DNA from: Mariniblastus fucicola
GTDB taxonomy: Bacteria; Planctomycetota; Planctomycetia; Pirellulales; Pirellulaceae
Direction of reading: 5' to 3'
Length of the DNA: 64,000 nucleotides
NCBI RefSeq assembly: GCF_008087665.1
Contig: NZ_CP042912.1
Coordinates: 2,294,001-2,358,000, forward strand
Part shown: in pieces, positions 1 to 64,000 of the stretch
Layout: the number at the start of each line of letters is the position of its first letter
How positions within the stretch are numbered: position 1 is the stretch's first letter
Made by a program: the position numbers and the translations under genes
The notes under the pieces: generated by a model
Databases searched by the model: none
Seen by the model: only the letters and a program-made list of their open reading frames with translations
What the model was told of the DNA's origin: nothing

Positions 1-2
1 TG

Positions 3-374
3 ATCAAAGGCAAGATCACGAAGATCACCAACTTCGGTGTATTCGTTGGTCTCGAAGACGGTCTCGAAGGTTTGCTCCACATCTCTGAGCTTTCCGACGA
101 CAAGGTCGAGAATCCGGAAGAGTTGGTGAAGGTCGGCGAAGAAGTCGAAGTCAAAGTCCTTCGCGTCGATACCGACGAGCGAAAGATTGGTCTCTCGAAG
201 CGTCGCGTTGGCTGGTCTGCTGAGCAGGAAGCCGCTGCGATGAAGGAAGAGGGAATCGTTACCGGTACGTCCAGTAGCGGTGGGCAGAACGTTCCTGCTT
301 CTGAGCTCAAAGGTGGACTTGGCGACAGCGGTCCTCTGATCAAGCCAGCTGCTCCTGCGGAAGACTCTGAGTAG
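3..374 (+). CDS. rpsA: S1-domain RNA-binding protein, C-terminal part (probably 30S ribosomal protein S1), truncated by window edge
   Basis: The reading frame is open from the first bases, so the 5' part lies outside the window. The visible part begins inside an S1 (OB-fold) domain: the strands around KGKITKITNFGVFVGLEDG, GLLHISELS and VKVLRVDTDERKIGLSKR are classic S1 signatures. A low-complexity tail of about 45 residues rich in G, S, E and A follows. Ribosomal protein S1 carries several such domains and binds mRNA on the small ribosomal subunit; a planctomycete S1 with a disordered acidic tail fits well. Other multi-S1 proteins (for example a Tex-like or polynucleotide phosphorylase C-terminus) are less likely because the domain is followed by a disordered tail and stop, but only the end is visible. 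A terminator follows. Confidence 0.75.
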   Translation: MKGKITKITNFGVFVGLEDGLEGLLHISELSDDKVENPEELVKVGEEVEVKVLRVDTDERKIGLSKRRVGWSAEQEAAAMKEEGIVTGTSSSGGQNVPASELKGGLGDSGPLIKPAAPAEDSE

Positions 375-442
375 TCCTGTCCGGCAGTGATGCCGTCGAC
401 GACAGATGCGAAACTTCAATGCTTCGCAAATTAAAACAAAGG

Positions 443-473
443 CGGCCTGTGAGAAATCGCAGGCCGTTTTTTT
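443..473 (+). terminator. Rho-independent terminator after the S1-domain gene
   Basis: A perfect 7-bp stem CGGCCTG / CAGGCCG (443-449 and 460-466) closes a 10-base loop and is followed by seven T residues. It lies about 70 bases after the stop at 374, as expected for the end of the transcript. Confidence 0.85.
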
Positions 474-649
474 GTTGTTCAGGCTTCGTTGGCCTCGCCG
501 CGCCGCAATTTCAAGTCGGCCTCTCGGACTGCTTCGATGAAAAGCTTACGATGGAGTCCACAATCGTCCGTCTTCCGTGGCTCCCATCATGTCTCACCCT
601 CGCGTGAGCATACAATTGCCGCTTCGAACTTCAACAACGAGAGAGTCCG

Positions 650-1621
650 TTGTCTACACAACCCAAATTCATCGATCGGCTCAATCCTAACGCCAACCTG
701 CTGTTGGAGCAGTCCCGTCCGTCGTTTGACGTTCTCGGAATTGAGACCCACACGCTATCCAACGGTGCTGAAGTTTTCGACTTTGGTTCCAACCGATGTG
801 GTGCATCTGCTGCCGGTACCTTGCTCGCGAAAATCTGCATGGCGGACCTCGCCGACGTCAGCCTGTCGACCAACGGTCAGTCAGCTTTTCCAATGTGGGT
901 GGACGTTAAAACGGACTATCCACTTCAAAGCTGCATGGCGGCTCAATACGCCGGTTGGCCGCTTTCGCTCGAAAAATACTTTGCCATGTGCAGCGGACCG
1001 GCTCGTTCAGCAAGAGGCAAAGAAGAAGTCCTCGACGAATACTCGTTGGTGGCGTCCTCCAAGATCGTGGTCGCCGTCCTCGAAACCAAAAACCTTCCCG
1101 ACGAATCAGTTGCCGCCGCCGTCGCCAGCGAGTGCCGAGTCTCGCCCGACCACGTGCAGCTTTGCGTCGCGCGAACCGCCAGCTTGCCGGGGACGATTCA
1201 GGTGGTTGCTCGCAGCGTTGAAACAGCACTGCACAAGCTTCACGAGCTCAAGTTCGATCTTGGCTGCATCAAAAACGCGTTCGGAACCGCACCACTGCCG
1301 CCGATCGCCAAGGATGACCTCACAGCGTTAGGCTGGACAAATGATGCTGTGCTCTATGGAGCCGTCGTGCAGTTGATCGTCGATTGTGAAGACAGTCAAA
1401 TCGAAGAAATTGGAATCCGTGTTCCCAGCAGTTCGTCCGCGGACTTTGGAAAACCGTTCCTCGAGATTTTCGAGAGCTTTGATCGCGACTTTTACAAGAT
1501 CGACAAAATGCTGTTCAGTCCCGCCAAAGTCATCTTCAACAATTTGCGCAGCGGCAATACGTTTTCGTACGGCGAACAGAAATTCGATGTGCTGCATCAG
1601 TCCTGGGGAACCAATTCGTGA
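650..1621 (+). CDS. mch: Methenyltetrahydromethanopterin cyclohydrolase
   Basis: This 323-residue protein matches the Mch family, which interconverts 5,10-methenyl-H4MPT and 5-formyl-H4MPT in the cytosolic archaeal-type C1 pathway. The conserved block CSGPARSARGKEE (residues 114-126), the N-terminal motif LNPNANLLLEQ, and the family-typical length support the call. The start is a TTG at 650, preceded by the purine-rich stretch GAGAGAG; no better ATG exists before the conserved N-terminus. The next gene overlaps by four bases (GTGA), so the two are probably translationally coupled. Planctomycetes are known carriers of H4MPT-linked C1 enzymes, used for formaldehyde oxidation or detoxification. 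The remaining pathway genes (fae, fhc, mtd) are not in this window. Confidence 0.9.
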   Translation: MSTQPKFIDRLNPNANLLLEQSRPSFDVLGIETHTLSNGAEVFDFGSNRCGASAAGTLLAKICMADLADVSLSTNGQSAFPMWVDVKTDYPLQSCMAAQYAGWPLSLEKYFAMCSGPARSARGKEEVLDEYSLVASSKIVVAVLETKNLPDESVAAAVASECRVSPDHVQLCVARTASLPGTIQVVARSVETALHKLHELKFDLGCIKNAFGTAPLPPIAKDDLTALGWTNDAVLYGAVVQLIVDCEDSQIEEIGIRVPSSSSADFGKPFLEIFESFDRDFYKIDKMLFSPAKVIFNNLRSGNTFSYGEQKFDVLHQSWGTNS

Positions 1622-2520
1622 GCCTGCGGGTTGGAGTACTCGCACCGGAATCCAGTTGGCATTTTCGTGACTTGCAACGATCCAATTCGATGGCTGCCAA
1701 CGGACAGAAAGTCGAGCTCGTCGCTGTCGATTTTGCGACTCTCGCCGCTTCGGTCGGGATCGAAGAGATTGCTCCGTTTTCGGATTTCGCCAACTCTGTC
1801 CAGGCGATGGATGCGGTTATCGTGCGGACGATGCCCAAAGGTTCATTGCAACAGATCGTTTTCCGCATGGATTTGCTGCACCGTTTGGAATCAGCAGGAA
1901 TCCGAATCGTCAACTCGCCGCGTAGCGTTGAAATCGCGATCGACAAATACCTGTCGCTGGCTTTGATGGCCGACAACGGGATTTCGATTCCGGCATTCGC
2001 AGTTTGCCAGACCGTCGAGCAGGGCCTCGACACGTTTGAGAGAATGGGACGTGATGCCATCCTCAAACCAATCTTTGGCAGCATGGGCAAGCACGTCTAT
2101 CGGCTGAGCGAAATCTCCGAAGCTCGGAGCTTGATGCAACGCTTCGTCGATCAGGGCGAAGTCATCTATCTTCAAAAATTTGTCCGCCATGGAGGCAGCG
2201 ACATTCGGATTCTGGTCGTGGGCGAAGAAATTTTCTCGATGCGCCGGATCGGACCAGCTGGTAGTTGGTTGACCAACATCGCTCGCGGAAGCACCGCCGA
2301 ACGTTACCGTCCGAATGCAAAAGAGGTCGAATTGGCGAGGAAAGCTGCAAAAATTAACCGTTGCGAGATCGCTGGAATCGATATTGCATACGACAACGGG
2401 TCGGACGATCCGTTGGTTCTGGAGGTCAACGCCTCGCCCGGCTGGGAAGCCATCCAAAATGTTTGTGAATCCGATGTCGCGAATTCGGTTCTAAAAGCAG
2501 TCACCACCAATTTGGGGTAG
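1618..2520 (+). CDS. RimK-like ATP-grasp ligase linked to H4MPT metabolism
   Basis: The 300-residue protein has an ATP-grasp fold. The central lid region reads DAILKPIFGSMGKHVYR, followed by LQKFVRHGGSDIRILVVG, and the C-terminal metal-binding motif LVLEVNASPGWEA is near residue 270. Such RimK/MptN-type enzymes ligate an amino acid, often glutamate, to a carboxyl group using ATP. Location directly after mch with a 4-base GTGA overlap suggests a role in H4MPT cofactor biosynthesis or modification. RimK-like ORFs are known companions of bacterial H4MPT gene clusters; that assignment is inference from context. The start is the GTG at 1618. Confidence 0.75.
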   Translation: MSLRVGVLAPESSWHFRDLQRSNSMAANGQKVELVAVDFATLAASVGIEEIAPFSDFANSVQAMDAVIVRTMPKGSLQQIVFRMDLLHRLESAGIRIVNSPRSVEIAIDKYLSLALMADNGISIPAFAVCQTVEQGLDTFERMGRDAILKPIFGSMGKHVYRLSEISEARSLMQRFVDQGEVIYLQKFVRHGGSDIRILVVGEEIFSMRRIGPAGSWLTNIARGSTAERYRPNAKEVELARKAAKINRCEIAGIDIAYDNGSDDPLVLEVNASPGWEAIQNVCESDVANSVLKAVTTNLG

Positions 2521-2570
2521 TGGCACACACGTCGCTTCCGCGGCACGAACTCAGAACAACGGACAAGTTA

Positions 2571-3878
2571 ATGAAAATAGCGGTCATTGGAGCAGGAGTA
2601 TCCGGACTGGTCGCGGCAGAGCGACTTCGGCAAACACATGACGTGACGGTTTTCGAAGCCGGTAGCTACATCGGCGGGCACACCAACACGATCGACGTCG
2701 AATCACCAGACGGGCCGCTCTCGATTGACACGGGATTCATCGTCTTCAACGACCGGACGTATCCAAATTTCATTAAGCTGCTTGATCGTCTGAACGTCCC
2801 GTCTCAGGACACGATCATGAGCTTCAGCGTCAAATGCGAGCGTACCGGGTTGGAGTATCGCGGCGCGGATCCTGACGGACTTTTTGCACAACGCCGAAAT
2901 CTGTTCAATCCAAAATTCTATCGACTGCTCTACGACTTGATGAAATTCTTTCGGCTTGGTGAGGCCATGTTGGATGCCGATTCGGACGCAGACGAAAACG
3001 AAACCGTCGGCTCATTTTTGAATCGCAACAATTTTTCATCCCAGTTCGTCGAGCAATACTTCTTGCCAATGGGGGCAGCGATCTGGTCGGCTTCGTATGA
3101 CTCGTTCCGCGACTTTCCGATTCGCTTCATCGCCGAGTTCTACAAGAACCATGGTTTGCTCGGCGTCAAAGATCGTCCCCAATGGAAAGTCGTCCAGGGC
3201 GGCTCAAAACAGTACGTCAAGGCGCTGACGCATGGCTGGACAGATCAGATCAAGCTAAACAGCCCGGTCCAGAAAGTCGTCCGGAATTTTACGCTCGGAG
3301 ATCGCGAGCCATCTTCGGTGACGGTCACAACGAACGGCCAATCCCACGAGTTTGATCACGTCGTCTTCGCCTGTCACAGTGACCAAGCCTTGCGAATGCT
3401 TGGTGGGAACGCGACGGAATCGGAAACCGGGATCCTTTCTGCGTTTCCGTATCAAAAGAACGTTGCGTTGCTTCATACTCAATCAGACGTTCTACCCAAA
3501 CAGCGTCGCGCGTGGGCCAGTTGGAACTACTTCAACCCGATTGAAGAATCCGATGCCGCGACAGTGACTTACAACATGAACATCCTTCAGTCGCTGAACA
3601 CAGAAACCGTCTGGTGTGTCACGCTCAACGGAGAAGATCTGATCCGTGACGAAAATATCGTCGCGTCCATCGACTACGCTCATCCGACTTTCAGCATCGG
3701 CCGCAAAGCAATGCAAGCCAGACATGCGGAACTTTGCGACGCGAATGCGACTTCGTTTTGTGGCGCGTATTGGGGCAACGGATTCCACGAAGACGGCGTC
3801 GTCAGCGGACTGCGTGTCGTGGAGGCTCTGCAGCAACGAGCCAATACCTCTCAGCCTTCACCGGTGGCTGCCCAATGA
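2571..3878 (+). CDS. FAD-dependent amine oxidase-like protein of the CFA synthase operon
   Basis: The 435-residue protein starts MKIAVIGAGVSGLVAAERL, a Rossmann dinucleotide-binding motif (GAGVSG, residues 7-12), followed by FEAGSYIGGHTNT, the family's second FAD-contact region. It belongs to the NAD(P)-binding flavin amine oxidase family that is commonly co-located with DUF1365 and cyclopropane fatty acid synthase genes; related proteins are linked to modification of unsaturated or methylated membrane lipids. The ATG at 2571 is chosen because the Rossmann motif begins there; an upstream GTG at 2520, overlapping the previous stop, would add 17 residues unlike the family. The end overlaps the DUF1365 gene by four bases (ATGA), so this is an operon. 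The substrate is unknown. Confidence 0.85.
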   Translation: MKIAVIGAGVSGLVAAERLRQTHDVTVFEAGSYIGGHTNTIDVESPDGPLSIDTGFIVFNDRTYPNFIKLLDRLNVPSQDTIMSFSVKCERTGLEYRGADPDGLFAQRRNLFNPKFYRLLYDLMKFFRLGEAMLDADSDADENETVGSFLNRNNFSSQFVEQYFLPMGAAIWSASYDSFRDFPIRFIAEFYKNHGLLGVKDRPQWKVVQGGSKQYVKALTHGWTDQIKLNSPVQKVVRNFTLGDREPSSVTVTTNGQSHEFDHVVFACHSDQALRMLGGNATESETGILSAFPYQKNVALLHTQSDVLPKQRRAWASWNYFNPIEESDAATVTYNMNILQSLNTETVWCVTLNGEDLIRDENIVASIDYAHPTFSIGRKAMQARHAELCDANATSFCGAYWGNGFHEDGVVSGLRVVEALQQRANTSQPSPVAAQ

Positions 3879-4756
3879 GTGCACTGGAAAGTTGTATCTA
3901 TCGCGGAACGATTCGCCATCGACGCCAAACTCCGGTCAAGAATGCGTTCAAGTTCCCGGCCTACATGATGTACGTCGACCTTGCCGAACTCGACACGCTG
4001 TTTCGGAAACGCCTGTTTTGGTCAGTTCGCCGCGCCGCACCGGTTCGATTCCGTCGTTCCGATCATATGAAAGTTCAGCCGCAAGAACTGTCGCTGCGAG
4101 AGGCCGCGATCGCGACGCTGCGAGAGCACTCCTTCGATAAAGACATCGGGCCAATCCGTTTGCTGACACAGTTTCGCCATTTCGGCTTTGCGATGAATCC
4201 AGTCAGCTTCTACTACTGCTTTGACCGCGACGACAATCGTGTCGAAGCCATTATCGCTGAAGTCAACAACACGCCTTGGGGCGAGCAACACATCTACGTC
4301 GTGCCGGCTCGCGGGGACGGCAGTGAAGAACAAAAACGCGTCGTCATTGAACGGCTGAAGAAAAATTTTCACGTGTCGCCGTTCATGCCAATGGATATGG
4401 AGTATCGCATGCTGTTCACCATCCCTGGCGATCAGCTGGGGGTGAAGATGCAGAACTTTCAGCAGGGCGAACGCAAATTCGATGTCTCGATGTTGATGGA
4501 ACGCGTTCCGATCACCGCGTGGTCGCTGAACTGGATACTGCTGCGATACCCGATGATGACGGCTCAAATCTTCGCCGGCATCTATTGGCAGGCTCTGAAG
4601 CTGTACCTTAAAGGTTGCCCATATATTCCACATTCAAAAAGCGATGAAAGTCGTGAAGTTGCCCCCGTTATTGCGGGAAATATCGAACCAGATCCGCTAA
4701 CTTGGAACCATCGAGCTGAAGCCACGGCTCGCAATACTTTGAAAGATCCAGCCTGA
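3875..4756 (+). CDS. DUF1365 domain protein
   Basis: The 293-residue product shows the DUF1365 landmarks: an N-terminal CIYRGTIRHRR segment, YMMYVDLAELD, and the strongly conserved FGFAMNPVSFYYCFD and EVNNTPWGEQHIYV blocks. The biochemical activity of the family is unsettled; it is almost always found between an FAD amine oxidase and a cyclopropane fatty acid synthase, as here. The start ATG lies in the ATGA overlap with the previous gene, and the stop is three bases before the cfa start. A short hydrophobic helix is possible near WILLRYPMMTAQIFAGIYW, suggesting membrane association (inference). Confidence 0.88.
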   Translation: MSALESCIYRGTIRHRRQTPVKNAFKFPAYMMYVDLAELDTLFRKRLFWSVRRAAPVRFRRSDHMKVQPQELSLREAAIATLREHSFDKDIGPIRLLTQFRHFGFAMNPVSFYYCFDRDDNRVEAIIAEVNNTPWGEQHIYVVPARGDGSEEQKRVVIERLKKNFHVSPFMPMDMEYRMLFTIPGDQLGVKMQNFQQGERKFDVSMLMERVPITAWSLNWILLRYPMMTAQIFAGIYWQALKLYLKGCPYIPHSKSDESREVAPVIAGNIEPDPLTWNHRAEATARNTLKDPA

Positions 4757-4759
4757 ACC

Positions 4760-6130
4760 ATGAGCCACGTATCTCCCCAGCTAAGTCAGTCCATTTCGCG
4801 TTCGCGGTCTGCCGATTCAATCCAGCCTCATTTCCCCGCCGGCGATTGGGAAGTCGGCCCTTTGAATGCGGGCTCCGACGATGCTCAGGCTTCCAGGTTT
4901 CAGGAACGACTGCTCGAACGGTTCTCACGGCTCAAGCACGGTTCGATCAACCTGTTCCAGGGCGGACAGCGTTTCCAGTTGGGCGATGCACCAAGCGAGC
5001 TTTCGGCGAATATTCTTGTTTCCGATTCTGCGTTCTATCGCCGGATTCTGATGGGCGGCACGATTGGTAGTGCGGAAACTTACATGGACGGGCTGTGGTC
5101 CTGTTCGGATTTGACGTCACTGATCCGAATCATGATTCGCAACATCGATCAGGTATCGTCGCTGAACAAAGCCGTCTCTCGAATTCGTACGATGATTTGG
5201 AGGCTCAAACATGCGGCGCGGAAGAACTCGGTCCAGGGTAGCAAGCGAAACATTGTCGAACACTACGATCTTGGCAACGATTTCTACAAACTGTTTCTTG
5301 ATCCGACGATGAACTATTCCAGCGGAATTTTCGACCAGAAAGCTGCCGCGGGTAAATTTTCAACGGCCGAAGACGCATTACACGCCGCGTCGTTGACGAA
5401 AATGGACCGCATCTGTCAAAAGTTGAACCTTCAACCGGGCGACGAAGTTCTTGAGATCGGCACCGGTTGGGGAGCCATGGCGGTTCACATGGCATCGCAC
5501 TACGGATGTCACGTGACGACGACGACTATTTCGGAAGAGCAGTATCGTTTGGCGTGTGAGCGAGTCGAAGTCGCCGAGATGCAACACCGAGTCACCGTGC
5601 TGAAGCAGGACTATCGAACGCTGACGGGACAGTACGATAAAATTGTGTCGATCGAGATGGTGGAAGCCGTCGGACACGAGTTCATGAATGGCTTTTTCGC
5701 AAAGTGCAGTTCTCTGCTACGCGATGACGGAGCCATGTGTCTGCAGGCGATCACGATGAGCCCGCAGAACTGGAAAGAGTATCTTCGCAGCGTCGACTTC
5801 ATTCGGGCCTACGTCTTTCCAGGCGGTTGCTTGCCGACGGTCGGTTCGCTTCACGCTGCTGCGGCTGACGCGACGAATATGCGAATGTTGCACACCGAAG
5901 ACATGACGCCGCACTACGCAACGACGCTGAACCATTGGAAACGACGTTTTCTTTCGCGTCTGGAAGCAGTCCGCTCACTGGGCTATGACGAAAATTTGAT
6001 CCGGATGTGGAATTTCTATCTTTCGTACTGCGAAGCTGGCTTTGAAGAGCGACGGGTGCACTGCGTACAGACAATGTTTGGCAAACCGGGAAGCAAAATC
6101 GACGTTAGCACTTCCATGTCAGGAGCCTGA
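4760..6130 (+). CDS. cfa: Cyclopropane-fatty-acyl-phospholipid synthase family methyltransferase
   Basis: The 456-residue protein carries an S-adenosylmethionine-binding motif EVLEIGTGWGAMAVHMA near residue 230 and the CFA-synthase signature NIVEHYDLGNDFYKLFLD with MNYSSGIF shortly after. The family transfers a methyl group from SAM to the double bond of unsaturated phospholipid acyl chains, giving cyclopropane or, in some branches, 10-methyl products, at the membrane face. It is third in a tight operon (three bases after DUF1365) and is followed by a DUF1295 protein. Given the partner oxidoreductases, the final product may be a methylated or otherwise modified fatty acid rather than a plain cyclopropane; this is inference. 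Confidence 0.9.
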   Translation: MSHVSPQLSQSISRSRSADSIQPHFPAGDWEVGPLNAGSDDAQASRFQERLLERFSRLKHGSINLFQGGQRFQLGDAPSELSANILVSDSAFYRRILMGGTIGSAETYMDGLWSCSDLTSLIRIMIRNIDQVSSLNKAVSRIRTMIWRLKHAARKNSVQGSKRNIVEHYDLGNDFYKLFLDPTMNYSSGIFDQKAAAGKFSTAEDALHAASLTKMDRICQKLNLQPGDEVLEIGTGWGAMAVHMASHYGCHVTTTTISEEQYRLACERVEVAEMQHRVTVLKQDYRTLTGQYDKIVSIEMVEAVGHEFMNGFFAKCSSLLRDDGAMCLQAITMSPQNWKEYLRSVDFIRAYVFPGGCLPTVGSLHAAAADATNMRMLHTEDMTPHYATTLNHWKRRFLSRLEAVRSLGYDENLIRMWNFYLSYCEAGFEERRVHCVQTMFGKPGSKIDVSTSMSGA

Positions 6131-6198
6131 TACGGACGCGAATTTGCGAACTGAAATTTGCTACAATCTCCAGCGACATTCGCTTCCGGAGATGAACC

Positions 6199-6978
6199 AT
6201 GACAGCCTATCAGGCCATGCCGCTAATCGGTTTGGTGATCGCACAAATCGCTTTCCTCGTCATCTGGCTGTTGCAGAGACGGCTCAACGACGCCGGAATC
6301 GTGGACGTGTTCTGGAGCCTGATGGTTGCCTCTTTGGGGCTGTTCTACTGCGTCGTCGGTTTCGGAAATGTTTCCCGTCGGCTTGTCGCCGGAGTTTTCG
6401 TCTCGGCTTGGGCTCTGCGGTTGAGTCACTATTTGCTGTCTCGCTGGCTGCGTTCGCCCGAAGATCGGCGCTACACTGAATTGAAAGCCGAATGGGGAAA
6501 GACGGCTCAAGTTCGGCTGTTTCGCTTTTACCAGATTCAGGCGATTGGTTGCGTTCTGTTTTCGATTCCAATCTTCTTCGCCGCAAACAATGAAAGCCCA
6601 TTGAATTGGCTGGACTTCGTCGGAGTAATGATCTTTCTGGTTTCCATGGTCGGAGAATGGACCGCCGATCGACAGCTCGATCAGTTCAAACGCAACGCTG
6701 ACAATCATGGAAAGGTTTGCAAATCGGGGCTGTGGAGCTACAGTCGCCACCCGAATTACTTTTTCGAATGGACGCACTGGTTTAGCTATGTCTTCCTCGC
6801 GATCACGACGCCGTGGGGATGGGTGTCGATCATTGCACCAATCGCGATGTACTATTTCCTGACGCAGAAAACAGGCATTCCAGCGACGGAAAAGCAGGCG
6901 TTGGAATCGAAAGGCGACGCTTACCGCGAATACCAGCGAACGACCAACGCGTTCTTCCCATGGCCTTCGAACTCCTGA
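6199..6978 (+). CDS. DUF1295 domain integral membrane protein (steroid 5-alpha-reductase-like fold)
   Basis: The 259-residue protein has about six hydrophobic segments and the C-terminal signature SRHPNYFFEWTHWFSYV, typical of DUF1295 and related isoprenylcysteine methyltransferase/steroid reductase-like membrane enzymes. These proteins use NADPH or SAM near the membrane interface; the activity of DUF1295 itself is not established. GGAG at 6188-6191 precedes the ATG at 6199. It is 68 bases after cfa on the same strand and probably closes the lipid-modification operon, where DUF1295 is a frequent member. Confidence 0.88.
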   Translation: MTAYQAMPLIGLVIAQIAFLVIWLLQRRLNDAGIVDVFWSLMVASLGLFYCVVGFGNVSRRLVAGVFVSAWALRLSHYLLSRWLRSPEDRRYTELKAEWGKTAQVRLFRFYQIQAIGCVLFSIPIFFAANNESPLNWLDFVGVMIFLVSMVGEWTADRQLDQFKRNADNHGKVCKSGLWSYSRHPNYFFEWTHWFSYVFLAITTPWGWVSIIAPIAMYYFLTQKTGIPATEKQALESKGDAYREYQRTTNAFFPWPSNS

Positions 6979-7334
6979 GTTGTACAACGGCTCCAGAATC
7001 TCCGGCGTCGCCGGTAGCATGGTTACGGGTTGGCCTCACAACGCCCTCAAGGTCGCCTCATCCAACGAAAGCTTCCTGACTCTCGCTCCAACAAGGATCA
7101 AGCTTCGATGCCTCAAGCGGAAATCGGCGGACGGAAAATAGATCTTGGGTAAAGCTGCCAAGCGATTCCGGTTGGCTGAAGATGTCGCAGGAAGTGGTTT
7201 GAAAGCTTTGCCGAAATTGGACGGTTCCGAGCGGGCTTTCCCAACAGGCGGGTAAGCGGAATTCGCATGTCGAAAGTGTCCATTGTGCCGATCCTTTGGA
7301 ATGAATAACGGTTCTTTCGATTGATCCAATTGCC
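6979..7334. other. Gene-free stretch between the lipid operon and the next gene
   Basis: These 356 bases contain no convincing ORF on either strand: the overlapping open frames lack ribosome-binding sites or family signatures. No clear terminator hairpin was found. It presumably holds the end of the lipid operon and the promoter of the gene starting at 7335, but no specific site can be supported. Confidence 0.4.
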
Positions 7335-8453
7335 ATGAACATACTGACAACAGAAAAGAATTATCTCGCTGTGGCGATTGCCTTCGTCGCATTCTCCACG
7401 CTTGGCATTTTAAGTCACGCCATGCCACAAATGCATGTTGCTGGTGCACCGCAACTGACATCGGTGGTCGAGCAGTCGGTTCCTCCTCGAGGGCAATGGC
7501 AGTATCCAAATCGACAGCAACAATTCGTTGGCGATTTCGGCGTGAGTACGAATCTGCCGACACCTCAACAGGTGCCCCAGTCATTCGCCAGCGTTCAACC
7601 AATTCACTCACAATTCGAAACGGTTCCTTACGGTTGCCAGCCAACAGCAACGGCAGCATGTAGTTGCGGTCACGGATGTGCGGCCGCATCCTGTTCTCGG
7701 GACGCAAAGTCTCGACGACGCAACGGTCCGAAGCTTACGATTTGGGATCGACTTCGCGGAAACCGTATTCCACGTGATCGCGACGGACGCGTAGTCGGTA
7801 GAACTTGCAATGATGGTTGCAATCCCGCTTGTCCGGGCACGTCAGTTACGTGTGGTTGCAATGTTGATGGATATTCGCTCGATGGATATTCTCAACCGGC
7901 GATGACGACTGCGATGGCTGGAGATCGACCCGAATCCCGGACGTTCAGCTTCAAACGAAAGCTCGAGGAAATCTTCGATCGAACTGCCTATACGGCTCCT
8001 CTGCTACCTGCTCCAGGCACGATGGCTTCGGTCAATCAAGCTCCATTGTGGAATGGGATGCCCGGGCCGATGGCTCAGCAGGCATCGATGTTCCAGTCGA
8101 ACGCTCAGAACGCTCAGAACGCTCAGAACGCTCAGAACGCTCAGAACGCTCGGACTTGGATGCAAATGGCCGGACGCGAAGGAATTCCGGAAGTCGAACG
8201 TCAGCTTTATCCATCGACTGGAGCGAAAGGCTTCGCTGAAACCGTAGAAACAGTTCCTGAACTGACTCCTTGGGGCGATGTCACGCCTCGCGAGTCATTC
8301 GCATCCCGTCCTCAACCGAACCCAACGGGTGTGCCGGGTGGCGTTTGGAAAGCCCCAGTGACGACACCGCCTGGAATCCATGAACGGATCGCAGACGGAA
8401 GGCATCAACAGGCCTGGCAGGCAGGCTTTCAGCAGACCGGCGATTTCAGGTGA
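7335..8453 (+). CDS. Secreted or membrane-anchored hypothetical protein with an NAQ tripeptide repeat
   Basis: This 372-residue protein has no recognised family. A hydrophobic N-terminal segment (residues 10-28, YLAVAIAFVAFSTLGILSHA) suggests export. Residues about 95-185 are rich in cysteine and basic residues (CSCGHGC, CNDGCNPAC, VTCGCN), a pattern seen in other planctomycete envelope proteins. Residues about 256-272 form a perfect (NAQ)n run encoded by a 9-bp tandem repeat. The remainder is proline/glutamine-rich and probably disordered. The ATG at 7335 directly precedes the hydrophobic segment. A structural or cell-surface role is possible but unsupported. Confidence 0.7.
   Translation: MNILTTEKNYLAVAIAFVAFSTLGILSHAMPQMHVAGAPQLTSVVEQSVPPRGQWQYPNRQQQFVGDFGVSTNLPTPQQVPQSFASVQPIHSQFETVPYGCQPTATAACSCGHGCAAASCSRDAKSRRRNGPKLTIWDRLRGNRIPRDRDGRVVGRTCNDGCNPACPGTSVTCGCNVDGYSLDGYSQPAMTTAMAGDRPESRTFSFKRKLEEIFDRTAYTAPLLPAPGTMASVNQAPLWNGMPGPMAQQASMFQSNAQNAQNAQNAQNAQNARTWMQMAGREGIPEVERQLYPSTGAKGFAETVETVPELTPWGDVTPRESFASRPQPNPTGVPGGVWKAPVTTPPGIHERIADGRHQQAWQAGFQQTGDFR
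8100..8153 (+). repeat. 9-bp in-frame tandem repeat (AACGCTCAG)x5 plus one variant unit
   Basis: Five identical copies of AACGCTCAG are followed by one AACGCTCGG copy. All are in frame with the surrounding gene and encode Asn-Ala-Gln (last unit Asn-Ala-Arg). Perfect identity of the units points to recent slippage expansion, so the number is likely to vary between strains. Confidence 0.95.
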
Positions 8454-8534
8454 AGTGACTCGAGGTCGTTGCTGCTTCTTCCAGATTTCAAATCTCAAAA
8501 AGCAGAGCTGCTCTTCATCATCCGCTGCTCTTCA

Positions 8535-9593
8535 TCATCCATTGACGCGGTTCTGTCGCTGTCGTCGCTTGTGGATCGGAGGCACGATGTCCCACGCAAG
8601 CCCGACCATCGCCCAGGATTTGATGATGTAGTAGTTCAAATCGAACTCCCACCATTTGTGCTGAACCGTGCAAGCCGACTGGTCAGCATGGTGATTGTTA
8701 TGCCAGCCTTCGCCGGATGAAATGATTGCCACGAACCAGTTGTTGCGGCTGTGATCGTCCGTATCGTAATTGCGATAGCCGAACATGTGACTGAGCGAAT
8801 TGACCGACCAGGTCACGTGCCACATCACGACCACGCGAGCGATGACGCCCCACACGAACACGCTGCACGCAAGCTGGAACGCTTCCATACCGAATCCCAT
8901 GACCAATCCGGCGATCAGCCATGCGGCCAGAAAAATAACAACGCCGTGCGCCGCAAAAATCGCAACTCCTGCGTACGTACGTTTCTCAAGCCACATGTAA
9001 AATGGATCGTTGAGAATGTCTTTGGCGTACTTTTTGTAAATGCTGAACTTGCTCGTGTTTCCGTTTTCGTAGATTAGCCATTGGAAATGCGACCACAGAA
9101 AGTTCACCAATGGGCTGTGTGGATCTTCCTGGTGATCCGATTCATGGTGGTGCAGACGGTGCCACGCGACCCAGCGAGCAGGCGTTTCCTGACCATTGCA
9201 TAGCGAGATCACGACGAGAAATCGCTCAAACCATTTCGGCGTTTTGAAACTACGGTGCGTCAACAAACGATGGTACGTAATTGGAATTCCAACGGCACCA
9301 AACAGGTAAGACCCAATCACGAGCGACGCGAACCCAGTCCAACTGAAGAACCACGGAATGAAGCACAGCAAGGCCAGCGAGTGAAACACAATGAAGCTGA
9401 TCAGATAGCTGTAGTAGATCCGTTTTTGATTGACTTCGGCTGGCAATGGAATCGAAGTCGCATCGCGTCCACCGGGGCCAGAATGCTTCTTCCGCGACTG
9501 CTTGACTTCCGTCTTGAAATCTGGAGCTGCAGTGTTGCCGAATGCTTCGGGCGCTGAAGTTGAGTTTTCGCCTGCGGGAGTTTGGGTGCTCAT
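8535..9593 (-). CDS. Acyl-CoA/acyl-lipid delta-9-type fatty acid desaturase
   Basis: The 352-residue protein has the three histidine boxes of membrane desaturases: HRLLTH, HRLHHH and GEGWHNNHH, which bind the di-iron centre, with two pairs of membrane-spanning segments between them. The family introduces a cis double bond into acyl chains using oxygen and an electron donor. The ATG at 9593 is preceded by AAGGA on the minus strand; an upstream in-frame start would add 36 residues without family similarity. It is convergent with the gene ending at 8453 and lies near the cyclopropane synthase operon, so it may supply the unsaturated acyl substrates (inference). Confidence 0.92.
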   Translation of the reverse strand: MSTQTPAGENSTSAPEAFGNTAAPDFKTEVKQSRKKHSGPGGRDATSIPLPAEVNQKRIYYSYLISFIVFHSLALLCFIPWFFSWTGFASLVIGSYLFGAVGIPITYHRLLTHRSFKTPKWFERFLVVISLCNGQETPARWVAWHRLHHHESDHQEDPHSPLVNFLWSHFQWLIYENGNTSKFSIYKKYAKDILNDPFYMWLEKRTYAGVAIFAAHGVVIFLAAWLIAGLVMGFGMEAFQLACSVFVWGVIARVVVMWHVTWSVNSLSHMFGYRNYDTDDHSRNNWFVAIISSGEGWHNNHHADQSACTVQHKWWEFDLNYYIIKSWAMVGLAWDIVPPIHKRRQRQNRVNG

Positions 9594-9817
9594 GAGTGCT
9601 TCCTTGAGAGCGGTCGCCAAGTGAAAGATTACGGATATCGAGTGGCAAGAGTTGGGCAAGATTTTAACGCGAGTTGCGGCGAACCCGAGGCTTAAACCCA
9701 TGCGATTTGTAATTTAAAAGTGTCCACTGCTAGTTCACGCGAGTAACCAGGACAAATTGACCAATCGATAAACTGAAAGGTCCCACTGGTCCGACATTTC
9801 TTGCGTGACGCGCTCAA

Positions 9818-11428
9818 TCAGCCCTCGGCCCGCACGGCCAAATCGCCAAGAATCTGTTTTGCGGCCAGCTTTCCGGGCCCTCCGGTGACACATCCACCCG
9901 GATGAGTGCCCGATCCGCACTGATAGTACCCGCGAACCGGCGTCCGATACTGATTCCAGCCCGGGGCAGGGCGGTTCATGAACATTTGGGGCATAAACAG
10001 TTCGCCTGCAAAGATGTTGCCTTCGGTCAGTCCGACAACTCGCTCAATATCCAACGGAGTCACGATCTCGCGATGAATCACCAGTTCGCGAAAGCCCGGA
10101 AAGAACTCTTCAAGCGTCTCTTCGACCGCGTCGCCAAGATGCTCTCGCTGCGAGTCCCAATCCGAATCGGCCAACGCGTAAGGGGTATACATCGTAAAAC
10201 ATGAAAGCACATGTTTTCCTGGCGGGCTCATGTCCGGATCCACGGTGGATTGCAAACAGCAATCGATAAACGGCCTACGGCTGAAACGTCCGGCTTGGCA
10301 ATCTTCCCAGGCGGCATCGAGATACTCGATCGACGGGCCGACGTTGGTGAATCCCTGAAAGATGTCCGTCCGGCCTTCGAGACCCGGAAAAGTCGGAGCG
10401 TCGCTGAGTGCAAAGTTGACTTTTGAGGCAGAGCCCTGGAATTTGTAGTTCGAAATCGCTTCGATCAAGTCGCCAGGCATGTCGTTGGAATCGACAAGTT
10501 GCGTAAAGGTACGTTTCGGATCCAGCGCACTGACCACGACGCTTGCGGGAATCTCAGTTCCATCAAAGAGCCTGACGCCTGAGACGCCGCCCGAGGTATC
10601 GTCGCTGTCATAGAGTACTGTTTCGACGGCCGAGTTCAGACGAATCGTGCCACCCAATGATTCGAAAGCTCTTGCCATTACTTGGGTCAGACCGCCGTTG
10701 CCGTTCTTGTGGAAACCCCAGTCGCCAGATACGCCGTCGTATTCCCCAAGCTTGTGGAACAGCCACACCAGCCCTGACTTCGGATCTCGCGGGCTGATTT
10801 GACTGCCGATGATTCCGCTCGATGCGATCATCGCTTTGACAATGTTGCTTTCGATGAACTGCTCAAGGATTTCGACCGCGCTGCAGTTCAGAAACGAGTC
10901 CAGCATCGAACGCACATCGTCATCGAGCCCTTCCTTGCAGTTTTCAAGTTCGGCAATTCTCGCCTGATCTTCTGGATCGTCACTGATCGAATTCGGCGGG
11001 ATGCTGTCCATCAACGGCTTGAGCGCAAAGCAGACGCGATCGATCAAATGCCCAAGCTCTCGATAGCCTTCGGCGTCTTCGATCGAATGTCGTGCGATCT
11101 CGTGATAGTTCGCATTTTTGTCGGCGCCCAACAGCAAGTACTCGCCGTCGTAGCCTGGTTGAAACGTGTTGGGCATCGGCAAAATCATCAAACCGTGCTT
11201 CGCAAGATCCAGGTCTTCGACAATGTCGGGGCGTAGCAGGCTGACGGCGTACGAGAACGTCGTGAACTGAAATCCTTCGAGCAACTCTTCGGTGATCGTC
11301 GCACCACCGACAAGATGCCGTTTCTCAAGCAACAACGTCTTCAAGCCAGCCTTGGCCAAGTAGCACGCATTCACCAGACCGTTGTGCCCGCCGCCAATCA
11401 CGATCGCATCGTAGTTCTCTGCCATCAT
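9818..11428 (-). CDS. FAD-dependent oxidoreductase, phytoene desaturase/PYROXD2-like
   Basis: The 536-residue protein opens with AIVIGGGHNGLVNACYLAKAG, a Rossmann FAD-binding motif, then LLEKRHLVGGA. The C-terminal end has the family motif GYYQCGSGTHPGGCVTGGPG. This combination is typical of the NAD(P)/FAD-dependent oxidoreductases annotated as phytoene-dehydrogenase-related or PYROXD2-like, whose substrates are generally unknown. The start overlaps the end of the upstream GcvT-like gene by four bases (ATGA on the minus strand), so the two are co-transcribed and probably act in one pathway. No carotenoid genes are nearby, so carotenoid synthesis is not implied. Confidence 0.85.
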   Translation of the reverse strand: MMAENYDAIVIGGGHNGLVNACYLAKAGLKTLLLEKRHLVGGATITEELLEGFQFTTFSYAVSLLRPDIVEDLDLAKHGLMILPMPNTFQPGYDGEYLLLGADKNANYHEIARHSIEDAEGYRELGHLIDRVCFALKPLMDSIPPNSISDDPEDQARIAELENCKEGLDDDVRSMLDSFLNCSAVEILEQFIESNIVKAMIASSGIIGSQISPRDPKSGLVWLFHKLGEYDGVSGDWGFHKNGNGGLTQVMARAFESLGGTIRLNSAVETVLYDSDDTSGGVSGVRLFDGTEIPASVVVSALDPKRTFTQLVDSNDMPGDLIEAISNYKFQGSASKVNFALSDAPTFPGLEGRTDIFQGFTNVGPSIEYLDAAWEDCQAGRFSRRPFIDCCLQSTVDPDMSPPGKHVLSCFTMYTPYALADSDWDSQREHLGDAVEETLEEFFPGFRELVIHREIVTPLDIERVVGLTEGNIFAGELFMPQMFMNRPAPGWNQYRTPVRGYYQCGSGTHPGGCVTGGPGKLAAKQILGDLAVRAEG

Positions 11429-12672
11429 GCATCTCCTTGGCGTGTCTTGGGAAACATTGCCGTTTTGCGATCGGGATTAAAAAATGGCATGTCGGTGACT
11501 CGAGCCAAAACATTGACTGGTTTCTTGATCACTGAAAGTTCAAGGTCGACTTCCGTCCCCGGAGTTGCCAGATCGATCGGCAGTTTGGCAATCGCAATTG
11601 GCTTTTTCAGCAATGAGGAAAACAGAAAGCTTGACGCATATCCGGCGTAGTCCCACTCTGCTTCGCCCCGACGATAGAGGCTCATCGTTTCCTCGCGATA
11701 AAGTTCGTACTTGGGCGGCGAGATTCCCGCTTTAAAATGCACACGTTCGTAGTCGTGCCAGTCGATAGCCAGCCCAACCGTTGTCCAGCGGTTTGTTTGT
11801 CGCGAGATTTCTACTTCTATTGCCTCGCGTCCAATGAAGTCCCGTTTGTCATCCTGCAGATTGCGGAACATCCATCCAAATCCAAGCTCGATCGGAGTCT
11901 CTCGTTGAGCATCCACCCAGGCGAACCGTGACGATTCGAAGTCGACATCCATCAGCAACAACCCGGCTTCAACACGAGCCATTTTCAAAGCCGTTGTTCC
12001 AACCGGCGTCAAATTGTAGTCGGCTCCCGCTTCGGTAATCGCATCCCAAACCGCGATCGCGTCCTCACTGCGAATCCAGATCTCGTAGCCGAGGTCTCCG
12101 GTGTATCCCGTGCGTGAAATCGTGACAGGACGATTTTGAAGCTCCGTTTGAGCGATCTGAAAATAACCCAGCGGTGTCGCGGCGTCGGTAAGTTTCGAGA
12201 TCACGTTGTGAGTGTGTGGTCCCTGAAGAGCCAGGATTCCATAGGCCTCCGAGACGTCCTGGACGGTGGACGCGTTCAGTCCTTTGGTCCTTGCGATCTG
12301 GCGAAAGTAACGCAAAGCCGGTTCGGCAGCAGTTAGCAGGAACTCATTTTCATCGACCCGCATGATGACTCCGTCCTGAACGACGAATCCCTTTTCATCG
12401 CACCATACGTTGTATTGGGCGTGTCCGATTTTGCATTTGCCGACGTCACGCGCGAGGGCGTGTCGGAGAAGGGCGACGGAATCTGATCCGGAAAATCGAT
12501 ATTTGAAAAGTGGAGACGTGTCGAGCAGCGACACAGAATTTCGAATCGAATAGTACTCGGTGGAGATCGAATACTGATACTGCGGCGCTACCAAGTAGCC
12601 AGACCAGTTTTTCCAGATCCGCGTTTGGTTGAGTGCGTCAGTGCGTTGGTGAAAGGGTGTGGTTTTGGGCAT
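11425..12672 (-). CDS. GcvT-like aminomethyltransferase family protein (folate-binding)
   Basis: The 415-residue protein follows the T-protein fold: YSIRNSVSLLDTSPLFKYRFSG near the N-terminus, YNVWCDEKGFVVQDGVIMR, and SRTGYTGDLGYEIWI in the folate-binding middle domain. The family includes glycine cleavage T-protein, sarcosine and dimethylglycine dehydrogenase folate domains and DMSP demethylase; all transfer one-carbon units to tetrahydrofolate. No other gcv genes are adjacent, and the pairing with an FAD oxidoreductase suggests a demethylase or aminomethyl-transfer role other than the standard glycine cleavage system (inference). Confidence 0.8.
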   Translation of the reverse strand: MPKTTPFHQRTDALNQTRIWKNWSGYLVAPQYQYSISTEYYSIRNSVSLLDTSPLFKYRFSGSDSVALLRHALARDVGKCKIGHAQYNVWCDEKGFVVQDGVIMRVDENEFLLTAAEPALRYFRQIARTKGLNASTVQDVSEAYGILALQGPHTHNVISKLTDAATPLGYFQIAQTELQNRPVTISRTGYTGDLGYEIWIRSEDAIAVWDAITEAGADYNLTPVGTTALKMARVEAGLLLMDVDFESSRFAWVDAQRETPIELGFGWMFRNLQDDKRDFIGREAIEVEISRQTNRWTTVGLAIDWHDYERVHFKAGISPPKYELYREETMSLYRRGEAEWDYAGYASSFLFSSLLKKPIAIAKLPIDLATPGTEVDLELSVIKKPVNVLARVTDMPFFNPDRKTAMFPKTRQGDA

Positions 12673-12683
12673 GACGGTAGGTC

Positions 12684-12836
12684 AGTAGCCAAGTCTGTCT
12701 CAGACCTGTGATGAAGATGAGAACGCAAAGTAGCCAAGTCTGTCCCAGACTTGAAAATAAAGATAAGTAGATAAGTAGCCAAGTCTGTCCCAGACGTTTC
12801 CTTAACGAATGCAATGTATCAGTCTGTCCCAGACTG
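12684..12836. repeat. Cluster of four short palindromic repeats (AGTAGCCAAGTCTGTCCCAGAC family)
   Basis: Copies begin at 12684, 12729 and 12774, exactly 45 bases apart; a fourth, inverted copy lies at 12820-12836 followed by CCTACTTGGC, the reverse complement of the repeat's left part. The core AGTCTG-TCC-CAGACT folds into a 6-bp hairpin. The copies sit between the GcvT-like gene's start and the rpoD terminator, in non-coding DNA. They look like a dispersed genomic repeat rather than a CRISPR: there are too few copies and the spacers are partly similar. Confidence 0.85.
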
Positions 12837-12854
12837 ACCTACTTGGCAGGGTAC

Positions 12855-12882
12855 AAAAAAAGCCGTCATCGCTGACGGCTTT
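12855..12882 (-). terminator. Terminator of rpoD
   Basis: An 8-bp stem AGCCGTCA/TGACGGCT, extended by flanking A-T pairs, with a 4-base loop, is followed on the minus strand by a run of seven T residues. It lies just beyond the rpoD stop at 12919. Confidence 0.85.
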
Positions 12883-12918
12883 GGACTTGTGAATTTACCA
12901 ACGGCGAGCCAACTTTGC

Positions 12919-14739
12919 CTATGCCGCTTTCGAAAAATCTTCCGTGAACAGCGACAAAGCTGGTTCCGCTTGCGGCTCTTCCCAGCTCTCTTCGAACATC
13001 GACGAAGCAGACTCAGGCTTGTCTTCCACCGATGGCGTTGCAGGAGCGGGCGTCGTGGAACTCTGAGGAGGTCGCACCTGCGCCCGTTCTGCCATTTGCT
13101 GCAAAATTTCCAGATCGACAAAGCCCTCAAGCTTCTTGCTGCGGACAGGATTCTGCAACTTGCGAACCGCTTTGGCCTCAATCTGGCGAACACGTTCACG
13201 CGTCACTTTGAAAATTCGGCCGACTTCTTCGAGCGTGTATGTGTAGCCGTCGCCCAAACCGTAACGCAACCGAATGATTTCACGTTCACGATAAGTCAAC
13301 GTCTTCAACAGTCCATCGATGCGATCGCGGAGAATCACGTTCGACGCCGAGCGTGCCGGACTATCGGTAGCCGAATCCTCAATGAACTCGCCAAAGCTGC
13401 AATCGTCCCCTTCGCCAACGGGACGATCAAGGCTCACCGGGTGACGTCCGATGTCCATCACACGGCGGACTTCTTCGACGTCGATCTGAGCCACCTTTGC
13501 GATCTCAGCCATCGTTGGCTGGCGTTTTGTTTCCTGCAAAAGCATTTTCTGAATGTTTCGCAGTTTCGAAAGCACATCGATCATATGAACCGGAATGCGA
13601 ATAGTGCGAGCCTGATCCGCGATCGCTCGCGTGATCGCCTGGCGAATCCACCACGTCGCGTAAGTCGAAAACTTGAATCCGCGACGATATTCGTACTTGT
13701 CGACTGCTCGCATCAAGCCTGTGTTTCCTTCCTGAATCAGGTCCAGGAAACTCATTCCGCGATTGCGATACTTTTTGGCGATCGAAACGACCAAGCGAAG
13801 ATTGCAACTGGAAAGATGACGTTTTGCGTTTTCAAATTCTTCGAAATGCTTCTCACAAGCATCAACGCGATTCTGAAGACTCGTCGGACTTTCCTGGCAC
13901 AGTCGAACCAGACGAATGTATTCGCTGCGAAAACGACGACGTTCGACCGAAGAAACTTCATCGCTGGTCAATTGCGTACGAAGCCAGTTGACTCGATCGG
14001 AGAACTTTCGCATTTCGCGAATCAGCGGACTGATGCGACGCGATCGAAGGCTAAGCTCTTCAACCAGGATCACCAGCTTTTGACGCCGACTGAGGAAGCG
14101 AGTTCTGGCTTCGCCACGTTCGGTGTTCGATTTGTTTTTGTTGATCACGATGCTGAAGTCTTTTTCGTTTTCACGAATCAGGTGATTCATCGTGCGAAAG
14201 TTATGCGGCATCCGCTGCTGGATCTGCTCTTTGGTCAGGTTTTCCGTCAGAGAAACCTTGATCGTGCGATCGAACGGAAGTTCACCAGCGTGGACACGTT
14301 TCAGTGTTTCCAGTGTCGCCGACAGGGCGTAGTGGCAACCCAAAACGCTGCGGCGGTAACGGGTCCGCGTGATTTCAATACGTTTCGCCAGAGCAACCTC
14401 TTCGTCGCGATTGAGCAGCGGAATGACAGCCATCTGGCTGAGGTACATGCGGATCGGATCGTCGCTGGGACGGGGAAGTTTTCCTGAGAACTTGAGGGCT
14501 TCGGCGGCTGCAGCGTCGGCTTCGGCGCGGAGCAATTCGGCAGGAGATGGTTCGTCGGTTTCCGGAGCGGATTCAACCAGTTCGATGCCCGATTTTTCGA
14601 GGGCGGCGATAAGCCCGTCCAGTTTCTCAGAACTGGTTGATTCGTCGGGGAGATAATTTCCGACTTCGGCGTAAGTCAGGTATCCCTGTTTTCTACCTTT
14701 GTCGATCAGGGTCTGAAGTTCATCTTCAACAAATTGCAT
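12919..14739 (-). CDS. rpoD: RNA polymerase primary sigma factor
   Basis: The 606-residue protein has the complete sigma-70 set: region 1.1-like N-terminus, region 1.2 ([29 protein letters not shown]), region 2 ([26 protein letters not shown].. and [17 protein letters not shown]), region 3 ([14 protein letters not shown]) and region 4 ([18 protein letters not shown].. with [17 protein letters not shown]). It directs core polymerase to housekeeping promoters. The ATG at 14739 is preceded by AAAGGAA; an upstream TTG would add 14 residues. A glutamate/proline-rich C-terminal tail of about 60 residues extends past region 4.2, beyond the usual end. dnaG lies upstream on the same strand, the usual dnaG-rpoD order, but separated by 265 bases. 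Confidence 0.95.
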
Positions 14740-15004
14740 GATAGTTCCTTTGCGAAATCCTTCTCGCGATCCCACTTGCAACAGCCCTGCAATAAGGCCA
14801 GTGTTGCGATGCGTTGGCGTTGTTCAGTCGCCATTGCAAAAGTGGTTTGATGATGTCCAAAACTGAAGGGGTAACTCGCTTCATCCAATGCGGGGTGCTC
14901 AAAAATGCGAGCATTGGTCAAAGTTCGATCGCCGTCTGCGATGCGAAGTTTACTTTCAGGGTTCGTTCATCAATCGACCTGGCTGCAGCCCTTCCGTGGG
15001 CAAG

Positions 15005-16894
15005 CTAAAGACCATGTCGTTGTTTGGTCTGGTTAAGCAACTCTTCCAGAGCTGCCAGTTCCTCCTCTTTGTCGAGAGCCTTTTGTTGTAACTGGGAAAC
15101 CTTCGCTCGATGGTCGTTTGCAATGACCTCGTCCTCGAACGCGGCTAAAACAGAATCAAATTGCTGATTCATATCAAGAGCAAAACTGGTGCTGTCTCCG
15201 GACTCCAATTCGTTCTTCGAAGCGGCCTCGTCGTAGAGCCTCGCGATCACGTTTCGCAGCACAGGATCCTGGACTTCCAGCATTAGCGAATCGTGATCCA
15301 CTTCACGCTCATCGTGAAAAAAATCGTCCATAATCTGATAGATGGCTTTTAGCGGACCAGCTACAAACTGATCCGGAGAGACTTTCTCAACAGCCGTGTC
15401 CAGCAACGCAGGCTGCAGGATAAGAAGCTGTAAAAGCTCACGTTCCTTGCCAACAAAGGAACTGAAGTCCACCGTTTGAATTTTTGCCGGCACCATGTTT
15501 TTGCTGTCGGCATCAGCGTCGTAATTGCGAGGACGCAAGCTGTTTCGGATCTCGTTCAGCCGCCGACTGATGTGTTCCGAATCGATTTGGAACTGCCGCG
15601 ACAGCCTGCCAATCAGCTGCTGTTGACGCAGCTGCTTTGCGGCGGAGGCAGCGATCTCGGATGCCGGAATTCCCGCTAGCGTTTTCAAAATGTTGTTCAA
15701 CGCCTTCGTCGCAGCATGAGTCTGATTCAACAAGTCGACGCCTTTGGTTTCCGTTCGAATGCGATGAGAAATTGCATCCGGAGCACCTTCGATCATCTTT
15801 TGAAACGCTTCCCCGCCCTGTTTCATGCACAGATCAAAGGGGTCCATGCCTTCAGGAAGCGTCAAAATCCTCAGGTCGACATCGCTGGTCACGAACAGGT
15901 CGAGAACTTCACTGGTTCGCCGCTGTCCTGCATCATCACCGTCGAGAACCAGCGTTATCGAATCCGCAAATCGCTTGATCAGCCGAATGTGTCGCTCGTT
16001 GAGTGCGGTTCCCAGTGCCGCAACGACGTTGGTAACGCCGGCTTGATGAGCCGCGATGACGTCGGTGTAGCCTTCGACAATTGTCAGCGACTTGTCATCC
16101 GCTTTTCGAAGTCCCTCGAGAGCAATATTCAGCCCGTACAGGTTGTCGCTTTTCGTGAACAGTCGCGTTTCGGTCGAGTTGTAGTACTTGCCCTTCGGCT
16201 CATCTTCGGTTCCGTAGATTCCTGGCACGACACGTCCGCCAAGAGCAATCGGGCGGTCTTGAGTATCACGAATCGGAAACAGAACTCGGCCGCGAAACCG
16301 TTCGTACCACGTTCCGCGGTTGTTCATCAGAATCAGTCCGCAGGCTTCGAGAATCTTCGGAGTGAATCTCGTGCTGCGGCACCGATCCACCAACCACGAC
16401 CAGGCCAGCGGTGCAAATCCAACGCGAAACTTGTCGATGCTTTCCTGCGTGATTCCGCGGTCTTGCAGGTACTCGCGAACGGGAATGGCTTCGTTTGAGT
16501 GCAGCAAGCACTGGTGATACTGCTCTTCGACCCATTTCATAGCTTCGAACAGCGTCGGTTTGTGATCCGGATTCCCGGGTTCTGTTTTAGGCCCATGCTG
16601 CTTCAGTACAATTCCCGCGGCCTGCGCCAGAATCTCAAGAGCCCCACGAAAGTCGACGCTTTCCATTTTCATCGTGAAATCGAAAACGTCGCCGTGTAGA
16701 TCGCAGACAAAGCAGCTGAATCGCTGTCGAACAGGATTTACCGTAAAGCTGGGCCTTTTGTCATCGTGCCATGGGCAAAGTCCCACATAGTTCGGGCCTT
16801 GGCGGCGCAAATTGATCGTGCGGCTGACCAGGTCAACGATGCTGGTGGCTTGTTTGACGCGATCTTTGGCGTCGAAGTCGGGACCGATGGGCAT
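15005..16894 (-). CDS. dnaG: DNA primase
   Basis: The 629-residue protein has the N-terminal zinc ribbon (C40, H43, C61, C64, in CPWHDDKRPSF.. and CFVCDLHGDVF), the RNA polymerase basic region (FRGRVLFPIRDTQDRPIALGGR) and a TOPRIM core (LTIVEGYTDVIAAHQAG, LVLDGDDAGQRRT). The C-terminal part is a DnaB-interaction-type helical region. The protein synthesises RNA primers at the replication fork. It precedes rpoD on the minus strand, the classical macromolecular-synthesis arrangement without rpsU. The ATG at 16894 immediately precedes the conserved N-terminus. Confidence 0.95.
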   Translation of the reverse strand: MPIGPDFDAKDRVKQATSIVDLVSRTINLRRQGPNYVGLCPWHDDKRPSFTVNPVRQRFSCFVCDLHGDVFDFTMKMESVDFRGALEILAQAAGIVLKQHGPKTEPGNPDHKPTLFEAMKWVEEQYHQCLLHSNEAIPVREYLQDRGITQESIDKFRVGFAPLAWSWLVDRCRSTRFTPKILEACGLILMNNRGTWYERFRGRVLFPIRDTQDRPIALGGRVVPGIYGTEDEPKGKYYNSTETRLFTKSDNLYGLNIALEGLRKADDKSLTIVEGYTDVIAAHQAGVTNVVAALGTALNERHIRLIKRFADSITLVLDGDDAGQRRTSEVLDLFVTSDVDLRILTLPEGMDPFDLCMKQGGEAFQKMIEGAPDAISHRIRTETKGVDLLNQTHAATKALNNILKTLAGIPASEIAASAAKQLRQQQLIGRLSRQFQIDSEHISRRLNEIRNSLRPRNYDADADSKNMVPAKIQTVDFSSFVGKERELLQLLILQPALLDTAVEKVSPDQFVAGPLKAIYQIMDDFFHDEREVDHDSLMLEVQDPVLRNVIARLYDEAASKNELESGDSTSFALDMNQQFDSVLAAFEDEVIANDHRAKVSQLQQKALDKEEELAALEELLNQTKQRHGL

Positions 16895-17075
16895 TGAGAA
16901 CGACGAGCACTACGATTGGGAAATGGAGCTGAATGAGCGCGTCATTGTTGCTGATTCCGATATTTTTTCCAGCGAAACAGGATCAGGCGCTTGGTTTACA
17001 TTTTTTGCCCATGAAAACCGGAACTTTGGATCGTCACCGACTGTTTTTGCGAAGCCATGAATTTGGAATCACACG

Positions 17076-17110
17076 AAAAAAGCCGCAGAGCAACTACTCT
17101 GCGGCTTTTT
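17076..17110 (-). terminator. Terminator after the HU-like gene
   Basis: A perfect inverted repeat AAAAAGCCGCAGAG/CTCTGCGGCTTTTT with a 6-base loop (17091-17096) gives T-runs on both strands, so it may act in both directions. It lies 36 bases past the HU stop on the minus strand. Confidence 0.9.
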
Positions 17111-17145
17111 AAATAACTTGGACGCTGGCTTTCGCCAACACTGGT

Positions 17146-17475
17146 TTAGATAACCATGTCCTTGAGCCCCTTGAGAGCGCGAATCTTGACAACTTTGCGA
17201 GCTGGCTTTGGCTTCGCCCAAACCATTTCGCCAGTACCAGGATTGCGAACTTCGCGCTTTGGCATAGCTGGTTTGTGCTGGCAGACGATTTTGCAAAGGC
17301 CTGGGATAGTGAACTGGCCACTACCACCACGTTTGCCGATCTGTGCTTCAATCTGAGCTGCAAGAGCATCGAAGACTCCCGCAATCTCTTTCTTACTCAA
17401 GCCAGTAGCCTCAGCCATGTTGTTCATGATTTCAGACTTTGTAGGTGGCTTGGGGCCGGCGGCTTTCTTTGCCAT
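17146..17475 (-). CDS. HU/IHF-family DNA-binding protein
   Basis: The 109-residue protein carries the HU fold: KSEIMNNMAEATGLSKKEIAGVF (helices 1-2), a beta-arm region with the signature VRNPGTGEMV (cf. RNPxTGE in HU) and a lysine-rich C-terminus. A 10-residue lysine/alanine/proline N-terminal extension precedes the fold. HU proteins bend and compact DNA as dimers. The ATG at 17475 is preceded by GGAGGATCTCCT, a strong ribosome-binding site; an upstream frame would add 68 unrelated residues. The gene has its own terminator. It lies upstream of dnaG on the same strand but is probably a separate unit. Confidence 0.9.
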   Translation of the reverse strand: MAKKAAGPKPPTKSEIMNNMAEATGLSKKEIAGVFDALAAQIEAQIGKRGGSGQFTIPGLCKIVCQHKPAMPKREVRNPGTGEMVWAKPKPARKVVKIRALKGLKDMVI

Positions 17476-17843
17476 AGGAGATCCTCCAAAAATTTGTAGG
17501 GACTTTAAATAAGTCGTAAATACCGTTGAATTCGTGTGATCCGTCCCTTGTGAGGACGCGAAAATTAGACCGCGTAGGTCCAATAATTCAAGATAGTGTG
17601 CTTCAAAAACCCGGGGCAAACGGGCATTTTCAGTCAAAAAGATGGATTTTCCCCGGTAATTGCCGTGTTTTACAGCCATTTCGTCCGCATTTCATGGCTC
17701 CGTGGGCCAATTTTCGCCGGTTTGCGAACTGTTGGAATCGCCGCACCAAACGCCAAATCCCTCAAATTGCGGTCGTTCAATGCGTCATACGAGAGCTAAA
17801 CTGTACATAGCCCCGAATTTGGAGTTTGGTTTCCCGAGTGAAA
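17476..17843. other. Divergent intergenic region between the HU gene and the DUF1592 gene
   Basis: These 368 bases separate two divergent genes and must hold promoters for both, but no -35/-10 pair stands out reliably. No convincing ORF or RNA gene is present. Confidence 0.4.
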
Positions 17844-20210
17844 ATGATTTCGAGCACACTTATATGTATTCGTGATGGCCTGATCTGGGCCGGTTGCGTG
17901 ACTCTTGCATGTTGCTTATCAGCCATGAATCCGGCTCCGGCGACCGCGCAGGAAACTGCGGATTCACTTCGCGACGTGCAGCGTGAATTTAACGAGACCA
18001 TTCGCCCGATGTTGGAAACCCATTGCGGTGACTGCCATTGGGGGGACAACACCGACGCCGATCTGAATCTTGAGCAATACGAGACGTTGGATCAGCTGCT
18101 GTCCGGGCGCAAGAAGTGGAAGAAAGTCCTGATTCGCGTGGCGGCCAAAGAGATGCCCCCGGAAGACTGCGATCCGATACCCGATGACGAACACGCGAAA
18201 CTGCTGGCTTGGGTCGATCAGTTGCTCAACAGCGTCGACTGTACCAATATCAATCCGGGCCGAGTCACCATTCGTCGGCTCAATCGGACGGAGTACAAAA
18301 ACACGATTCGCGATTTGACGGGCGTCGACTATGAGACCGATGGAAACTTTCCGGTCGACGACGTGGGCTATGGGTTCGACAACATTGCAGACGTGCTTTC
18401 GCTTTCGCCAATCCTGATGGAAAAGTACCTCAAAGCTGCCGAAGCAATCACGCTCAACGCGGTCAAGGATCCTGCTCGTTCCAAAAAAGTTCAGCGTTTT
18501 GTTGCCAAGGACTTTACCCGGCCTCGCGGTGTCAACATTCACAACAATGTAATGACGTTTCCGGCTCAGGCTACGGCGACTGCCAAATTCGGTGTCATCA
18601 AACGCGGCACCTATCGCGCGGTCCTGGTCGCGACCGGAAATCAGGCTGGAAACGAGCCTGTAAAAATGAAGCTGGATGTCAACGGCAAGCAACGTCAGTT
18701 CTTTAACGTCACCAAAGAGCAGGGGGATACGCCGCAAACGTTCGAAACGGAACTCCGATTCACGCAAACCGGTGAGCAAGAGATCAATGTTTCGTTCACC
18801 AATGATTTTTACCAAGAAGCGAAACGAGGCGAAAAACCGCAGGATCGAAATCTGCACTTTAACCACCTGACGATCGAAGGCCCAATTGGGGCTCAACGCG
18901 GGCAGTATGGAAAACTGGTTTTGGGCGAACCAGGCGAATCGAAACAGCAGCAGCGGAAGGTCGCTCGCAAATCGATTCAGGTGTTCGCTTCCCGAGCCTA
19001 TCGTCGGCCTGTCAAATCGGATGAAGTCGACCGTTTGATGAAGCTTTACGATTCGGCCGTCGCTTCCGGTGACTCGATCGAGAAAGCGTTGAGATATCCG
19101 ATGCAGGCCGTTTTGGTTTCGCCGCATTTCCTATACAAGATCGAACAACCGGTGCCGGTCAACGAGATCCGCGAGCTTAACGATTTCGAACTGGCGACCA
19201 GTCTGTCGTATTTTCTGTGGAGCTCGATGCCGGACGCAGTGCTTTTCAAGCTGGCGGCGAAAGGAAAATTGAAAGACAAAGAGGTCTTTCGAAAGCAGGT
19301 CGAGCGGATGCTCAAGGATAAACGAGCCAAAGCCGTTGTGCAGAATTTCGCGACTCAGTGGTTGCAGCTACGATCTTTGGCCAGAATGCAACCCGATCCT
19401 GATATGTTCCCGGGCGTCGATGCTCAATTGCGAAACGATATGGAAACCGAGACCAAACTTTTGGTCTATGACTTGATCCGTCGTGACGCGCAAGTCACCG
19501 ATTTGTTGAAAGCGGACTACACGTTCCTCAACGAGCGGCTGGCGAAACACTACGGCGTTGAAGGCGTTAAGGGAAACAAGTTCCAGAAAGTTTCCTCGGA
19601 GAAGACTGATCGGCAGGGCATTCTGACTCACGCCAGCATTCTGACGCTGACTTCGAATCCGAATCGAACGTCGCCGGTGAAACGTGGCAAGTGGATCATG
19701 GAGAACCTGTTGGGCGAGGAACCGCCTCCGCCAGATCCGGATGCGATGCAGTTGGAAGACCAACCACAACTTGCCGGAACGCTACGGCAGCGAATGGAAC
19801 AACATCGCGCGGATCCTTCCTGTGCGGTTTGTCACAAGGTGATGGATGAGCTTGGGTTCGCGCTGGAAAACTACGACGCGGTTGGGAAGTGGCGAGTCGA
19901 AGACGAAGTTGGAGGCATCGATCCGCGAGGCGAGCTTCCAGATGGGACGACGTTCCAGGGCTCGAAAGAACTTCAGGTGATGATTCGAACTGGAATGCGA
20001 GCCCAGTTCGTGAGATGCGTCGCCGAGAAGATGTTGATCTACGCTTTGGGCCGCGGGCTGGAATATTATGACGAGTGCACTTTGGACAAAATTGTGTTTG
20101 AGTTGAAAGATAGCGACTATCGATTTTCGGCGTTGGTGATTGCGATCACCGAAAGCGATCCGTTTCGGAAGCGATTCGGCGAGGGAGCAAGTCCGGGGGA
20201 TACTGAATAG
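17844..20210 (+). CDS. Exported PSCyt1/DUF1587/DUF1592/DUF1588/DUF1585 planctomycete protein
   Basis: The roughly 788-residue protein has a signal peptide ending near PATAQ, a planctomycete cytochrome-like motif with a heme-binding CGDCH (near residue 50), RRLNRTEYKNTIRDLTG (DUF1587), the central DUF1592 and DUF1588 regions (FASRAYRRPV, LTSNPNRTSPVKRGKW..ENLLG) and a second CAVCH followed by DELGFALENYDAVGKWR (DUF1585). These proteins are greatly expanded in planctomycetes and are always followed by a DUF1552 partner, as here; they are thought to act in periplasmic breakdown of complex substrates. No Shine-Dalgarno decides the start: 17844 ATG is chosen because it opens the signal peptide; GTG 17838 and TTG 17826 are alternatives. 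Confidence 0.9.
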   Translation: MISSTLICIRDGLIWAGCVTLACCLSAMNPAPATAQETADSLRDVQREFNETIRPMLETHCGDCHWGDNTDADLNLEQYETLDQLLSGRKKWKKVLIRVAAKEMPPEDCDPIPDDEHAKLLAWVDQLLNSVDCTNINPGRVTIRRLNRTEYKNTIRDLTGVDYETDGNFPVDDVGYGFDNIADVLSLSPILMEKYLKAAEAITLNAVKDPARSKKVQRFVAKDFTRPRGVNIHNNVMTFPAQATATAKFGVIKRGTYRAVLVATGNQAGNEPVKMKLDVNGKQRQFFNVTKEQGDTPQTFETELRFTQTGEQEINVSFTNDFYQEAKRGEKPQDRNLHFNHLTIEGPIGAQRGQYGKLVLGEPGESKQQQRKVARKSIQVFASRAYRRPVKSDEVDRLMKLYDSAVASGDSIEKALRYPMQAVLVSPHFLYKIEQPVPVNEIRELNDFELATSLSYFLWSSMPDAVLFKLAAKGKLKDKEVFRKQVERMLKDKRAKAVVQNFATQWLQLRSLARMQPDPDMFPGVDAQLRNDMETETKLLVYDLIRRDAQVTDLLKADYTFLNERLAKHYGVEGVKGNKFQKVSSEKTDRQGILTHASILTLTSNPNRTSPVKRGKWIMENLLGEEPPPPDPDAMQLEDQPQLAGTLRQRMEQHRADPSCAVCHKVMDELGFALENYDAVGKWRVEDEVGGIDPRGELPDGTTFQGSKELQVMIRTGMRAQFVRCVAEKMLIYALGRGLEYYDECTLDKIVFELKDSDYRFSALVIAITESDPFRKRFGEGASPGDTE

Positions 20211-20272
20211 ACTTTGTTTGTTGAACGGCTTGCCGTAAAACAACTTTGATCGTGACAGGAAAAGGGAAAACA

Positions 20273-21652
20273 ATGAGCCACAAGAATATTTCACGACGAA
20301 CGATGCTCCGCGGCGCCTGCGGTGCTGCGATGGCGTTGCCGTGGTTGGAAGCGATGGGGACGGCTGCTCCCATGATCACTTCAGCCAATTCAACGATTGC
20401 CCGCAAAGCTGCAGCCGGTCCGCCCGTTCGAATGGCGTTCCTCTACGTTCCCAACGGCATGCACATGCAAGACTGGACGCCGAGCGGAAACAGCGAGACC
20501 AAGTTTGAGTTGCAAAAGATCATGCAGCCTATCGCTGACTTTCGCGATCAGATGAACGTCTTCACAGGGCTGACTCTCGACGGCGCTTTTGCTCACGGAG
20601 ACGGCGGCGGTGACCACGCACGTTCGGTGGCTTCATTCCTGACCGGTTCGCATCCCAAGAAAACCAATGGCAACGACATTCGCAACGGTCAGTCTGTTGA
20701 TCAGGTGGCGGCCGAACGGATTGGTCATCTGACGCGTTTGAAATCGCTTGAGCTGGGCACGCAAGACAGTGCTCAGGCCGGACAATGCGATTCCGGTTAC
20801 AGCTGTCTGTATACCTCAAATATTTCCTGGCGAACCGAACGATCGCCGCTGGCCAAAGAAATCAATCCGGCGTCAGTGTTTGATCGCCTGTTTGGTGACG
20901 ACGACGGCCCGCAGTTGGATCCCCGGTCGATGGCACGACGCGAGCGGGATCGGAAAAGCGTGTTGGACTTTGTGCAACAGGAAGCCAAAATCCTCAGCAA
21001 CAATTTGGGCGTCGAGGACAAGCGTAAGCTGGAAGAGTACATGTACGCCGTTCGCGACATCGAACGAAGGTTGGCTTCTACGGAAAAGCTCGATGAAAAC
21101 GAACGCGATGTGCCAGATGCTCCGCGACCGGTTGGCGTTCCAGCGGAATATGGCGAGCACGTAAAACTGCTGTTCGACATGATGACGTTGGCGTTTCAGA
21201 CGGATTCGACGCGAATCATCTCGTTCATGTACTCCAATGCGGGTAGCAATCGTCCGTACAAAAACCTGTCGATCAAAGACGGCCATCACAATATTTCGCA
21301 CCACGGCGGTTCACGCGAAAAACAGGCAAAGATCAGCACGATCAATCATTACCACGTCACGTTGCTGCGACATTTGTTGACTCGGATGTCGAACGTGCGC
21401 GAAGGCGGTGGTTCGCTGTTGGATAACTGCATGGTTGTTTACGGCAGCGGGATTGCGGACGGCAACAGCCACACCCACAAGGACTTGCCGATTTGCATGT
21501 TCGGCGGCGGTGGCGGTACCGTGAAAACCGGACGGCACTTGCGTTTGAAAAGCGGCACGCCGTTGACGAACCTCTATCGTTCCATGTTGGAGCGTGTTGG
21601 TGCTCCCGTTGATAAGTTTTCCGATTCCAACGGTATCGTGAATCTGAGTTAG
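20273..21652 (+). CDS. DUF1552 domain protein, Tat-exported
   Basis: The 459-residue protein starts with a twin-arginine-type leader (SRRTMLRGACGAAMALPWLEAM), followed by MAFLYVPNGMHMQDW, FTGLTLDGAFAHGDGGGDHARS and the C-terminal VVYGSGIADGNSHTHKDLPICMFGGGGG, all typical of DUF1552. It resembles the alkaline-phosphatase-like DUF1501 superfamily and follows DUF1592-type genes throughout the planctomycetes. The ATG at 20273 follows AGGAAAAGGG. It is 62 bases after the previous stop on the same strand, so the pair is an operon. The catalytic activity is not established; export with a cytochrome-like partner suggests a periplasmic redox or hydrolytic role. Confidence 0.9.
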   Translation: MSHKNISRRTMLRGACGAAMALPWLEAMGTAAPMITSANSTIARKAAAGPPVRMAFLYVPNGMHMQDWTPSGNSETKFELQKIMQPIADFRDQMNVFTGLTLDGAFAHGDGGGDHARSVASFLTGSHPKKTNGNDIRNGQSVDQVAAERIGHLTRLKSLELGTQDSAQAGQCDSGYSCLYTSNISWRTERSPLAKEINPASVFDRLFGDDDGPQLDPRSMARRERDRKSVLDFVQQEAKILSNNLGVEDKRKLEEYMYAVRDIERRLASTEKLDENERDVPDAPRPVGVPAEYGEHVKLLFDMMTLAFQTDSTRIISFMYSNAGSNRPYKNLSIKDGHHNISHHGGSREKQAKISTINHYHVTLLRHLLTRMSNVREGGGSLLDNCMVVYGSGIADGNSHTHKDLPICMFGGGGGTVKTGRHLRLKSGTPLTNLYRSMLERVGAPVDKFSDSNGIVNLS

Positions 21653-21751
21653 ATTTTGGCCGTTTTGCGAAGACCAGACGTGCCATCGAAGAAAAACGAA
21701 AGCGCAGTCGCCTGCGGCTTGCCGTTAAACGATGAATTGGAGACGGCGTCG

Positions 21752-22564
21752 CTATTCAATCATTGACGCAGGATCGCCCGAACGCATGTGAGGGTCATAG
21801 TCGTCGATGTTGGAAACGTCCAACTCTTCCTTGAACTGTGAGCCCGGCGCGATCACCAGTTCACCGTAAAGGTCGTCCTGCTGCGTCACGACTCCGTGAT
21901 GTCTGGCGAGTTCCAGCACCGCAAGGAAGATCGAAACCATCGATGACTTGTGCATCCCCAGTTCAAACAATTCGCTAAACGAAGCACGCCGATTCTGCAC
22001 GATCTTTGCGTGAATCCGTTCCATGTAAACATGAATAGGAGTTTCGTCGTAAACGATGTTCGCGTTCTCGACAGGCTGATTGTCCCGAAGCACGCGTCCG
22101 AAAGCACTGACCAAATCCCACAGTTCGATTTCGCGGATCGGTTGATCAGAAATGTTGTGTTGCTTGGCCGGCAAGTCGTCGGCAATTCGCGAAAATCGAT
22201 TTTGCCACTCGCTGGCTCGGTCCTCCAGCAATGAACTTGCGTCGCGAAACTTCTTGTACAACAACAAGCGGTTCACCAGATCTCGACGTGGGTCCGCATG
22301 CTCGGCACCTTCTTCGTCTTCTTCCTCGAACTCGTTGCGAGGCAAAAGAGCTTTGGCTTTAATCTCGACCAAATGGCTGGCGACATCCAAAAAGTCACCG
22401 ACAAGGTCGATCGAAATCTCCTTCAGGACATCAATATGCTCCAGATACTCCTGAGTCACTTTGGACAGTGCAATTTCAGTCACCTCGACTTCATGCCGGC
22501 GCACCAGATAGAGCAACAGGTCGATCGGACCGCGAAACAGATCGTTGTTAACCTGAAAACTCAA
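21752..22564 (-). CDS. scpA: Segregation and condensation protein A
   Basis: The 270-residue protein has the ScpA kleisin pattern: N-terminal FRGPIDLLLYLVRRHEVEVTEIALSKVTQEYLEHI, the central KAKALLPR motif followed by a run of acidic residues, and the C-terminal winged-helix segment RRASFSELFELGMHKSSMVSIFLAVLELARHHGVV. ScpA bridges SMC heads in bacterial condensin and helps chromosome segregation. The start appears to be a TTG at 22564: the conserved N-terminus begins there and no ATG or GTG lies upstream in frame. ScpB is not adjacent. Confidence 0.9.
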   Translation of the reverse strand: MSFQVNNDLFRGPIDLLLYLVRRHEVEVTEIALSKVTQEYLEHIDVLKEISIDLVGDFLDVASHLVEIKAKALLPRNEFEEEDEEGAEHADPRRDLVNRLLLYKKFRDASSLLEDRASEWQNRFSRIADDLPAKQHNISDQPIREIELWDLVSAFGRVLRDNQPVENANIVYDETPIHVYMERIHAKIVQNRRASFSELFELGMHKSSMVSIFLAVLELARHHGVVTQQDDLYGELVIAPGSQFKEELDVSNIDDYDPHMRSGDPASMIE

Positions 22565-23003
22565 AGTGAATTGCTTTCTGAATTGGTGTGACGTTCGCGC
22601 ATCAATGATCGTCGTAGCATAATAGATTCTAAAACGAACACGCGCCTAATGAACCAGTTGCAATTATGCAAAACGTTCCAACGCAACAGGTTAGCCTGAT
22701 CAGTGGTCCGCGGGAAAGCCAGAATCGGTGCGCTTTGTTTCTCTCGGAACGGTCAAGCCATCCTGCTACGCATGTTTTAACTGACCCGATTATGTTGGTT
22801 GTTTTTCAAAACTTGCCTGCTCAAAAAAACCTTCGTAAATTAACCAGACTTTCAATGCAAGCACTTTGGAGGGCTGCCGATATTTCCCATGTTGCCTGAT
22901 CGGAATTCGACGGGGGCCTGGAACGAACTTGAGAACGTCCGCAACGGCAACTGGACTTACAACATGATTGACCAAAGATTCACCCCACGGAGTATCTCAC
23001 AGG
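22565..23003. other. Intergenic region between scpA and a small gene upstream of csrA
   Basis: These 439 bases between divergent genes contain a 77-codon open frame (22666-22899) without ribosome-binding site or recognisable features, which is not accepted as a gene. No hairpin terminator or RNA gene is evident. Promoters for scpA (minus) and the 23004 gene (plus) are expected here but cannot be placed. Confidence 0.35.
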
Positions 23004-23312
23004 ATGCATTTGGGAGACTTGGGCGGTGCCTTTGCAGCACCCCATATCGAGCAACTCAGGAAACTCGTTTCGAAGGTTCTTTGTACTCAGAGTGATTTTG
23101 AAGAAGGCATTTTCAGAATAAGCGAGCGGATGCTCAAACGCGGCCAGGGAATGTGTGGCATTTTCTTTTGCCTCCACGGGCCACGAAGCGTCAAGCTAAC
23201 CGCAGTCTGGGAATGCGAACAAAACTCAATTCGCTTTTACGGATCCAACGGCGAGAAATTCAAAACCATAACTCTTGATAGCAGCAACGATTCACAAATC
23301 GCTGCTGCGTGA
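23004..23312 (+). CDS. Small hypothetical protein upstream of csrA
   Basis: This 102-residue frame has protein-like features: an amphipathic helix (PHIEQLRKLVSKVL), a hydrophobic strand pattern MCGIFFCLHGPRSVKLTAVWE, then NSIRFYGSNGEKFKTITL. Small proteins of this kind sit just upstream of csrA in related planctomycetes as far as I recall, but no function is known. The ATG at 23004 follows GGAG at 22987-22990 and AGG immediately before it; an upstream TTG (22968) would add 12 residues. Position 56 bases before csrA suggests co-transcription and possibly a role around CsrA-mediated control (inference). Confidence 0.55.
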   Translation: MHLGDLGGAFAAPHIEQLRKLVSKVLCTQSDFEEGIFRISERMLKRGQGMCGIFFCLHGPRSVKLTAVWECEQNSIRFYGSNGEKFKTITLDSSNDSQIAAA

Positions 23313-23368
23313 CTGGCCGCCAACCAGTCGAATCACTTCACACATAAATAACGATAAGGATAGCCACT

Positions 23369-23572
23369 ATGTTAGTTCTTTCCAGGAAGGAAAGCGAGAA
23401 AGTTCTGTTGGGGGACGACATCGTTTTGACGATCGTCCGTCTCTCCGGTGACCGGGTGCGATTGGGTATCGAAGCCCCATCCAACATGTTGATTCTTCGA
23501 GAGGAACTCGACGAAAGCGACATCGACAAAAAACCGCAGGATCACCGGGGAGGGAAGCGACGAGCAGCATGA
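23369..23572 (+). CDS. csrA: Carbon storage regulator CsrA
   Basis: The 67-residue protein begins MLVLSRKESEKVLLGDDIVL and contains RVRLGIEAP and LREEL, the full CsrA RNA-binding core, with a short charged C-terminal tail. CsrA dimers bind GGA motifs in mRNA leaders to change translation and stability, controlling carbon storage, motility and attachment. AAGGA lies ten bases before the ATG, overlapping the kind of GGA site CsrA itself binds, so autoregulation is possible (inference). Confidence 0.95.
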   Translation: MLVLSRKESEKVLLGDDIVLTIVRLSGDRVRLGIEAPSNMLILREELDESDIDKKPQDHRGGKRRAA

Positions 23573-23618
23573 GTCTTGGTCGACGTGACATTTCGCGAAC
23601 CGGTCTGCGTCGGCTATC

Positions 23619-26600
23619 ATGGTTTGCTGTTCCGAATGTTTCACGAGACCCAACGTGCACCCTTTGCTGATTACAATTCTGTTCCTGCATTGCGCCCTGA
23701 CGTCGTCGCACCTCGTGGCGCAACAGCAGGCGGTGAATTTTACTCAGCTATTTGACGGTATCGAACTTCGACCGCCGGAGTCCGCGTTCATTGCGCCGCC
23801 GAGAGAAGTCATCCGCCCCTTGCTTCGGTGCAAGAAGTTGATGGCTGCCGGCAAAGTGGACGAAGCCGTTGAAATCCTGGGAGAAGTCCTCGCTGATGAG
23901 TCGGTCGAGGATTTCCTGATCCCCCGTGGATCGCAATCATTCTCCAGCCTTCGATCGCGAACCGAACAGATCCTCGGTTCGATCGACGCCCGCTTCCTTG
24001 AGCCGTATCAGATTCGATATGGAATTCGAGCCCGGAAGCTGCTGGAACGTGGCGTCGCGGAAAACGATCTGTCGCTGCTGAAGAAAGCTTCGAATCAGTT
24101 CTTCTTCACCGATTCAGGGGCTGAAGCCGCGATGTTGTTGGGGCATCTCGAACTTTCCAACGGACAACCCTCAGCGGCTCAATCGTGGTTCGCGAAGATC
24201 GTTCGGTTTCGGTCCACTGCCGCTAAACACGATCCCGAAGCTTCCATTTTGTTGGCCACCTGCCAGATGCTCAGCAACAACCGCGACGCGGCGGAAGAGA
24301 CTTTGGTTTCGCTGAAACAACGGATGCCGAATTCGACGATTCAGTTGATGGGCGAGAACTACACTCTATTTAATCGCAATCCCGAAGCGATTCCGTGGCT
24401 GACCAGGCTGATCGGCGACAGCCCGTTGGCTTCCAATCGAACACTTTCCAGGTGGTTGATGTTTCAGGGGAATCCGGCGCGGACTGGAAAAGTCGGCACG
24501 GGAATGCCGTTGATGGCGCCACGTTGGGAGCACGCAACTGCCAGCTCGATTGCGCTCAAAGAACGTTCGACGGAATACCTGAAGGAGCTGGTTCAGGAGA
24601 AAACCGTTCCTGCGCCTGCAGTCCAGCCGTTGGTCGTCGGAGACACGATCGTGTTTCGGGACGTCGATCATATGTACGGCGTCGATTTTGAGTCCGGTTT
24701 GCGAAAATGGGCCTGGCCACCTCGGTTCGCGTGGAACGATACTCCTTCCGAGAAAGTTTCTGTTGCGGCAGCGCTGAAGATGAATCAGAGATTGGTGATG
24801 GATTCGATCTACGGACGCGCCAGTAGCGACGGTCGGCTGATCTTCTTCGTGCCTCAACCGGGAAGTTCCAGTCAATACGATCACGACAACGTTTTCGCCA
24901 ATGCAGACGATAGCGCCCCCGAAGACCTGCGGACTCACAACGAACTGGTCGCCATCGATTCGGAAAATTCCGGAATGCTGCGGTGGCGTGTCGGTGGTCC
25001 GAAGGGTTTCGACGAACCGAAATTGGCGAAAGCGTTCTTTATGGGAGAGCCGTTGCCGCTCGAAGGCGTGCTGTATTGCTGTTGTGTTCTGGACAACGCG
25101 GTTCAGCTGGTTGCGTTGGATTCAAAGACGGGAAAGCTGCGCTGGATTCAGGCGATCGCCGCGTTCGACCATGAGAGCTTCGACGCCAATCACAACCGTC
25201 GACTGGCGGGAGTCAGCCCGTCTTACGCCAACGGAAAAATCGTGTGTTTGACGGGAACCGGTGCTGTGGTTGCGTTGGAGGTTTCCACGCGGACGTTGCT
25301 GTGGGGCTATGAGTATCGTTTGCCGCGGAACACGCGAATCATTTCGGATTCGAACAACTATCCGAACATGCTCAACGACGCGTGGCGAGACTCACAGGTC
25401 ACGATTGCGAACGGGATGGTGTATCTGACGCCAGTGCTGTCTCGCGAGTTGATCTGTCTGGATTTGGATAATGGCGAAGGCGTCTGGTACGAAGAAGACG
25501 GTTTTTTGCCTCGGAAAGTCGAACGTGAATCGTCGCTGTACTTGGCCGGCATCAACCAGGGCCAGCTGATTCTTGTTGGATCGCGAAACGTGCGAGCCAT
25601 CGATTCGTTTTCCGGCGTCGAAACGTGGCGACTGCCATTGGCTGCGGATGATCTTCCTTCCGGTCGCGGCTATATCGGAGTTGATTCGTTGTTTCTGCCA
25701 ACAACCAGTCGCAAAATTTTGCGGATCGATTTGGCGGACGGCAAGATTGCCGAGTCCGTGGGAACCGGGCGGATTTTGGGGAACTTGTCACGAGTTCAAG
25801 GCGATGTCGTTTCACATGGTGTCGACCATGTCGCCAGCTATCCGGAGTTCGGTGCCAGTCGCGAAGCGATCGACCGCTTGCCAGTCGCGACGCTCAACGA
25901 ACAACAGCAGTTTGCGAAATCGCAGATTCTGATTCAGCAAGGAGAACTCGAATCCGGTTTGGACTTGTTGATTTCGCTCGCCGAACAAAACTCCGATCCG
26001 AAGTATTCTTCATTGCTCGACGCGTGTGCGAACAATTTTCAGATGGATAGCCCCTCGCTTTCGTTGCGAGCACTGGACGCACTCAAACGTCTGTATCCAC
26101 GGTTCGATGTTGATGAACTTGAACGAATGAGATTGCTTTCCAAGCTTCGGACTGGCGAGTTTGCCGAATCGATTGATTTGGGACTGACGCAGATTGAGGG
26201 ATCGTTTGCGCGAATTCCCGACGGCGTGATCGTTGAATCGTCCGATTCGATCGTGGAAAGCGTCAACGCAACGCTGCTTGATCGGCCGATCGAGTGGGAG
26301 GCTGATCCGGGCGACGTTCCGGGTGTCGAAGTGGTTGATTTCGAGAACCGATATGACACCATTCAGTACTCTGAAGTCGGATGGCATCGCGCGAAACTGC
26401 AGATGGCAATCGAAGGCTTGCGAGAATACGATCCAGACGCCGCGGCACAGGTTTACTCTCGCACTGCCGATCTTGTTTCCAACGCGCTCGACGGAACGGA
26501 TGATGAAGTCCAATGGCTGCTGGATCGATTGCCTGAAAGCGTGATGGATTTGCCAACTTTGGAACTGATCGCGAATCATCGATTGGAGCAAAAGAAGTAT

Positions 26601-28484
26601 CTGATCGCCCTGTTCTACGCCAACACGGCGATCGGGCGTGGCGGTGACGGCGTCGAAGAGTTCAAGCTGCTCAAAGCCAGAATTCTGCTGGCCGGAAGGG
26701 ATCTGAACGCGGCCAAGAAAGTGCTGGACTCTGTTGACTTCGCCGTTCTGGATGATACCAATCGCCAGGAACTGGAAAGCCTGAACCAACAAGTCACCGT
26801 CCAGGTCGCTGCCGACTCCGGGATGTTCAATTCGTCCGCTGCCGGTTCTGACGCGGACTGGCCAGGCTTTGAAACGGGCTACATTCGCAAAACTCAGTCG
26901 AAAAAGCAGACTCCGATCCGGTATCGACTTCCTTTTGTTTTCGATCCGGCGACCGATGCTGACTATCGAAAAACCAGACTGTTTCTGTCCCCTTGGGGCG
27001 ATCACAGGCGCGAGTTCGAAGTTCGCAACAGTCGCGGAAACGTCGTGCGAGAGCTGCAGCTTCGCGACGAGAACCTGTCGGGATCGTTCGGATACTCACA
27101 ACGGTGCCAGATCGATATTCAGAATCACGTCGCCGAGTTGACGCTGAATAAAATCACGCTGATCGTCGACTGGTTCAACGTTATTTCTGGCGATGGCGGC
27201 AACCTTTGGGAGTTACCACACGAACAGGTCAGCCCCGTTCGCACCGCGTTTTCAGGAATGCGTGAATTGGTCGTGGCCGAACAGAATATGCTGCACTGCT
27301 ACGAAACGCATACCGGGAAAGTGCTGTGGAAGCGAAAGATGGCAAAGCCGGTTAACCGAATCGTGACTCACGGATCGTTGCTGACGGCGTGGAGCGAAGA
27401 AGGGCGGCAATTCAATACGATCGAAACTGCGACAGGTCGATTGGTTCGAACCGTGAAGTCAAAACGCTTCATCGTGTCCCGTAGTTTGATCGACAAATTC
27501 GTGATGTGGCATCCGATTCGCAAAGGCGAACTGCCGGCCGATCAGGAAAATGCTCTGGCGGGTCCAGATGGTCCCGCCAACCCCGCCAAAGTCGCGATTC
27601 GAATGGCTGTTTTCGACGCCGGTCTCGGCCGACTGGCTTGGCAACGCGTCAATGACAACAGGGCGCGGTCCTACTATCGGGTTTCCGAAGTCTGTACGCT
27701 CGATCCGCATGGAACGCTGGCTTTTGTCGATCTCGGCAGCGGTGAAACGTTGAGCCAAACCGAATTGCCGTTGACCGATTCGGAGAAACGTTCGCTGCAG
27801 GGTATCAATCTTCGCCGGCATCGAGCTGGCTGGGTCTTGCACGTGAAATTGAAAGATCGTGCGGATCCATTTTCGCGAGGGAAATCAACGTATCGGTTCA
27901 ATCAGCTGCACTATTCGCTTGGCTCCGGTCCCGTGTTTTTGCTGGGTGATGCGAGCAAGCAATTGGTCTGGAAAGATCGTGTTTATCTTGAGCGGATGGA
28001 GTACATGAACAACCAGCCGTTTGATTCGCCGGTCATCATGTTTGGGCGGCACATTGCGCGACATCATTCTTCGGACGGAGAAATGCACTATTTGCAGTCG
28101 ACAATTTTGGACGCGAAAACTGGACGTTTGATTGGCAGCGATGTGGTGAAGACTCTCGAAAGCTACAACGGGCACGCGATCGAATGGAAGCCCGGTGCGT
28201 CCGGAGCTTCAGCGCACACGCTGGCAATTTCTACGCCCACACAGGTGCAGAGCTTGACGTTTGGAAGTGATGTCGAACTGCCTCCGGTTCCGCAAACGCA
28301 TCTGACATTCAACGCGTTAGATTTCTTCGACGACACCAACCTCGAGCGACCTCAAGCAGTCGTGGCTGACGTTCGCGTCGGCGAATTCAGGGCGCGAGCT
28401 TTGGAAGCCAGCAAGGTTCGTAAAGCTCGACTTCCTCAAGCCGCGGCTGAATTGAAAAAACGTCTGCGTGTTGGATCTCAGTGA
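23619..28484 (+). CDS. Very large exported PQQ-like beta-propeller/TPR protein
   Basis: This 1621-residue protein has a signal peptide (HPLLITILFLHCALTSSHLVAQQ) and tetratricopeptide-like helical stretches around residues 60-220 and again near 760-1060. Between and after these lie PQQ/BamB-type propeller blades, recognisable by repeated SGLRKWAWP, TGKLRWIQA, STRTLLWGYEY, SGVETWRLPL and THTGKVLWKRKM motifs. Such proteins are common in planctomycetes and likely act as periplasmic or outer-membrane scaffolds; enzymatic quinoprotein activity is not implied by the propeller alone. A GTG at 23655 would give a more canonical signal peptide than the ATG at 23619. It begins 46 bases after csrA. Confidence 0.85.
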   Translation: MVCCSECFTRPNVHPLLITILFLHCALTSSHLVAQQQAVNFTQLFDGIELRPPESAFIAPPREVIRPLLRCKKLMAAGKVDEAVEILGEVLADESVEDFLIPRGSQSFSSLRSRTEQILGSIDARFLEPYQIRYGIRARKLLERGVAENDLSLLKKASNQFFFTDSGAEAAMLLGHLELSNGQPSAAQSWFAKIVRFRSTAAKHDPEASILLATCQMLSNNRDAAEETLVSLKQRMPNSTIQLMGENYTLFNRNPEAIPWLTRLIGDSPLASNRTLSRWLMFQGNPARTGKVGTGMPLMAPRWEHATASSIALKERSTEYLKELVQEKTVPAPAVQPLVVGDTIVFRDVDHMYGVDFESGLRKWAWPPRFAWNDTPSEKVSVAAALKMNQRLVMDSIYGRASSDGRLIFFVPQPGSSSQYDHDNVFANADDSAPEDLRTHNELVAIDSENSGMLRWRVGGPKGFDEPKLAKAFFMGEPLPLEGVLYCCCVLDNAVQLVALDSKTGKLRWIQAIAAFDHESFDANHNRRLAGVSPSYANGKIVCLTGTGAVVALEVSTRTLLWGYEYRLPRNTRIISDSNNYPNMLNDAWRDSQVTIANGMVYLTPVLSRELICLDLDNGEGVWYEEDGFLPRKVERESSLYLAGINQGQLILVGSRNVRAIDSFSGVETWRLPLAADDLPSGRGYIGVDSLFLPTTSRKILRIDLADGKIAESVGTGRILGNLSRVQGDVVSHGVDHVASYPEFGASREAIDRLPVATLNEQQQFAKSQILIQQGELESGLDLLISLAEQNSDPKYSSLLDACANNFQMDSPSLSLRALDALKRLYPRFDVDELERMRLLSKLRTGEFAESIDLGLTQIEGSFARIPDGVIVESSDSIVESVNATLLDRPIEWEADPGDVPGVEVVDFENRYDTIQYSEVGWHRAKLQMAIEGLREYDPDAAAQVYSRTADLVSNALDGTDDEVQWLLDRLPESVMDLPTLELIANHRLEQKKYLIALFYANTAIGRGGDGVEEFKLLKARILLAGRDLNAAKKVLDSVDFAVLDDTNRQELESLNQQVTVQVAADSGMFNSSAAGSDADWPGFETGYIRKTQSKKQTPIRYRLPFVFDPATDADYRKTRLFLSPWGDHRREFEVRNSRGNVVRELQLRDENLSGSFGYSQRCQIDIQNHVAELTLNKITLIVDWFNVISGDGGNLWELPHEQVSPVRTAFSGMRELVVAEQNMLHCYETHTGKVLWKRKMAKPVNRIVTHGSLLTAWSEEGRQFNTIETATGRLVRTVKSKRFIVSRSLIDKFVMWHPIRKGELPADQENALAGPDGPANPAKVAIRMAVFDAGLGRLAWQRVNDNRARSYYRVSEVCTLDPHGTLAFVDLGSGETLSQTELPLTDSEKRSLQGINLRRHRAGWVLHVKLKDRADPFSRGKSTYRFNQLHYSLGSGPVFLLGDASKQLVWKDRVYLERMEYMNNQPFDSPVIMFGRHIARHHSSDGEMHYLQSTILDAKTGRLIGSDVVKTLESYNGHAIEWKPGASGASAHTLAISTPTQVQSLTFGSDVELPPVPQTHLTFNALDFFDDTNLERPQAVVADVRVGEFRARALEASKVRKARLPQAAAELKKRLRVGSQ

Positions 28485-28504
28485 CGATTTCCCATCGAGC
28501 TGAG

Positions 28505-31399
28505 TCATCGACTCATTCGTTTTAGCCGATCTTTCTCGATCTCAGCTCGGCGTTTCGTGATTGTCTCGAACGCGTTTTCGGCTGCTTCTCCATTGTCACG
28601 CATTTTTTCGAACTCACGGTATGCGATTTCAAAAACATCGTCGGACGCGTATTGAAAGAATGTAAAAGCGTTGCCTTTTTCCGCGTATTTTTCTGAGAGA
28701 GCGATACGCACAAATGCGGCGACAGATTCCCTGCGGTTTTTTTTGTCAAAGTTTTTAATAATGCCGTACCAATCGTAATGGAACCGATCGGGATGCGAGG
28801 CGACAGCCTTTGAGAACGCACGGCTCAAGCCATCTGCTCTGCTGTCGAAACTGGCAACCGCGAATAGCATCGAGGACACCATCTTGTTTTCATGAGCATG
28901 CTCAAGCATTGGTTTGACTATCCGAGTTTTCGTCGCGTCAGATACATCTTCATTCTGAATCAGGTCGCAAAGTATTCTTGCCGCGTTGGACGATGTTTGA
29001 GATTCGTCCAGTGCTGCAATCGAAATGGAAGCAAGCTCCGATTCGATAGGAGCAAGACGTTCCCATGACCGTTGCGGTGACATTACCGATCGACGAGCGA
29101 AGTTCCAGTGGGTACTGTCTGTCCCGGAGATCAGTTTAATTGCAAGCTGCTGCAGTTGTTCGTCTGTCAACCAGTTGAGGAAACTGAGTGCAACACTGCT
29201 GTTGTAGTCTACCTTTCTGATGCGGAAAACTGCCTCCAGCATCGGGTCGATCAGTTCCGGGTGCGACGCCGCGTCTTTCAGTTCAATCATTCCAAGGACC
29301 GGTTTCTCGAGTTTCTCACCATCGCGTTCAAACTTGATCGCGTTGAGACATTGCTCAAAAGTCATCCCGTTGTAGACCGGTTCCGCGAGGGTTTGAGAGT
29401 TCAGATTTCCGTGATAGATCTTCGCAACTTTGACGCTGACGTAGGAGGATTCTTTTTTGAGTATCTTTCCGATGTAGCGTTCGCGAACCAGTGTTTCGAT
29501 GTCCAACGCAGTCAGGCCAACGACCTTGATCGGCTCAGTCAGCGGCAAGCTCAATGTTCCATCAATTCGCACTGGAAAAGGGTGCTCTGTCAATTCGCCA
29601 AACTCTGCCGTTATGTTGGTGATGTGGATATTGAGAATGTCACCTGGCCCGACCTTGTGAAACGGGTCAACAGCTATACCTGACGACAAGTCACCGCCAA
29701 CGGGCTGTTCTTGGTTCGTCGATGCATCTGACGGCGTATCGCTTGTAATCCGATTTCCTTGTCTCTGGCCTGAAAGATTTCCAGGCATTGGCTTGGGTGT
29801 TTCTGATTGGGCGAAGTCTTCAATCCGAGTCACTTTTACAATTTCCGTTTCGCCACGGGAGAGAGTCAGTTTGGCGTTGTCGATCGTAACCGAGTTGTCG
29901 TCGCCGACCGCGCGGATTTGATAGCTGCCAGACCGAATTTGAAGCTCCTGTTTCGTTTTCAAGTCAACGATTTCGATTTGCTCGCCGCCTTGCAGAACTT
30001 CAATTTGAACGTCCGGATCGTCGGTCTCGATCACAATCAGACCCTCGTTCGAAGCGACGCGGATGATCTGCGGTCCAAAAAGAAACCCCGCCCATCCCAA
30101 GGCTGCGATCGCCAGAACCCCAGCGACGGTCTTCCACAATGAAAATGGACGATCGTTGAAACTGCCGTTCGTTTGCGTTCGGCTGACGTGCTTCGAATCA
30201 ATTTGTGAATCAGGTTGCGGACTGCACTCAAACGGCCAATCGGATCGGTTGGCTTCCAGAGCAATCGCAAGGTCCCGCGAAGTTTTCGGGCGACGAGTCG
30301 CTGATTTCTCCAACAACATCATGACCAGATCGGACAGATCTGAATCGACAGTCGGCTCAAGACTTGCCGGAGACTCTGGTTGTAAACGCTGAATCGCCTG
30401 CAGCGTTGCCAGCGCGTTCGACGAAACGAACGGAAGCTTCCCGCACAAACACTGATACAGCACGCAGCCCAGGCTAAACAAATCGCTGCGGGCATCCAGT
30501 TCGTCGCCCCGAGACTGTTCCGGCGACATGAAACATGGCGTCCCGGCAATCATGCCGGTACAGGTCAGCTGAGGACTTTCGTCCATCATCCGAACCAAAC
30601 CAAAATCCAGAATCTTGATTTGATCCTCTTCCGTGATCCACAGGTTCGCAGGTTTGATGTCGCGATGAACCAGCCCTTTCTGGTGAGCCGCCGAAAGTCC
30701 CAGGGCGATCTGGGTTCCAAGCTTTCTGACTGTGTCGGAAGGCAAAACCGATTGTCGACTTAATCGATCTTCCAGTGTCTCTCCCGGAAGCCATTGCATG
30801 ACGATAAAAGCAAGCGGTCCGCTGTCGCCAACATGGAAAATCGTGACGATGTTCGGATGGTTCAGCTTCGCAGTGGCTTTAGCTTCTTCGACGAATCTCT
30901 GTCTGGCCGCATCGCCCAACGTTGGGCGAAGCACTTTGATCGCGACCGGTCGATCAAGATTTTCGTCGACCGCTCGAAACACAACACCAGTGCTGCCGCA
31001 TCCGAGAACTTCTTCGATCCGATAGTGTTCGATTTGGCCGATCGAATCGTGCCCACTTGGCGAATCAAGCATCCCGAGCACATCCGCAGCACGTTGGTTC
31101 GGAGTCGAAACTGCGGCACCGGATTGAGATTTTGCTCCCGCATCGATCAGGCGATGAATCAGATTGCTTACGACGCTTTCGTCGCTGTCGGTAACGGATT
31201 CAGGATCTTCAGCCGAAGTGCCAACGACCAGCGAGTGGAACGTGTCGTCGATCTGCAGTCCGTTGATTGTTTCAACACAGGGCTCGCAATCCGCGAGATG
31301 GCTTTCACATTCGAGCGACGTTTTCGGATCGAGCTTTCCGAGCAAGAACTGTGAAAGCGTTTCTGGCTGGGGGCATTCAGGTGTGCTGGGGGCGTTCAT
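28505..31399 (-). CDS. Membrane Ser/Thr protein kinase fused to a polysaccharide-export (Poly_export/SLBB-type) domain
   Basis: The 964-residue protein has, in order, an anti-sigma-like zinc motif (H34, C38, C41 in HLADCEPC), a complete Hanks-type kinase domain (glycine loop LGCGSTGVVF, K155, HRDIKP at 245-250, DFG at 265-267, GTPCFMSPEQS), one membrane helix at about 422-444, a PEGA-like region (450-530) and, at about 580-665, a polysaccharide-export domain beginning KVGPGDILNIHITN. The last 300 residues are helical and unrecognised. It is immediately downstream of an ECF sigma gene (114-base gap). The kinase part is cytoplasmic and the export domain extracytoplasmic by topology, suggesting a sensor linking polysaccharide secretion or envelope state to signalling (inference). 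Confidence 0.85.
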   Translation of the reverse strand: MNAPSTPECPQPETLSQFLLGKLDPKTSLECESHLADCEPCVETINGLQIDDTFHSLVVGTSAEDPESVTDSDESVVSNLIHRLIDAGAKSQSGAAVSTPNQRAADVLGMLDSPSGHDSIGQIEHYRIEEVLGCGSTGVVFRAVDENLDRPVAIKVLRPTLGDAARQRFVEEAKATAKLNHPNIVTIFHVGDSGPLAFIVMQWLPGETLEDRLSRQSVLPSDTVRKLGTQIALGLSAAHQKGLVHRDIKPANLWITEEDQIKILDFGLVRMMDESPQLTCTGMIAGTPCFMSPEQSRGDELDARSDLFSLGCVLYQCLCGKLPFVSSNALATLQAIQRLQPESPASLEPTVDSDLSDLVMMLLEKSATRRPKTSRDLAIALEANRSDWPFECSPQPDSQIDSKHVSRTQTNGSFNDRPFSLWKTVAGVLAIAALGWAGFLFGPQIIRVASNEGLIVIETDDPDVQIEVLQGGEQIEIVDLKTKQELQIRSGSYQIRAVGDDNSVTIDNAKLTLSRGETEIVKVTRIEDFAQSETPKPMPGNLSGQRQGNRITSDTPSDASTNQEQPVGGDLSSGIAVDPFHKVGPGDILNIHITNITAEFGELTEHPFPVRIDGTLSLPLTEPIKVVGLTALDIETLVRERYIGKILKKESSYVSVKVAKIYHGNLNSQTLAEPVYNGMTFEQCLNAIKFERDGEKLEKPVLGMIELKDAASHPELIDPMLEAVFRIRKVDYNSSVALSFLNWLTDEQLQQLAIKLISGTDSTHWNFARRSVMSPQRSWERLAPIESELASISIAALDESQTSSNAARILCDLIQNEDVSDATKTRIVKPMLEHAHENKMVSSMLFAVASFDSRADGLSRAFSKAVASHPDRFHYDWYGIIKNFDKKNRRESVAAFVRIALSEKYAEKGNAFTFFQYASDDVFEIAYREFEKMRDNGEAAENAFETITKRRAEIEKDRLKRMSR

Positions 31400-31513
31400 C
31401 GTTGCCTCATGGAACAGGTTTTGAAACTGGAGCCCGATTCCGTGCTGACGAAATCACTCCAATAGAGGCTATGCGCGGTTGCGGCCGAATTTGTATGCTA
31501 CCTTGAGAAAAAA

Positions 31514-32077
31514 CTACAGCAAACCATCAAGCGTCTCACGTAATCGCGACATTAACCTTGATTTTGCCGCGTAGACCGTCCACACGCTCAGCCCATTTTC
31601 TTTCGCCGCGATTGCTGCGGGTTGGCCTTCGAATACGTACTGCTGCAACGCCTGCCACGTCGACGCCTGGAACTCATGCCGCAACAGTTCCTTCGCCCGG
31701 GACACGAGGGCTTGCTGGTAGTTCAGGTCCCAGGTCGATTCTGCGTCTCCGGGCTGAGCGATCGACGCCAGAACACTTTGAGTCGCCGGAGTTGCTCCGA
31801 TGGACTTCTTGCGTAGCTTCTCCCGATACCGGTTGAGCGTCACGGTTCGCAGCCAGCCACGAAAACTTTTGCCGGCGTCATATTTGAACGCGGGCAGCTT
31901 TTGAAACGTCAGCGTCAACACGTCCTGAACCAGATCGGCCGCGTCGTTGGTTTGCAGCCCGGTTTTCCGAGCCCAATAAAAGATCAGCGGCGTGTAGAGT
32001 TCGACAAACGTCGACCAGGCTCGCTGGTCGCTGCCAGAACGCAATCGCAAAAGCAGACTTTCTGATGTACTGTCCAT
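31514..32077 (-). CDS. ECF-type RNA polymerase sigma factor (kinase-associated)
   Basis: The 187-residue protein has sigma region 2 (STFVELYTPLIFYWARKTG.., DLVQDVLTLTFQKLPAF, FRGWLRTVTLNRYREKLRKK) and region 4 (helix-turn-helix around EGQPAAIAAKENGLSVWTVYAAKSRLMSRL). Instead of a classic anti-sigma gene it is followed by a kinase carrying an anti-sigma-like zinc motif. Planctomycetes are known for ECF groups associated with Ser/Thr kinases, where phosphorylation is thought to control the sigma factor. It is a paralogue of the gene at 35424-36056. Confidence 0.88.
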   Translation of the reverse strand: MDSTSESLLLRLRSGSDQRAWSTFVELYTPLIFYWARKTGLQTNDAADLVQDVLTLTFQKLPAFKYDAGKSFRGWLRTVTLNRYREKLRKKSIGATPATQSVLASIAQPGDAESTWDLNYQQALVSRAKELLRHEFQASTWQALQQYVFEGQPAAIAAKENGLSVWTVYAAKSRLMSRLRETLDGLL

Positions 32078-32281
32078 CGATACAGTTTATTCGATTCGAT
32101 GGAGCAATGTTGCCGCGTGTTGGATCACATTTTGGACGCCGGTCGCTTGATCGCACCAGTTGCTCGCGCAAGCGAATGGCTCTGCGGGGTTGGAAACCAG
32201 GGGTGTAGATTTTCCAACCGCCGCAGAGCGTTCGCAAATAGAATCGATGTCGGCTAAGGCAGCGATGAAGATTTCAGCGGC

Positions 32282-35200
32282 CTACTTCTGCATCCGTTTC
32301 AGCTTCGCAGGACTGATCCGCTGGAGCAGTTGCTCGATGTGCTGCTGCGGATTCAACCCTGCCTCTCGGTATCGTTTGACCAGCGAAACCGGAACGCGAG
32401 TGTGGATCAAATCTTCCAGTTTTGAAACGTCGAATCCGGCGTCACGATAGGCCGCGACAGAGCTTGCCGGGACACGACCGTGGGCGAACGAGCCGTACTC
32501 TTTCAAGTTCAAATCTGCGTCACGATACGACTTGAGCAATTCGACCGGGACTCTGCTTTCGATGAACACGCGGACATCCTTGATGTCAAAGTTGTTTGCG
32601 TACTCCTTGAAATCATCCGGATCAATATTCAACGCGATGTAATCCAAATTCGCATCGACATCCAGACCGGCGTTTCTCCACGACACGACGTTAACTGCGT
32701 CGACGCCCGAAAGCATCAATCGGTCAACCGTGCCTTCTTTGAGCTCCAGTTTGGCGAACGTTTTCAGCTTGCCTATCAACTCGGTTTCGTCCTCCGGCGA
32801 CAGGAAAAGCTGAAGCAACAATGCGTCCGAAGCTGATTTGATTCCGTCCGATTCGAGCTTTTGGCGAAACGAATCGCTGGCAATGAATTCAAAATCTCCA
32901 CTGCCGACAGAACCATCGAACGAGCCGTCGAAAACAAGTTTTCCGAACCGTTTGCTCAATTCAAAACCTTCCGGTTTGTCTTTGAGAGCGGGAGCAAAGT
33001 CATTCGAAGCGAACTGGTGCGAGTACACCCACGTCCATGTCGAGTCGTCGTGTTCGGAAATGATTTGCAAATCGAAACTCTCGTCAAAAAGTTCTCCTTT
33101 CCATTCGCCCTCGATCTCTTCGTTCCATTCTTCGCTGTCGAGATCGATCGTGAAGCGGGACGACGAAACCTTGATCGATCCATCGGTCAGGAAAAACCTT
33201 GAGTCTTCGCTTTTGCATTCTTCCAACGTGAATCGCTTGATAAATTCCTTGAACCGATCATCGTCGCGAAGACTTTTCAGGTCAGAGTCTTCTTTGATAT
33301 GGCTCATGCTCAGACTTTCGGCCAGTCCGCTGTCGAGAGCCGAGTTGAGCGATTTGAATGCTGCATCCGAATTGTCGCGAAGGGCGAACACACAAGCCAT
33401 GTTGTAGTTGCCAAGAGCAACGTGGTCTTTGCCGTTGGCAGATTTTTGATGCCACTCCATCGCCTCGTCGTACTTGCCCTGCATGTGCAACGCATAGCCG
33501 AGATTCAACCAGGCTTTTTCATTTTCGCCATCAATCTCCATCACTTCACGGATCATCGTGACAGCCTGTTCGTATTTCTCCTGCCCGACCATGACCATTG
33601 CTTTGTCCAACAATTCTCGCGACTGTTGGATCTCTTTCAGTTCCGCCAGGATATCCTTGAAGCGATCTGTTTCACGCAACGCTGCAAGGTCCGAGTCGTC
33701 TTTGAATTTTTCGTATCGGTCGTAGCCCGCGTCGATGGCGAGTTCCAGTTCATCCATCGCCTTTTCGGGTTCTTCAGTCAACGCATAGGCACAACCGAGG
33801 TTGTAGCGCGACATGCCGCGAAAGTGATCGTCGTCCGTTGAGATTTTGTAGTAGGCAATCGCCTGTTTGTAATTCCCTTCGTGGAAGTTCGCGTTGCCCT
33901 TTTCAAAAGCCTGTTGGCCGCTGAGTTCGTCGTCTTCCTGTGGTTCGATCACGACCAAGCCAACCTGCCCGTGTTCCTCCGACGTCACGTCGACCTGAAG
34001 CCAGTCTCGATCTGCGTCATCAACGCTCATCGGCGAAACGCTTTGCGCCAATTGTCCCTGTGCCGTGGGTGTTGCTTGATCGAAAGACTCTGCGGTGGCC
34101 CAAACTTGAGCAATCATTTCGTTGTCTTCATTCGCCGCCGTGTCAGATTGTTCCGCAGGTGGCATCAATCCGTATCCCGCCGCACCGAGCAGCAGTGCTC
34201 CGGCGAGCAACCCGCCCCAATACGTTCGGCGTCGCGGAGTTGCCGAAGCGAGCTTTTTCTTGACGACGGGCGGATGCGAAACGTCGGGCTGATGGAGGAA
34301 AAACATCTGCTTTGAAAGGACTTCATGCAGTTCCGCAGCCGACTGGAAACGATCCTCCGGTTCTTTCTCCAACAACACGTCGATGATGTCGGCGAGCGTT
34401 TTCGACGTGTTGCGATTCACTTGCCGAACCGGTGTCGGGTGGTCCTCCTGAATCCGTCGCAAAACTCCCAGCGGCGATTCGCTGCGGAACGGAAGCCGAC
34501 CGGTAGCCAAAAAGTAAATCAGGCTGCCGAGCGAAAACAGATCGCTTCGATGGTCCAGTCGCTCGCCACGCGTTTGTTCCGGCGACATGTAGTTCGGCGT
34601 TCCTGTCAGCCAACCGGTTCGAGTCAGCGACGCGTCGTCTTCGGCGCGGGCCAAACCAAAGTCCGTGATCATCACCCGGTTACCGCCATCGGCGACCAGA
34701 ATGTTGGCGGGTTTGATGTCGCGATGAACCAGACCTTGCGAATGAGCGGCGGTCAAGCCAGCCGAAATCTGCAACGTCATTCGCACGATTTCTTCTTCGG
34801 GAAGCGGCCCACGCTGCTCAACCAGCGTTTGCATCGATGGTCCAGCAATATAAGGCATCACGATATATGGATTCTTTCCGCTGTTTTCAACTCGGTGCAC
34901 TGCGATAACATTTGGATGAATGACTCCCGCCGCAGCGCGTGCCTCATGCGCGAAACGTTGTCGTGCTGTGCCGTGGCTGGCCAGATGCGGAGCCAGCACT
35001 TTGATCGCCAGCGGACGATTGAGTTCCGCTTCATGGGCCTTGAGCACGATTCCCATTCCACCGCGACCAATTTCACGCTCAATGTCATAGTCGCCGATTC
35101 GCCCCAGCATTTCCGGATGCCTGGGAGCGTCCAGCAGCGAGTCAATAGGCCAGGACCACTGAGCCTGGTCGGAATCTTTGTCGACGTCGGAAGGCAGATC

Positions 35201-35431
35201 CGTCGTCTCAATACCGTTCGATCCGAGGTTGCCTTGCAATGGAACGTTCGACTTCAAAAGCTCCGGTGCCTTGTTCCAAATCGCGGACTTGGCCGCAAGT
35301 TCGTCCAGCTTGTCGCGACAGCTGCTGCACTGGTGGACGTGTTCTCCGATACGATTGGTGTGCGGAGACTCGTGCTCACCGCCCAGCATTTCCAAAAGCT
35401 CGTCCCGGCTGACGTGTTTGTCTTCAGTCAT
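32282..35431 (-). CDS. Membrane Ser/Thr protein kinase with TPR repeats and C-terminal 26-residue repeats
   Basis: The 1049-residue protein has an anti-sigma-like zinc motif (H31, C35, C38 in HVHQCSSC), a kinase domain (IGRGGMGIVLKAHE, K144, HRDIKPAN at 236, DFG at 257-259, GTPNYMSPEQTRGE), a membrane helix at about 404-423, and TPR-like repeats at about 495-720 (ANFHEGNYKQAIAYYK, NLGYALHMQGKYDEAMEW). A beta-rich region follows, and the C-terminus holds five 26-residue repeats built on VPxxxVxxYRDAGxD. It overlaps the upstream ECF sigma gene by eight bases, so the two are translationally coupled. It likely senses an extracytoplasmic ligand through the TPR/repeat region (inference). Confidence 0.88.
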   Translation of the reverse strand: MTEDKHVSRDELLEMLGGEHESPHTNRIGEHVHQCSSCRDKLDELAAKSAIWNKAPELLKSNVPLQGNLGSNGIETTDLPSDVDKDSDQAQWSWPIDSLLDAPRHPEMLGRIGDYDIEREIGRGGMGIVLKAHEAELNRPLAIKVLAPHLASHGTARQRFAHEARAAAGVIHPNVIAVHRVENSGKNPYIVMPYIAGPSMQTLVEQRGPLPEEEIVRMTLQISAGLTAAHSQGLVHRDIKPANILVADGGNRVMITDFGLARAEDDASLTRTGWLTGTPNYMSPEQTRGERLDHRSDLFSLGSLIYFLATGRLPFRSESPLGVLRRIQEDHPTPVRQVNRNTSKTLADIIDVLLEKEPEDRFQSAAELHEVLSKQMFFLHQPDVSHPPVVKKKLASATPRRRTYWGGLLAGALLLGAAGYGLMPPAEQSDTAANEDNEMIAQVWATAESFDQATPTAQGQLAQSVSPMSVDDADRDWLQVDVTSEEHGQVGLVVIEPQEDDELSGQQAFEKGNANFHEGNYKQAIAYYKISTDDDHFRGMSRYNLGCAYALTEEPEKAMDELELAIDAGYDRYEKFKDDSDLAALRETDRFKDILAELKEIQQSRELLDKAMVMVGQEKYEQAVTMIREVMEIDGENEKAWLNLGYALHMQGKYDEAMEWHQKSANGKDHVALGNYNMACVFALRDNSDAAFKSLNSALDSGLAESLSMSHIKEDSDLKSLRDDDRFKEFIKRFTLEECKSEDSRFFLTDGSIKVSSSRFTIDLDSEEWNEEIEGEWKGELFDESFDLQIISEHDDSTWTWVYSHQFASNDFAPALKDKPEGFELSKRFGKLVFDGSFDGSVGSGDFEFIASDSFRQKLESDGIKSASDALLLQLFLSPEDETELIGKLKTFAKLELKEGTVDRLMLSGVDAVNVVSWRNAGLDVDANLDYIALNIDPDDFKEYANNFDIKDVRVFIESRVPVELLKSYRDADLNLKEYGSFAHGRVPASSVAAYRDAGFDVSKLEDLIHTRVPVSLVKRYREAGLNPQQHIEQLLQRISPAKLKRMQK

Positions 35432-36056
35432 TGGATCCTTGATCTTTCTCGCAAAGCGAAAGGTTGGTTTCGTTGAGTCGCTGTTGAATCAGCTTTGACA
35501 TGCGAGCCATGATGCGGGAACGTGCCACGTAAACTGCTCCGCAGTGGATTTCCAGTTGCTCGGCGACTTGCTCCACAGGAACTCCTTCGATCGTCGAAAG
35601 CCAGAACGCCTGCCAGTTGACGGGTTTGAAGGAGGACTTGAGACGCTCGGCCGCCCACTGAAAAAGTTGTCGTTCGTACTCCGCCTGAAACTCCATTGAA
35701 TCAACTTTGCCAGGATCAGCGATTTGACTTACTGCCGGATCCGCGATCGGAATTCGGTGCTGTTCGTTTTGCTTTCGGCGAAGAAAATCAATGGTCAGAT
35801 TTCGCGTGATGCGGTACAGCCAACCTCGAAAGGAAGACTTATCGTGATCCGGATCCCAGGATTCGATGGACCGGGCAACCCGGCTCAACACTTCCTGGGT
35901 CACTTCTGCCGCATCCGCGTACTGAAGACGATGTTTCTGAATGAAACGTTCCACCAGTGGCTGATAGATTTGCACGAACTCCGCCCAGGCTTCGTTATCG
36001 TCCCGGTCATGCATTCGCACGATAAGACTGTTTCGAGTGTCCGGGTTGGAATCCAT
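35424..36056 (-). CDS. ECF-type RNA polymerase sigma factor (kinase-associated)
   Basis: The 210-residue protein has region 2 (WAEFVQIYQPLVERFIQKHRLQ.., AAEVTQEVLSRVARSI, FRGWLYRITRNLTIDFLRRK) and region 4 (NWQAFWLSTIEGVPVEQVAEQLEIHCGAVYVARSRI). It overlaps the following kinase gene by eight bases on the minus strand. The tight coupling with a kinase bearing a zinc anti-sigma-like motif suggests that the kinase regulates this factor directly. Confidence 0.9.
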   Translation of the reverse strand: MDSNPDTRNSLIVRMHDRDDNEAWAEFVQIYQPLVERFIQKHRLQYADAAEVTQEVLSRVARSIESWDPDHDKSSFRGWLYRITRNLTIDFLRRKQNEQHRIPIADPAVSQIADPGKVDSMEFQAEYERQLFQWAAERLKSSFKPVNWQAFWLSTIEGVPVEQVAEQLEIHCGAVYVARSRIMARMSKLIQQRLNETNLSLCEKDQGSND

Positions 36057-36405
36057 GGTCTACTTCTGTGCCACACACCGTGGTCACATGCCTTTCTATA
36101 GGGATCTACGTGTCCAGTTGGGGAATCTTGCGCGCTTCGTTTGAAATGACTCCAAATTCCAAAATTGCCGGGTTTCCGTGCAGATAATCATAGCTTGTGG
36201 GTAGTGATGCGTCGTTTTCATCGCTTTGCAGCGCCATGGGTTGAAGTCCGCGTATTTGCGGCGAAAACACAAGCAGAACTCAATTCGTGTTGATTTATGT
36301 AGTCCAATATTCGAAAATGAAGATCTTGGCTTGGCACCGCGGAGGTGGCGAGTCGATTTTTTTTTGCCTGTTCAAAACTCAGAATCACCAATCAGGAGAG
36401 CTGCC
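36057..36405. other. Intergenic region between divergent ECF sigma and greA genes
   Basis: These 349 bases hold no convincing gene. They should contain promoters for the minus-strand ECF/kinase operon and for greA, but no site is distinctive enough to place. Confidence 0.4.
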
Positions 36406-36882
36406 GTGGAACGCGTCCCCATGACTCAGGAAGCTTACAACGAAAAGCAAAAAGAAGTCGAGCACCTTGAGAATGTCGTCATGCCGGAGATCGCTTCCGC
36501 TATCGCATTGGCCCGAGAAGAAGGCGACCTCAAGGAGAACGCCGAGTATCACGCCCAGCGTGAAAAGCAGGGAATGATGCAGGCGCGAATCAATCAGTTC
36601 AGAGACCGGTTGGCTCGGGCTCAGATCGTTGATCCTGCGGACGTTCCTCATGACATCGTTGCGTTCGGAGCGAAAGTCACCGTTCTCGATGTCGATATCG
36701 ACGATGAGGAAATCATCACTCTCGTCGGTGACGGCGATGAAGACTACGACCAGGGAAGGTACTTGATTACGTCTCCGATCGGGCGAGGCTTGCTGGGCAA
36801 AAAAGTCGGCGAACTTGCGGAGATCGATGTTCCCAAAGGAAACTTGACCTTCAAGGTGCTTAAAATCGAATATGAGATGTAA
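36406..36882 (+). CDS. greA: Transcription elongation factor GreA
   Basis: The 158-residue product matches GreA: an N-terminal coiled-coil with the acidic tip ([23 protein letters not shown]) and the C-terminal FKBP-like domain ([25 protein letters not shown]). GreA enters the RNA polymerase secondary channel and stimulates transcript cleavage in backtracked complexes. The start is GTG at 36406, seven bases after AGGAG (36394-36398); the ATG at 36421 is an alternative. A much longer upstream frame is not supported by the family length of about 158. Confidence 0.95.
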
Positions 36883-37153
36883 GCCGCATTTTTTGAGGGA
36901 TTTGTTATCGCAAGTTCCGATCCTGATTCGCTCAAACAACGGTCGTTCATAGCCCGAACGGGCTACTATTCCAGTCTCCAACGACTTGACTGATTCTCTT
37001 TGCCTGCTGCGCGGCGTTGCTTAACGCTTCGCATTGCCGAACCATTGTCCACAAGCCCAACACTGGACGCTTCGGGATTCGAGGAACCGTTTTCAATCTG
37101 ATACGATGAACACCTGTCGATAGGGAGATTGAGGCAGTATGTGAGTAAACAGG

Positions 37154-40100
37154 ATGATGAGATCACGGATGGAATGGTTCCATAAAGGCACGAAGCGGAA
37201 AGTGCGTCGAAAACACAAGGCAAGGCCCGGGTTTCAACGATTGGAGCCGCGACAGTTGCTCACCGTCAGTCTGCCCATCGAAGTCGCCGACTTTCGCGAC
37301 GACTTTCCACGCAGAGCTGCCGCGCCGACCGAAGGTTGGGCTTATCTTTGGAACGCGCCCGCGGGCTGGAGCAATTCGAACCCGGGAAATCTGAACTCGG
37401 CCGCGATCGACAATCCCGAAACGATCTACCAACCCTTGCAACCAGCCGGTTCGCTCCTGACGCCCGATGGAGACTTGAAATTCAATGACAGTCATCCGTC
37501 GTCCGCACTCTATTTTTCTGCCACAGGCGGTCATGCCGGATCCGTGAAACAGTTGAGCTCAGGTGCTCGATACAACGGACAGGATCGCTACGCCATCGCC
37601 GCATTTACCGTGCAGGAGGCTGGCGTCTATGAGCTAACCGATAGTTTCATTCAGCTGGATGACTTGCGATCCAGTGGTCTTGAAGTTCGTGTTTTCGTGA
37701 ACCGGAACAAGCCGCTGATTCTGCAGACGGTTGAAGCCAAACAACGAATCGGTTTCGATGCAAGACTCGGTTATTTGAGAGCTGGAGACACTGTCCATGT
37801 GGCGATTGGTGCGGGTGTGAACATCGCTTGGGATCATTTTCTCGTCGATTTCTCGATCGTTCGACACACCAGTCGAGTCGAGTCACTGGCCAGATTCGGC
37901 CGTGATGTGATTAGCCACAATTCTCGCTCGCCGTGGACCTACATGTGGAACGCGCCGACCGGATGGGTGGAGGGCGGACAACGCGGAAACCTGAACACGT
38001 CACCGATTGGCGCGACCAGCTCCTATCAGCCGCTTTTCGAATCTGGCGATGTGTGGGTTCCTGATCGCTCCAGCGATTCGCGTTCTCCCACTTTCAGCAT
38101 GCAACTGGATTCCGACGGAGGAGCCCCCGGCGCTGCGTGGCAACAGAGTTCGTCGTTTCAGGATCGCTATCTGATCGTGAGATACACCATTCCGACCAGC
38201 GGAAATTTCGTTGTTTCCAACAGCTATTTGCGAGTCAATGATTCGCGGAGCGACGGAGTTGAAGTGGTGGTTCACAGGGAAGATGGAACGCGTGTGACAG
38301 GCGATTCGATTGTCGCCAAAGCTGGCAGCAGCAAGTCGTTTGATCTGCTGTTGGGAGATCTTTCGGCGGGCGAGCACATTTACTTTGCGTTCGGAGGTGT
38401 CAACAACGCCAACTATGACCGCTTCGAGATGGATTTCAGTATCGACCGCGTCTATCCCAGAGAGCTCCCGTTGCGCGAATTGGTACCGACCAAAGTTCTC
38501 CACGTGACGGAATTCGGAGCAACTCCAAACGATGGCTTGAATGATTGGCATGCGATCGAAGCCGCTCTGCAACAGGTCGCGAAGAACAACCAGGCAGTCG
38601 AAATTCGTCTCACGCCAGGAACCTGGGATCTGTACCCATCGAACACGCTTGAGAGCGACGAGTACTTTTTCGATTTGCTGCGATATCAGAATCTGACCTT
38701 CAACGGCATGGGCGCCGAAGTGCTGATTCACGACGACAAACGGGGTTTGTTTCGAGTGCTCGACAGCAAAAATGTTATCTTGCGAAACCTCGTCATCGAC
38801 TACGCCGACAAAATTGGCGACCGGTATCGGCCTCGAACATTCACTCAGGGAATCATTCGGTCACTTGATCCGGCCGCTCGCAGCTTTGAGCTGGAAATTG
38901 ATTTGGTTGGATTCATCGCTCCCGATGCGTCGTTCACCTCTGCCGCTACAGGTTCGTGGGGATACGCGGTCGATCCAAACGTCGCCGGACGGCTCAAGTT
39001 CAACAGCTGGCTCAACTATCCGACCTACGAAGTGCAAAAAGTCTCAGGAAATCGTTTTCGGATACGGACTGAATTTACCGAAGGTCTTGCCGTCGGAGAT
39101 CGTTACGTGCTCCAACGACGTTACGACCATCCTTTGTTCAACGTGGCGGCCTATTCGCAACAGGTTAGTCTGATCGGAGTGCGTGCCTACACCGCGTCCA
39201 GTGTTTTCGTCAGCTCGAATTTGAGCGAAGCTCTCAATGTGATTCGCAGCAGCGTCACCATCCGACCCGACTCCGGACGTTGGAAAAGTGGCAACGCCGA
39301 CGGAGTTCACGCTCAATCGAATCGGGTTGGTCCGTGGATCGAGGACAGCCGCTTTCAAGGGCTCGGCGACGACGTGATGAACTTTTATACGTTGCCCTAC
39401 ACGATTACCAAACGGAATAGCCTTAGAACGCTAACGCTGGCCACCATCAACCACGACACGCTGGGCAACGTCGGAAGCCGATCGTTGCGGATCGGCGATT
39501 CTTTCAAATTCGTCAATCCGCTCACAGGGGCCGTGATCCAAACTGCGCGGTTGACGGACGTCGCCGACACTCGGCAATCAGTCATCATTCAGGGGCGAAC
39601 TGAAATGAGAGACATGGTTATGGTGACCTTTGATCAGGATATCAACGGAGTGGTCGTCGGAAATTCTCCAGCGGGCGAAAGCGACGGTTTTCGTAACGAA
39701 ACCACGGTCTTCAATGAAGGGCTCAGCCGCGATTTTCTGGTCGAGCGAAACTATATCGCCGATTCGCGACGCTTCGGAAACTATCTAATGGCCGATAATG
39801 GCGAGCTCAACCACAACATTTACGTCGGGCTCAGCGATCAGGCGATTCTGGGGCGCAATGAGTCCGGATGGCCGTTGGGGGCGTGGCCTTCGAATGTCTC
39901 AATCCGGTCGAACTCGTTTTATGCAAATGGTTTAAGTGCGAGGTATTTGCGACAACCCCAAGTCTACGGAACGGTCGACTTTCACATGAATCGACTGCCC
40001 AACGTTTCGGTTAACCGTGATGTTAGAGAAATTCGACGATTGAAGATCGTGGACAACCACTTTCAGTATTGGCGGAAGGCGGCTGTTTCTGTGCGCAACG

Positions 40101-40192
40101 CGGAAGCCGTGACGATTTTGGACAATACGTTCTCCGATCCGCTGGGTAACTTCGGAAGCCCGGTGAAAGTGAAGTTCTCAACCTTCCTCTAG
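37154..40192 (+). CDS. Large surface protein with LEPRxLL motif, duplicated N-terminal domain and right-handed beta-helix
   Basis: The 1012-residue protein has a basic N-terminus (about residues 10-25) followed by QRLEPRQLLTV, the planctomycete-specific export/anchoring signature. Two related domains follow (about 55-235 and 250-430), each beginning with YxWNAPxGW and NLN..YQPL. From about 445 a pectate-lyase-superfamily beta-helix starts (VTEFGATPNDGLNDWHAIEAAL), with repeated short beta-arc segments to the end. It is probably a secreted or cell-surface polysaccharide lyase/hydrolase-like or adhesive protein; catalytic residues cannot be assigned. ATG 37154 is used; the adjacent ATG 37157 is equivalent. 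Confidence 0.8.
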   Translation: MMRSRMEWFHKGTKRKVRRKHKARPGFQRLEPRQLLTVSLPIEVADFRDDFPRRAAAPTEGWAYLWNAPAGWSNSNPGNLNSAAIDNPETIYQPLQPAGSLLTPDGDLKFNDSHPSSALYFSATGGHAGSVKQLSSGARYNGQDRYAIAAFTVQEAGVYELTDSFIQLDDLRSSGLEVRVFVNRNKPLILQTVEAKQRIGFDARLGYLRAGDTVHVAIGAGVNIAWDHFLVDFSIVRHTSRVESLARFGRDVISHNSRSPWTYMWNAPTGWVEGGQRGNLNTSPIGATSSYQPLFESGDVWVPDRSSDSRSPTFSMQLDSDGGAPGAAWQQSSSFQDRYLIVRYTIPTSGNFVVSNSYLRVNDSRSDGVEVVVHREDGTRVTGDSIVAKAGSSKSFDLLLGDLSAGEHIYFAFGGVNNANYDRFEMDFSIDRVYPRELPLRELVPTKVLHVTEFGATPNDGLNDWHAIEAALQQVAKNNQAVEIRLTPGTWDLYPSNTLESDEYFFDLLRYQNLTFNGMGAEVLIHDDKRGLFRVLDSKNVILRNLVIDYADKIGDRYRPRTFTQGIIRSLDPAARSFELEIDLVGFIAPDASFTSAATGSWGYAVDPNVAGRLKFNSWLNYPTYEVQKVSGNRFRIRTEFTEGLAVGDRYVLQRRYDHPLFNVAAYSQQVSLIGVRAYTASSVFVSSNLSEALNVIRSSVTIRPDSGRWKSGNADGVHAQSNRVGPWIEDSRFQGLGDDVMNFYTLPYTITKRNSLRTLTLATINHDTLGNVGSRSLRIGDSFKFVNPLTGAVIQTARLTDVADTRQSVIIQGRTEMRDMVMVTFDQDINGVVVGNSPAGESDGFRNETTVFNEGLSRDFLVERNYIADSRRFGNYLMADNGELNHNIYVGLSDQAILGRNESGWPLGAWPSNVSIRSNSFYANGLSARYLRQPQVYGTVDFHMNRLPNVSVNRDVREIRRLKIVDNHFQYWRKAAVSVRNAEAVTILDNTFSDPLGNFGSPVKVKFSTFL

Positions 40193-40284
40193 CGGTTTAG
40201 CTCTGGGTTGTAGGGCTTGTGCTTCGATGTTCCGCGTTGCAAAAACCTGGTGTTACACGGAGCCTGGGATTTGACCTCGCGCAT

Positions 40285-40313
40285 GAAAAAAGCCGCCTCT
40301 TGCGAAGCGGCTT
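40285..40313 (-). terminator. Terminator of the Gly/Cys-rich protein gene
   Basis: A 7-bp stem AAGCCGC/GCGGCTT (40290-40296 and 40307-40313) with a 10-base loop is followed on the minus strand by a run of six T residues. It lies 25 bases past the stop at 40338. Confidence 0.8.
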
Positions 40314-40337
40314 GAACGTTTCGTTCAACGCTCGAAC

Positions 40338-41237
40338 TTATTGGCAGGGCGTGCCTTGCTCAACGATTGGAGCAGCACCTGTCGTGCCGTAAGCCGGCAT
40401 GTTGATGACAGGGCTCATCATGGTTGATCCGCTGCATCCGCCGCAAGCACTCGTGAGCGATCCGGCAACGCTGCTTTGAATTCCCGCAGTGCCGTACTCG
40501 TGGCCGACCGCGTAGTTGAAATACTGGCCGCTGTTGCCACAGCCGCACTGGTCGATCGCAACGGTCGTCACAGGATAGCTAACGATCGCAGCACATTTGG
40601 ACTTGCCCTTGAGCTTGCTGAACAGATTGCATCCGCCACCGCTCTTGAGTTTGTCAAACAGTCCGAATCCGCCACCAAGACCACAGCTGCTTCCGCATCC
40701 GCCGCCACAGGCGCTTCCGCATCCAGTGTTGAGGCCGAATCCGCTGAATCCGCCAAGGCCACAGCTATTGCCGCCGCCGAATCCGCAACCCTTGGAAAGG
40801 CCACATCCGCCAGCACCAGCTTTGAGTTTGCTGAACAGTTTGCATCCGCCGCCCAGTCCGCTCGCAGTTCCGCATCCGCCGCTGAAGCTGCTTCCACAGC
40901 CGCCAGTTGGATAGCCGAAGCAACCCTGGCTGCATCCGCCGCCACCGCAGCCGCCGGTTTTGCCGCAACCGCTGAACAGGCCGCATCGCTTCTTGCCCGT
41001 CACGCATGTTTCGGTGCAATAGCCTGCCCACAACGAGGCCGCTTGCTGATTCGAAATTGCACGACCGCAATTGTTGAGGCCGGTCGCTCCGACGTTGCCG
41101 TACGATGAGTATCCACCGTAGCCGCCGAAATCGACTGCGCTGTAGTTGCTGCCACAACCGCAGTCTTGGGCGTTGGCGTTGGTTGAAAGTACAAGTGCGA
41201 AGACCGCACAGGCAACCGTTAGAGTTGTTTTGATCAT
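40338..41237 (-). CDS. Secreted glycine/cysteine-rich protein with internal repeats
   Basis: The 299-residue protein has a clear signal peptide (MIKTTLTVACAVFALVLSTNANAQ). The mature part is dominated by Gly, Cys and Ser, with many GCG, CGGGC and GGCG motifs. Three similar segments of the form (N/K)LFSKLK or GLFDKLK followed by GGGC occur between residues about 130 and 215. The strong ribosome-binding site CAGGAGGAAG precedes the ATG. The even spread of more than 30 cysteines suggests a disulfide-cross-linked envelope or extracellular structural protein, but this is inference; no family is recognised. It has its own terminator. Confidence 0.75.
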   Translation of the reverse strand: MIKTTLTVACAVFALVLSTNANAQDCGCGSNYSAVDFGGYGGYSSYGNVGATGLNNCGRAISNQQAASLWAGYCTETCVTGKKRCGLFSGCGKTGGCGGGGCSQGCFGYPTGGCGSSFSGGCGTASGLGGGCKLFSKLKAGAGGCGLSKGCGFGGGNSCGLGGFSGFGLNTGCGSACGGGCGSSCGLGGGFGLFDKLKSGGGCNLFSKLKGKSKCAAIVSYPVTTVAIDQCGCGNSGQYFNYAVGHEYGTAGIQSSVAGSLTSACGGCSGSTMMSPVINMPAYGTTGAAPIVEQGTPCQ

Positions 41238-41552
41238 GTTTCTTCCTCCTGGAAAACTTCGAATTCCTGGTACCGCCCTGAATCAGGTTTATCCGTAGTT
41301 CGAATCAAGGCAGCAAAACGCTGTTTCTGATTCTGGCTCTCGGTCGGTGCCCGTATGGTTGATTCCATTCGCGCAAGTCCGTCGCACGAATTCGTGTGCT
41401 TGGAAGATCGGCGACCAAGACAACGCCTCGCAGGTTTATTCATTCCATTTGATCGAACGGCGAGAATACCAAGCCTGTTTTGTCGGACGCGGAATCGATG
41501 GCTCTCAGGGGAAGTTCTCCAGTCGTTCGGTCTGATCCCTGCCAGAACCGTC
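41238..41552. other. Intergenic region upstream of the Gly/Cys-rich protein gene
   Basis: These 315 bases lie between the minus-strand secreted protein and a doubtful plus-strand ORF. Overlapping open frames on both strands lack ribosome-binding sites and family features. The promoter of the strongly translated minus-strand gene is expected close to 41250-41330, but no clear hexamers can be assigned. Confidence 0.35.
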
Positions 41553-41840
41553 ATGTCGAACGTAGCGATTCTGGCTCGCGAAAAACTGTTTCAGTTGTCA
41601 CAACTGGATGCTGCAGCCCGTTTACATCAGCAACTTTCAGCCATGAACCTGTTAGGCAGCGCACTGTGCGACCGCTGCGGTTGTTCCGGCACCGGTTTTC
41701 GCGTCGATCGCAACAGGCATCATGGTCACGATCGATACAACGCGTGCCAGACGCTACGGAATGTTCCTGCGACAACGGTTGTGGGCGAGCTGAAAGTTTT
41801 TGGAAGCTTTGTCGGTCGTGACTCCGATAACGAAGGATAA
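41553..41840 (+). CDS. Doubtful small ORF with a DnaJ-type cysteine cluster
   Basis: This 95-residue frame (ATG 41553) reads as a plausible protein with an N-terminal helix (ILAREKLFQLSQLDAAARLHQQL) and a CDRCGCSGTG motif resembling one zinc-binding repeat of DnaJ, followed by a His/Arg-rich stretch. Codon choice looks like the neighbouring genes. There is no ribosome-binding site, a minus-strand frame of similar length overlaps, and no family is recognised, so it may not be real. Confidence 0.3.
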   Translation: MSNVAILAREKLFQLSQLDAAARLHQQLSAMNLLGSALCDRCGCSGTGFRVDRNRHHGHDRYNACQTLRNVPATTVVGELKVFGSFVGRDSDNEG

Positions 41841-41925
41841 CTTTCGTTTTCTGTTCTGGCCTGATGGACGCAGGTCGCGCGAAAGTCGCTGATGGATTGG
41901 CGGTCACTCCACAAGGAGCCACACC

Positions 41926-42465
41926 GTGCGCCAGACACTGATAACACGAATCCTGATAGTCGATGCCGACGAGTTGTCGCTCGCGCTGATCCGCGCGTCG
42001 CTGGAAACTCAGGACTATCTCGCATTGTCCGCATTCGATTGCGGCAAGGCATTGGATTACGCCGCCAGTGAATCACTCGACCTTGTGATTTGCGATTGTG
42101 ACATGCTGACCGACACAGGCGTGCATGTGCAGGCTCTGATTCACAGCATCCCCAGAAACGCCGACGTGCCATTTCTGTTTACCTCTTCATCGCAAAAGCC
42201 GGATGTCATCAGCCGCCGACGCGACGATCGTAACGTATTCTTTATCCGGAAACCGTTCGAACACGAAGCGTTTTTGGAGCTGGTCGAATACGCGATGTGG
42301 ATGCCAAACCTGATCCGGTCTCACATCGAAAAAATGCACCTGCAACAAGGGCTAAAACGGCCGCACGTCGCGGCGTTGGCCGAGAAAAGCGTGTCCGGCG
42401 GCGGTGTCCCATTCCCATCAGTGTCCGTGCCGATGCCGGGGTTGCTGCCGAACTCCTTCCAGTGA
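41926..42465 (+). CDS. Response-regulator receiver-domain protein
   Basis: The 179-residue protein follows the receiver fold: TRILIVDADELSLALIRASLE (acidic pocket residues in VDADE), LDLVICDCDML (phospho-acceptor Asp), PFLFTSS (Thr/Ser switch) and FFIRKPF (conserved Lys). A tail of about 50 residues ends in a proline/serine-rich stretch; there is no DNA-binding output domain, so it is a single-domain regulator or acts by protein contacts. The GTG at 41926 is set by AAGGAG seven bases upstream. No histidine kinase is adjacent. Confidence 0.8.
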   Translation: MRQTLITRILIVDADELSLALIRASLETQDYLALSAFDCGKALDYAASESLDLVICDCDMLTDTGVHVQALIHSIPRNADVPFLFTSSSQKPDVISRRRDDRNVFFIRKPFEHEAFLELVEYAMWMPNLIRSHIEKMHLQQGLKRPHVAALAEKSVSGGGVPFPSVSVPMPGLLPNSFQ

Positions 42466-42625
42466 TCATCGATTCGTTCAGGTCGTGAAGTACGAAAAGT
42501 AGCTTCGCCGTTGAGTCAGTTCTGTTGCCGTCACCAAAAAGTATCTGCACACCTGTCGATACGCCCAAGCCAACTCCACCCAGTCCGCGTTTAAAAAAGC
42601 AGCACGTCACCAACGTTCAGAAACC

Positions 42626-43741
42626 ATGTCCAGCAACCTACAACCGAATAGTGCGACTCCGACGCGAAAGCGGATTCTGGAGTTGGATGCCATTCGTGCA
42701 ATCTCGTGCTTGAACTTGCTGCTGTTCCATTTCACTTGGGTCTACGCACACAAATACGGATTCACCTCACCGCTGGCGTACATGTTTCCGTACGGCAAAT
42801 ACGGAGTCCAATTGTTTTTTATGCTGAGCGGATTCGTCAACGTGATGACCCTGATCGGAAAGCGCACAACATCTGACTTTCTGGTCGCCCGCTGTATTCG
42901 AATTTTCCCCTCCTACTGGTTCTGCATTCTGCTGAACGTCTTGCTGTTTTCATTCATTCCATTTTTTGGGCAAGACGTCACCCTCGCAGCAACCGCCGCC
43001 AACCTTTCCACTATGCCGAAACTGTTTGGGTTCGAGAATATGGAGCCCGTCACATGGACGCTTCAGGTGGAGATGTTGTTTTACACGTTTCTGGTTTTGA
43101 TGACCGCGTTTGGCGGTTGGAAGAACACGTTGCGCAACTTGATGGTCGGAACCGTCGTTTGTTTGACAGGCTGCGGTGCGATCCACTGGTTGAAAACTTC
43201 CTGGCCCGAGTCTGGATTGGGAGGAACATTGAGCGTCGTCGAACAGCTTTTCATCTTGCGTAATTTTCCGCTGTTCGTGATGGGCATGTTGCTCAACGAG
43301 ATCCACAAAAATCGTGGCAATCGATGGCACAACGTCCTTGGCATTGTGTTCGCTGCGATTGTGTTTCATGTCGTCGATGTTCGCGGACACAACCCTGTCG
43401 CAACAGCGATGCTGTTCGGGATGCTGGCGTTCGCGGCGTGGGGCAAGATTCCTCCGCTGCGTTGGCGGCCGTTAGTCTACATCAGCTCAATCTCATACAC
43501 GTTGTACCTGTTCCACAACAATATTGGATCGTGCTGCATCAATCAGCTGCAGGTATTTGGCTTTGGGCCTCACGTCAGCATCGTCATTGCCACCGGGCTG
43601 ATGATCGCACTTGGAGCCGCGACGACGATGTGGTTCGAAGCACCGATCACGCGTTTTCTGCGAGCCAGGTACAGGGCTTTCAAGTCTGGTGCCGCGACGA
43701 ATTCTGGTACCGCAACAGCCGGCTCAAAGGCAGGAGCGTAA
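42626..43741 (+). CDS. Acyltransferase family 3 integral membrane protein
   Basis: The 371-residue protein begins with the family hallmark RILELDAIRAISCLNLLLFHF, carrying the conserved Arg and His of acyltransferase-3 proteins, followed by about ten membrane helices (KYGVQLFFMLSGFVNVM, RCIRIFPSYWFCILLNVLLF and others). Members transfer acyl, usually acetyl, groups to extracytoplasmic sugars such as O-antigen or peptidoglycan. It ends four bases before the next gene, so the two form an operon, pointing to envelope polysaccharide modification. Confidence 0.88.
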   Translation: MSSNLQPNSATPTRKRILELDAIRAISCLNLLLFHFTWVYAHKYGFTSPLAYMFPYGKYGVQLFFMLSGFVNVMTLIGKRTTSDFLVARCIRIFPSYWFCILLNVLLFSFIPFFGQDVTLAATAANLSTMPKLFGFENMEPVTWTLQVEMLFYTFLVLMTAFGGWKNTLRNLMVGTVVCLTGCGAIHWLKTSWPESGLGGTLSVVEQLFILRNFPLFVMGMLLNEIHKNRGNRWHNVLGIVFAAIVFHVVDVRGHNPVATAMLFGMLAFAAWGKIPPLRWRPLVYISSISYTLYLFHNNIGSCCINQLQVFGFGPHVSIVIATGLMIALGAATTMWFEAPITRFLRARYRAFKSGAATNSGTATAGSKAGA

Positions 43742-43745
43742 CGAA

Positions 43746-45332
43746 ATGAAAGCTTTCGAATTGCCAACGCCGATCGTTGACTCAACTGAAACGACATCGC
43801 TCAATCCATGGGTAAAGTTCTCCATGGCAGTCGCCTGTTTGTTGGGAATCCTTGCCGTTGCCGCGTCCAACACGATCATTGATCTTGATCTGTTTCATCA
43901 GGTGTCGCTGTTTCGTGAATTCCTGGCCAACGGGGCAATGCCGATGACCGATTCGTTTGCGTACACGCCGACGCGGGAGATTGTCGTGCACCACGAATGG
44001 GGCATGGGTGCGATCCAATACTACGCCATGGAAGGCAGCGGGCTGGGCAACGCCGGATTGATGATCCTCAAATATGGTTTGGCATTTTCGATCTGCCTGG
44101 TTTGTTACGTCGTCGCACGAAAGAACGGAGCACCCTTTGCCCTGATCGTGCTGCTGTCTCCGATCGCCCTCTCGGTTGGCGGTTACATTGGTTTCACAAA
44201 CGTGCGGGCTCAGGTCGTCACGCTGTTGTTTCTGGCCATCGAGTTCTGGATGTTTTCCAGCGACCGTGCCGGCAAGCGGCTTTGGTGCCTGGCCTGGATC
44301 CCGTTGATGATCGCCTGGACCAATATCCACGGCGGCGTGGTAGCGGGAGCAGCCATTTTCGCGTTTTGGGTCGGATGCCGATTCGTGGAAGCGTTGCTCG
44401 AATCGAACTTTATGGGAGCCGTTCGCGAAGGAGCCCATCGAATTGGATTGGCGTTGATCCTGCCGGTGTTGATGTGCGTGAACCCCTACGGAGCCGCCTA
44501 CGTGCCGTACTTGATTCGCGCGGTCCAAATGAAACGCCCCATGATCGGAGAATGGAGCTCCATTTGGGGCAGCGGTGACACGGCGATGCTGCTGATGTTC
44601 GGACTGGCTTTGTTCGTCGCGGTGGTGGCAGCTGTAGCGATCTACAAACGCGGTTCCGGCGCGAAGAGCATTGTCAGGTTCCTGTTTCCTGTTTCGGTGA
44701 TCGTTTTGACCTGGATCATGGCGTCGAAGAACATGCGTCACGTGTCCATTTTTGCCGTTGCGTGGATTTGTTACGCTCCGATGCTGCTGTCGCAAACTGA
44801 GTTTCATAAATGGGTTTTGCAGAGCGTATCCAGAAATCAGCAGGCGATCAAAAAAGCGAGTCTGGCGTTCGCGATGGTCGCATTGGCCATTTCGCTCAAC
44901 GCGCGATTCTGGGCGGTCAACGTTCCCGCATTCGCCGACGATGCTCCTGTCGGATCGCCGATCTACCCCGTTCACGCGATGAATTTTCTGGAACAGGAAA
45001 ATATTGGCGGGAACATGATGGTCTGGTTCAATGACGGAGCCTACGTTTCGTGGCGGATGTTCCCGCAGATCAAAGTCAGCCTCGACAGTCGCTACGAAGT
45101 GGCGTATCCCCACGGAGCCGTCGAAGAATCCGTAGCGTTTTACAATGCGGAGGACTCGTGGCGTGAAACGCTGGAGAAGTATCCGACGGACATGGTGCTG
45201 GCTCCGACGGCGACGGCGATTTGCGAAACGATGGATGAAGCGATCGCGACAGGTGAGCTTTCGTGGAAAGTGATCTACCGGGATGAGAGTTTCGTGTTGT
45301 TTCGTAAATCCGAAGCGCTGGCTGTCCAATAG
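43746..45332 (+). CDS. Polytopic membrane protein, possibly GT-C-fold glycosyltransferase-like
   Basis: The 528-residue protein has about ten membrane helices. The first extracytoplasmic loop contains NTIIDLDLFHQVSLFREFL and DSFAYTP.. VVHHEWGMGAIQYY, resembling the acidic/His-Trp loop of dolichyl-phosphate-mannose-type and related GT-C membrane proteins that occur widely in planctomycetes. The C-terminal soluble part (about 410-528) includes VWFNDGAYVSWRMFP. Glycosyl transfer is inferred only from this similarity. It follows the acyltransferase gene by four bases. Confidence 0.65.
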   Translation: MKAFELPTPIVDSTETTSLNPWVKFSMAVACLLGILAVAASNTIIDLDLFHQVSLFREFLANGAMPMTDSFAYTPTREIVVHHEWGMGAIQYYAMEGSGLGNAGLMILKYGLAFSICLVCYVVARKNGAPFALIVLLSPIALSVGGYIGFTNVRAQVVTLLFLAIEFWMFSSDRAGKRLWCLAWIPLMIAWTNIHGGVVAGAAIFAFWVGCRFVEALLESNFMGAVREGAHRIGLALILPVLMCVNPYGAAYVPYLIRAVQMKRPMIGEWSSIWGSGDTAMLLMFGLALFVAVVAAVAIYKRGSGAKSIVRFLFPVSVIVLTWIMASKNMRHVSIFAVAWICYAPMLLSQTEFHKWVLQSVSRNQQAIKKASLAFAMVALAISLNARFWAVNVPAFADDAPVGSPIYPVHAMNFLEQENIGGNMMVWFNDGAYVSWRMFPQIKVSLDSRYEVAYPHGAVEESVAFYNAEDSWRETLEKYPTDMVLAPTATAICETMDEAIATGELSWKVIYRDESFVLFRKSEALAVQ

Positions 45333-45380
45333 AGGGCAATCGGAAATTTCGAACTCCGGCAAATTCCGAACTCCGCTTCG

Positions 45381-46379
45381 CTACTGAGCCAGCGATTCGA
45401 GGAACCGTTGCATCTTTTTCGGCCACGGCGTTTTGAAATTCATCGGCTTTTCGGTCGCCGGATGCTTGAACGACAGTTGCGTCGCGTGCAATGCCATGCG
45501 ATGAATGCCGCTATTGTCGACGATCGGGTCGGAGCCAAACGGTCCGCGATACTTGATGTCGCCGCAGATTGGATGTCCCAGTTCTGCGAGATGAATTCGG
45601 ATCTGATTCGTTCGACCTGTTTCCAAAGAGCATTCGAGTTCGCTGAAGGTCTGTTTTCCGTTGGCGTCGCTGCGTTCGAATTTTTGCAACAGCTTGAAGT
45701 GGGTCGTCGCGTGTTCGCCGATCGACGTGTCCGTTGTACTGCCTCGCAAACCGTCGCCGCGATCACGGATGAATTGTGAAGTGATCGTCTGATCCTCGAT
45801 CGTGCCGGGGACCAGGGTCAGGTACTTTCGAACGGCCGCGTGCTGGGCGAACTGGTGAATGATTTTGGTTTGCGATTCCTTGTTGCGAGCGAAAACCAAC
45901 AGACCGCTGGAATCGCGATCGATGCGGTGGACGGGAAACATCCTTGGCAAGTGAAGATTGTTCTTTTCAGTTTTGCGTTTTGCCGCCGCGTGCTCGCCAA
46001 TCAACCGCGGGACGCATTCGTCGAGTGTCGGCTGGCGATTCTTCTTGTCCCACGACCAGTTCAGATCCGAGCTTCTTCGCAAAGTCACCATGCCGGAAGG
46101 TTTTTCGACGATGATGACTTCCGCATCGACGTGGTGAATCTTTACGTCCTGATCGGTCGGCGGAGCAGGAAAAGGTTGCTCGTGGACCGTAATGACTTCG
46201 CCGCGAGCCAGTTTTCTGGCTTCATCGATACACAGCACGCCTCCGACCGCGATGCGTCGACTGTAGAGGATTCGTTTCGCGGTGGACCAGGACGGTTTGT
46301 CCGGCAAATGTTGTCGCAGTGCTTTGACGACCGAATCGCGATCGTCGTTGGCAATGGTGATGGTTTGTTGGATGGTCAT
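45381..46379 (-). CDS. RluA-family pseudouridine synthase
   Basis: The 332-residue protein has an S4-like N-terminal region (SWSTAKRILYSRRIAVGGVLC), then the RluA catalytic motif HRIDRDSSGL with the nucleophilic Asp154, and the C-terminal signature ETGRTNQIRIHLAELGHPICGD. It isomerises specific uridines in rRNA or tRNA to pseudouridine. Family membership alone does not fix which site it modifies. The ATG at 46379 fits the S4 domain start. Confidence 0.9.
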   Translation of the reverse strand: MTIQQTITIANDDRDSVVKALRQHLPDKPSWSTAKRILYSRRIAVGGVLCIDEARKLARGEVITVHEQPFPAPPTDQDVKIHHVDAEVIIVEKPSGMVTLRRSSDLNWSWDKKNRQPTLDECVPRLIGEHAAAKRKTEKNNLHLPRMFPVHRIDRDSSGLLVFARNKESQTKIIHQFAQHAAVRKYLTLVPGTIEDQTITSQFIRDRGDGLRGSTTDTSIGEHATTHFKLLQKFERSDANGKQTFSELECSLETGRTNQIRIHLAELGHPICGDIKYRGPFGSDPIVDNSGIHRMALHATQLSFKHPATEKPMNFKTPWPKKMQRFLESLAQ

Positions 46380-46547
46380 AGATGGATGTTGAATTTGGTG
46401 GATTGTTCGTGCTGAAGTTTTGATGTTGGGGAAAGTGGGAGGCTCGATGCTGATGGGCGGGCTTGCTCCTCAAATGCTCACTCACTGACTGGCGCTTCGG
46501 GTTTGCGTTTTGGCTTCGTGCCTTGTACGTGCTTCGACGGAACGAGC

Positions 46548-47171
46548 TTAATTCAGCCTCGCGATTAGCCCCAAAAGTTTTGGCACAAAAGACCGATTCG
46601 CTCTCGCCCGATGACTCAGGACTGACTTGACTTCATCTCCAAGTTCAGCAAACGTCAAACCGTACTCCGGGATTTCAAACAGAGGATCGTATCCGAATCC
46701 GGCCTCACCGCGTTCCTCGGTAAGAATCCTGCCGTGGCACTGGGACTCACAATCGATCAATACGTTTCCATCTGGATCCGAAAGAGTCATGTGGCACGTG
46801 TACCACGCTCCACGTTTTTCCGTTGGAACGCCAGACAGCTCCTCAATCAATTTCACTTTATTCGAATCGTCGGTCGCGTCCTCGCCAGAGTATCGAGCCG
46901 AGTAGACACCTGGCCGTCCGTCGAGCGCAGCAACCGAAAGTCCGCTGTCTTCTCCTAGCACGTATTGCGACAAGTGCACAGCCTGTTCGGTTGCTTTCAA
47001 CGCAGCGTTTTCCGCGAACGTCGTGCCCGTTTCTTCGACTTCGATCGCGTCAGGAAAGTCATCCAGTGACTTGAGTTGGACCTGCGGATAGCGCGACAAC
47101 AAGTATTCCAACTCGCGTCGTTTCTTGGTGTTTCGAGTGCCCAGTACGAGCACAAACTGCGAATCGGCCAC
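46548..47171 (-). CDS. rdgB: RdgB/HAM1 non-canonical purine NTP pyrophosphatase
   Basis: The 207-residue protein begins FVLVLGTRNTKKRRELEYLL and contains VEETGTTFAENAALKA, YVLGEDSGLSVAALDGRPGVYSARYSG and RGEAGFGYDPLFEIPEYGLTFAEL, the complete ITPase/RdgB pattern. It hydrolyses dITP, XTP and related nucleotides to keep them out of DNA. The start is a GTG at 47171. It is divergent from the SRPBCC gene at 47340. Confidence 0.95.
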   Translation of the reverse strand: MADSQFVLVLGTRNTKKRRELEYLLSRYPQVQLKSLDDFPDAIEVEETGTTFAENAALKATEQAVHLSQYVLGEDSGLSVAALDGRPGVYSARYSGEDATDDSNKVKLIEELSGVPTEKRGAWYTCHMTLSDPDGNVLIDCESQCHGRILTEERGEAGFGYDPLFEIPEYGLTFAELGDEVKSVLSHRARANRSFVPKLLGLIARLN

Positions 47172-47339
47172 CTTGGTGTTCTCTATCTTGATCGGAATGG
47201 GAAATCGATTTTGAGGATTCTGGCATCCGCCTCGGCCAAAATCGACTGGGTATACACGAAGTATAGCCTTTTTCCGTTATCGCAGACGAATTGGCACGGT
47301 TCGAATCGTGTTGACCGTGAAACTTTTTTTGATACCGAA

Positions 47340-47882
47340 ATGTCTGAAACACCCATCCGCATTGAGCGACATCCCACCGAAGGATTTGTACTGACGACCG
47401 AGCTGGTAATTGATCGCTCTGTGAGTGAGGTTTTTGATTTCTTTTCCCGCGCTGAGAATCTGGAAAAGATTACTCCTCCGTGGCTGCATTTCAACATCGT
47501 AACGCCGACGCCGATCGACATGAAAAAAGGTGCGTTGATCGACTATCGTCTCAAGCTGCATGGCGTTCCAATCAAGTGGCGAACCGAGATCGAATCTTGG
47601 GCGCCGCCGTTTCGATTTGTGGACCAACAGCTTCGCGGTCCGTACAAACGCTGGTTCCACGAGCATACCTTTGAGGTCATTTCGCCAACGATGACTCTGG
47701 CCCGCGACCGAGTCCACTACATTCCACGTTTTGGGGCGTTGGTGCACAAATATTTCGTCAAACCCGATCTGCTCAAGATTTTCGCTTACCGTCAGAAACA
47801 GCTCGCCAGCCACTTCGCAACGGCTACGACTCCTCCCGTGAGCATGCCAATGTCGTCGGTGTCGCAAATCTCGGTCAGCTAG
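47340..47882 (+). CDS. SRPBCC (START-like) ligand-binding family protein
   Basis: The 180-residue protein follows the SRPBCC pattern: LTTELVIDRSVSEVFDFFSRAENLEKITPPWLHFNIV at the start and FVDQQLRGPYKRWFHEHTFEVI in the middle. Such proteins form a hydrophobic ligand pocket; this subgroup is often attached to NAD-dependent epimerases or found alone, with unknown ligand. The ATG at 47340 begins the family core; the longer upstream frame overlaps rdgB and is unlikely. It is followed by trpC after 61 bases. Confidence 0.85.
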   Translation: MSETPIRIERHPTEGFVLTTELVIDRSVSEVFDFFSRAENLEKITPPWLHFNIVTPTPIDMKKGALIDYRLKLHGVPIKWRTEIESWAPPFRFVDQQLRGPYKRWFHEHTFEVISPTMTLARDRVHYIPRFGALVHKYFVKPDLLKIFAYRQKQLASHFATATTPPVSMPMSSVSQISVS

Positions 47883-47943
47883 GAGTGGACGGTTCGGAAG
47901 CATCGACTAGCATTGGGGTTTTTACTCTCCGATACGCGACGCC

Positions 47944-48729
47944 GTGCACTCCATCCTCAAAAAGATCGTCGATCAAAAGCTTCTTGAAATTGAAGCCTCG
48001 TACCGGAACAAGTCTCTCGACGACATCGCCAAGGAAGCTTGGGCTGTGCCACCAGCCCGTGACTTTCTGGAACCGCTGCAACGTGCTGGCGAGATGGGCC
48101 TGATCGCGGAAGTCAAGAAAGCGAGTCCCTCGAAGGGCGTGATCCGGGAAGACTTCAACCCGGTCGAAATCGCGAAGGCTTACGCGTCGGCAGGAGCCAG
48201 CTGTCTGAGCGTTCTGACCGATGAGCATTTTTTTCAGGGCCACCGCGACTTTCTGGTCGACGTCAGCAATTCTGTCGATCTGCCGGTGCTGAGAAAAGAC
48301 TTTGTGATCGATACCTGGCAAGTTTACGACGCACGTGCTGCCGGTGCCGATGCGGTTCTGCTGATCGCTGAATGCCTGGATGCGTCCCGTCTGTTCGATT
48401 TACATGCTCTGATCGAAGGGCTCGGGATGACTGCCCTGGTCGAGCTTTACGATCGAGCCAACATCGACAAAGTGCTTGCCTGCAATCCTTCGCTGGTCGG
48501 CGTCAACAATCGCGATTTGAATACTTTCGAGGTCAATCTGGAACATTCCATCGAGATCCGAAAAAGCTTGCCGGACGATATTACGTTTGTCAGCGAGAGC
48601 GGAATTTCTACTCACTCGGAGGTAGCTCGCTTAATGCAAGCAAATGTGGACGCCATCCTGGTTGGCGAATCCCTGATGCGGTCGGACGATATTGCCGCCG
48701 CAACGAAGCGTTTGCTGGGGACGGATTGA
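47944..48729 (+). CDS. trpC: Indole-3-glycerol phosphate synthase
   Basis: The 261-residue TIM-barrel protein has the family motifs LIAEVKKASPSKGVI (catalytic Lys), LSVLTDEHFFQG, LPVLRKDFVID, LVGVNNRDLNTF and FVSESGI. It closes the indole ring in tryptophan biosynthesis from carboxyphenylamino-deoxyribulose phosphate. The start is a GTG at 47944. Other trp genes are not adjacent. Confidence 0.95.
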   Translation: MHSILKKIVDQKLLEIEASYRNKSLDDIAKEAWAVPPARDFLEPLQRAGEMGLIAEVKKASPSKGVIREDFNPVEIAKAYASAGASCLSVLTDEHFFQGHRDFLVDVSNSVDLPVLRKDFVIDTWQVYDARAAGADAVLLIAECLDASRLFDLHALIEGLGMTALVELYDRANIDKVLACNPSLVGVNNRDLNTFEVNLEHSIEIRKSLPDDITFVSESGISTHSEVARLMQANVDAILVGESLMRSDDIAAATKRLLGTD

Positions 48730-48897
48730 CCGCTCTGCCGCTTCAGCCCGACAAAGTGGCTTACACGGGGCACTTTCGGAATACACGGAAAATCTTTGGG
48801 CAAATCAAAAGTCTTTGCCTCAAAAGCCGAAGGGAAATATAACTATCGCGGTCCGCCTTCCTGCTTTCGGATCCTCAAGATTTTCCCTGGAGCTGCA

Positions 48898-49698
48898 ATG
48901 CCGCAAAATAATGATCGCCGTCCACCAACGCTAATGGAGAACGTCCATACCGTTAACAGCGCTGTCAGGACGGTCCTGATGATGGCAGTCGCTGGCGTGG
49001 TCGGCTTTGGCGGCTGGATGGGATACAGCGAATATATCGTTCCCGGTATCGAGGGAAAGCAAGCCAAGCAGGATCTGGCTGCGTTGCGTCTCAAGTTCGA
49101 CCAGCAGGAACTGGATTTGAAAGAAGCCACGATCGAGAACGACAAGCTCAAGGTCTCGATGGATCTGTTAAAGATCGACCGCCGCGTGGCACAATTGACG
49201 GTGAACAAAAAAGGCGTCGATGAGAATGGCCAGAAGTTCCTTGAAGTCACCTTTAGCGAAGTCGACAAAAACGGCAACGTGATTGGCTCCAGTCGCGAGT
49301 TCACGTTGCTGGGCGACACGTTTTTCGTTGACTGTTGGGTGGCTCAATTCGAAGATCAATACGTCGAGCAAGCTGATCCGCTGCGGTCTGCTTCGATTTT
49401 TACCTTCAAGCGAATCTACGGCGATGACATGAAGCCGTCCGAAGGTTTTTCGCTCGACGATTTCAGCAAGCCTTCTGGCATTTATGCTCAGTCGGAAGCG
49501 TCCGAGTTCGCGAAACAGATTTGGGAAGATTTTGGCAACGTCTGCAACGACCTGAATCGGCAATCCGAGTTGGGGATTCGTGCGGCTCACGGTCAAGCCA
49601 ACCATTTGCCACCGCGAGAAGGCCAAACGTATGAGATCACGATCCGCTCGAGCGGAGCGGTCAGTTTGGTTCCGCTACGGGAAAAGGATTCGCTGTAA
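48898..49698 (+). CDS. Membrane-anchored hypothetical protein with coiled coil
   Basis: The 266-residue protein has one N-terminal membrane helix (VLMMAVAGVVGFGGWMGYSEYIV, about residues 21-43), then a coiled coil (KQDLAALRLKFDQQELDLKEATIENDKLKVSMDLL), and a globular C-terminal part. GGAG at about 48887 precedes the ATG at 48898; the longer frame starting earlier lacks a ribosome-binding site. No family is recognised. Residues near VDCWVAQFEDQYVEQADPLRSASIFTFKRIYGD suggest a beta-rich extracytoplasmic domain. A periplasmic structural or regulatory role is possible. Confidence 0.7.
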   Translation: MPQNNDRRPPTLMENVHTVNSAVRTVLMMAVAGVVGFGGWMGYSEYIVPGIEGKQAKQDLAALRLKFDQQELDLKEATIENDKLKVSMDLLKIDRRVAQLTVNKKGVDENGQKFLEVTFSEVDKNGNVIGSSREFTLLGDTFFVDCWVAQFEDQYVEQADPLRSASIFTFKRIYGDDMKPSEGFSLDDFSKPSGIYAQSEASEFAKQIWEDFGNVCNDLNRQSELGIRAAHGQANHLPPREGQTYEITIRSSGAVSLVPLREKDSL

Positions 49699-49726
49699 AA
49701 GTTTGCAAGCACGCTCAAACCGAACG

Positions 49727-50101
49727 TCACCGGCGTCCGTCAGCGATCTCTTTCGCCTTCGCCAACAGAGCCGAGAAAACTTCTGCGGGAACTTCCAGCC
49801 TCTCAGAAAGACATTTCAGAATCGCGGTCTCTTTGTCGTCGATAACGCCATCGGCCATCGCGACGTCCAGCAAAATCGCCATCGCCTCGGTCGGTTCCGC
49901 CTTGAGCACGCGAAACTGCTCCTTGCAGAAATTCTCGTCAGTGCAAGCACGAGAAATCATGGCTTCCAGAGACGCCAGCCCAACGCCGGTTTCTGTTGCC
50001 AAACGATCGAGCAACACTCGCTCCGCATCCGTAGACTCGCCGTCGCCGCCCGCGACACAACACGCGGCTCGCAAGACTTCGACTTTCACCATCCCGCTCA
50101 T
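49727..50101 (-). CDS. TerB-like helical protein
   Basis: The 124-residue protein resembles TerB/DjlA N-terminal domains: LRAACCVAGGDGESTDAERVLLDRLA and AILLDVAMADGVIDDKETAILKCLSERL, two EF-like acidic helical units. TerB-like proteins occur in stress and membrane contexts; the function is not fixed. It overlaps the upstream AcpH-like gene by four bases on the minus strand. Confidence 0.75.
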   Translation of the reverse strand: MSGMVKVEVLRAACCVAGGDGESTDAERVLLDRLATETGVGLASLEAMISRACTDENFCKEQFRVLKAEPTEAMAILLDVAMADGVIDDKETAILKCLSERLEVPAEVFSALLAKAKEIADGRR

Positions 50102-50769
50102 TCTTCATCCTCAAAATCGATTGCGTATTGATCAAGCAGATCCGGAACACGGTCATACACCCGCGTCCGTGCGTTCTTCATCCATTCGAGAATGCGATCG
50201 TCGATTTTCTCCAGCCCAATTCTCGTCAGGACCCGGTTGATTCGATACAGCGTCTTCGAATCGTCCGTATAGTCAAAAAGATAGCGTTCCTTGATCACGC
50301 CGCGGATTGCCGGAGCAAGCTTGTCCGTTTGTTTGGTCGCGAAAAGGTTAACAACGTCCTGTACCTTTTCCGGATCGATTGATTCCAGCTGCTGGTAGTA
50401 AAACTCAAGCTTGCCCGGAAACTTTTCATGCAGCCACGCATCAAGAAAAAGTTCAATCAGTACGTGACCCAAAAAACCGGTTCGCATTCCACGCTCGCCA
50501 TCCAGCAACTCACGAAGCTCAACCGCGAATTTGATGTTCATCTGTTGAAACGTCTGATTCGTGTGAAACCAGTAATCGTCTTTGTGATGGTTCACGATTC
50601 CCTTGGCCACCGCAGCGACGATTGGATCATCGTGATCAACGAACGGCGTCGCCTTCTTTTCCCGGACCCGGCACTTGCGATCCGCGGCACTCAACCAGTC
50701 CGGAATGCAACATCCGGTCGCTACGTAGGCGTTGTCGAGAGAGGGCAGCGCGTGAGAAAAACAGTTCAT
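50098..50769 (-). CDS. Acyl carrier protein phosphodiesterase-like hypothetical protein
   Basis: The 223-residue all-helical protein starts MNCFSHALPSLDNAYVATG.. IPDWLSAADR, has several metal-site-like histidines (NHHKDDYWFH) and a FLGHVLIELFLDAWL block recalling AcpH-type phosphodiesterases (NFLAHL.., ...FDHFLA). This likeness is moderate, so the assignment is tentative. It overlaps the TerB-like gene by four bases and is presumably co-transcribed with it. Confidence 0.5.
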   Translation of the reverse strand: MNCFSHALPSLDNAYVATGCCIPDWLSAADRKCRVREKKATPFVDHDDPIVAAVAKGIVNHHKDDYWFHTNQTFQQMNIKFAVELRELLDGERGMRTGFLGHVLIELFLDAWLHEKFPGKLEFYYQQLESIDPEKVQDVVNLFATKQTDKLAPAIRGVIKERYLFDYTDDSKTLYRINRVLTRIGLEKIDDRILEWMKNARTRVYDRVPDLLDQYAIDFEDEE

Positions 50770-50901
50770 CTAAATCCAGGGCGAACAGGCAGGAACGACT
50801 GCCTGAGCTTACCATTTTGAGTCAATTCGGGAAATCGCCAACGAAGCCACACCGACGCCGACGCCGATCAGCAAACCAATCGTCACGTTCTGGGGCAACC
50901 A

Positions 50902-51618
50902 CTACGTCACCAAAGCGGCTTCGCGGTGGATCTGGTCGACCAATTCCGGAGCCAGTTCCAGCTTCGAAGCGAGTTCCGCCAGATAGGCTTTCTCCGCCGC
51001 GTTCTGCTGTCCAGTGACCAGCAACGACGCCAGATAAATCTCGACGCTCATGTTGACCGACTGAGCCAGTTTCGCGATTCGATCCGCATCGGCGGGGCGA
51101 CCCATCTCCTGCAGCAACACAGACGCCGCTGCCGTTTCGATGCCGGCGGCTTTCATCTGCCCAGTGATCACCGCGTGTTCCTGATCGTCGATGTGACCGT
51201 CGGCTTTGGAGGCTCCGACCATCGCTCGCATGATCGCCAGGCTTCTTTCCTGAGCAGCCTCTCCGTCTAGCTTTCCGATCTCCAAACCTTCGACACCGGA
51301 TTCCGGATTGCCGTTCTCTTCCTGCCAATTCTGATACGCCTTGTAGCCCAACGCACCAAGCGCCGCGAGCGATCCGACTTTGATCACCGGCGACAGCGTC
51401 TTGCGTCCCTTTTCGGTGCCCAACAGCAGCGCCAGCAAACCCGTCGCCGCAACGCCTGCTCCAACTTTCGCCATCATCGCATCGCGTTCAGGACCGGCTT
51501 CGGGGATCTCGATATACTTCGCAGCATAATCTGCTCCGTCGTCGGCAAGTTCTTTGCCTTTGGCAGCAAGTTCTTTTCCGGAAGCCAAAAGTTGGTCAAG
51601 CAGTTCCTGGGCGTTCAT
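50902..51618 (-). CDS. DUF533 (YebE/TerB-like) inner-membrane-associated protein
   Basis: The 238-residue protein has an N-terminal helical region, a hydrophobic stretch (GVAATGLLALLLG and VIKVGSLAALGALGYKAYQNW) and a TerB-like C-terminal domain (MRAMVGASKADGHIDDQEHAVITGQMKAAGI.., YLASLLVTGQQNAAEKAYLAELASKLEL). This is the DUF533 architecture; family members are envelope-associated. The TAG stop at 50902-50904 is followed in the same frame by a 30-codon hydrophobic stretch to a TAA at 50809-50811 (see findings). Confidence 0.85.
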   Translation of the reverse strand: MNAQELLDQLLASGKELAAKGKELADDGADYAAKYIEIPEAGPERDAMMAKVGAGVAATGLLALLLGTEKGRKTLSPVIKVGSLAALGALGYKAYQNWQEENGNPESGVEGLEIGKLDGEAAQERSLAIMRAMVGASKADGHIDDQEHAVITGQMKAAGIETAAASVLLQEMGRPADADRIAKLAQSVNMSVEIYLASLLVTGQQNAAEKAYLAELASKLELAPELVDQIHREAALVT

Positions 51619-51708
51619 GGTGGGCCTTGTGTGTAAATAGAATCGGACAGCAAACAGATTCTAACGTCTCGCGGTTGGAAGTGTAGTAAACGCGAAAGTT
51701 GGAAGAAA

Positions 51709-51846
51709 TGTGGAACGGTGGTCTCTACCGTTTGCAAGCCATTGTTGAGCGCGTCCGCTTCGGACGGCTGACCCCACGCGTCCACAGGCTGGAAGCCTAT
51801 GCCACCCCCGTGTCGCCACTAGAACGTGGAACTGTGGTCTCCACTG
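51709..51846. repeat. Degenerate palindromic repeats flanking an inverted CATAGGCTTCCAGCCTGTGG copy
   Basis: Two related copies of GTGGAACNGTGGTCTCxACxGT lie near 51711-51732 and 51823-51844. Between them, at 51781-51805, is an inverted copy of the repeat found at 55600 and 55648. All lie in non-coding DNA between the DUF533 and TrhO-RluA genes. Confidence 0.75.
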
Positions 51847-51863
51847 TGCCACGATTTCGCCAT

Positions 51864-53681
51864 TCAAGCCCAATCTGGACGCGGCGCCTCGAACTCCATC
51901 CGCTCACCCGAAATCGGATGATCAATGCTCAGCTTCCACGCATGCAGACACATCGGCGGCGAATCAAGATCCAACGTTTGCGTTGCGATGCGATCTTCCT
52001 CGCGACCGTATGCCGGATCGCCCACGATTGGCAAACCGAGATGCGAAAGATGAATGCGAATCTGATTCGTGCGACCGGTTTTTGGTCGACAAAGCAGCAA
52101 GCACTGGCCGTCGCGGCGATCCAGCACTTCAAAATCAGTCAACGCATCATCGCCATCCGCATCCACCAATCGCGTGCCGGCGCGATCGGGCGTTTTTCCA
52201 ATCGAAGCATCGCACGAGAAAGTATCCTCTTTCGGTTCTCCCGACACCAACGCCAAATAGGCCTTCTCCACGGTGCCGTTTTTGAACTGAGGCAAAATCG
52301 AATTCGCTATCGAACGCTTCTTGGCATACACAACGACACCCGTCGTGTTCGCATCAAGCCGATGGGTGATCCGCATCTGACAGTCTTCGTACATCAAATC
52401 CAGAAAGTGATTCAACGTGTTGCGATTGAATCGCCCGCCCGGATGCATCGGCAGCGGAGCCGGTTTGTTCAGCACCGCAATCGCGTCGTCCTCGTACAAA
52501 AACTCGACCTCGGTTGAAACCGCTGGCTCAGTCGTCTGCGGCAACAGGTGCTCCACGCGAAAACCCGAACGGACCACGTCGTCCGGCGACATCGGCTGAC
52601 CCTTATAGACGATCCGCCCAAGCTCGAACTCTTTCTCCCAATAGCCGTCTTCCACATGCCCGTGCAGTTCCAGAAACATGTCCAGGCATTTTCGATGATC
52701 GAACTTCAACGACACGTTGACCGGGCGGACATTGTTGTAGGGCTCCGACCCTGGCAATGGATTGGTCACCGCACGCAATTGGTCGTTTCTTTGAGCCAAC
52801 GTCGCGCGCAGTTTTTCATCCGGCGGCACGTAACATTTCGCGCAGCTGTTCGGCGGATCGTAGAGCGGAGATTTTTGGTCCTCGCCGGTCAGCACGGCCT
52901 GGCACGCGTAGCATTGAGTCGTTTCTGTTTCGGTTAAGTCAGGAGCAACCGCGACGCGTTGGTCAAACACAAAACACTCGCCGTCCCAATGCTCGCCGCC
53001 GACCTCTTCGAAGTACCGCAGGATTCCGCCGTCGAGCTGATAGACTTCCTCGAAGCCCTCCTGCTCCATCAGCGGTCCGGCTTTCTCGCAGCGGATGCCG
53101 CCCGTGCAAAACATCACGATCGGTTTCTTCTTTACGGATTCGTCCAGTTCCTTCGTTGCGTCGGGGAACTGGCGAAAGTGATCGATGCCGATCGGATGAG
53201 CTCCCTTGAACGTGCCGATCTCAACCTCATAGTCGTTTCGCGTATCGAGCAACGTTAGCTCTTTGCCTTCGTCCAACCACTGTTTCAGTTTCGCGGCCGA
53301 GATCTTGGGACTGGTTTTCGAAGACGGCACAATCGTCGGCACGCCCATCGAAATGATCTCCTTCTTCAACCGGATCAGCATTCGATTGAACGGCTGGTAG
53401 TCGCTGTAGCTTTTCTTGATCGGCAGGTCGCTGAACCGATCGTCAGACGCCAGTTCGTCCAGAAGCTGATCCATCGCGTCTTCGCCGCCCGCGATAAACA
53501 TGTTGATGCCTTCGTCCGAAAGCAGGATCGTGCCCTTGAGGCCCAGCGATTTGCATAGCGGCAGCCATTTCGCACGCAGCTCTGGAGGGTTCTCGATCGG
53601 CACGAATTTGTACGCTGACACGTTGACAAAGGCAGTGCTGTCAGGTGACGTGTCGTTTTTTGGACTGGTTTGCTGAGACAT
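51864..53681 (-). CDS. Fusion of a TrhO-type rhodanese tRNA uridine hydroxylase and an RluA-family pseudouridine synthase
   Basis: The 605-residue protein has, in order, the TrhO/YceA N-terminal domain (VNVSAYKFVPIENPPELRAKWLPL.., KGTILLSDEGINMFIAG), a rhodanese domain (LLDTRNDYEVEIGTFKGAHPI; catalytic loop FCTGGIRCEKAG with C192 and C198), a zinc-like Cys pair set (C258/C261 and C281/C284) and then a full RluA domain (HRLDANTTG with Asp444; TGRTNQIRIHLSHLGLPIVGDP). TrhO makes 5-hydroxyuridine at tRNA position 34; RluA makes pseudouridine. The ATG at 53681 is used; an upstream TTG adds three residues. Confidence 0.9.
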   Translation of the reverse strand: MSQQTSPKNDTSPDSTAFVNVSAYKFVPIENPPELRAKWLPLCKSLGLKGTILLSDEGINMFIAGGEDAMDQLLDELASDDRFSDLPIKKSYSDYQPFNRMLIRLKKEIISMGVPTIVPSSKTSPKISAAKLKQWLDEGKELTLLDTRNDYEVEIGTFKGAHPIGIDHFRQFPDATKELDESVKKKPIVMFCTGGIRCEKAGPLMEQEGFEEVYQLDGGILRYFEEVGGEHWDGECFVFDQRVAVAPDLTETETTQCYACQAVLTGEDQKSPLYDPPNSCAKCYVPPDEKLRATLAQRNDQLRAVTNPLPGSEPYNNVRPVNVSLKFDHRKCLDMFLELHGHVEDGYWEKEFELGRIVYKGQPMSPDDVVRSGFRVEHLLPQTTEPAVSTEVEFLYEDDAIAVLNKPAPLPMHPGGRFNRNTLNHFLDLMYEDCQMRITHRLDANTTGVVVYAKKRSIANSILPQFKNGTVEKAYLALVSGEPKEDTFSCDASIGKTPDRAGTRLVDADGDDALTDFEVLDRRDGQCLLLCRPKTGRTNQIRIHLSHLGLPIVGDPAYGREEDRIATQTLDLDSPPMCLHAWKLSIDHPISGERMEFEAPRPDWA

Positions 53682-53831
53682 TGTTGCCAACGGGGACCCA
53701 ACTGAAACGTATGTGGTTAAGATGTAGGCACATAAGTATAGATATCCGTGCGAAAGCGGAAAGTCGAAACAGGACAGCCGAAACGGGAAAGCCGAAACTC
53801 AAACTGCGGCAAGCTACGATCGAGGGGCCTC

Positions 53832-54776
53832 ATGGCAAAACAATTTAATCCGTTTCACCATTGGTTGGGTTTTAGCGAAAACGTGTACCATCCAAACCAC
53901 TTCCAGCTCTTTGGCGTGAAACCGAACATGGGCGATCCGATCGGATTCGGCAAACAGGTCCATTCTCGGGCCAAAGCGATGCTCAAACAGCTTGAGCAGA
54001 TGTCGGATGAGGAAATCGGCGACCGACGCAAGCTGCACACGAAACTCCGCCGCCTGATCGTAAGGGCCCATGAAGTCCTCCTTGATGACAAGCTCAGGGC
54101 AAGTTACGTAAAAGGCCTGCGCGAAAAAGCCCGCGACGAAAATGGAGTGTCCGAGCCGCTTGACTACCCTTCGCCATACAGAATGAGATCAGTTCAGAAT
54201 GACGATCCGTCGGCATCGCAAACCAGCAAGCACCCAAGCCTGACGATGAAGTTGTCGTCGATGCAGACGATCAAGCAACGGTCTGACGTCGAACTGCCTG
54301 ATCCTGCGTCGTCCAAGTCCACCGTTCCGATGGCGATCCCGCTGGCCAAACCCGTTCCAGGCGATGTGCGGGAGTATCCGAACCGCAATGCTGATAGCGG
54401 ACCGGCGACGGATCAGATCGTTGTCCGTCCGCGGCGTACCAAACGAACAGGATCGTGGTTGATCCCAATCTTTTTCATCGTGATGACCGTGCTGGGCATC
54501 GCAGGACTCGCGGCGCTACTTTCCAACTTTGGAAATCGATTCGAGTTGCGGCCTTTTCCGAAAATGAACACTCCCATAGATCAAACCGTCAACGATCCGA
54601 CGCCGCAGAATATTGTTCCGCCGAACGAACGGGATGATGACGACGCTGAACGTGATACGGACGACGCTGAACGTGATACGGACGACGATGACGACGTTGG
54701 CGCGAATTCGGAAGCAAGCCATTCGCCATCAGGCTCACTTCGCACTCAATGGATAGAACAGAAGGAACTGTCATGA
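53832..54776 (+). CDS. Planctomycete J-like-domain membrane protein with acidic repeat tail
   Basis: The 314-residue protein begins with FNPFHHWLGF and NHFQLFGVKP, the degenerate J-like domain common in planctomycetes, without the HPD tripeptide needed for DnaK stimulation. A disordered region follows, then one membrane helix (SWLIPIFFIVMTVLGIAGLAALL) and an acidic tail containing a 7-residue tandem duplication (DDAERDT x2). GAGGGG lies before ATG 53832; the upstream frame adds 28 unrelated residues. It overlaps proC by four bases (ATGA). Confidence 0.75.
   Translation: MAKQFNPFHHWLGFSENVYHPNHFQLFGVKPNMGDPIGFGKQVHSRAKAMLKQLEQMSDEEIGDRRKLHTKLRRLIVRAHEVLLDDKLRASYVKGLREKARDENGVSEPLDYPSPYRMRSVQNDDPSASQTSKHPSLTMKLSSMQTIKQRSDVELPDPASSKSTVPMAIPLAKPVPGDVREYPNRNADSGPATDQIVVRPRRTKRTGSWLIPIFFIVMTVLGIAGLAALLSNFGNRFELRPFPKMNTPIDQTVNDPTPQNIVPPNERDDDDAERDTDDAERDTDDDDDVGANSEASHSPSGSLRTQWIEQKELS
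54639..54680 (+). repeat. 21-bp in-frame tandem duplication
   Basis: Two identical 21-bp units (54639-54659 and 54660-54680) encode the acidic DDAERDT repeat in the C-terminal tail of the J-like protein. Identity of the units indicates recent duplication. Confidence 0.9.
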
Positions 54777-55588
54777 TTTCAATTGGATTTGTCGGAGCCG
54801 GTCAAATGGCTCAGGCACTCGCCGGAGGCATCGCAGCGAGTGACGCGGACGTTGCGTTCATCGTCGCCGATCCTTCCAGCGACGCGATCGAAGCCTTCAG
54901 CGCAAAAACAAATTCGCGCTCGGTGGAGAAAGCCGATTCCAATGCAGACGTCTTTGCCAGCGCCGACATCGTGTTCCTGGCCGTCAAGCCACAGTACTTT
55001 GTCGCCGCGACCGAAACCGAGTCGATCAAGTCCGCGATTGCGGGCCGAGAGAATCCTCCGCTGGTCGTTTCGATCATGGCCGGTGTCGACATCAAATCCA
55101 TCCAATCGCGCACCGCGATCGAAACCGTGATCCGGGTCATGCCCAACACTCCCTGCCTGGTCGGCGCCGGTGCCTGCGGCATGTCCTGTAGCGACCAGGT
55201 CGCGGAGGCCGATCGAGATCGAATCAAAGCGTTTATGGAAACGACCGGGATCGTGATTCCAGTCGCCGAAAACTTGCTGGACGCGGTAACCGGGCTTTCT
55301 GGTTCCGGCCCGGCATATATATTCGAGCTGATCGACGCGTTGGCGCTCGGCGGAGTCAAATGTGGCCTGCCGCGAAACGTCTCCGACCAGCTTGCGGCTC
55401 AAACCGTCTTCGGCGCTGCCAAGCTCGCGATCGAGAGCGGCGACCATCCTTCCGTTTTGCGAGATCGCGTCACCAGCCCCGGCGGAACGACGATCGCTGG
55501 CCTGAAGGCGCTGTTCGACAACGGCTTTCAACAGTCCATAATCTCCGCCGTCGAAGCCGCAACCGAACGTTCGAAGGAACTCGGCTAA
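54773..55588 (+). CDS. proC: Pyrroline-5-carboxylate reductase
   Basis: The 271-residue protein starts MISIGFVGAGQMAQALAGGI (NAD(P)H-binding) and has VIRVMPNTPCLVGAGACGM and AVTGLSGSGPAYIFELIDALALGGVKCGL plus the C-terminal VTSPGGTTIAGL, the complete ProC signature. It performs the last step of proline synthesis. The start ATG overlaps the previous stop (ATGA). Confidence 0.95.
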   Translation: MISIGFVGAGQMAQALAGGIAASDADVAFIVADPSSDAIEAFSAKTNSRSVEKADSNADVFASADIVFLAVKPQYFVAATETESIKSAIAGRENPPLVVSIMAGVDIKSIQSRTAIETVIRVMPNTPCLVGAGACGMSCSDQVAEADRDRIKAFMETTGIVIPVAENLLDAVTGLSGSGPAYIFELIDALALGGVKCGLPRNVSDQLAAQTVFGAAKLAIESGDHPSVLRDRVTSPGGTTIAGLKALFDNGFQQSIISAVEAATERSKELG

Positions 55589-55599
55589 GCCCGGCAACA

Positions 55600-55670
55600 G
55601 GTGGCATAGGCTTCCAGCCTGTGGACGCTTCCATCCGTCCCCGCCAGTGCATAGGCTTCCAGCCTGTGGA
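55600..55670. repeat. Two copies of a dispersed repeat (CATAGGCTTCCAGCCTGTGG)
   Basis: Copies at about 55600-55625 and 55648-55670 share CATAGGCTTCCAGCCTGTGGA, which includes the imperfect palindrome AGGCTTCCAGCCT. An inverted third copy lies at 51781-51805. The copies are non-coding, directly after proC. Confidence 0.85.
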
Positions 55671-55821
55671 TTGCAAATCCCTCCCTGCCGCCGCAGCACC
55701 AGCCCTTTTTAAATCCTGCATCCTGCCCAGTTTCGAAACCTCGTTAACGTCCTGTGAAATCGCCGCCTGATGCGGAAGTTTTCTGCTATAAACGTGGAAC
55801 AACGACCCTGTGAGGAATGCG

Positions 55822-56301
55822 ATGTCACTGTTTGAGAACGACCAATACGAATACACCGACACGTTTTTCGTGTTCTTTAAACGCGAGAACCTGCCGACGC
55901 CGGCAGCCGTGAAAACCGCGATTGCGGAACTGGGCGACCGCTATGACTTCGGTGAAATCTCGTTCCGCGAAGACCAATTCGAATCGATGGCTGTTTTCTC
56001 TCCGCAGGATTTCTCTGCGATGGACATCGTGCTGGATCTCAACACCGAAGTCACGACTCAGATCGAAGAGATGGTCGGCGAGTTCCGTGCCTTGACGCTT
56101 ACCGGTGACGAACGGGAAAAGCTACAGACCTTCAAGGAATGCGATTCGCGTTTCGACCTGTTCCACTTTGAAAAGAAAGTGAAGGGCAACGACGACCCGG
56201 ACGCTTTCATCGATCCCGGCGGGTTGCTGATCGTGCTGGAGAAGCTTCGCGAGCTTTCCGATGGCGTCGGAATCGATCCACAAAGCCAAATGCTTCTGTA
56301 G
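55822..56301 (+). CDS. Hypothetical acidic protein
   Basis: The 159-residue protein has no recognised family. It shows a mix of helices and strands with conserved-looking aromatic segments (YEYTDTFFVFFKREN, FGEISFREDQFESMAVFSPQDF, FDLFHFEKK). The ATG at 55822 is preceded by GAGGAA. It is probably a cytoplasmic planctomycete-specific protein. It follows a repeat-rich spacer after proC, so it is likely a separate unit. Confidence 0.7.
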   Translation: MSLFENDQYEYTDTFFVFFKRENLPTPAAVKTAIAELGDRYDFGEISFREDQFESMAVFSPQDFSAMDIVLDLNTEVTTQIEEMVGEFRALTLTGDEREKLQTFKECDSRFDLFHFEKKVKGNDDPDAFIDPGGLLIVLEKLRELSDGVGIDPQSQMLL

Positions 56302-56869
56302 AGTTGAGCCAGCAGGACAGGATCGCTCAGACGATTCTGGCAAATCCACGCGGCCGCAGAAAGACACGCGGGGAACGATGCCGCGGTGTTCGGTTTGTTT
56401 GCCACAGAGCTCACCGAGGACACAGAGCCCAGTGTTTCTGCGTCGCCGAACCAGGCACTGTGTGGTAGAAGTGAGCGGCAGGGCGCTAGCCGCCGTTAAA
56501 TATGAGCGGCAAGGCGCTAGCCGGCGTTAAAAACGCAACGGACCGGCGGCAGTACTTAGCCTATCGCACGAACCAACCGCCTGCTCGCCCCAACTCAGTT
56601 TTCCTCAGTGCCCTTTGTGATCTCTGTGGCCAGGAAACATCCGCATCCTTCGTGGCGCTTCCCTCGTCCCCATTTGATCGGGACGTTGTTCAAACGGTTT
56701 GGCAGAATCACAATTCCCCTGCGGTCAGGGGAGAGTCACACCTGGGGAAGCGATTGATGTTTCAACCGCGAATGAACGCCAATGGACGCGAATAGTGTTT
56801 GCCAAGACAACCAATTTGGCTCCTGACAACCTTTGCCGTGCCTTTGACAACTTTTGCCGTGCCTTATTG
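56302..56869. other. Gene-free, repeat-rich stretch at the distal end of the integron array
   Basis: These 568 bases hold no convincing gene. They include two tandem copies of GAGCGGCxxGGCGCTAGCC (56472-56499 and 56503-56530), fragments resembling dispersed planctomycete repeats (CCGCGAATGAACGCCAATGG near 56766), and a 21-bp tandem duplication TGACAACYTTTGCCGTGCCTT (56824-56844 and 56845-56865) just before the last array gene's stop. It could be an accumulation zone of repeats at the array boundary. Confidence 0.6.
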
Positions 56870-57313
56870 TTATCTGCGCTGTCGAATTGCCTGATACGAC
56901 GGGACGGCCTTCGTGTTTGTCCTTGGATCTTTGTCATACCTATCGACAGCAAGTTCAATCTTAAGCTTGTTGTTTTCTAGTTTCAAATTCCAGTAAGTCG
57001 GCGAGTTCGTTTTGTCGTGGGCGATCCCAGTTCGAAGATCCAAAGTTAGCCCATTTTTGCTCTGTAGAACTGTCGCAACTGCAAGAACAGAAGATCCGTC
57101 ATCCTTTACCTGAATAACGCGATTGCCGATGATCAATAACTCGATTGGATTTGATTCTGCAAATCCAGTGTCATCTGATGTCGACCGAATACCATCCTCA
57201 TCGACAGCAGCGACAATTTTCCAAACACCTTGATAATTGTCGGGCACTTGGGTTTCATCAGCTATGGGTGCCAATGGTAACGAAATGACAGTGAGCATCA
57301 AAAGCATGAACAT
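56870..57313 (-). CDS. Exported small hypothetical protein, terminal gene of the array
   Basis: The 147-residue protein has a signal-peptide-like start (FMLLMLTVISLPLAPIAD) and a mature part with VPDNYQGVWKIVAAVDEDG, reminiscent of TIGR03067-type lipocalin-like domains (GxWKvv.A..DG) common in planctomycetes, though divergent. ATG 57313 follows AAAGGA by eight bases; a GTG three bases upstream is an alternative. The TAA stop sits in AGATAAC, echoing the GGATAAC box that ends other cassette ORFs, but no complete attC follows, so the distal attC may have decayed. Confidence 0.65.
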   Translation of the reverse strand: MFMLLMLTVISLPLAPIADETQVPDNYQGVWKIVAAVDEDGIRSTSDDTGFAESNPIELLIIGNRVIQVKDDGSSVLAVATVLQSKNGLTLDLRTGIAHDKTNSPTYWNLKLENNKLKIELAVDRYDKDPRTNTKAVPSYQAIRQRR

Positions 57314-57416
57314 CACAAGAGTCCTTTCAGGTCGACAGATTAGCGAAATCGCAGCACAAGATTACCAGTTTCGCCGTTTAACTCGAATGCCAATCAGTGG
57401 CAGCCATCTCGGAGCA

Positions 57417-57517
57417 GGTAACGGCGAGGATCACCGAGCCGTCGCAAAGGTTTGAAGTTGTGCGATCCCATGTAAGGTCCGCGGTACCTTTTTTCCGTCT
57501 ACAACGCTTTGTTATCC
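57417..57517 (-). repeat. attC site 1 (variant family)
   Basis: Ends GGTAAC (57417) and GTTATCC (57511-57517). It is about 101 bp with a divergent L' arm (GGATCACCGAGCC on the plus strand), shared with attC 5. It is the attC of the first copy of the triplicated cassette and the last recognisable site of the array. Confidence 0.75.
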
Positions 57518-57546
57518 GCGATTGCCGTCCTTGGCGCACCTTAATT

Positions 57547-57756
57547 CTAGCGACCTGCCGCGGCGAAGTCGAGCACGTCGTCCGCATGGTTCGAGCATGT
57601 TAATTGCACGTCAGAGCGAGTTTGCGGATGAATGACGCCTTCGGTCGGATTGACTTTGCCTATGCGTGCTGCCTTTACGCCTGCATTCGCCCAGCTCTCG
57701 AATGCGTCCGCGCAAAGGCCGCATGTCATCACGCTGCCAACCGCATTCTCTCGCAT
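57547..57756 (-). CDS. Triplicated cassette ORF, copy 1
   Basis: This 69-residue frame (ATG 57756) lies in a roughly 270-bp cassette present three times in the array (57518-57789, 59149-59419, 61660-61928). It contains paired cysteines (TCGLCAD) and ends SDVQLTCSNHADDVLDFAAAGR, nearly identical in copy 3. No family is recognised. The opposite strand is also open over most of the cassette, so coding status is uncertain; the frame's agreement with cassette polarity favours it. Confidence 0.45.
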   Translation of the reverse strand: MRENAVGSVMTCGLCADAFESWANAGVKAARIGKVNPTEGVIHPQTRSDVQLTCSNHADDVLDFAAAGR

Positions 57757-57789
57757 GTCACGAGCCTGTCGACGCAAGATAGTTCCGCT

Positions 57790-57928
57790 GGATAACGCCC
57801 GCGTTAACCGAGCGGACCGAAAAGTTTAAATTGGTGAAAATTGAGTCGGATACAATGGGAGCCTGCGACCATCCGGCGAGTGGCCAACCACAAAAGCCTC
57901 TCCGCTTCGGTTCAACGCTTTGTTATCC
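57790..57928 (-). repeat. attC site 2 (family A, 139 bp)
   Basis: Bounded by GGATAAC (57790-57796) and GTTATCC (57922-57928). Family A has a central GCCGGAT/ATCCGGC-type hairpin and the arms GTTGAACCGAAGCGG / CCGCTCGGTTAAC, with an unpaired G and A on the L'' arm. It follows the stop of the 58004 gene. Confidence 0.9.
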
Positions 57929-58003
57929 AACATGCCGATTGGCCCGTTCTCGATATCCTAGCAATTTGGCCCACCGAAGTCGAGCATTGGTTAGAGATTC
58001 GTA

Positions 58004-58312
58004 TTAATGATCAATTTTTGATTCGCATCGCGGGCAGATCAAAGACGTGATTGCGTTTTTTCGGCCGCATTTTTCACATGCTGAAACCCCGGGTCCATAT
58101 TTGCGATTTAGAAAGGGGGTCACAGCAATGCAATTAAGGTAAATAAATGCTCCTAGAATCCCTCCAGCAACAGCAAGGAGTGTCGCCGCATGTTCAGGAA
58201 CTTCTTGTCCCATCGAAACCCGATTTGCTGCATTGATGATTAGCGGAAACACCAGCATGCCGATCGCGATATGGGAGACAAGACCAAATAGTTGCCAAAC
58301 AGAAAAATTCAT
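58004..58312 (-). CDS. Cassette gene: two-helix membrane protein with zinc ribbon
   Basis: The 102-residue protein has two membrane helices (LFGLVSHIAIGMLVFPLII and TLLAVAGGILGAFIYLNCIAV) and a C-terminal double-CxxC ribbon (CEKCGRK..ICPRCESK). ATG 58312 is chosen because the longer frame runs back through attC 3. A weak AAAGAA lies upstream. No family is recognised; a membrane-anchored zinc-ribbon protein is visible. Confidence 0.65.
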   Translation of the reverse strand: MNFSVWQLFGLVSHIAIGMLVFPLIINAANRVSMGQEVPEHAATLLAVAGGILGAFIYLNCIAVTPFLNRKYGPGVSACEKCGRKNAITSLICPRCESKIDH

Positions 58313-58375
58313 ATTTGCCAATTCTTTAAGCGGCGTCTCAACACAAACTGGCGTCCGCCTACTCCAGCCGTTGTT

Positions 58376-58514
58376 GGATAACGTCCGCGTTAACCGAGCG
58401 GACCAAGTAATGTGAATTAGTGAAAATGGAGTCGGATATAATGGGAGCTTGCGACCATCCGGCGACAAGCCAACCACGAAGCCCTCTCCGCTTCGGTTCA
58501 ACGCTTTGTTATCC
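58376..58514 (-). repeat. attC site 3 (family A, 139 bp)
   Basis: Bounded by GGATAAC (58376-58382) and GTTATCC (58508-58514), with the family A arms and central region. It lies beyond the stop of the 58587 gene. Confidence 0.9.
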
Positions 58515-58586
58515 AACATTCCGAGTGAATCGTTCTTTGAATTTTAGTGTCCCAACCAATCGACGTCGAGCATGTTCGGAACAACT

Positions 58587-58988
58587 TCACTTCGCCTGTC
58601 TCCTCATGGATTGTCGAAGCCAGTGCGTTCGTATTGCCAAACAAGAAGCCAACAAGCAATGGCACAATGCAAGCACGATCAACAGCACAAAGCAGTTCAT
58701 TAACATTCCTGCCGGACGGTTGATTCTCGGTCTGTTTACATTCAGGAAGTCTTCCTGCCATTTTGTTCGATCGGTTTCCGTAAGCTGTCCGTGATATTCA
58801 CGAATCGATTCTTCTTGTTGGTAAACTCTTGGCCAGCCTCTCTGCATGGTTTGCACAAAGAGACCAGTGTTGAATACGTAAGACTCAGTAAAATTTGTCC
58901 GTGCACTGAGGTTTGTAATGAGGAATCCAGCGCAGATCGGCGTAAAAAGGAGAAGTTCAAGGAGGGTGAAGTTTCTGAGTCGATTCAT
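58587..58988 (-). CDS. Cassette gene: small membrane protein of unknown function
   Basis: The 133-residue protein has an N-terminal helix (FTLLELLLFTPICAGFLI) and a second one near the C-terminus (MLMNCFVLLIVLALCHCLLASCLAI), with a soluble loop of about 65 residues between them. The ATG at 58988 is 21 bases from attC 4, the short leader typical of cassettes. No family is recognised. Confidence 0.65.
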   Translation of the reverse strand: MNRLRNFTLLELLLFTPICAGFLITNLSARTNFTESYVFNTGLFVQTMQRGWPRVYQQEESIREYHGQLTETDRTKWQEDFLNVNRPRINRPAGMLMNCFVLLIVLALCHCLLASCLAIRTHWLRQSMRRQAK

Positions 58989-59009
58989 TCAGCTCAAACA
59001 GCCCAAGTT

Positions 59010-59148
59010 GGATAACGTCCGCGTTAACCGAGCGGACCAAGAAATGTAAATTAGTGAAAACTGTTGTCGGATATAATGGGAGGCACGACCATCCGGCGAC
59101 AAACCAACCACGAAGCCATCTCCGCTTCGGTTCAACGCATTGTTATCC
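59010..59148 (-). repeat. attC site 4 (family A, 139 bp)
   Basis: Bounded by GGATAAC (59010-59016) and GTTATCC (59142-59148), family A. It is the attC of the second copy of the triplicated cassette. Confidence 0.9.
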
Positions 59149-59176
59149 GCGTGTCCGGCACAAGCGTTCTTTAATT

Positions 59177-59386
59177 CTAGCGACCTGCCCCGGCGAAGTC
59201 GAGCACGTCGTCCGCATGATTCGAGCATGCCAATTGCACGTCAGAGCGAGGTTGCGGATCAATGACGCCTTCGATCAGATTGACTTTGCCAATGCGCACT
59301 GCTTTTACGCCTGCATTCGCATAATTGTCGAATACGTCCGCGCAAGGGTTGCATGTCGTCACGCTACCAACTGCATTGTCCTGCAT
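59177..59386 (-). CDS. Triplicated cassette ORF, copy 2
   Basis: This 69-residue frame corresponds to copy 1 with many amino-acid replacements (about three quarters identical over the comparable 76-residue frame), including TCNPCAD in place of TCGLCAD. The start ATG at 59386 is conserved with copy 1. The number of replacements suggests weak constraint, so it may be non-functional. Confidence 0.4.
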   Translation of the reverse strand: MQDNAVGSVTTCNPCADVFDNYANAGVKAVRIGKVNLIEGVIDPQPRSDVQLACSNHADDVLDFAGAGR

Positions 59387-59419
59387 GTGACAAGCCTGTC
59401 GACGCAAGATAGTTCCGCT

Positions 59420-59510
59420 GGATAACGGCTACGATCACCGAGCCGGAACGGAAGTCATTGCTTCAATTTGCACGCACAAGTCCGGCTTCGCGTGCATCGT
59501 TTTGTTATCC
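59420..59510 (-). repeat. attC site 5 (short variant, 91 bp)
   Basis: Bounded by GGATAAC (59420-59426) and GTTATCC (59504-59510). The L' arm GATCACCGAGCCGG is like attC 1, and the opposite arm reads CCGGCTTCGCGTGCATCG. It follows the 59505 gene, whose stop TAA lies inside its GGATAAC box. Confidence 0.85.
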
Positions 59511-60134
59511 CGCGATTGTTTGTGCGGAATCGACCACACCTGCAAGTTTTTGCATTGAAAGTTCACCTCGCCCATCGTAATGGTTGTCATGACTAGTCAC
59601 GGCAAGAAACGCATCGTCGGCGAATCGGACGCCGAATAGCTTGGCAAGTATGACAATCAATTCTAGAACATCCAATTCGTCGGCATCAATCTGTTCAAGG
59701 GTAGTTGATGGTGTGATGCTCGATTGTTCAATTGCGAACCATTCGGAAACGATCCCAATAACACGCTCGAGTGTGGGCAATTTGGGATCGTCTGCCTGAA
59801 AGGCTGCAGTATCTGCAGGGAGATCAGCTTCGGTTAAGCAAACCTGTGATTCATTCCTGTTATGAATGGAGTTCAGCAATGCCTCAGCAACCCTGCTCCT
59901 TAATTCGCCATCTTCAACGTAACCATACGAATATTTTTCCCAAGTTGAGCAAGGCGTCTCTTGAAGTACGGTTGAAACCAGATCGCGACAGTCACTCGGC
60001 AGGGAGAAATATACTTTGATGGCGTCGCTCTCGATAAGTGAGAGGAGCGCAAGTATGAATTCGGTTTCGGAAAGGAAGTCGAACCTGACTCGATTCCATG
60101 CCCGGAGAAATTCTGCCTGTTTATCGTCTGTCAT
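59505..60134 (-). CDS. Cassette gene: protein with a C-terminal acyl-carrier-like domain lacking the serine
   Basis: The 209-residue protein has an N-terminal helical region (about 1-95) and, at about 124-205, a domain matching acyl carrier proteins: IVSEWFAIEQSSITPSTTL, then DADELDVLELIVILAKLFGVRF, where ACPs have D-S-L-D-x-x-E-L. The modified Ser is replaced by Glu153, so phosphopantetheine cannot attach there. ATG 60134 is 11 bases from attC 6. The TAA stop is inside the GGATAAC of attC 5. A scaffolding or inhibitory role toward real ACP partners is speculative. Confidence 0.65.
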   Translation of the reverse strand: MTDDKQAEFLRAWNRVRFDFLSETEFILALLSLIESDAIKVYFSLPSDCRDLVSTVLQETPCSTWEKYSYGYVEDGELRSRVAEALLNSIHNRNESQVCLTEADLPADTAAFQADDPKLPTLERVIGIVSEWFAIEQSSITPSTTLEQIDADELDVLELIVILAKLFGVRFADDAFLAVTSHDNHYDGRGELSMQKLAGVVDSAQTIAG

Positions 60135-60145
60135 GTCACCTAGCG

Positions 60146-60290
60146 GGATAACGCCCGCGTTAACCGAGCGACGATTTAAAGTTTGAATTTGTGAGTGGAG
60201 TGGATGATTACAATTGGCGATAGCCAATCATCCACGGAACGATCTGGCAAAGCGCCCCAATGTCGCTTCGGTTCAACGCTTTGTTATACC
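60146..60290 (-). repeat. attC site 6 (intermediate, about 145 bp)
   Basis: Starts GGATAAC (60146-60152); the far end reads GTTATACC rather than GTTATCC (60283-60290). The central part resembles family B but with substitutions (ATTGGCGATAGCCAAT). It is the attC of the 60315 gene. Confidence 0.85.
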
Positions 60291-60314
60291 GCGCTGTTCA
60301 GGCCGCTCAAACCA

Positions 60315-60698
60315 TTATTCAAACGTTCCCAGTGCGTTCAATCCTTCATCTATTGTAACAGTCAGTTTTCGAGTTGGCTTATTCTTGAAGTTGATTTCTC
60401 GTTGAAACGATTCGCCATCCAGATTCTCAAATTGCATCGTCATGGTGAGGGGAAATGTTCCACCAAAAGTGCGTTCAGCAGTCATGTACCCCTTCTCGCC
60501 ACCGTCAATCAGTACTCCGAATGTGAAACTCTTTCCGTTCGCCAATGCTGATACATTCTCCAACGTCTGTCCTGAATTGTTTTTGGCAGTTATTTCTGTA
60601 TCGCTTGAACCACAGCCAATTGTGAACAGCAGCAACGCGAATGGCAGCAGTTGGCCGAGCGATTGTCTGCGTAAACCGCTAAGTTGTGTCGTTCTCAT
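60315..60698 (-). CDS. Cassette gene: predicted lipoprotein
   Basis: The 127-residue protein has a signal with lipobox (LLPFALLLFTIGC at about residues 17-29), then a beta-rich mature part (EITAKNNSGQTLENVSALANGKSFTFG). ATG 60698 is chosen; a TTG 15 bases upstream is an alternative. Lipidation and outer- or inner-membrane anchoring are inferred from the lipobox. No family is recognised. Confidence 0.7.
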   Translation of the reverse strand: MRTTQLSGLRRQSLGQLLPFALLLFTIGCGSSDTEITAKNNSGQTLENVSALANGKSFTFGVLIDGGEKGYMTAERTFGGTFPLTMTMQFENLDGESFQREINFKNKPTRKLTVTIDEGLNALGTFE

Positions 60699-60716
60699 GC
60701 AGTCTCGATTCAAGCG

Positions 60717-60857
60717 GGATAACGGCCGCGTTAACCGAGACGCGGGTGAAAGGTAAGTAGTGAGTGGAGCGGATGATAAAATTGGCGTCAGCCAATCATC
60801 CGCGAAACGATGTTCGCACAGTGGAAAACGCGGCTTCGGTTCAACGCTTTGTTATCC
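60717..60857 (-). repeat. attC site 7 (family B, 141 bp)
   Basis: Bounded by GGATAAC (60717-60723) and GTTATCC (60851-60857). Family B has a nested central hairpin, GCGGATG..CATCCGC around ATTGGC-GTCA-GCCAAT, and the arms GAACCGAAGCCGCG / GCGTCTCGGTTAAC. It follows the 60868 gene. Confidence 0.9.
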
Positions 60858-60867
60858 AGACATGACG

Positions 60868-61485
60868 TCATATGGACCATCCCGGTGGTGGACCCATCCC
60901 CATATCCATTCCCATGTCAAAATCGGAGGTGTAGGTGGTTAGTCCCTTGAATGTACATTGGTGTTTCGCCTCTTGTTTCGCAATCCATTCTTTAGTCGCA
61001 GATTCAGCTAAAGCAAAATTCGAATGCTCGTCTTCGCAGCAGTCAGTAAATACGATGAAGTTGTCTGTGAATTGATTGTCGTTCCAGCCTTGATTGTTCA
61101 AATTTAGGCAAGCCTTTGCAGTAGCACGACCAATGTCGTCCAAAACATCCTGATCACCCTCGAGATCGTCTGCATATTCATACCATTTGACAAGGTTGCG
61201 GTTTAGTTTGTCTGAATCGATCCGAATTGGGCCGCGTTCGACATGTTCCGACCATTGAAAAAGGTTCCAAAACGCCTTTTTGGGAGCAGGTTCGGCGTTC
61301 TGAATTCGAGTTGCCGTCTCAGTGTCTACGGTCCAGATATCCATAGCCATTTCAGCTCGGTCTTCGAGTTCGAAGCACCAGCCAAGATAAGGGACGATTG
61401 CGGCAGCCAAGATTCGTTCAGACTCTACTTTCGCTAGAGCCCTTGGGACAGCGTTGACTAGTTCTTGCTCAATTTCAGCCAGCAA
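60868..61485 (-). CDS. Cassette gene: unrecognised soluble protein
   Basis: The 205-residue protein is mostly helical, with a conserved-looking FIVFTDCCEDEHSNFALAESATKEWI segment and a C-terminal tail of Met-Gly-Pro character (DMGMDMGMGPPPGW). The start appears to be TTG at 61485; an ATG choice would cut off the first helices. No family is recognised with confidence, although the general shape resembles small antitoxin-, immunity- or phage-defence-related cassette cargo; this is only a possibility. Confidence 0.6.
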   Translation of the reverse strand: MLAEIEQELVNAVPRALAKVESERILAAAIVPYLGWCFELEDRAEMAMDIWTVDTETATRIQNAEPAPKKAFWNLFQWSEHVERGPIRIDSDKLNRNLVKWYEYADDLEGDQDVLDDIGRATAKACLNLNNQGWNDNQFTDNFIVFTDCCEDEHSNFALAESATKEWIAKQEAKHQCTFKGLTTYTSDFDMGMDMGMGPPPGWSI

Positions 61486-61521
61486 GCTTGCTTTCTAAGT
61501 GCGATTCATATGGTTGAGTCT

Positions 61522-61659
61522 GGATAACGTCCGCGTTAACCGAGCGGACCTGAAAATGTGAATTAGTAAAAATGGAGCCGGATACCATGGGAGGCACGAC
61601 CATCCGGCGATTTGCCAACCAGGACGGCCTCTCCGCTTCGGTTCAACGCATTGTTATCC
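61522..61659 (-). repeat. attC site 8 (family A, 138 bp)
   Basis: Bounded by GGATAAC (61522-61528) and GTTATCC (61653-61659), family A. It is the attC of the third copy of the triplicated cassette. Confidence 0.9.
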
Positions 61660-61687
61660 GCGATTGCCGCCCCAGCGTTCCCTAATT

Positions 61688-61900
61688 CTAGCGACCTGCC
61701 GCGGCGAAGTCGAGCACATCGTCCGCATGGTTCGAGCATGTCAATTGCACGTCAGAGCGAGTTTGCGGATGAATGACGCCTTCGGTCGAATTGACTTTGC
61801 CAATGCGTGCTGCCTTTGTGCCTGCATTCGCCCAGTTCTCGAATACGCCCGCGCAAAGGCCGCATGTCACCGCTGCAAACTGCATTCTCTCGCATGTCAC
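61688..61900 (-). CDS. Triplicated cassette ORF, copy 3 (frameshifted N-terminus)
   Basis: The 70-residue frame is almost identical to copy 1 in its C-terminal 50 residues, but an indel near 61877-61885 shifts the N-terminus, so the ATG used in copies 1 and 2 is out of frame. The frame here starts at a GTG. It may be a decayed copy. No function is known. Confidence 0.35.
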   Translation of the reverse strand: MTCERMQFAAVTCGLCAGVFENWANAGTKAARIGKVNSTEGVIHPQTRSDVQLTCSNHADDVLDFAAAGR

Positions 61901-61928
61901 AAGCCTGTCGACGCAAGATAGTTCCGCT

Positions 61929-62067
61929 GGATAACGCCCGCGTTAACCGAGCGGACCTGAAAATGTAATTTAGTGAAACTGGAGCCGGATACAATGGGAG
62001 CCTGCGACCATCCGGCGACAAGCCAACCACGAAGACCTCTCCGCTTCGGTTCAACGCATTGTTATCC
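61929..62067 (-). repeat. attC site 9 (family A, 139 bp)
   Basis: Bounded by GGATAAC (61929-61935) and GTTATCC (62061-62067), family A. It is the attC of the 62106 gene. Confidence 0.9.
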
Positions 62068-62105
62068 AGGCAGCGGAGTGAATCGCATCCTACTATTTTA
62101 CAAGT

Positions 62106-62555
62106 TTAACGTGGTTTGTTGAACTGTCTGCGCGCAATCTTCGTTTGCCAAATTTTACGCAAGTGAAGTTTGGATGCGTTGGCAGCGAACACGGTAGCGC
62201 CCGGCAGCAGGCCCAAAAGAAACCCAGACAAAGAAAGAATCGATATCAATACGGTTGTTTTTAACGCAAAACCGACTGGGCCATCTTCATCATACAGTTG
62301 GCCTTGAACGGTTTCGTTTGTAAATACGATTGCGGCGGCATTAAGCAAAATCGCTATCACAGGCCAAGTCGCCCCTGCGCAAGCGGCCCAAACCACCGGT
62401 CGCCGATCCTTGGCCAAACCAATGCAACTCCAATACAAACTAAAGAGCAGCCACATATAGACGAAGTTGCCCGTAGTTGGCGAAGTAAACAAGCATGCGA
62501 TCAACGCGATATTCAGCGTCAATCCAAACAGCCATTTGAGGCTAACATTCTTCAC
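62106..62555 (-). CDS. Cassette gene: four-helix membrane protein
   Basis: The 149-residue protein has four hydrophobic helices (WLFGLTLNIALIACLF, YMWLLFSLYWSCIGLA, VVWAACAGATWPVIAILLNAAA, and TVLISILSLSGFLLGLLPGA) and a basic C-terminus. The ATG at 62555 is 14 bases from attC 10. No family is recognised. Confidence 0.65.
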   Translation of the reverse strand: MKNVSLKWLFGLTLNIALIACLFTSPTTGNFVYMWLLFSLYWSCIGLAKDRRPVVWAACAGATWPVIAILLNAAAIVFTNETVQGQLYDEDGPVGFALKTTVLISILSLSGFLLGLLPGATVFAANASKLHLRKIWQTKIARRQFNKPR

Positions 62556-62569
62556 TGTGACCTCAGTCT

Positions 62570-62711
62570 GGATAACGCCCGCGTTAACCGAGACGCGACG
62601 AAAAGGTAAGTAGTGAGTGGAGCGGATGATACAATGCGAGGAACGAGCATCATCCGCGGAACAGTGTTCGCACAGCGGAAAACGCGGCTTCGGTTCAACG
62701 CTTTGTTATCC
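62570..62711 (-). repeat. attC site 10 (family B, 142 bp)
   Basis: Bounded by GGATAAC (62570-62576) and GTTATCC (62705-62711). It has the family B arms, but the central loop is ATACAATGCGAGGAACGAGC instead of the GTCA-type hairpin. It begins inside the stop of the 62706 gene. Confidence 0.88.
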
Positions 62712-63170
62712 AACGCCGGGCGGTTGGTACGGGTTTACGTCTGATTCCGGGTACCTCACGACTGGAGGTGTCATTTCATCATCGTTCGATTTTTGGCCAA
62801 ACATTTTGGTGATCCATTCGGCCAAATACAAAATGGAAAAACACACAAAAACCCAGATCGCAGTGTAGGGCAATCCAATGACGGGAGCGAGGGCACGTCC
62901 TGTGTCATCGGTTAGTTCCTGCATCGCCCGTTCAGCAGCTGGCGTCATTTCGGCGTCACTGAACCACCCATCTCCATTCTTGTCGAATCTGTCTAATTTC
63001 GAACTCAGATCGGCGTCAACAGCCCAGACTGCTGCAAGAAGTAGGAAGTACCCAGCCAAGACAGTCGTGAAAAACAATATCAGTCCATTGAGCCGATTGG
63101 TTCGACACCGGTTTCCTATGTAGACGACGAGAGGAAGGAGTAGCCAAAAAACCGGAAGTGCTATATGCAT
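62706..63170 (-). CDS. Cassette gene: membrane protein with an EF-hand calcium-binding loop
   Basis: The 154-residue protein has an N-terminal helix, a second helix (LILFFTTVLAGYFLLLAAVWAV) and a third (AIWVFVCFSILYLAEWI). Between them lies a textbook EF-hand loop DKNGDGWFSDAE (residues 63-74: D63, N65, D67, W69, E74). ATG 63170 is 11 bases from attC 11. The stop TAA is part of the GGATAAC that opens attC 10. Calcium binding is inferred from the loop; the role is unknown. Confidence 0.75.
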   Translation of the reverse strand: MHIALPVFWLLLPLVVYIGNRCRTNRLNGLILFFTTVLAGYFLLLAAVWAVDADLSSKLDRFDKNGDGWFSDAEMTPAAERAMQELTDDTGRALAPVIGLPYTAIWVFVCFSILYLAEWITKMFGQKSNDDEMTPPVVRYPESDVNPYQPPGVG

Positions 63171-63181
63171 TTAGTGATGTT

Positions 63182-63322
63182 GGATAACGCCCGCGTTAAC
63201 CGAGACGCGGGGTAAAGGTATGTAGTGAGTGGAGCGGATGATAAAATTGGCGTCAGCCAATCATCCGCGGAACGATGTTCGCACAGCGGAAAACGCGGCT
63301 TCGGTTCAACGCTTTGTTATCC
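63182..63322 (-). repeat. attC site 11 (family B, 141 bp)
   Basis: Bounded by GGATAAC (63182-63188) and GTTATCC (63316-63322), family B with the ATTGGC-GTCA-GCCAAT central hairpin. It is the attC of the 63336 gene. Confidence 0.9.
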
Positions 63323-63335
63323 CGCGTCTTCGGCA

Positions 63336-63779
63336 CTAAACGAGCGGCATCATTCTACCGAAACATCTCGCAATTCCAAACATGGTGATTGGCAGCCAAA
63401 TCGCGACGATTTGTGCAATTCGTAGTTCAATATTCGCTCTGCTTCCCGATTGGTGCTTTATTAGCTGCAGCATTGCAAGGACAGCCGGCATCAAAAAGAG
63501 CGTAATCAGTATGTTGAATGGGATCCTCCACCAGCCATATTCATACACGATGCCCGGAACCAATAGGACTGACAAAAGAGCCCCGATCCCAACGTGATAA
63601 CGGGTCTTTAGAATACCCGGACAGACATCAGAATTGTAAACGCACGGTATCAAGAAAAGCAACGGCAACACCAAGATCGGAATTACCGATCGCCCCATTT
63701 CGCCAAACGGAATCAAGGCCGCGATCAATGATGCATAAGCGGTGGCAGCCAAGAGATGGATTATGCGAAATTGAATCAT
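63336..63779 (-). CDS. Cassette gene: multi-helix membrane protein
   Basis: The 147-residue protein has about four membrane helices (IIHLLAATAYASLIAALIPF, VIPILVLPLLFLIPCVY, VGIGALLSVLLVPGIVY, and IPFNILITLFLMPAVLAMLQL). The ATG at 63779 is only seven bases from attC 12, the shortest leader of the array. No family is recognised. Confidence 0.65.
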   Translation of the reverse strand: MIQFRIIHLLAATAYASLIAALIPFGEMGRSVIPILVLPLLFLIPCVYNSDVCPGILKTRYHVGIGALLSVLLVPGIVYEYGWWRIPFNILITLFLMPAVLAMLQLIKHQSGSRANIELRIAQIVAIWLPITMFGIARCFGRMMPLV

Positions 63780-63786
63780 TCGAGCG

Positions 63787-63927
63787 GGATAACGCCCGCG
63801 TTAACCGAGACGCGGGTGAAAGGTATGTAGTGAGTGGAGCGGATGATAAAATTGGCGTCAGCCAATCATCCGCGAAACGATGTTCGCACAGCGGAAAACG
63901 CGGCTTCGGTTCAACGCTTTGTTATCC
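63787..63927 (-). repeat. attC site 12 (family B, 141 bp)
   Basis: Bounded by GGATAAC (63787-63793) and GTTATCC (63921-63927), family B. It is the attC of the next cassette, whose gene lies mostly beyond 64000. Confidence 0.9.
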
Positions 63928-64000
63928 AGCGTGCCGCGTTCGGGCTTATATTTTATCTCGAAAGTCGACGAGAGGGCAAGTCTAAGCGAACGCGGACACG
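63928..64000 (-). other. 3' end of a further cassette, cut by the window edge
   Basis: Only 73 bases of the next cassette are visible. One minus-strand frame stops near 63955 and another stays open into attC 12, so the coding frame cannot be decided from what is visible. Confidence 0.4.

Follow-up and report, generated by a model that had tools for sequence, protein, structure and literature searches.

Why should a Ser/Thr kinase encoded beside a sigma factor gene carry, beyond the membrane, a domain that is known from polysaccharide export channels? The question is raised by one gene in a stretch of 64,000 nucleotides from Mariniblastus fucicola (contig NZ_CP042912.1, positions 2,294,001 to 2,358,000), referred to here as the window. 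Our analysis indicates that this fusion of a kinase to a Poly_export (PES) domain is real, rare and well defined, and that the receptor kinase in which it occurs is of a sigma-linked type already known.

Domain organization of the fusion protein

The open reading frame is uninterrupted from ATG to stop, so that one polypeptide of 964 amino acids (P0001) does join all of the parts, as a first-pass annotation of this DNA had claimed. The features of the locus are as follows.

28505..31399, minus strand: whole ORF P0001, 964 aa, an ECF-paired receptor kinase with a PES domain; homologue L080 (also L009) over residues 5-953
31277..31375, minus strand: zinc anti-sigma-like motif, residues 9-41 (C9, H34, C38, C41), by a zf-HC2 match of 21.1 bits and the ligand pattern
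30281..31024, minus strand: Hanks Ser/Thr kinase, residues 126-373, by PF00069 (172.3 bits) and the catalytic motifs
30059..30139, minus strand: membrane helix, residues 421-447, by a Kyte-Doolittle peak
29825..30058, minus strand: beta-rich "PEGA-like" region, residues 448-525, by identity to L080 and an all-beta model
29399..29665, minus strand: Poly_export (PES) domain, residues 579-667, by PF02563 and an OPX-like domain model
28508..29383, minus strand: C-terminal module, residues 673-964, with an EPVYNGMTFEQ opening followed by an alpha-solenoid in the model
31514..32077, minus strand: partner ECF sigma factor, 187 aa, by a TIGR02937 match; the sigma factor beside L080 is similar

P0001 is a receptor kinase of the inner membrane, and its partner is an ECF sigma factor. 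The Pfam Pkinase match (residues 126-373) comes with intact VAIK, HRD, DFG and SPE motifs, in agreement with the intact Hanks kinase described earlier, and the nearest solved kinase by sequence is PknB. P0001 shares with the PASTA kinases (PknB/Stk1) the kinase family and the one-helix receptor layout, but its score against the PASTA kinase family model NF033483 (259.8 bits) is below the cut-off of 450 and no PASTA repeat is matched by Pfam. Ahead of the kinase, the zinc anti-sigma-like motif has the ligand pattern C-x(n)-H-x3-C-x2-C, which occurs in 10 of the 12 kinases checked, including P0001; the Pfam zf-HC2 match at residues 15-41 is just below the cut-off of 22.2 bits. The pattern is absent from L014, which is cut by the contig start, and from the neighbouring kinase in the window, which is without the first Cys.

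Hydropathy is strongest at residues 424-442 (1.88 at residue 424), with a borderline second peak (1.51 at residue 307) inside the kinase fold, and the single membrane helix of the first-pass annotation is thus retained at residues 421-447. The topology around this helix would place the kinase half in the cytoplasm and the PES domain in the periplasm. The region that follows the helix was previously called PEGA-like. It is matched by no Pfam family, PEGA included, at E 0.1, so that what survives of that description is a resemblance and an all-beta prediction of middling confidence for this region (model m4504e247f68d). The same model of the ectodomain, built on a two-row alignment, is of low confidence overall (pLDDT 57) and leaves the PES domain unresolved.

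Identity of the PES domain

Poly_export (PF02563) matches residues 582-656 of P0001 with 42.3 bits against a cut-off of 28 (E 8.8e-11). A model of the isolated domain, built from the two fused PES sequences alone, had a pLDDT of 71.2 and a pTM of 0.66, and the first ten Foldseek rows for it contained Wza/OPX structures only. On realignment, nine OPX entries gave Z scores of 8.7-10.5 while the best unrelated structure gave 4.4, and residues 14-102 of the model (580-668 of P0001) superposed on residues 84-173 of Wza. A nine-row PES profile, in which two rows are the fused domains, also matched Wza among solved structures (E 5.2e-5). The first-pass annotation had proposed a Poly_export-type domain and had left the matter to structure prediction of its fold; the Poly_export fold was obtained, and together with the Pfam score and the homologue L080 this leads us to conclude that the PES of P0001 is a true Poly_export domain. 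It is without some 15 residues that are present in aligned canonical planctomycete PES domains. No PES relatives were found in viral contigs.

P0001 thus shares its PES domain with OPX proteins such as Wza and the Class 3 OPX protein WzaB, both by sequence and by predicted fold, but it differs from them in carrying the domain on an inner-membrane kinase. It has no SLBB match in Pfam at E 0.1. There is no signal peptide or lipobox at its start, where the ORF opens with the zinc motif and the kinase, and no outer-membrane segment, the membrane helix being internal. No polysaccharide cluster was seen among the neighbours scanned, 25 of the larger ORFs in the window and seven neighbours of L080; the scan turned up only an acyltransferase at 42626-43741. 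The lack of an SLBB match, of an export signal and of a polysaccharide cluster among these neighbours argues against P0001 being itself an export channel.

A C-terminal module beyond the PES domain

The PES domain had been taken for the C-terminal domain, which is incorrect: about 290 residues, overlooked in the first-pass annotation, lie downstream of it. This module (residues 673-964) begins with the short EPVYNGMTFEQ motif and continues as helical repeats that are modelled largely as an alpha-solenoid, with a pLDDT mostly between 60 and 91 per ten-residue block. Structural matches of the solenoid are HEAT/ARM-like and middling, the best with a Z of 11.2, where values of up to 13-14 are common for helical repeats; Foldseek gave no match at E 0.001. 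When compared with paralogues after cutting at the motif, the module gave a probability of 76 (E 2.2e-5, 87 columns), which fell to 18.5 and 29.4 when the same comparison was split into two subsets; uncut, the probability was 39 and the E value 3.1e-4, compared with 0.084 when the sequences were reversed. On these alignments, the P-x-Y-x-G-like opening is probably homologous among most kinases of the subfamily described below.

Conservation and rarity of the fusion

L080 (the same single locus as L009) lies on contig CALFWR010000156.1 of an uncultured member of the Pirellulaceae, another genome of the genus. Its product has the same order of parts as P0001, is 47% identical over residues 5-953 and has a PES domain scoring 45.2 bits, above the Pfam cut-off. 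Since L080 repeats the part order, the PES domain and the sigma factor neighbour, the fusion in P0001 is not due to chance. Identity between the two proteins varies by part: 68% (25/37) in the zinc motif, 71% (187/262) in the kinase, 68% (53/78) in the beta-rich region, 26% (13/50) in the linker to the PES domain, 63% (22/35) in the opening of the C-terminal module and 23% (56/246) in the remainder of the C-terminus. The PES domain, at 39% (35/89), is more variable than the kinase or the beta-rich region.

Poly_export matches are present in all 28 genomes of the genus (E <= 0.001) and are fused to a kinase in two of them, so export does not in general involve the fusion. The two Poly_export frames longer than 700 aa in these genomes are the kinases P0001 and L080, and a decayed copy in a third kinase, L121, is a possible third fusion. 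Profile A2, which spans the beta-rich region and the PES domain and was built from P0001, L080 and L121, was run against draws of 392 genomes of the phylum and 396 of the order. Among the matches listed, none beyond the known ones extended over both parts, with at most seven candidates scored per genome and a threshold of E 1e-6 in the order genomes. When residues 453-964 were used as a single query against 294 genomes of the phylum, no further fusion appeared either. The search for this architecture in other planctomycetes, as suggested at first, has therefore returned the homologue L080 but nothing more from the phylum and order draws. Eleven other longer PES frames were examined (nine from the phylum, two from the order); none has a kinase and ten look like OPX proteins. 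In L154, a PilQ-secretin-like region is joined to a PES domain.

We found no description of a kinase-PES fusion in the open literature searched, as far as its accessible text goes. Kinases of the PVC group are reported to be joined to 132 Pfam domains (PMC11032199), and Poly_export may be among these, but the accessible main text of that planctomycete kinase survey does not mention it. OPX surveys recognise three classes, and their accessible text describes no kinase fusion (PMC9603273, PMC9601211); one of them did not consider OPX proteins encoded away from a polysaccharide cluster (PMC9601211).

The partner ECF sigma factor

The ECF sigma factor gene (TIGR02937, 56.6 bits) lies 114 bp upstream of P0001 on the same strand. 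Its product is 69% identical over 187 residues to the sigma factor beside L080. Homologous sigma factors (53-69%) directly adjoin eight related kinases (L080, L121, L081, L123, L122, L011, L156 and L010), the seven other than that of L080 being 53-58% identical to the window sigma factor, and another with 50% identity lies 1.5 kb from L158. For L014 and L170 none was seen, but in both cases the available locus stops at the start of the kinase or close to it. The proposed pairing with the adjacent ECF sigma factor is therefore supported by conserved adjacency. No relatives of the partner sigma factor were found in plasmids. The nine sigma factor upstream regions contained no shared two-box motif above shuffles that would point to an autoregulatory promoter, and promoter and terminator scans were at or below chance.

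Pairs of ECF and kinase genes are known and include the planctomycete groups ECF59, 61, 62 and 217 (PMC8999054); in these, as in ECF43, a Hanks kinase likewise adjoins the ECF gene and is kept across relatives. Phosphorylation of an ECF sigma factor by a kinase has been reported for PknS-EcfK and PknT-EcfP (PMC13147305, PMC8999054). ECF43 sigma factors are described as having lost the acidic DxxD of region 2.2, with the kinase providing the negative charge that is missing there (PMC8999054, PMC13147305). The present system differs from ECF43-type pairs in the PES ectodomain, in the zinc motif on the kinase and in its sigma factor, which keeps the acidic motif: D/ExxD is retained in all nine sigma factors read by eye. 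The partner sigma factor is accordingly not assigned to ECF43, and EcfP-type activation does not carry over. Given the retained motif, release of the sigma factor from the zinc motif, or use of another phosphosite, appears more likely than activation in the ECF43 way.

A variable slot in the kinase subfamily

Kinases related to P0001 share its N-terminal half and the beta-rich region, and most also share the C-terminal module with its P-x-Y-x-G-like start. Between these flanks is a slot, overlooked in the first-pass annotation and common to P0001 and its paralogues, whose length varies from 28 to 285 residues where both of its ends could be located (nine proteins). It is nearly empty in L081 (29 residues) and L156 (28 residues) and holds the PES domain in P0001 (149 residues) and L080 (169 residues). 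The slot of L123 contains an SH3_3-like stretch (22.7 bits, below the cut-off of 27) and a coil, that of L122 a double coil and that of L010, a protein cut by the contig end, a coil; no named domain is recognised in those of L011, L013 and L014. In L121 a decayed PES domain and a coil are followed by a CarboxypepD_reg domain (66.2 bits), and the C-terminal motif is missing.

The PES domain of L121 is weak, with no regular Pfam match; it scores 6.8 bits with filters off and nothing with filters on, and it matches L080 with a BLAST E of 2e-5 in a nine-subject comparison. P0001, L080 and L121 are grouped with moderate support (90/89) in the kinase tree, making a single gain of the PES domain followed by decay in L121 the simplest history. 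The PES tree does not group them (3 changes, long branches). One origin of the fused PES domains is likely.

The coils share an HPxV motif and occur in the slots of four kinases (L010, L121, L122 and L123); P0001 has none. Three of the five coils match, at the same model positions, TIGR03007, the NCBIfam model of a polysaccharide chain-length determinant, that is, of polysaccharide co-polymerases (PCPs). These matches are weak and come from two proteins (E 8.5e-4 and 0.021 for the coils of L122, 6.4e-4 for that of L010), and the coils of L121 and L123 gave no TIGR03007 match. Pfam returned weak coiled-coil matches only, one coil matching an unrelated coiled-coil family (E 0.0056), and a coil profile found no PCP among solved structures (PDB). 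Beyond its own members, the five-coil profile hit 14 places in 13 frames of the 28 genus genomes at E <= 5e-4. Family models identify eight of these frames as PCPs (L162, L163, L164, L166, L168, L169, L172 and L186), with the matches of L168 and L186 below curated cut-offs. The other five are not PCPs: two are VIT/VWA proteins (L167 and L187), one is a 47-aa frame directly behind an incomplete subfamily kinase ORF (L170) and two are without a clear family (L165, and L171 with a weak TIGR03007 match, E 7e-4). Composition could explain part of the match between coils and co-polymerases, but the coils are likely related to them. With the PES domain in some slots and PCP-matching coils in others, components from either side of the Wza-Wzc pair seem to be accommodated in the slot.

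Possible roles of the PES domain

We take the D1 domain of Wza to be its PES domain, consistent with the superposition of our model on Wza 84-173. In E. coli, the forearm of the inner-membrane autokinase Wzc is reported to contact D1, and removal of D1 from Wza to abolish its co-localisation with Wzc (PMC12881504). The first-pass annotation had linked an export channel to kinase signalling, and by analogy with this contact such a link is plausible, although no polysaccharide cluster accompanies the gene among the scanned neighbours. P0001 is possibly like the Wzc-type BY-kinases in joining, at the inner membrane, a periplasmic part of an export machine to a cytoplasmic kinase, but its kinase is of the Hanks fold rather than the P-loop type, and it carries the OPX side of the contact (the PES domain) and not the arm.

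A possible role for the PES domain, to which we give a probability of about 0.42, is that of a docking bait that engages the export machine and acts on the kinase and the sigma factor. Such a bait, derived from OPX export channels, would occupy the docking place of a channel's own PES domain: it would either contact a co-polymerase arm, as the PES domain of Wza does with Wzc, or enter a ring of PES domains. Either event would alter the clustering of the kinase ectodomains, and occupancy or clustering would set the activity of the kinase. The kinase would then autophosphorylate and free or phosphorylate the sigma factor, which the zinc motif would hold until kinase activation. Transcription would in this way be tuned to how fully assembled, or how heavily loaded, the export machine is. 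It is also conceivable, though rather doubtful, that the slot captures exporter pieces in general, with the PES domain in P0001, PCP-arm-like coils in the paralogues and both, the PES domain in decayed form, in L121. If so, each kinase would mimic one half of Wza-Wzc and signal to transcription if its counterpart is unoccupied or already bound. This would be a form of assembly monitoring by decoy receptor.

A more modest role, which we consider somewhat unlikely, is that of an oligomerisation or spacer module that clusters or stiffens the ectodomain while the solenoid or the beta-rich region does the sensing. The PES domain of Wza does pack into a ring, the inserts in the slot differ widely (those of L011, L013 and L014 being without any named domain), and L081 and L156 retain the kinase, the sigma factor and the C-terminal opening motif without a PES domain. 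A mere spacer is, however, harder to reconcile with the retention in L080 of a PES domain above the Pfam cut-off, and the slots of four paralogues appear to be occupied by coils resembling those of PCPs, not by arbitrary spacer sequence.

The domain, or the ectodomain as a whole, might instead bind exported or cell-wall polysaccharide directly without touching an export machine. PASTA kinases bind muropeptides, and the SH3_3-like stretch of L123 and the CarboxypepD_reg domain of L121, both beyond the membrane, belong to domain types that are often ligand- or wall-binding. Sugar binding by OPX proteins was, however, proposed for SLBB (PMC1796856), of which P0001 has no match, and we regard direct binding as unlikely. 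Neutral accretion of a PES fragment into a fast-evolving ectodomain, now decaying in L121, would fit a fusion confined to 2 of 28 genus genomes, the low identity of the PES domain (39%) and its nearly unrecognisable state in L121. Yet P0001 and L080 have diverged to 23% in the rest of the C-terminus while both PES domains still score above the Pfam cut-off, which makes an accident of this kind improbable.

We know of no established signal for most planctomycete Ser/Thr kinases. Each of these bacteria is reported to encode from a few to several hundred such kinases, most with a membrane helix (PMC11032199). In P0001 the ectodomain contains a domain that can be recognised from a known machine, so that the signal can be guessed and the test is direct. 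If the docking of the PES domain holds, P0001 may allow the cell to monitor the assembly of its export machine, and if the paralogues do carry the partner piece, this would point to a general scheme by which a receptor kinase takes over components of the machine it monitors.

Genes adjoining the PES kinase

Immediately upstream of the Hanks kinase that carries a Poly_export (PES) domain, and of its partner ECF sigma gene, the window holds another ECF-kinase pair (32282-36056, minus strand). The second kinase contains TPR repeats, and when its sequence was read by eye a 'RVPVELLKSYRDADLN'-like unit was seen to be repeated close to its end. On the other side, the PES kinase gene (28505-31399, minus strand) is convergent with a gene for a large repeat protein.

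Features in the window (repeats from a Pfam search)
23619-28484, +, gene for a 1621-aa protein, TPR and PQQ-type beta-propeller repeats
32282-35431, -, second kinase gene, TPR repeats
35424-36056, -, second ECF sigma gene, overlapping the second kinase gene

The 1012-aa ORF at 37154-40192 (plus strand) had no Pfam matches at E 1e-4.

The sequence TAAACTG lies 5' of four of the nine sigma genes compared, immediately before the sigma start in the window (32078-32091) and at the related kinase locus L080, and farther upstream at L123 and L122 (TAAGCTG in the latter). It is possibly a -10-like box.

Proteins in related genomes

Features in related genomes
L154, 2606-4780, -, 724-aa protein, PilQ-secretin-like region and PES domain
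L157, 1924-4728, -, kinase, AhpC-TSA/redoxin domain at the far end

Judged by its sequence, the AhpC-TSA/redoxin domain of L157 (43.5 bits against a cut-off of 26) is another swapped kinase ectodomain, unlike PES. L154 is, by domain prediction, a further uncommon PES fusion and not a kinase; its PES domain scores 49.9 bits and its secretin-like region falls below the cut-off (TIGR02515, E 1.5e-5).

HPxV coils, as in the kinase paralogues, are also present in the VIT/VWA proteins L187 and L167. At the start of L187 stand a stretch resembling an anti-sigma factor (NF052375, E 9.9e-12, below the cut-off) and a hydrophobic helix, so sigma-linked sensors of a second type may have the coil too.
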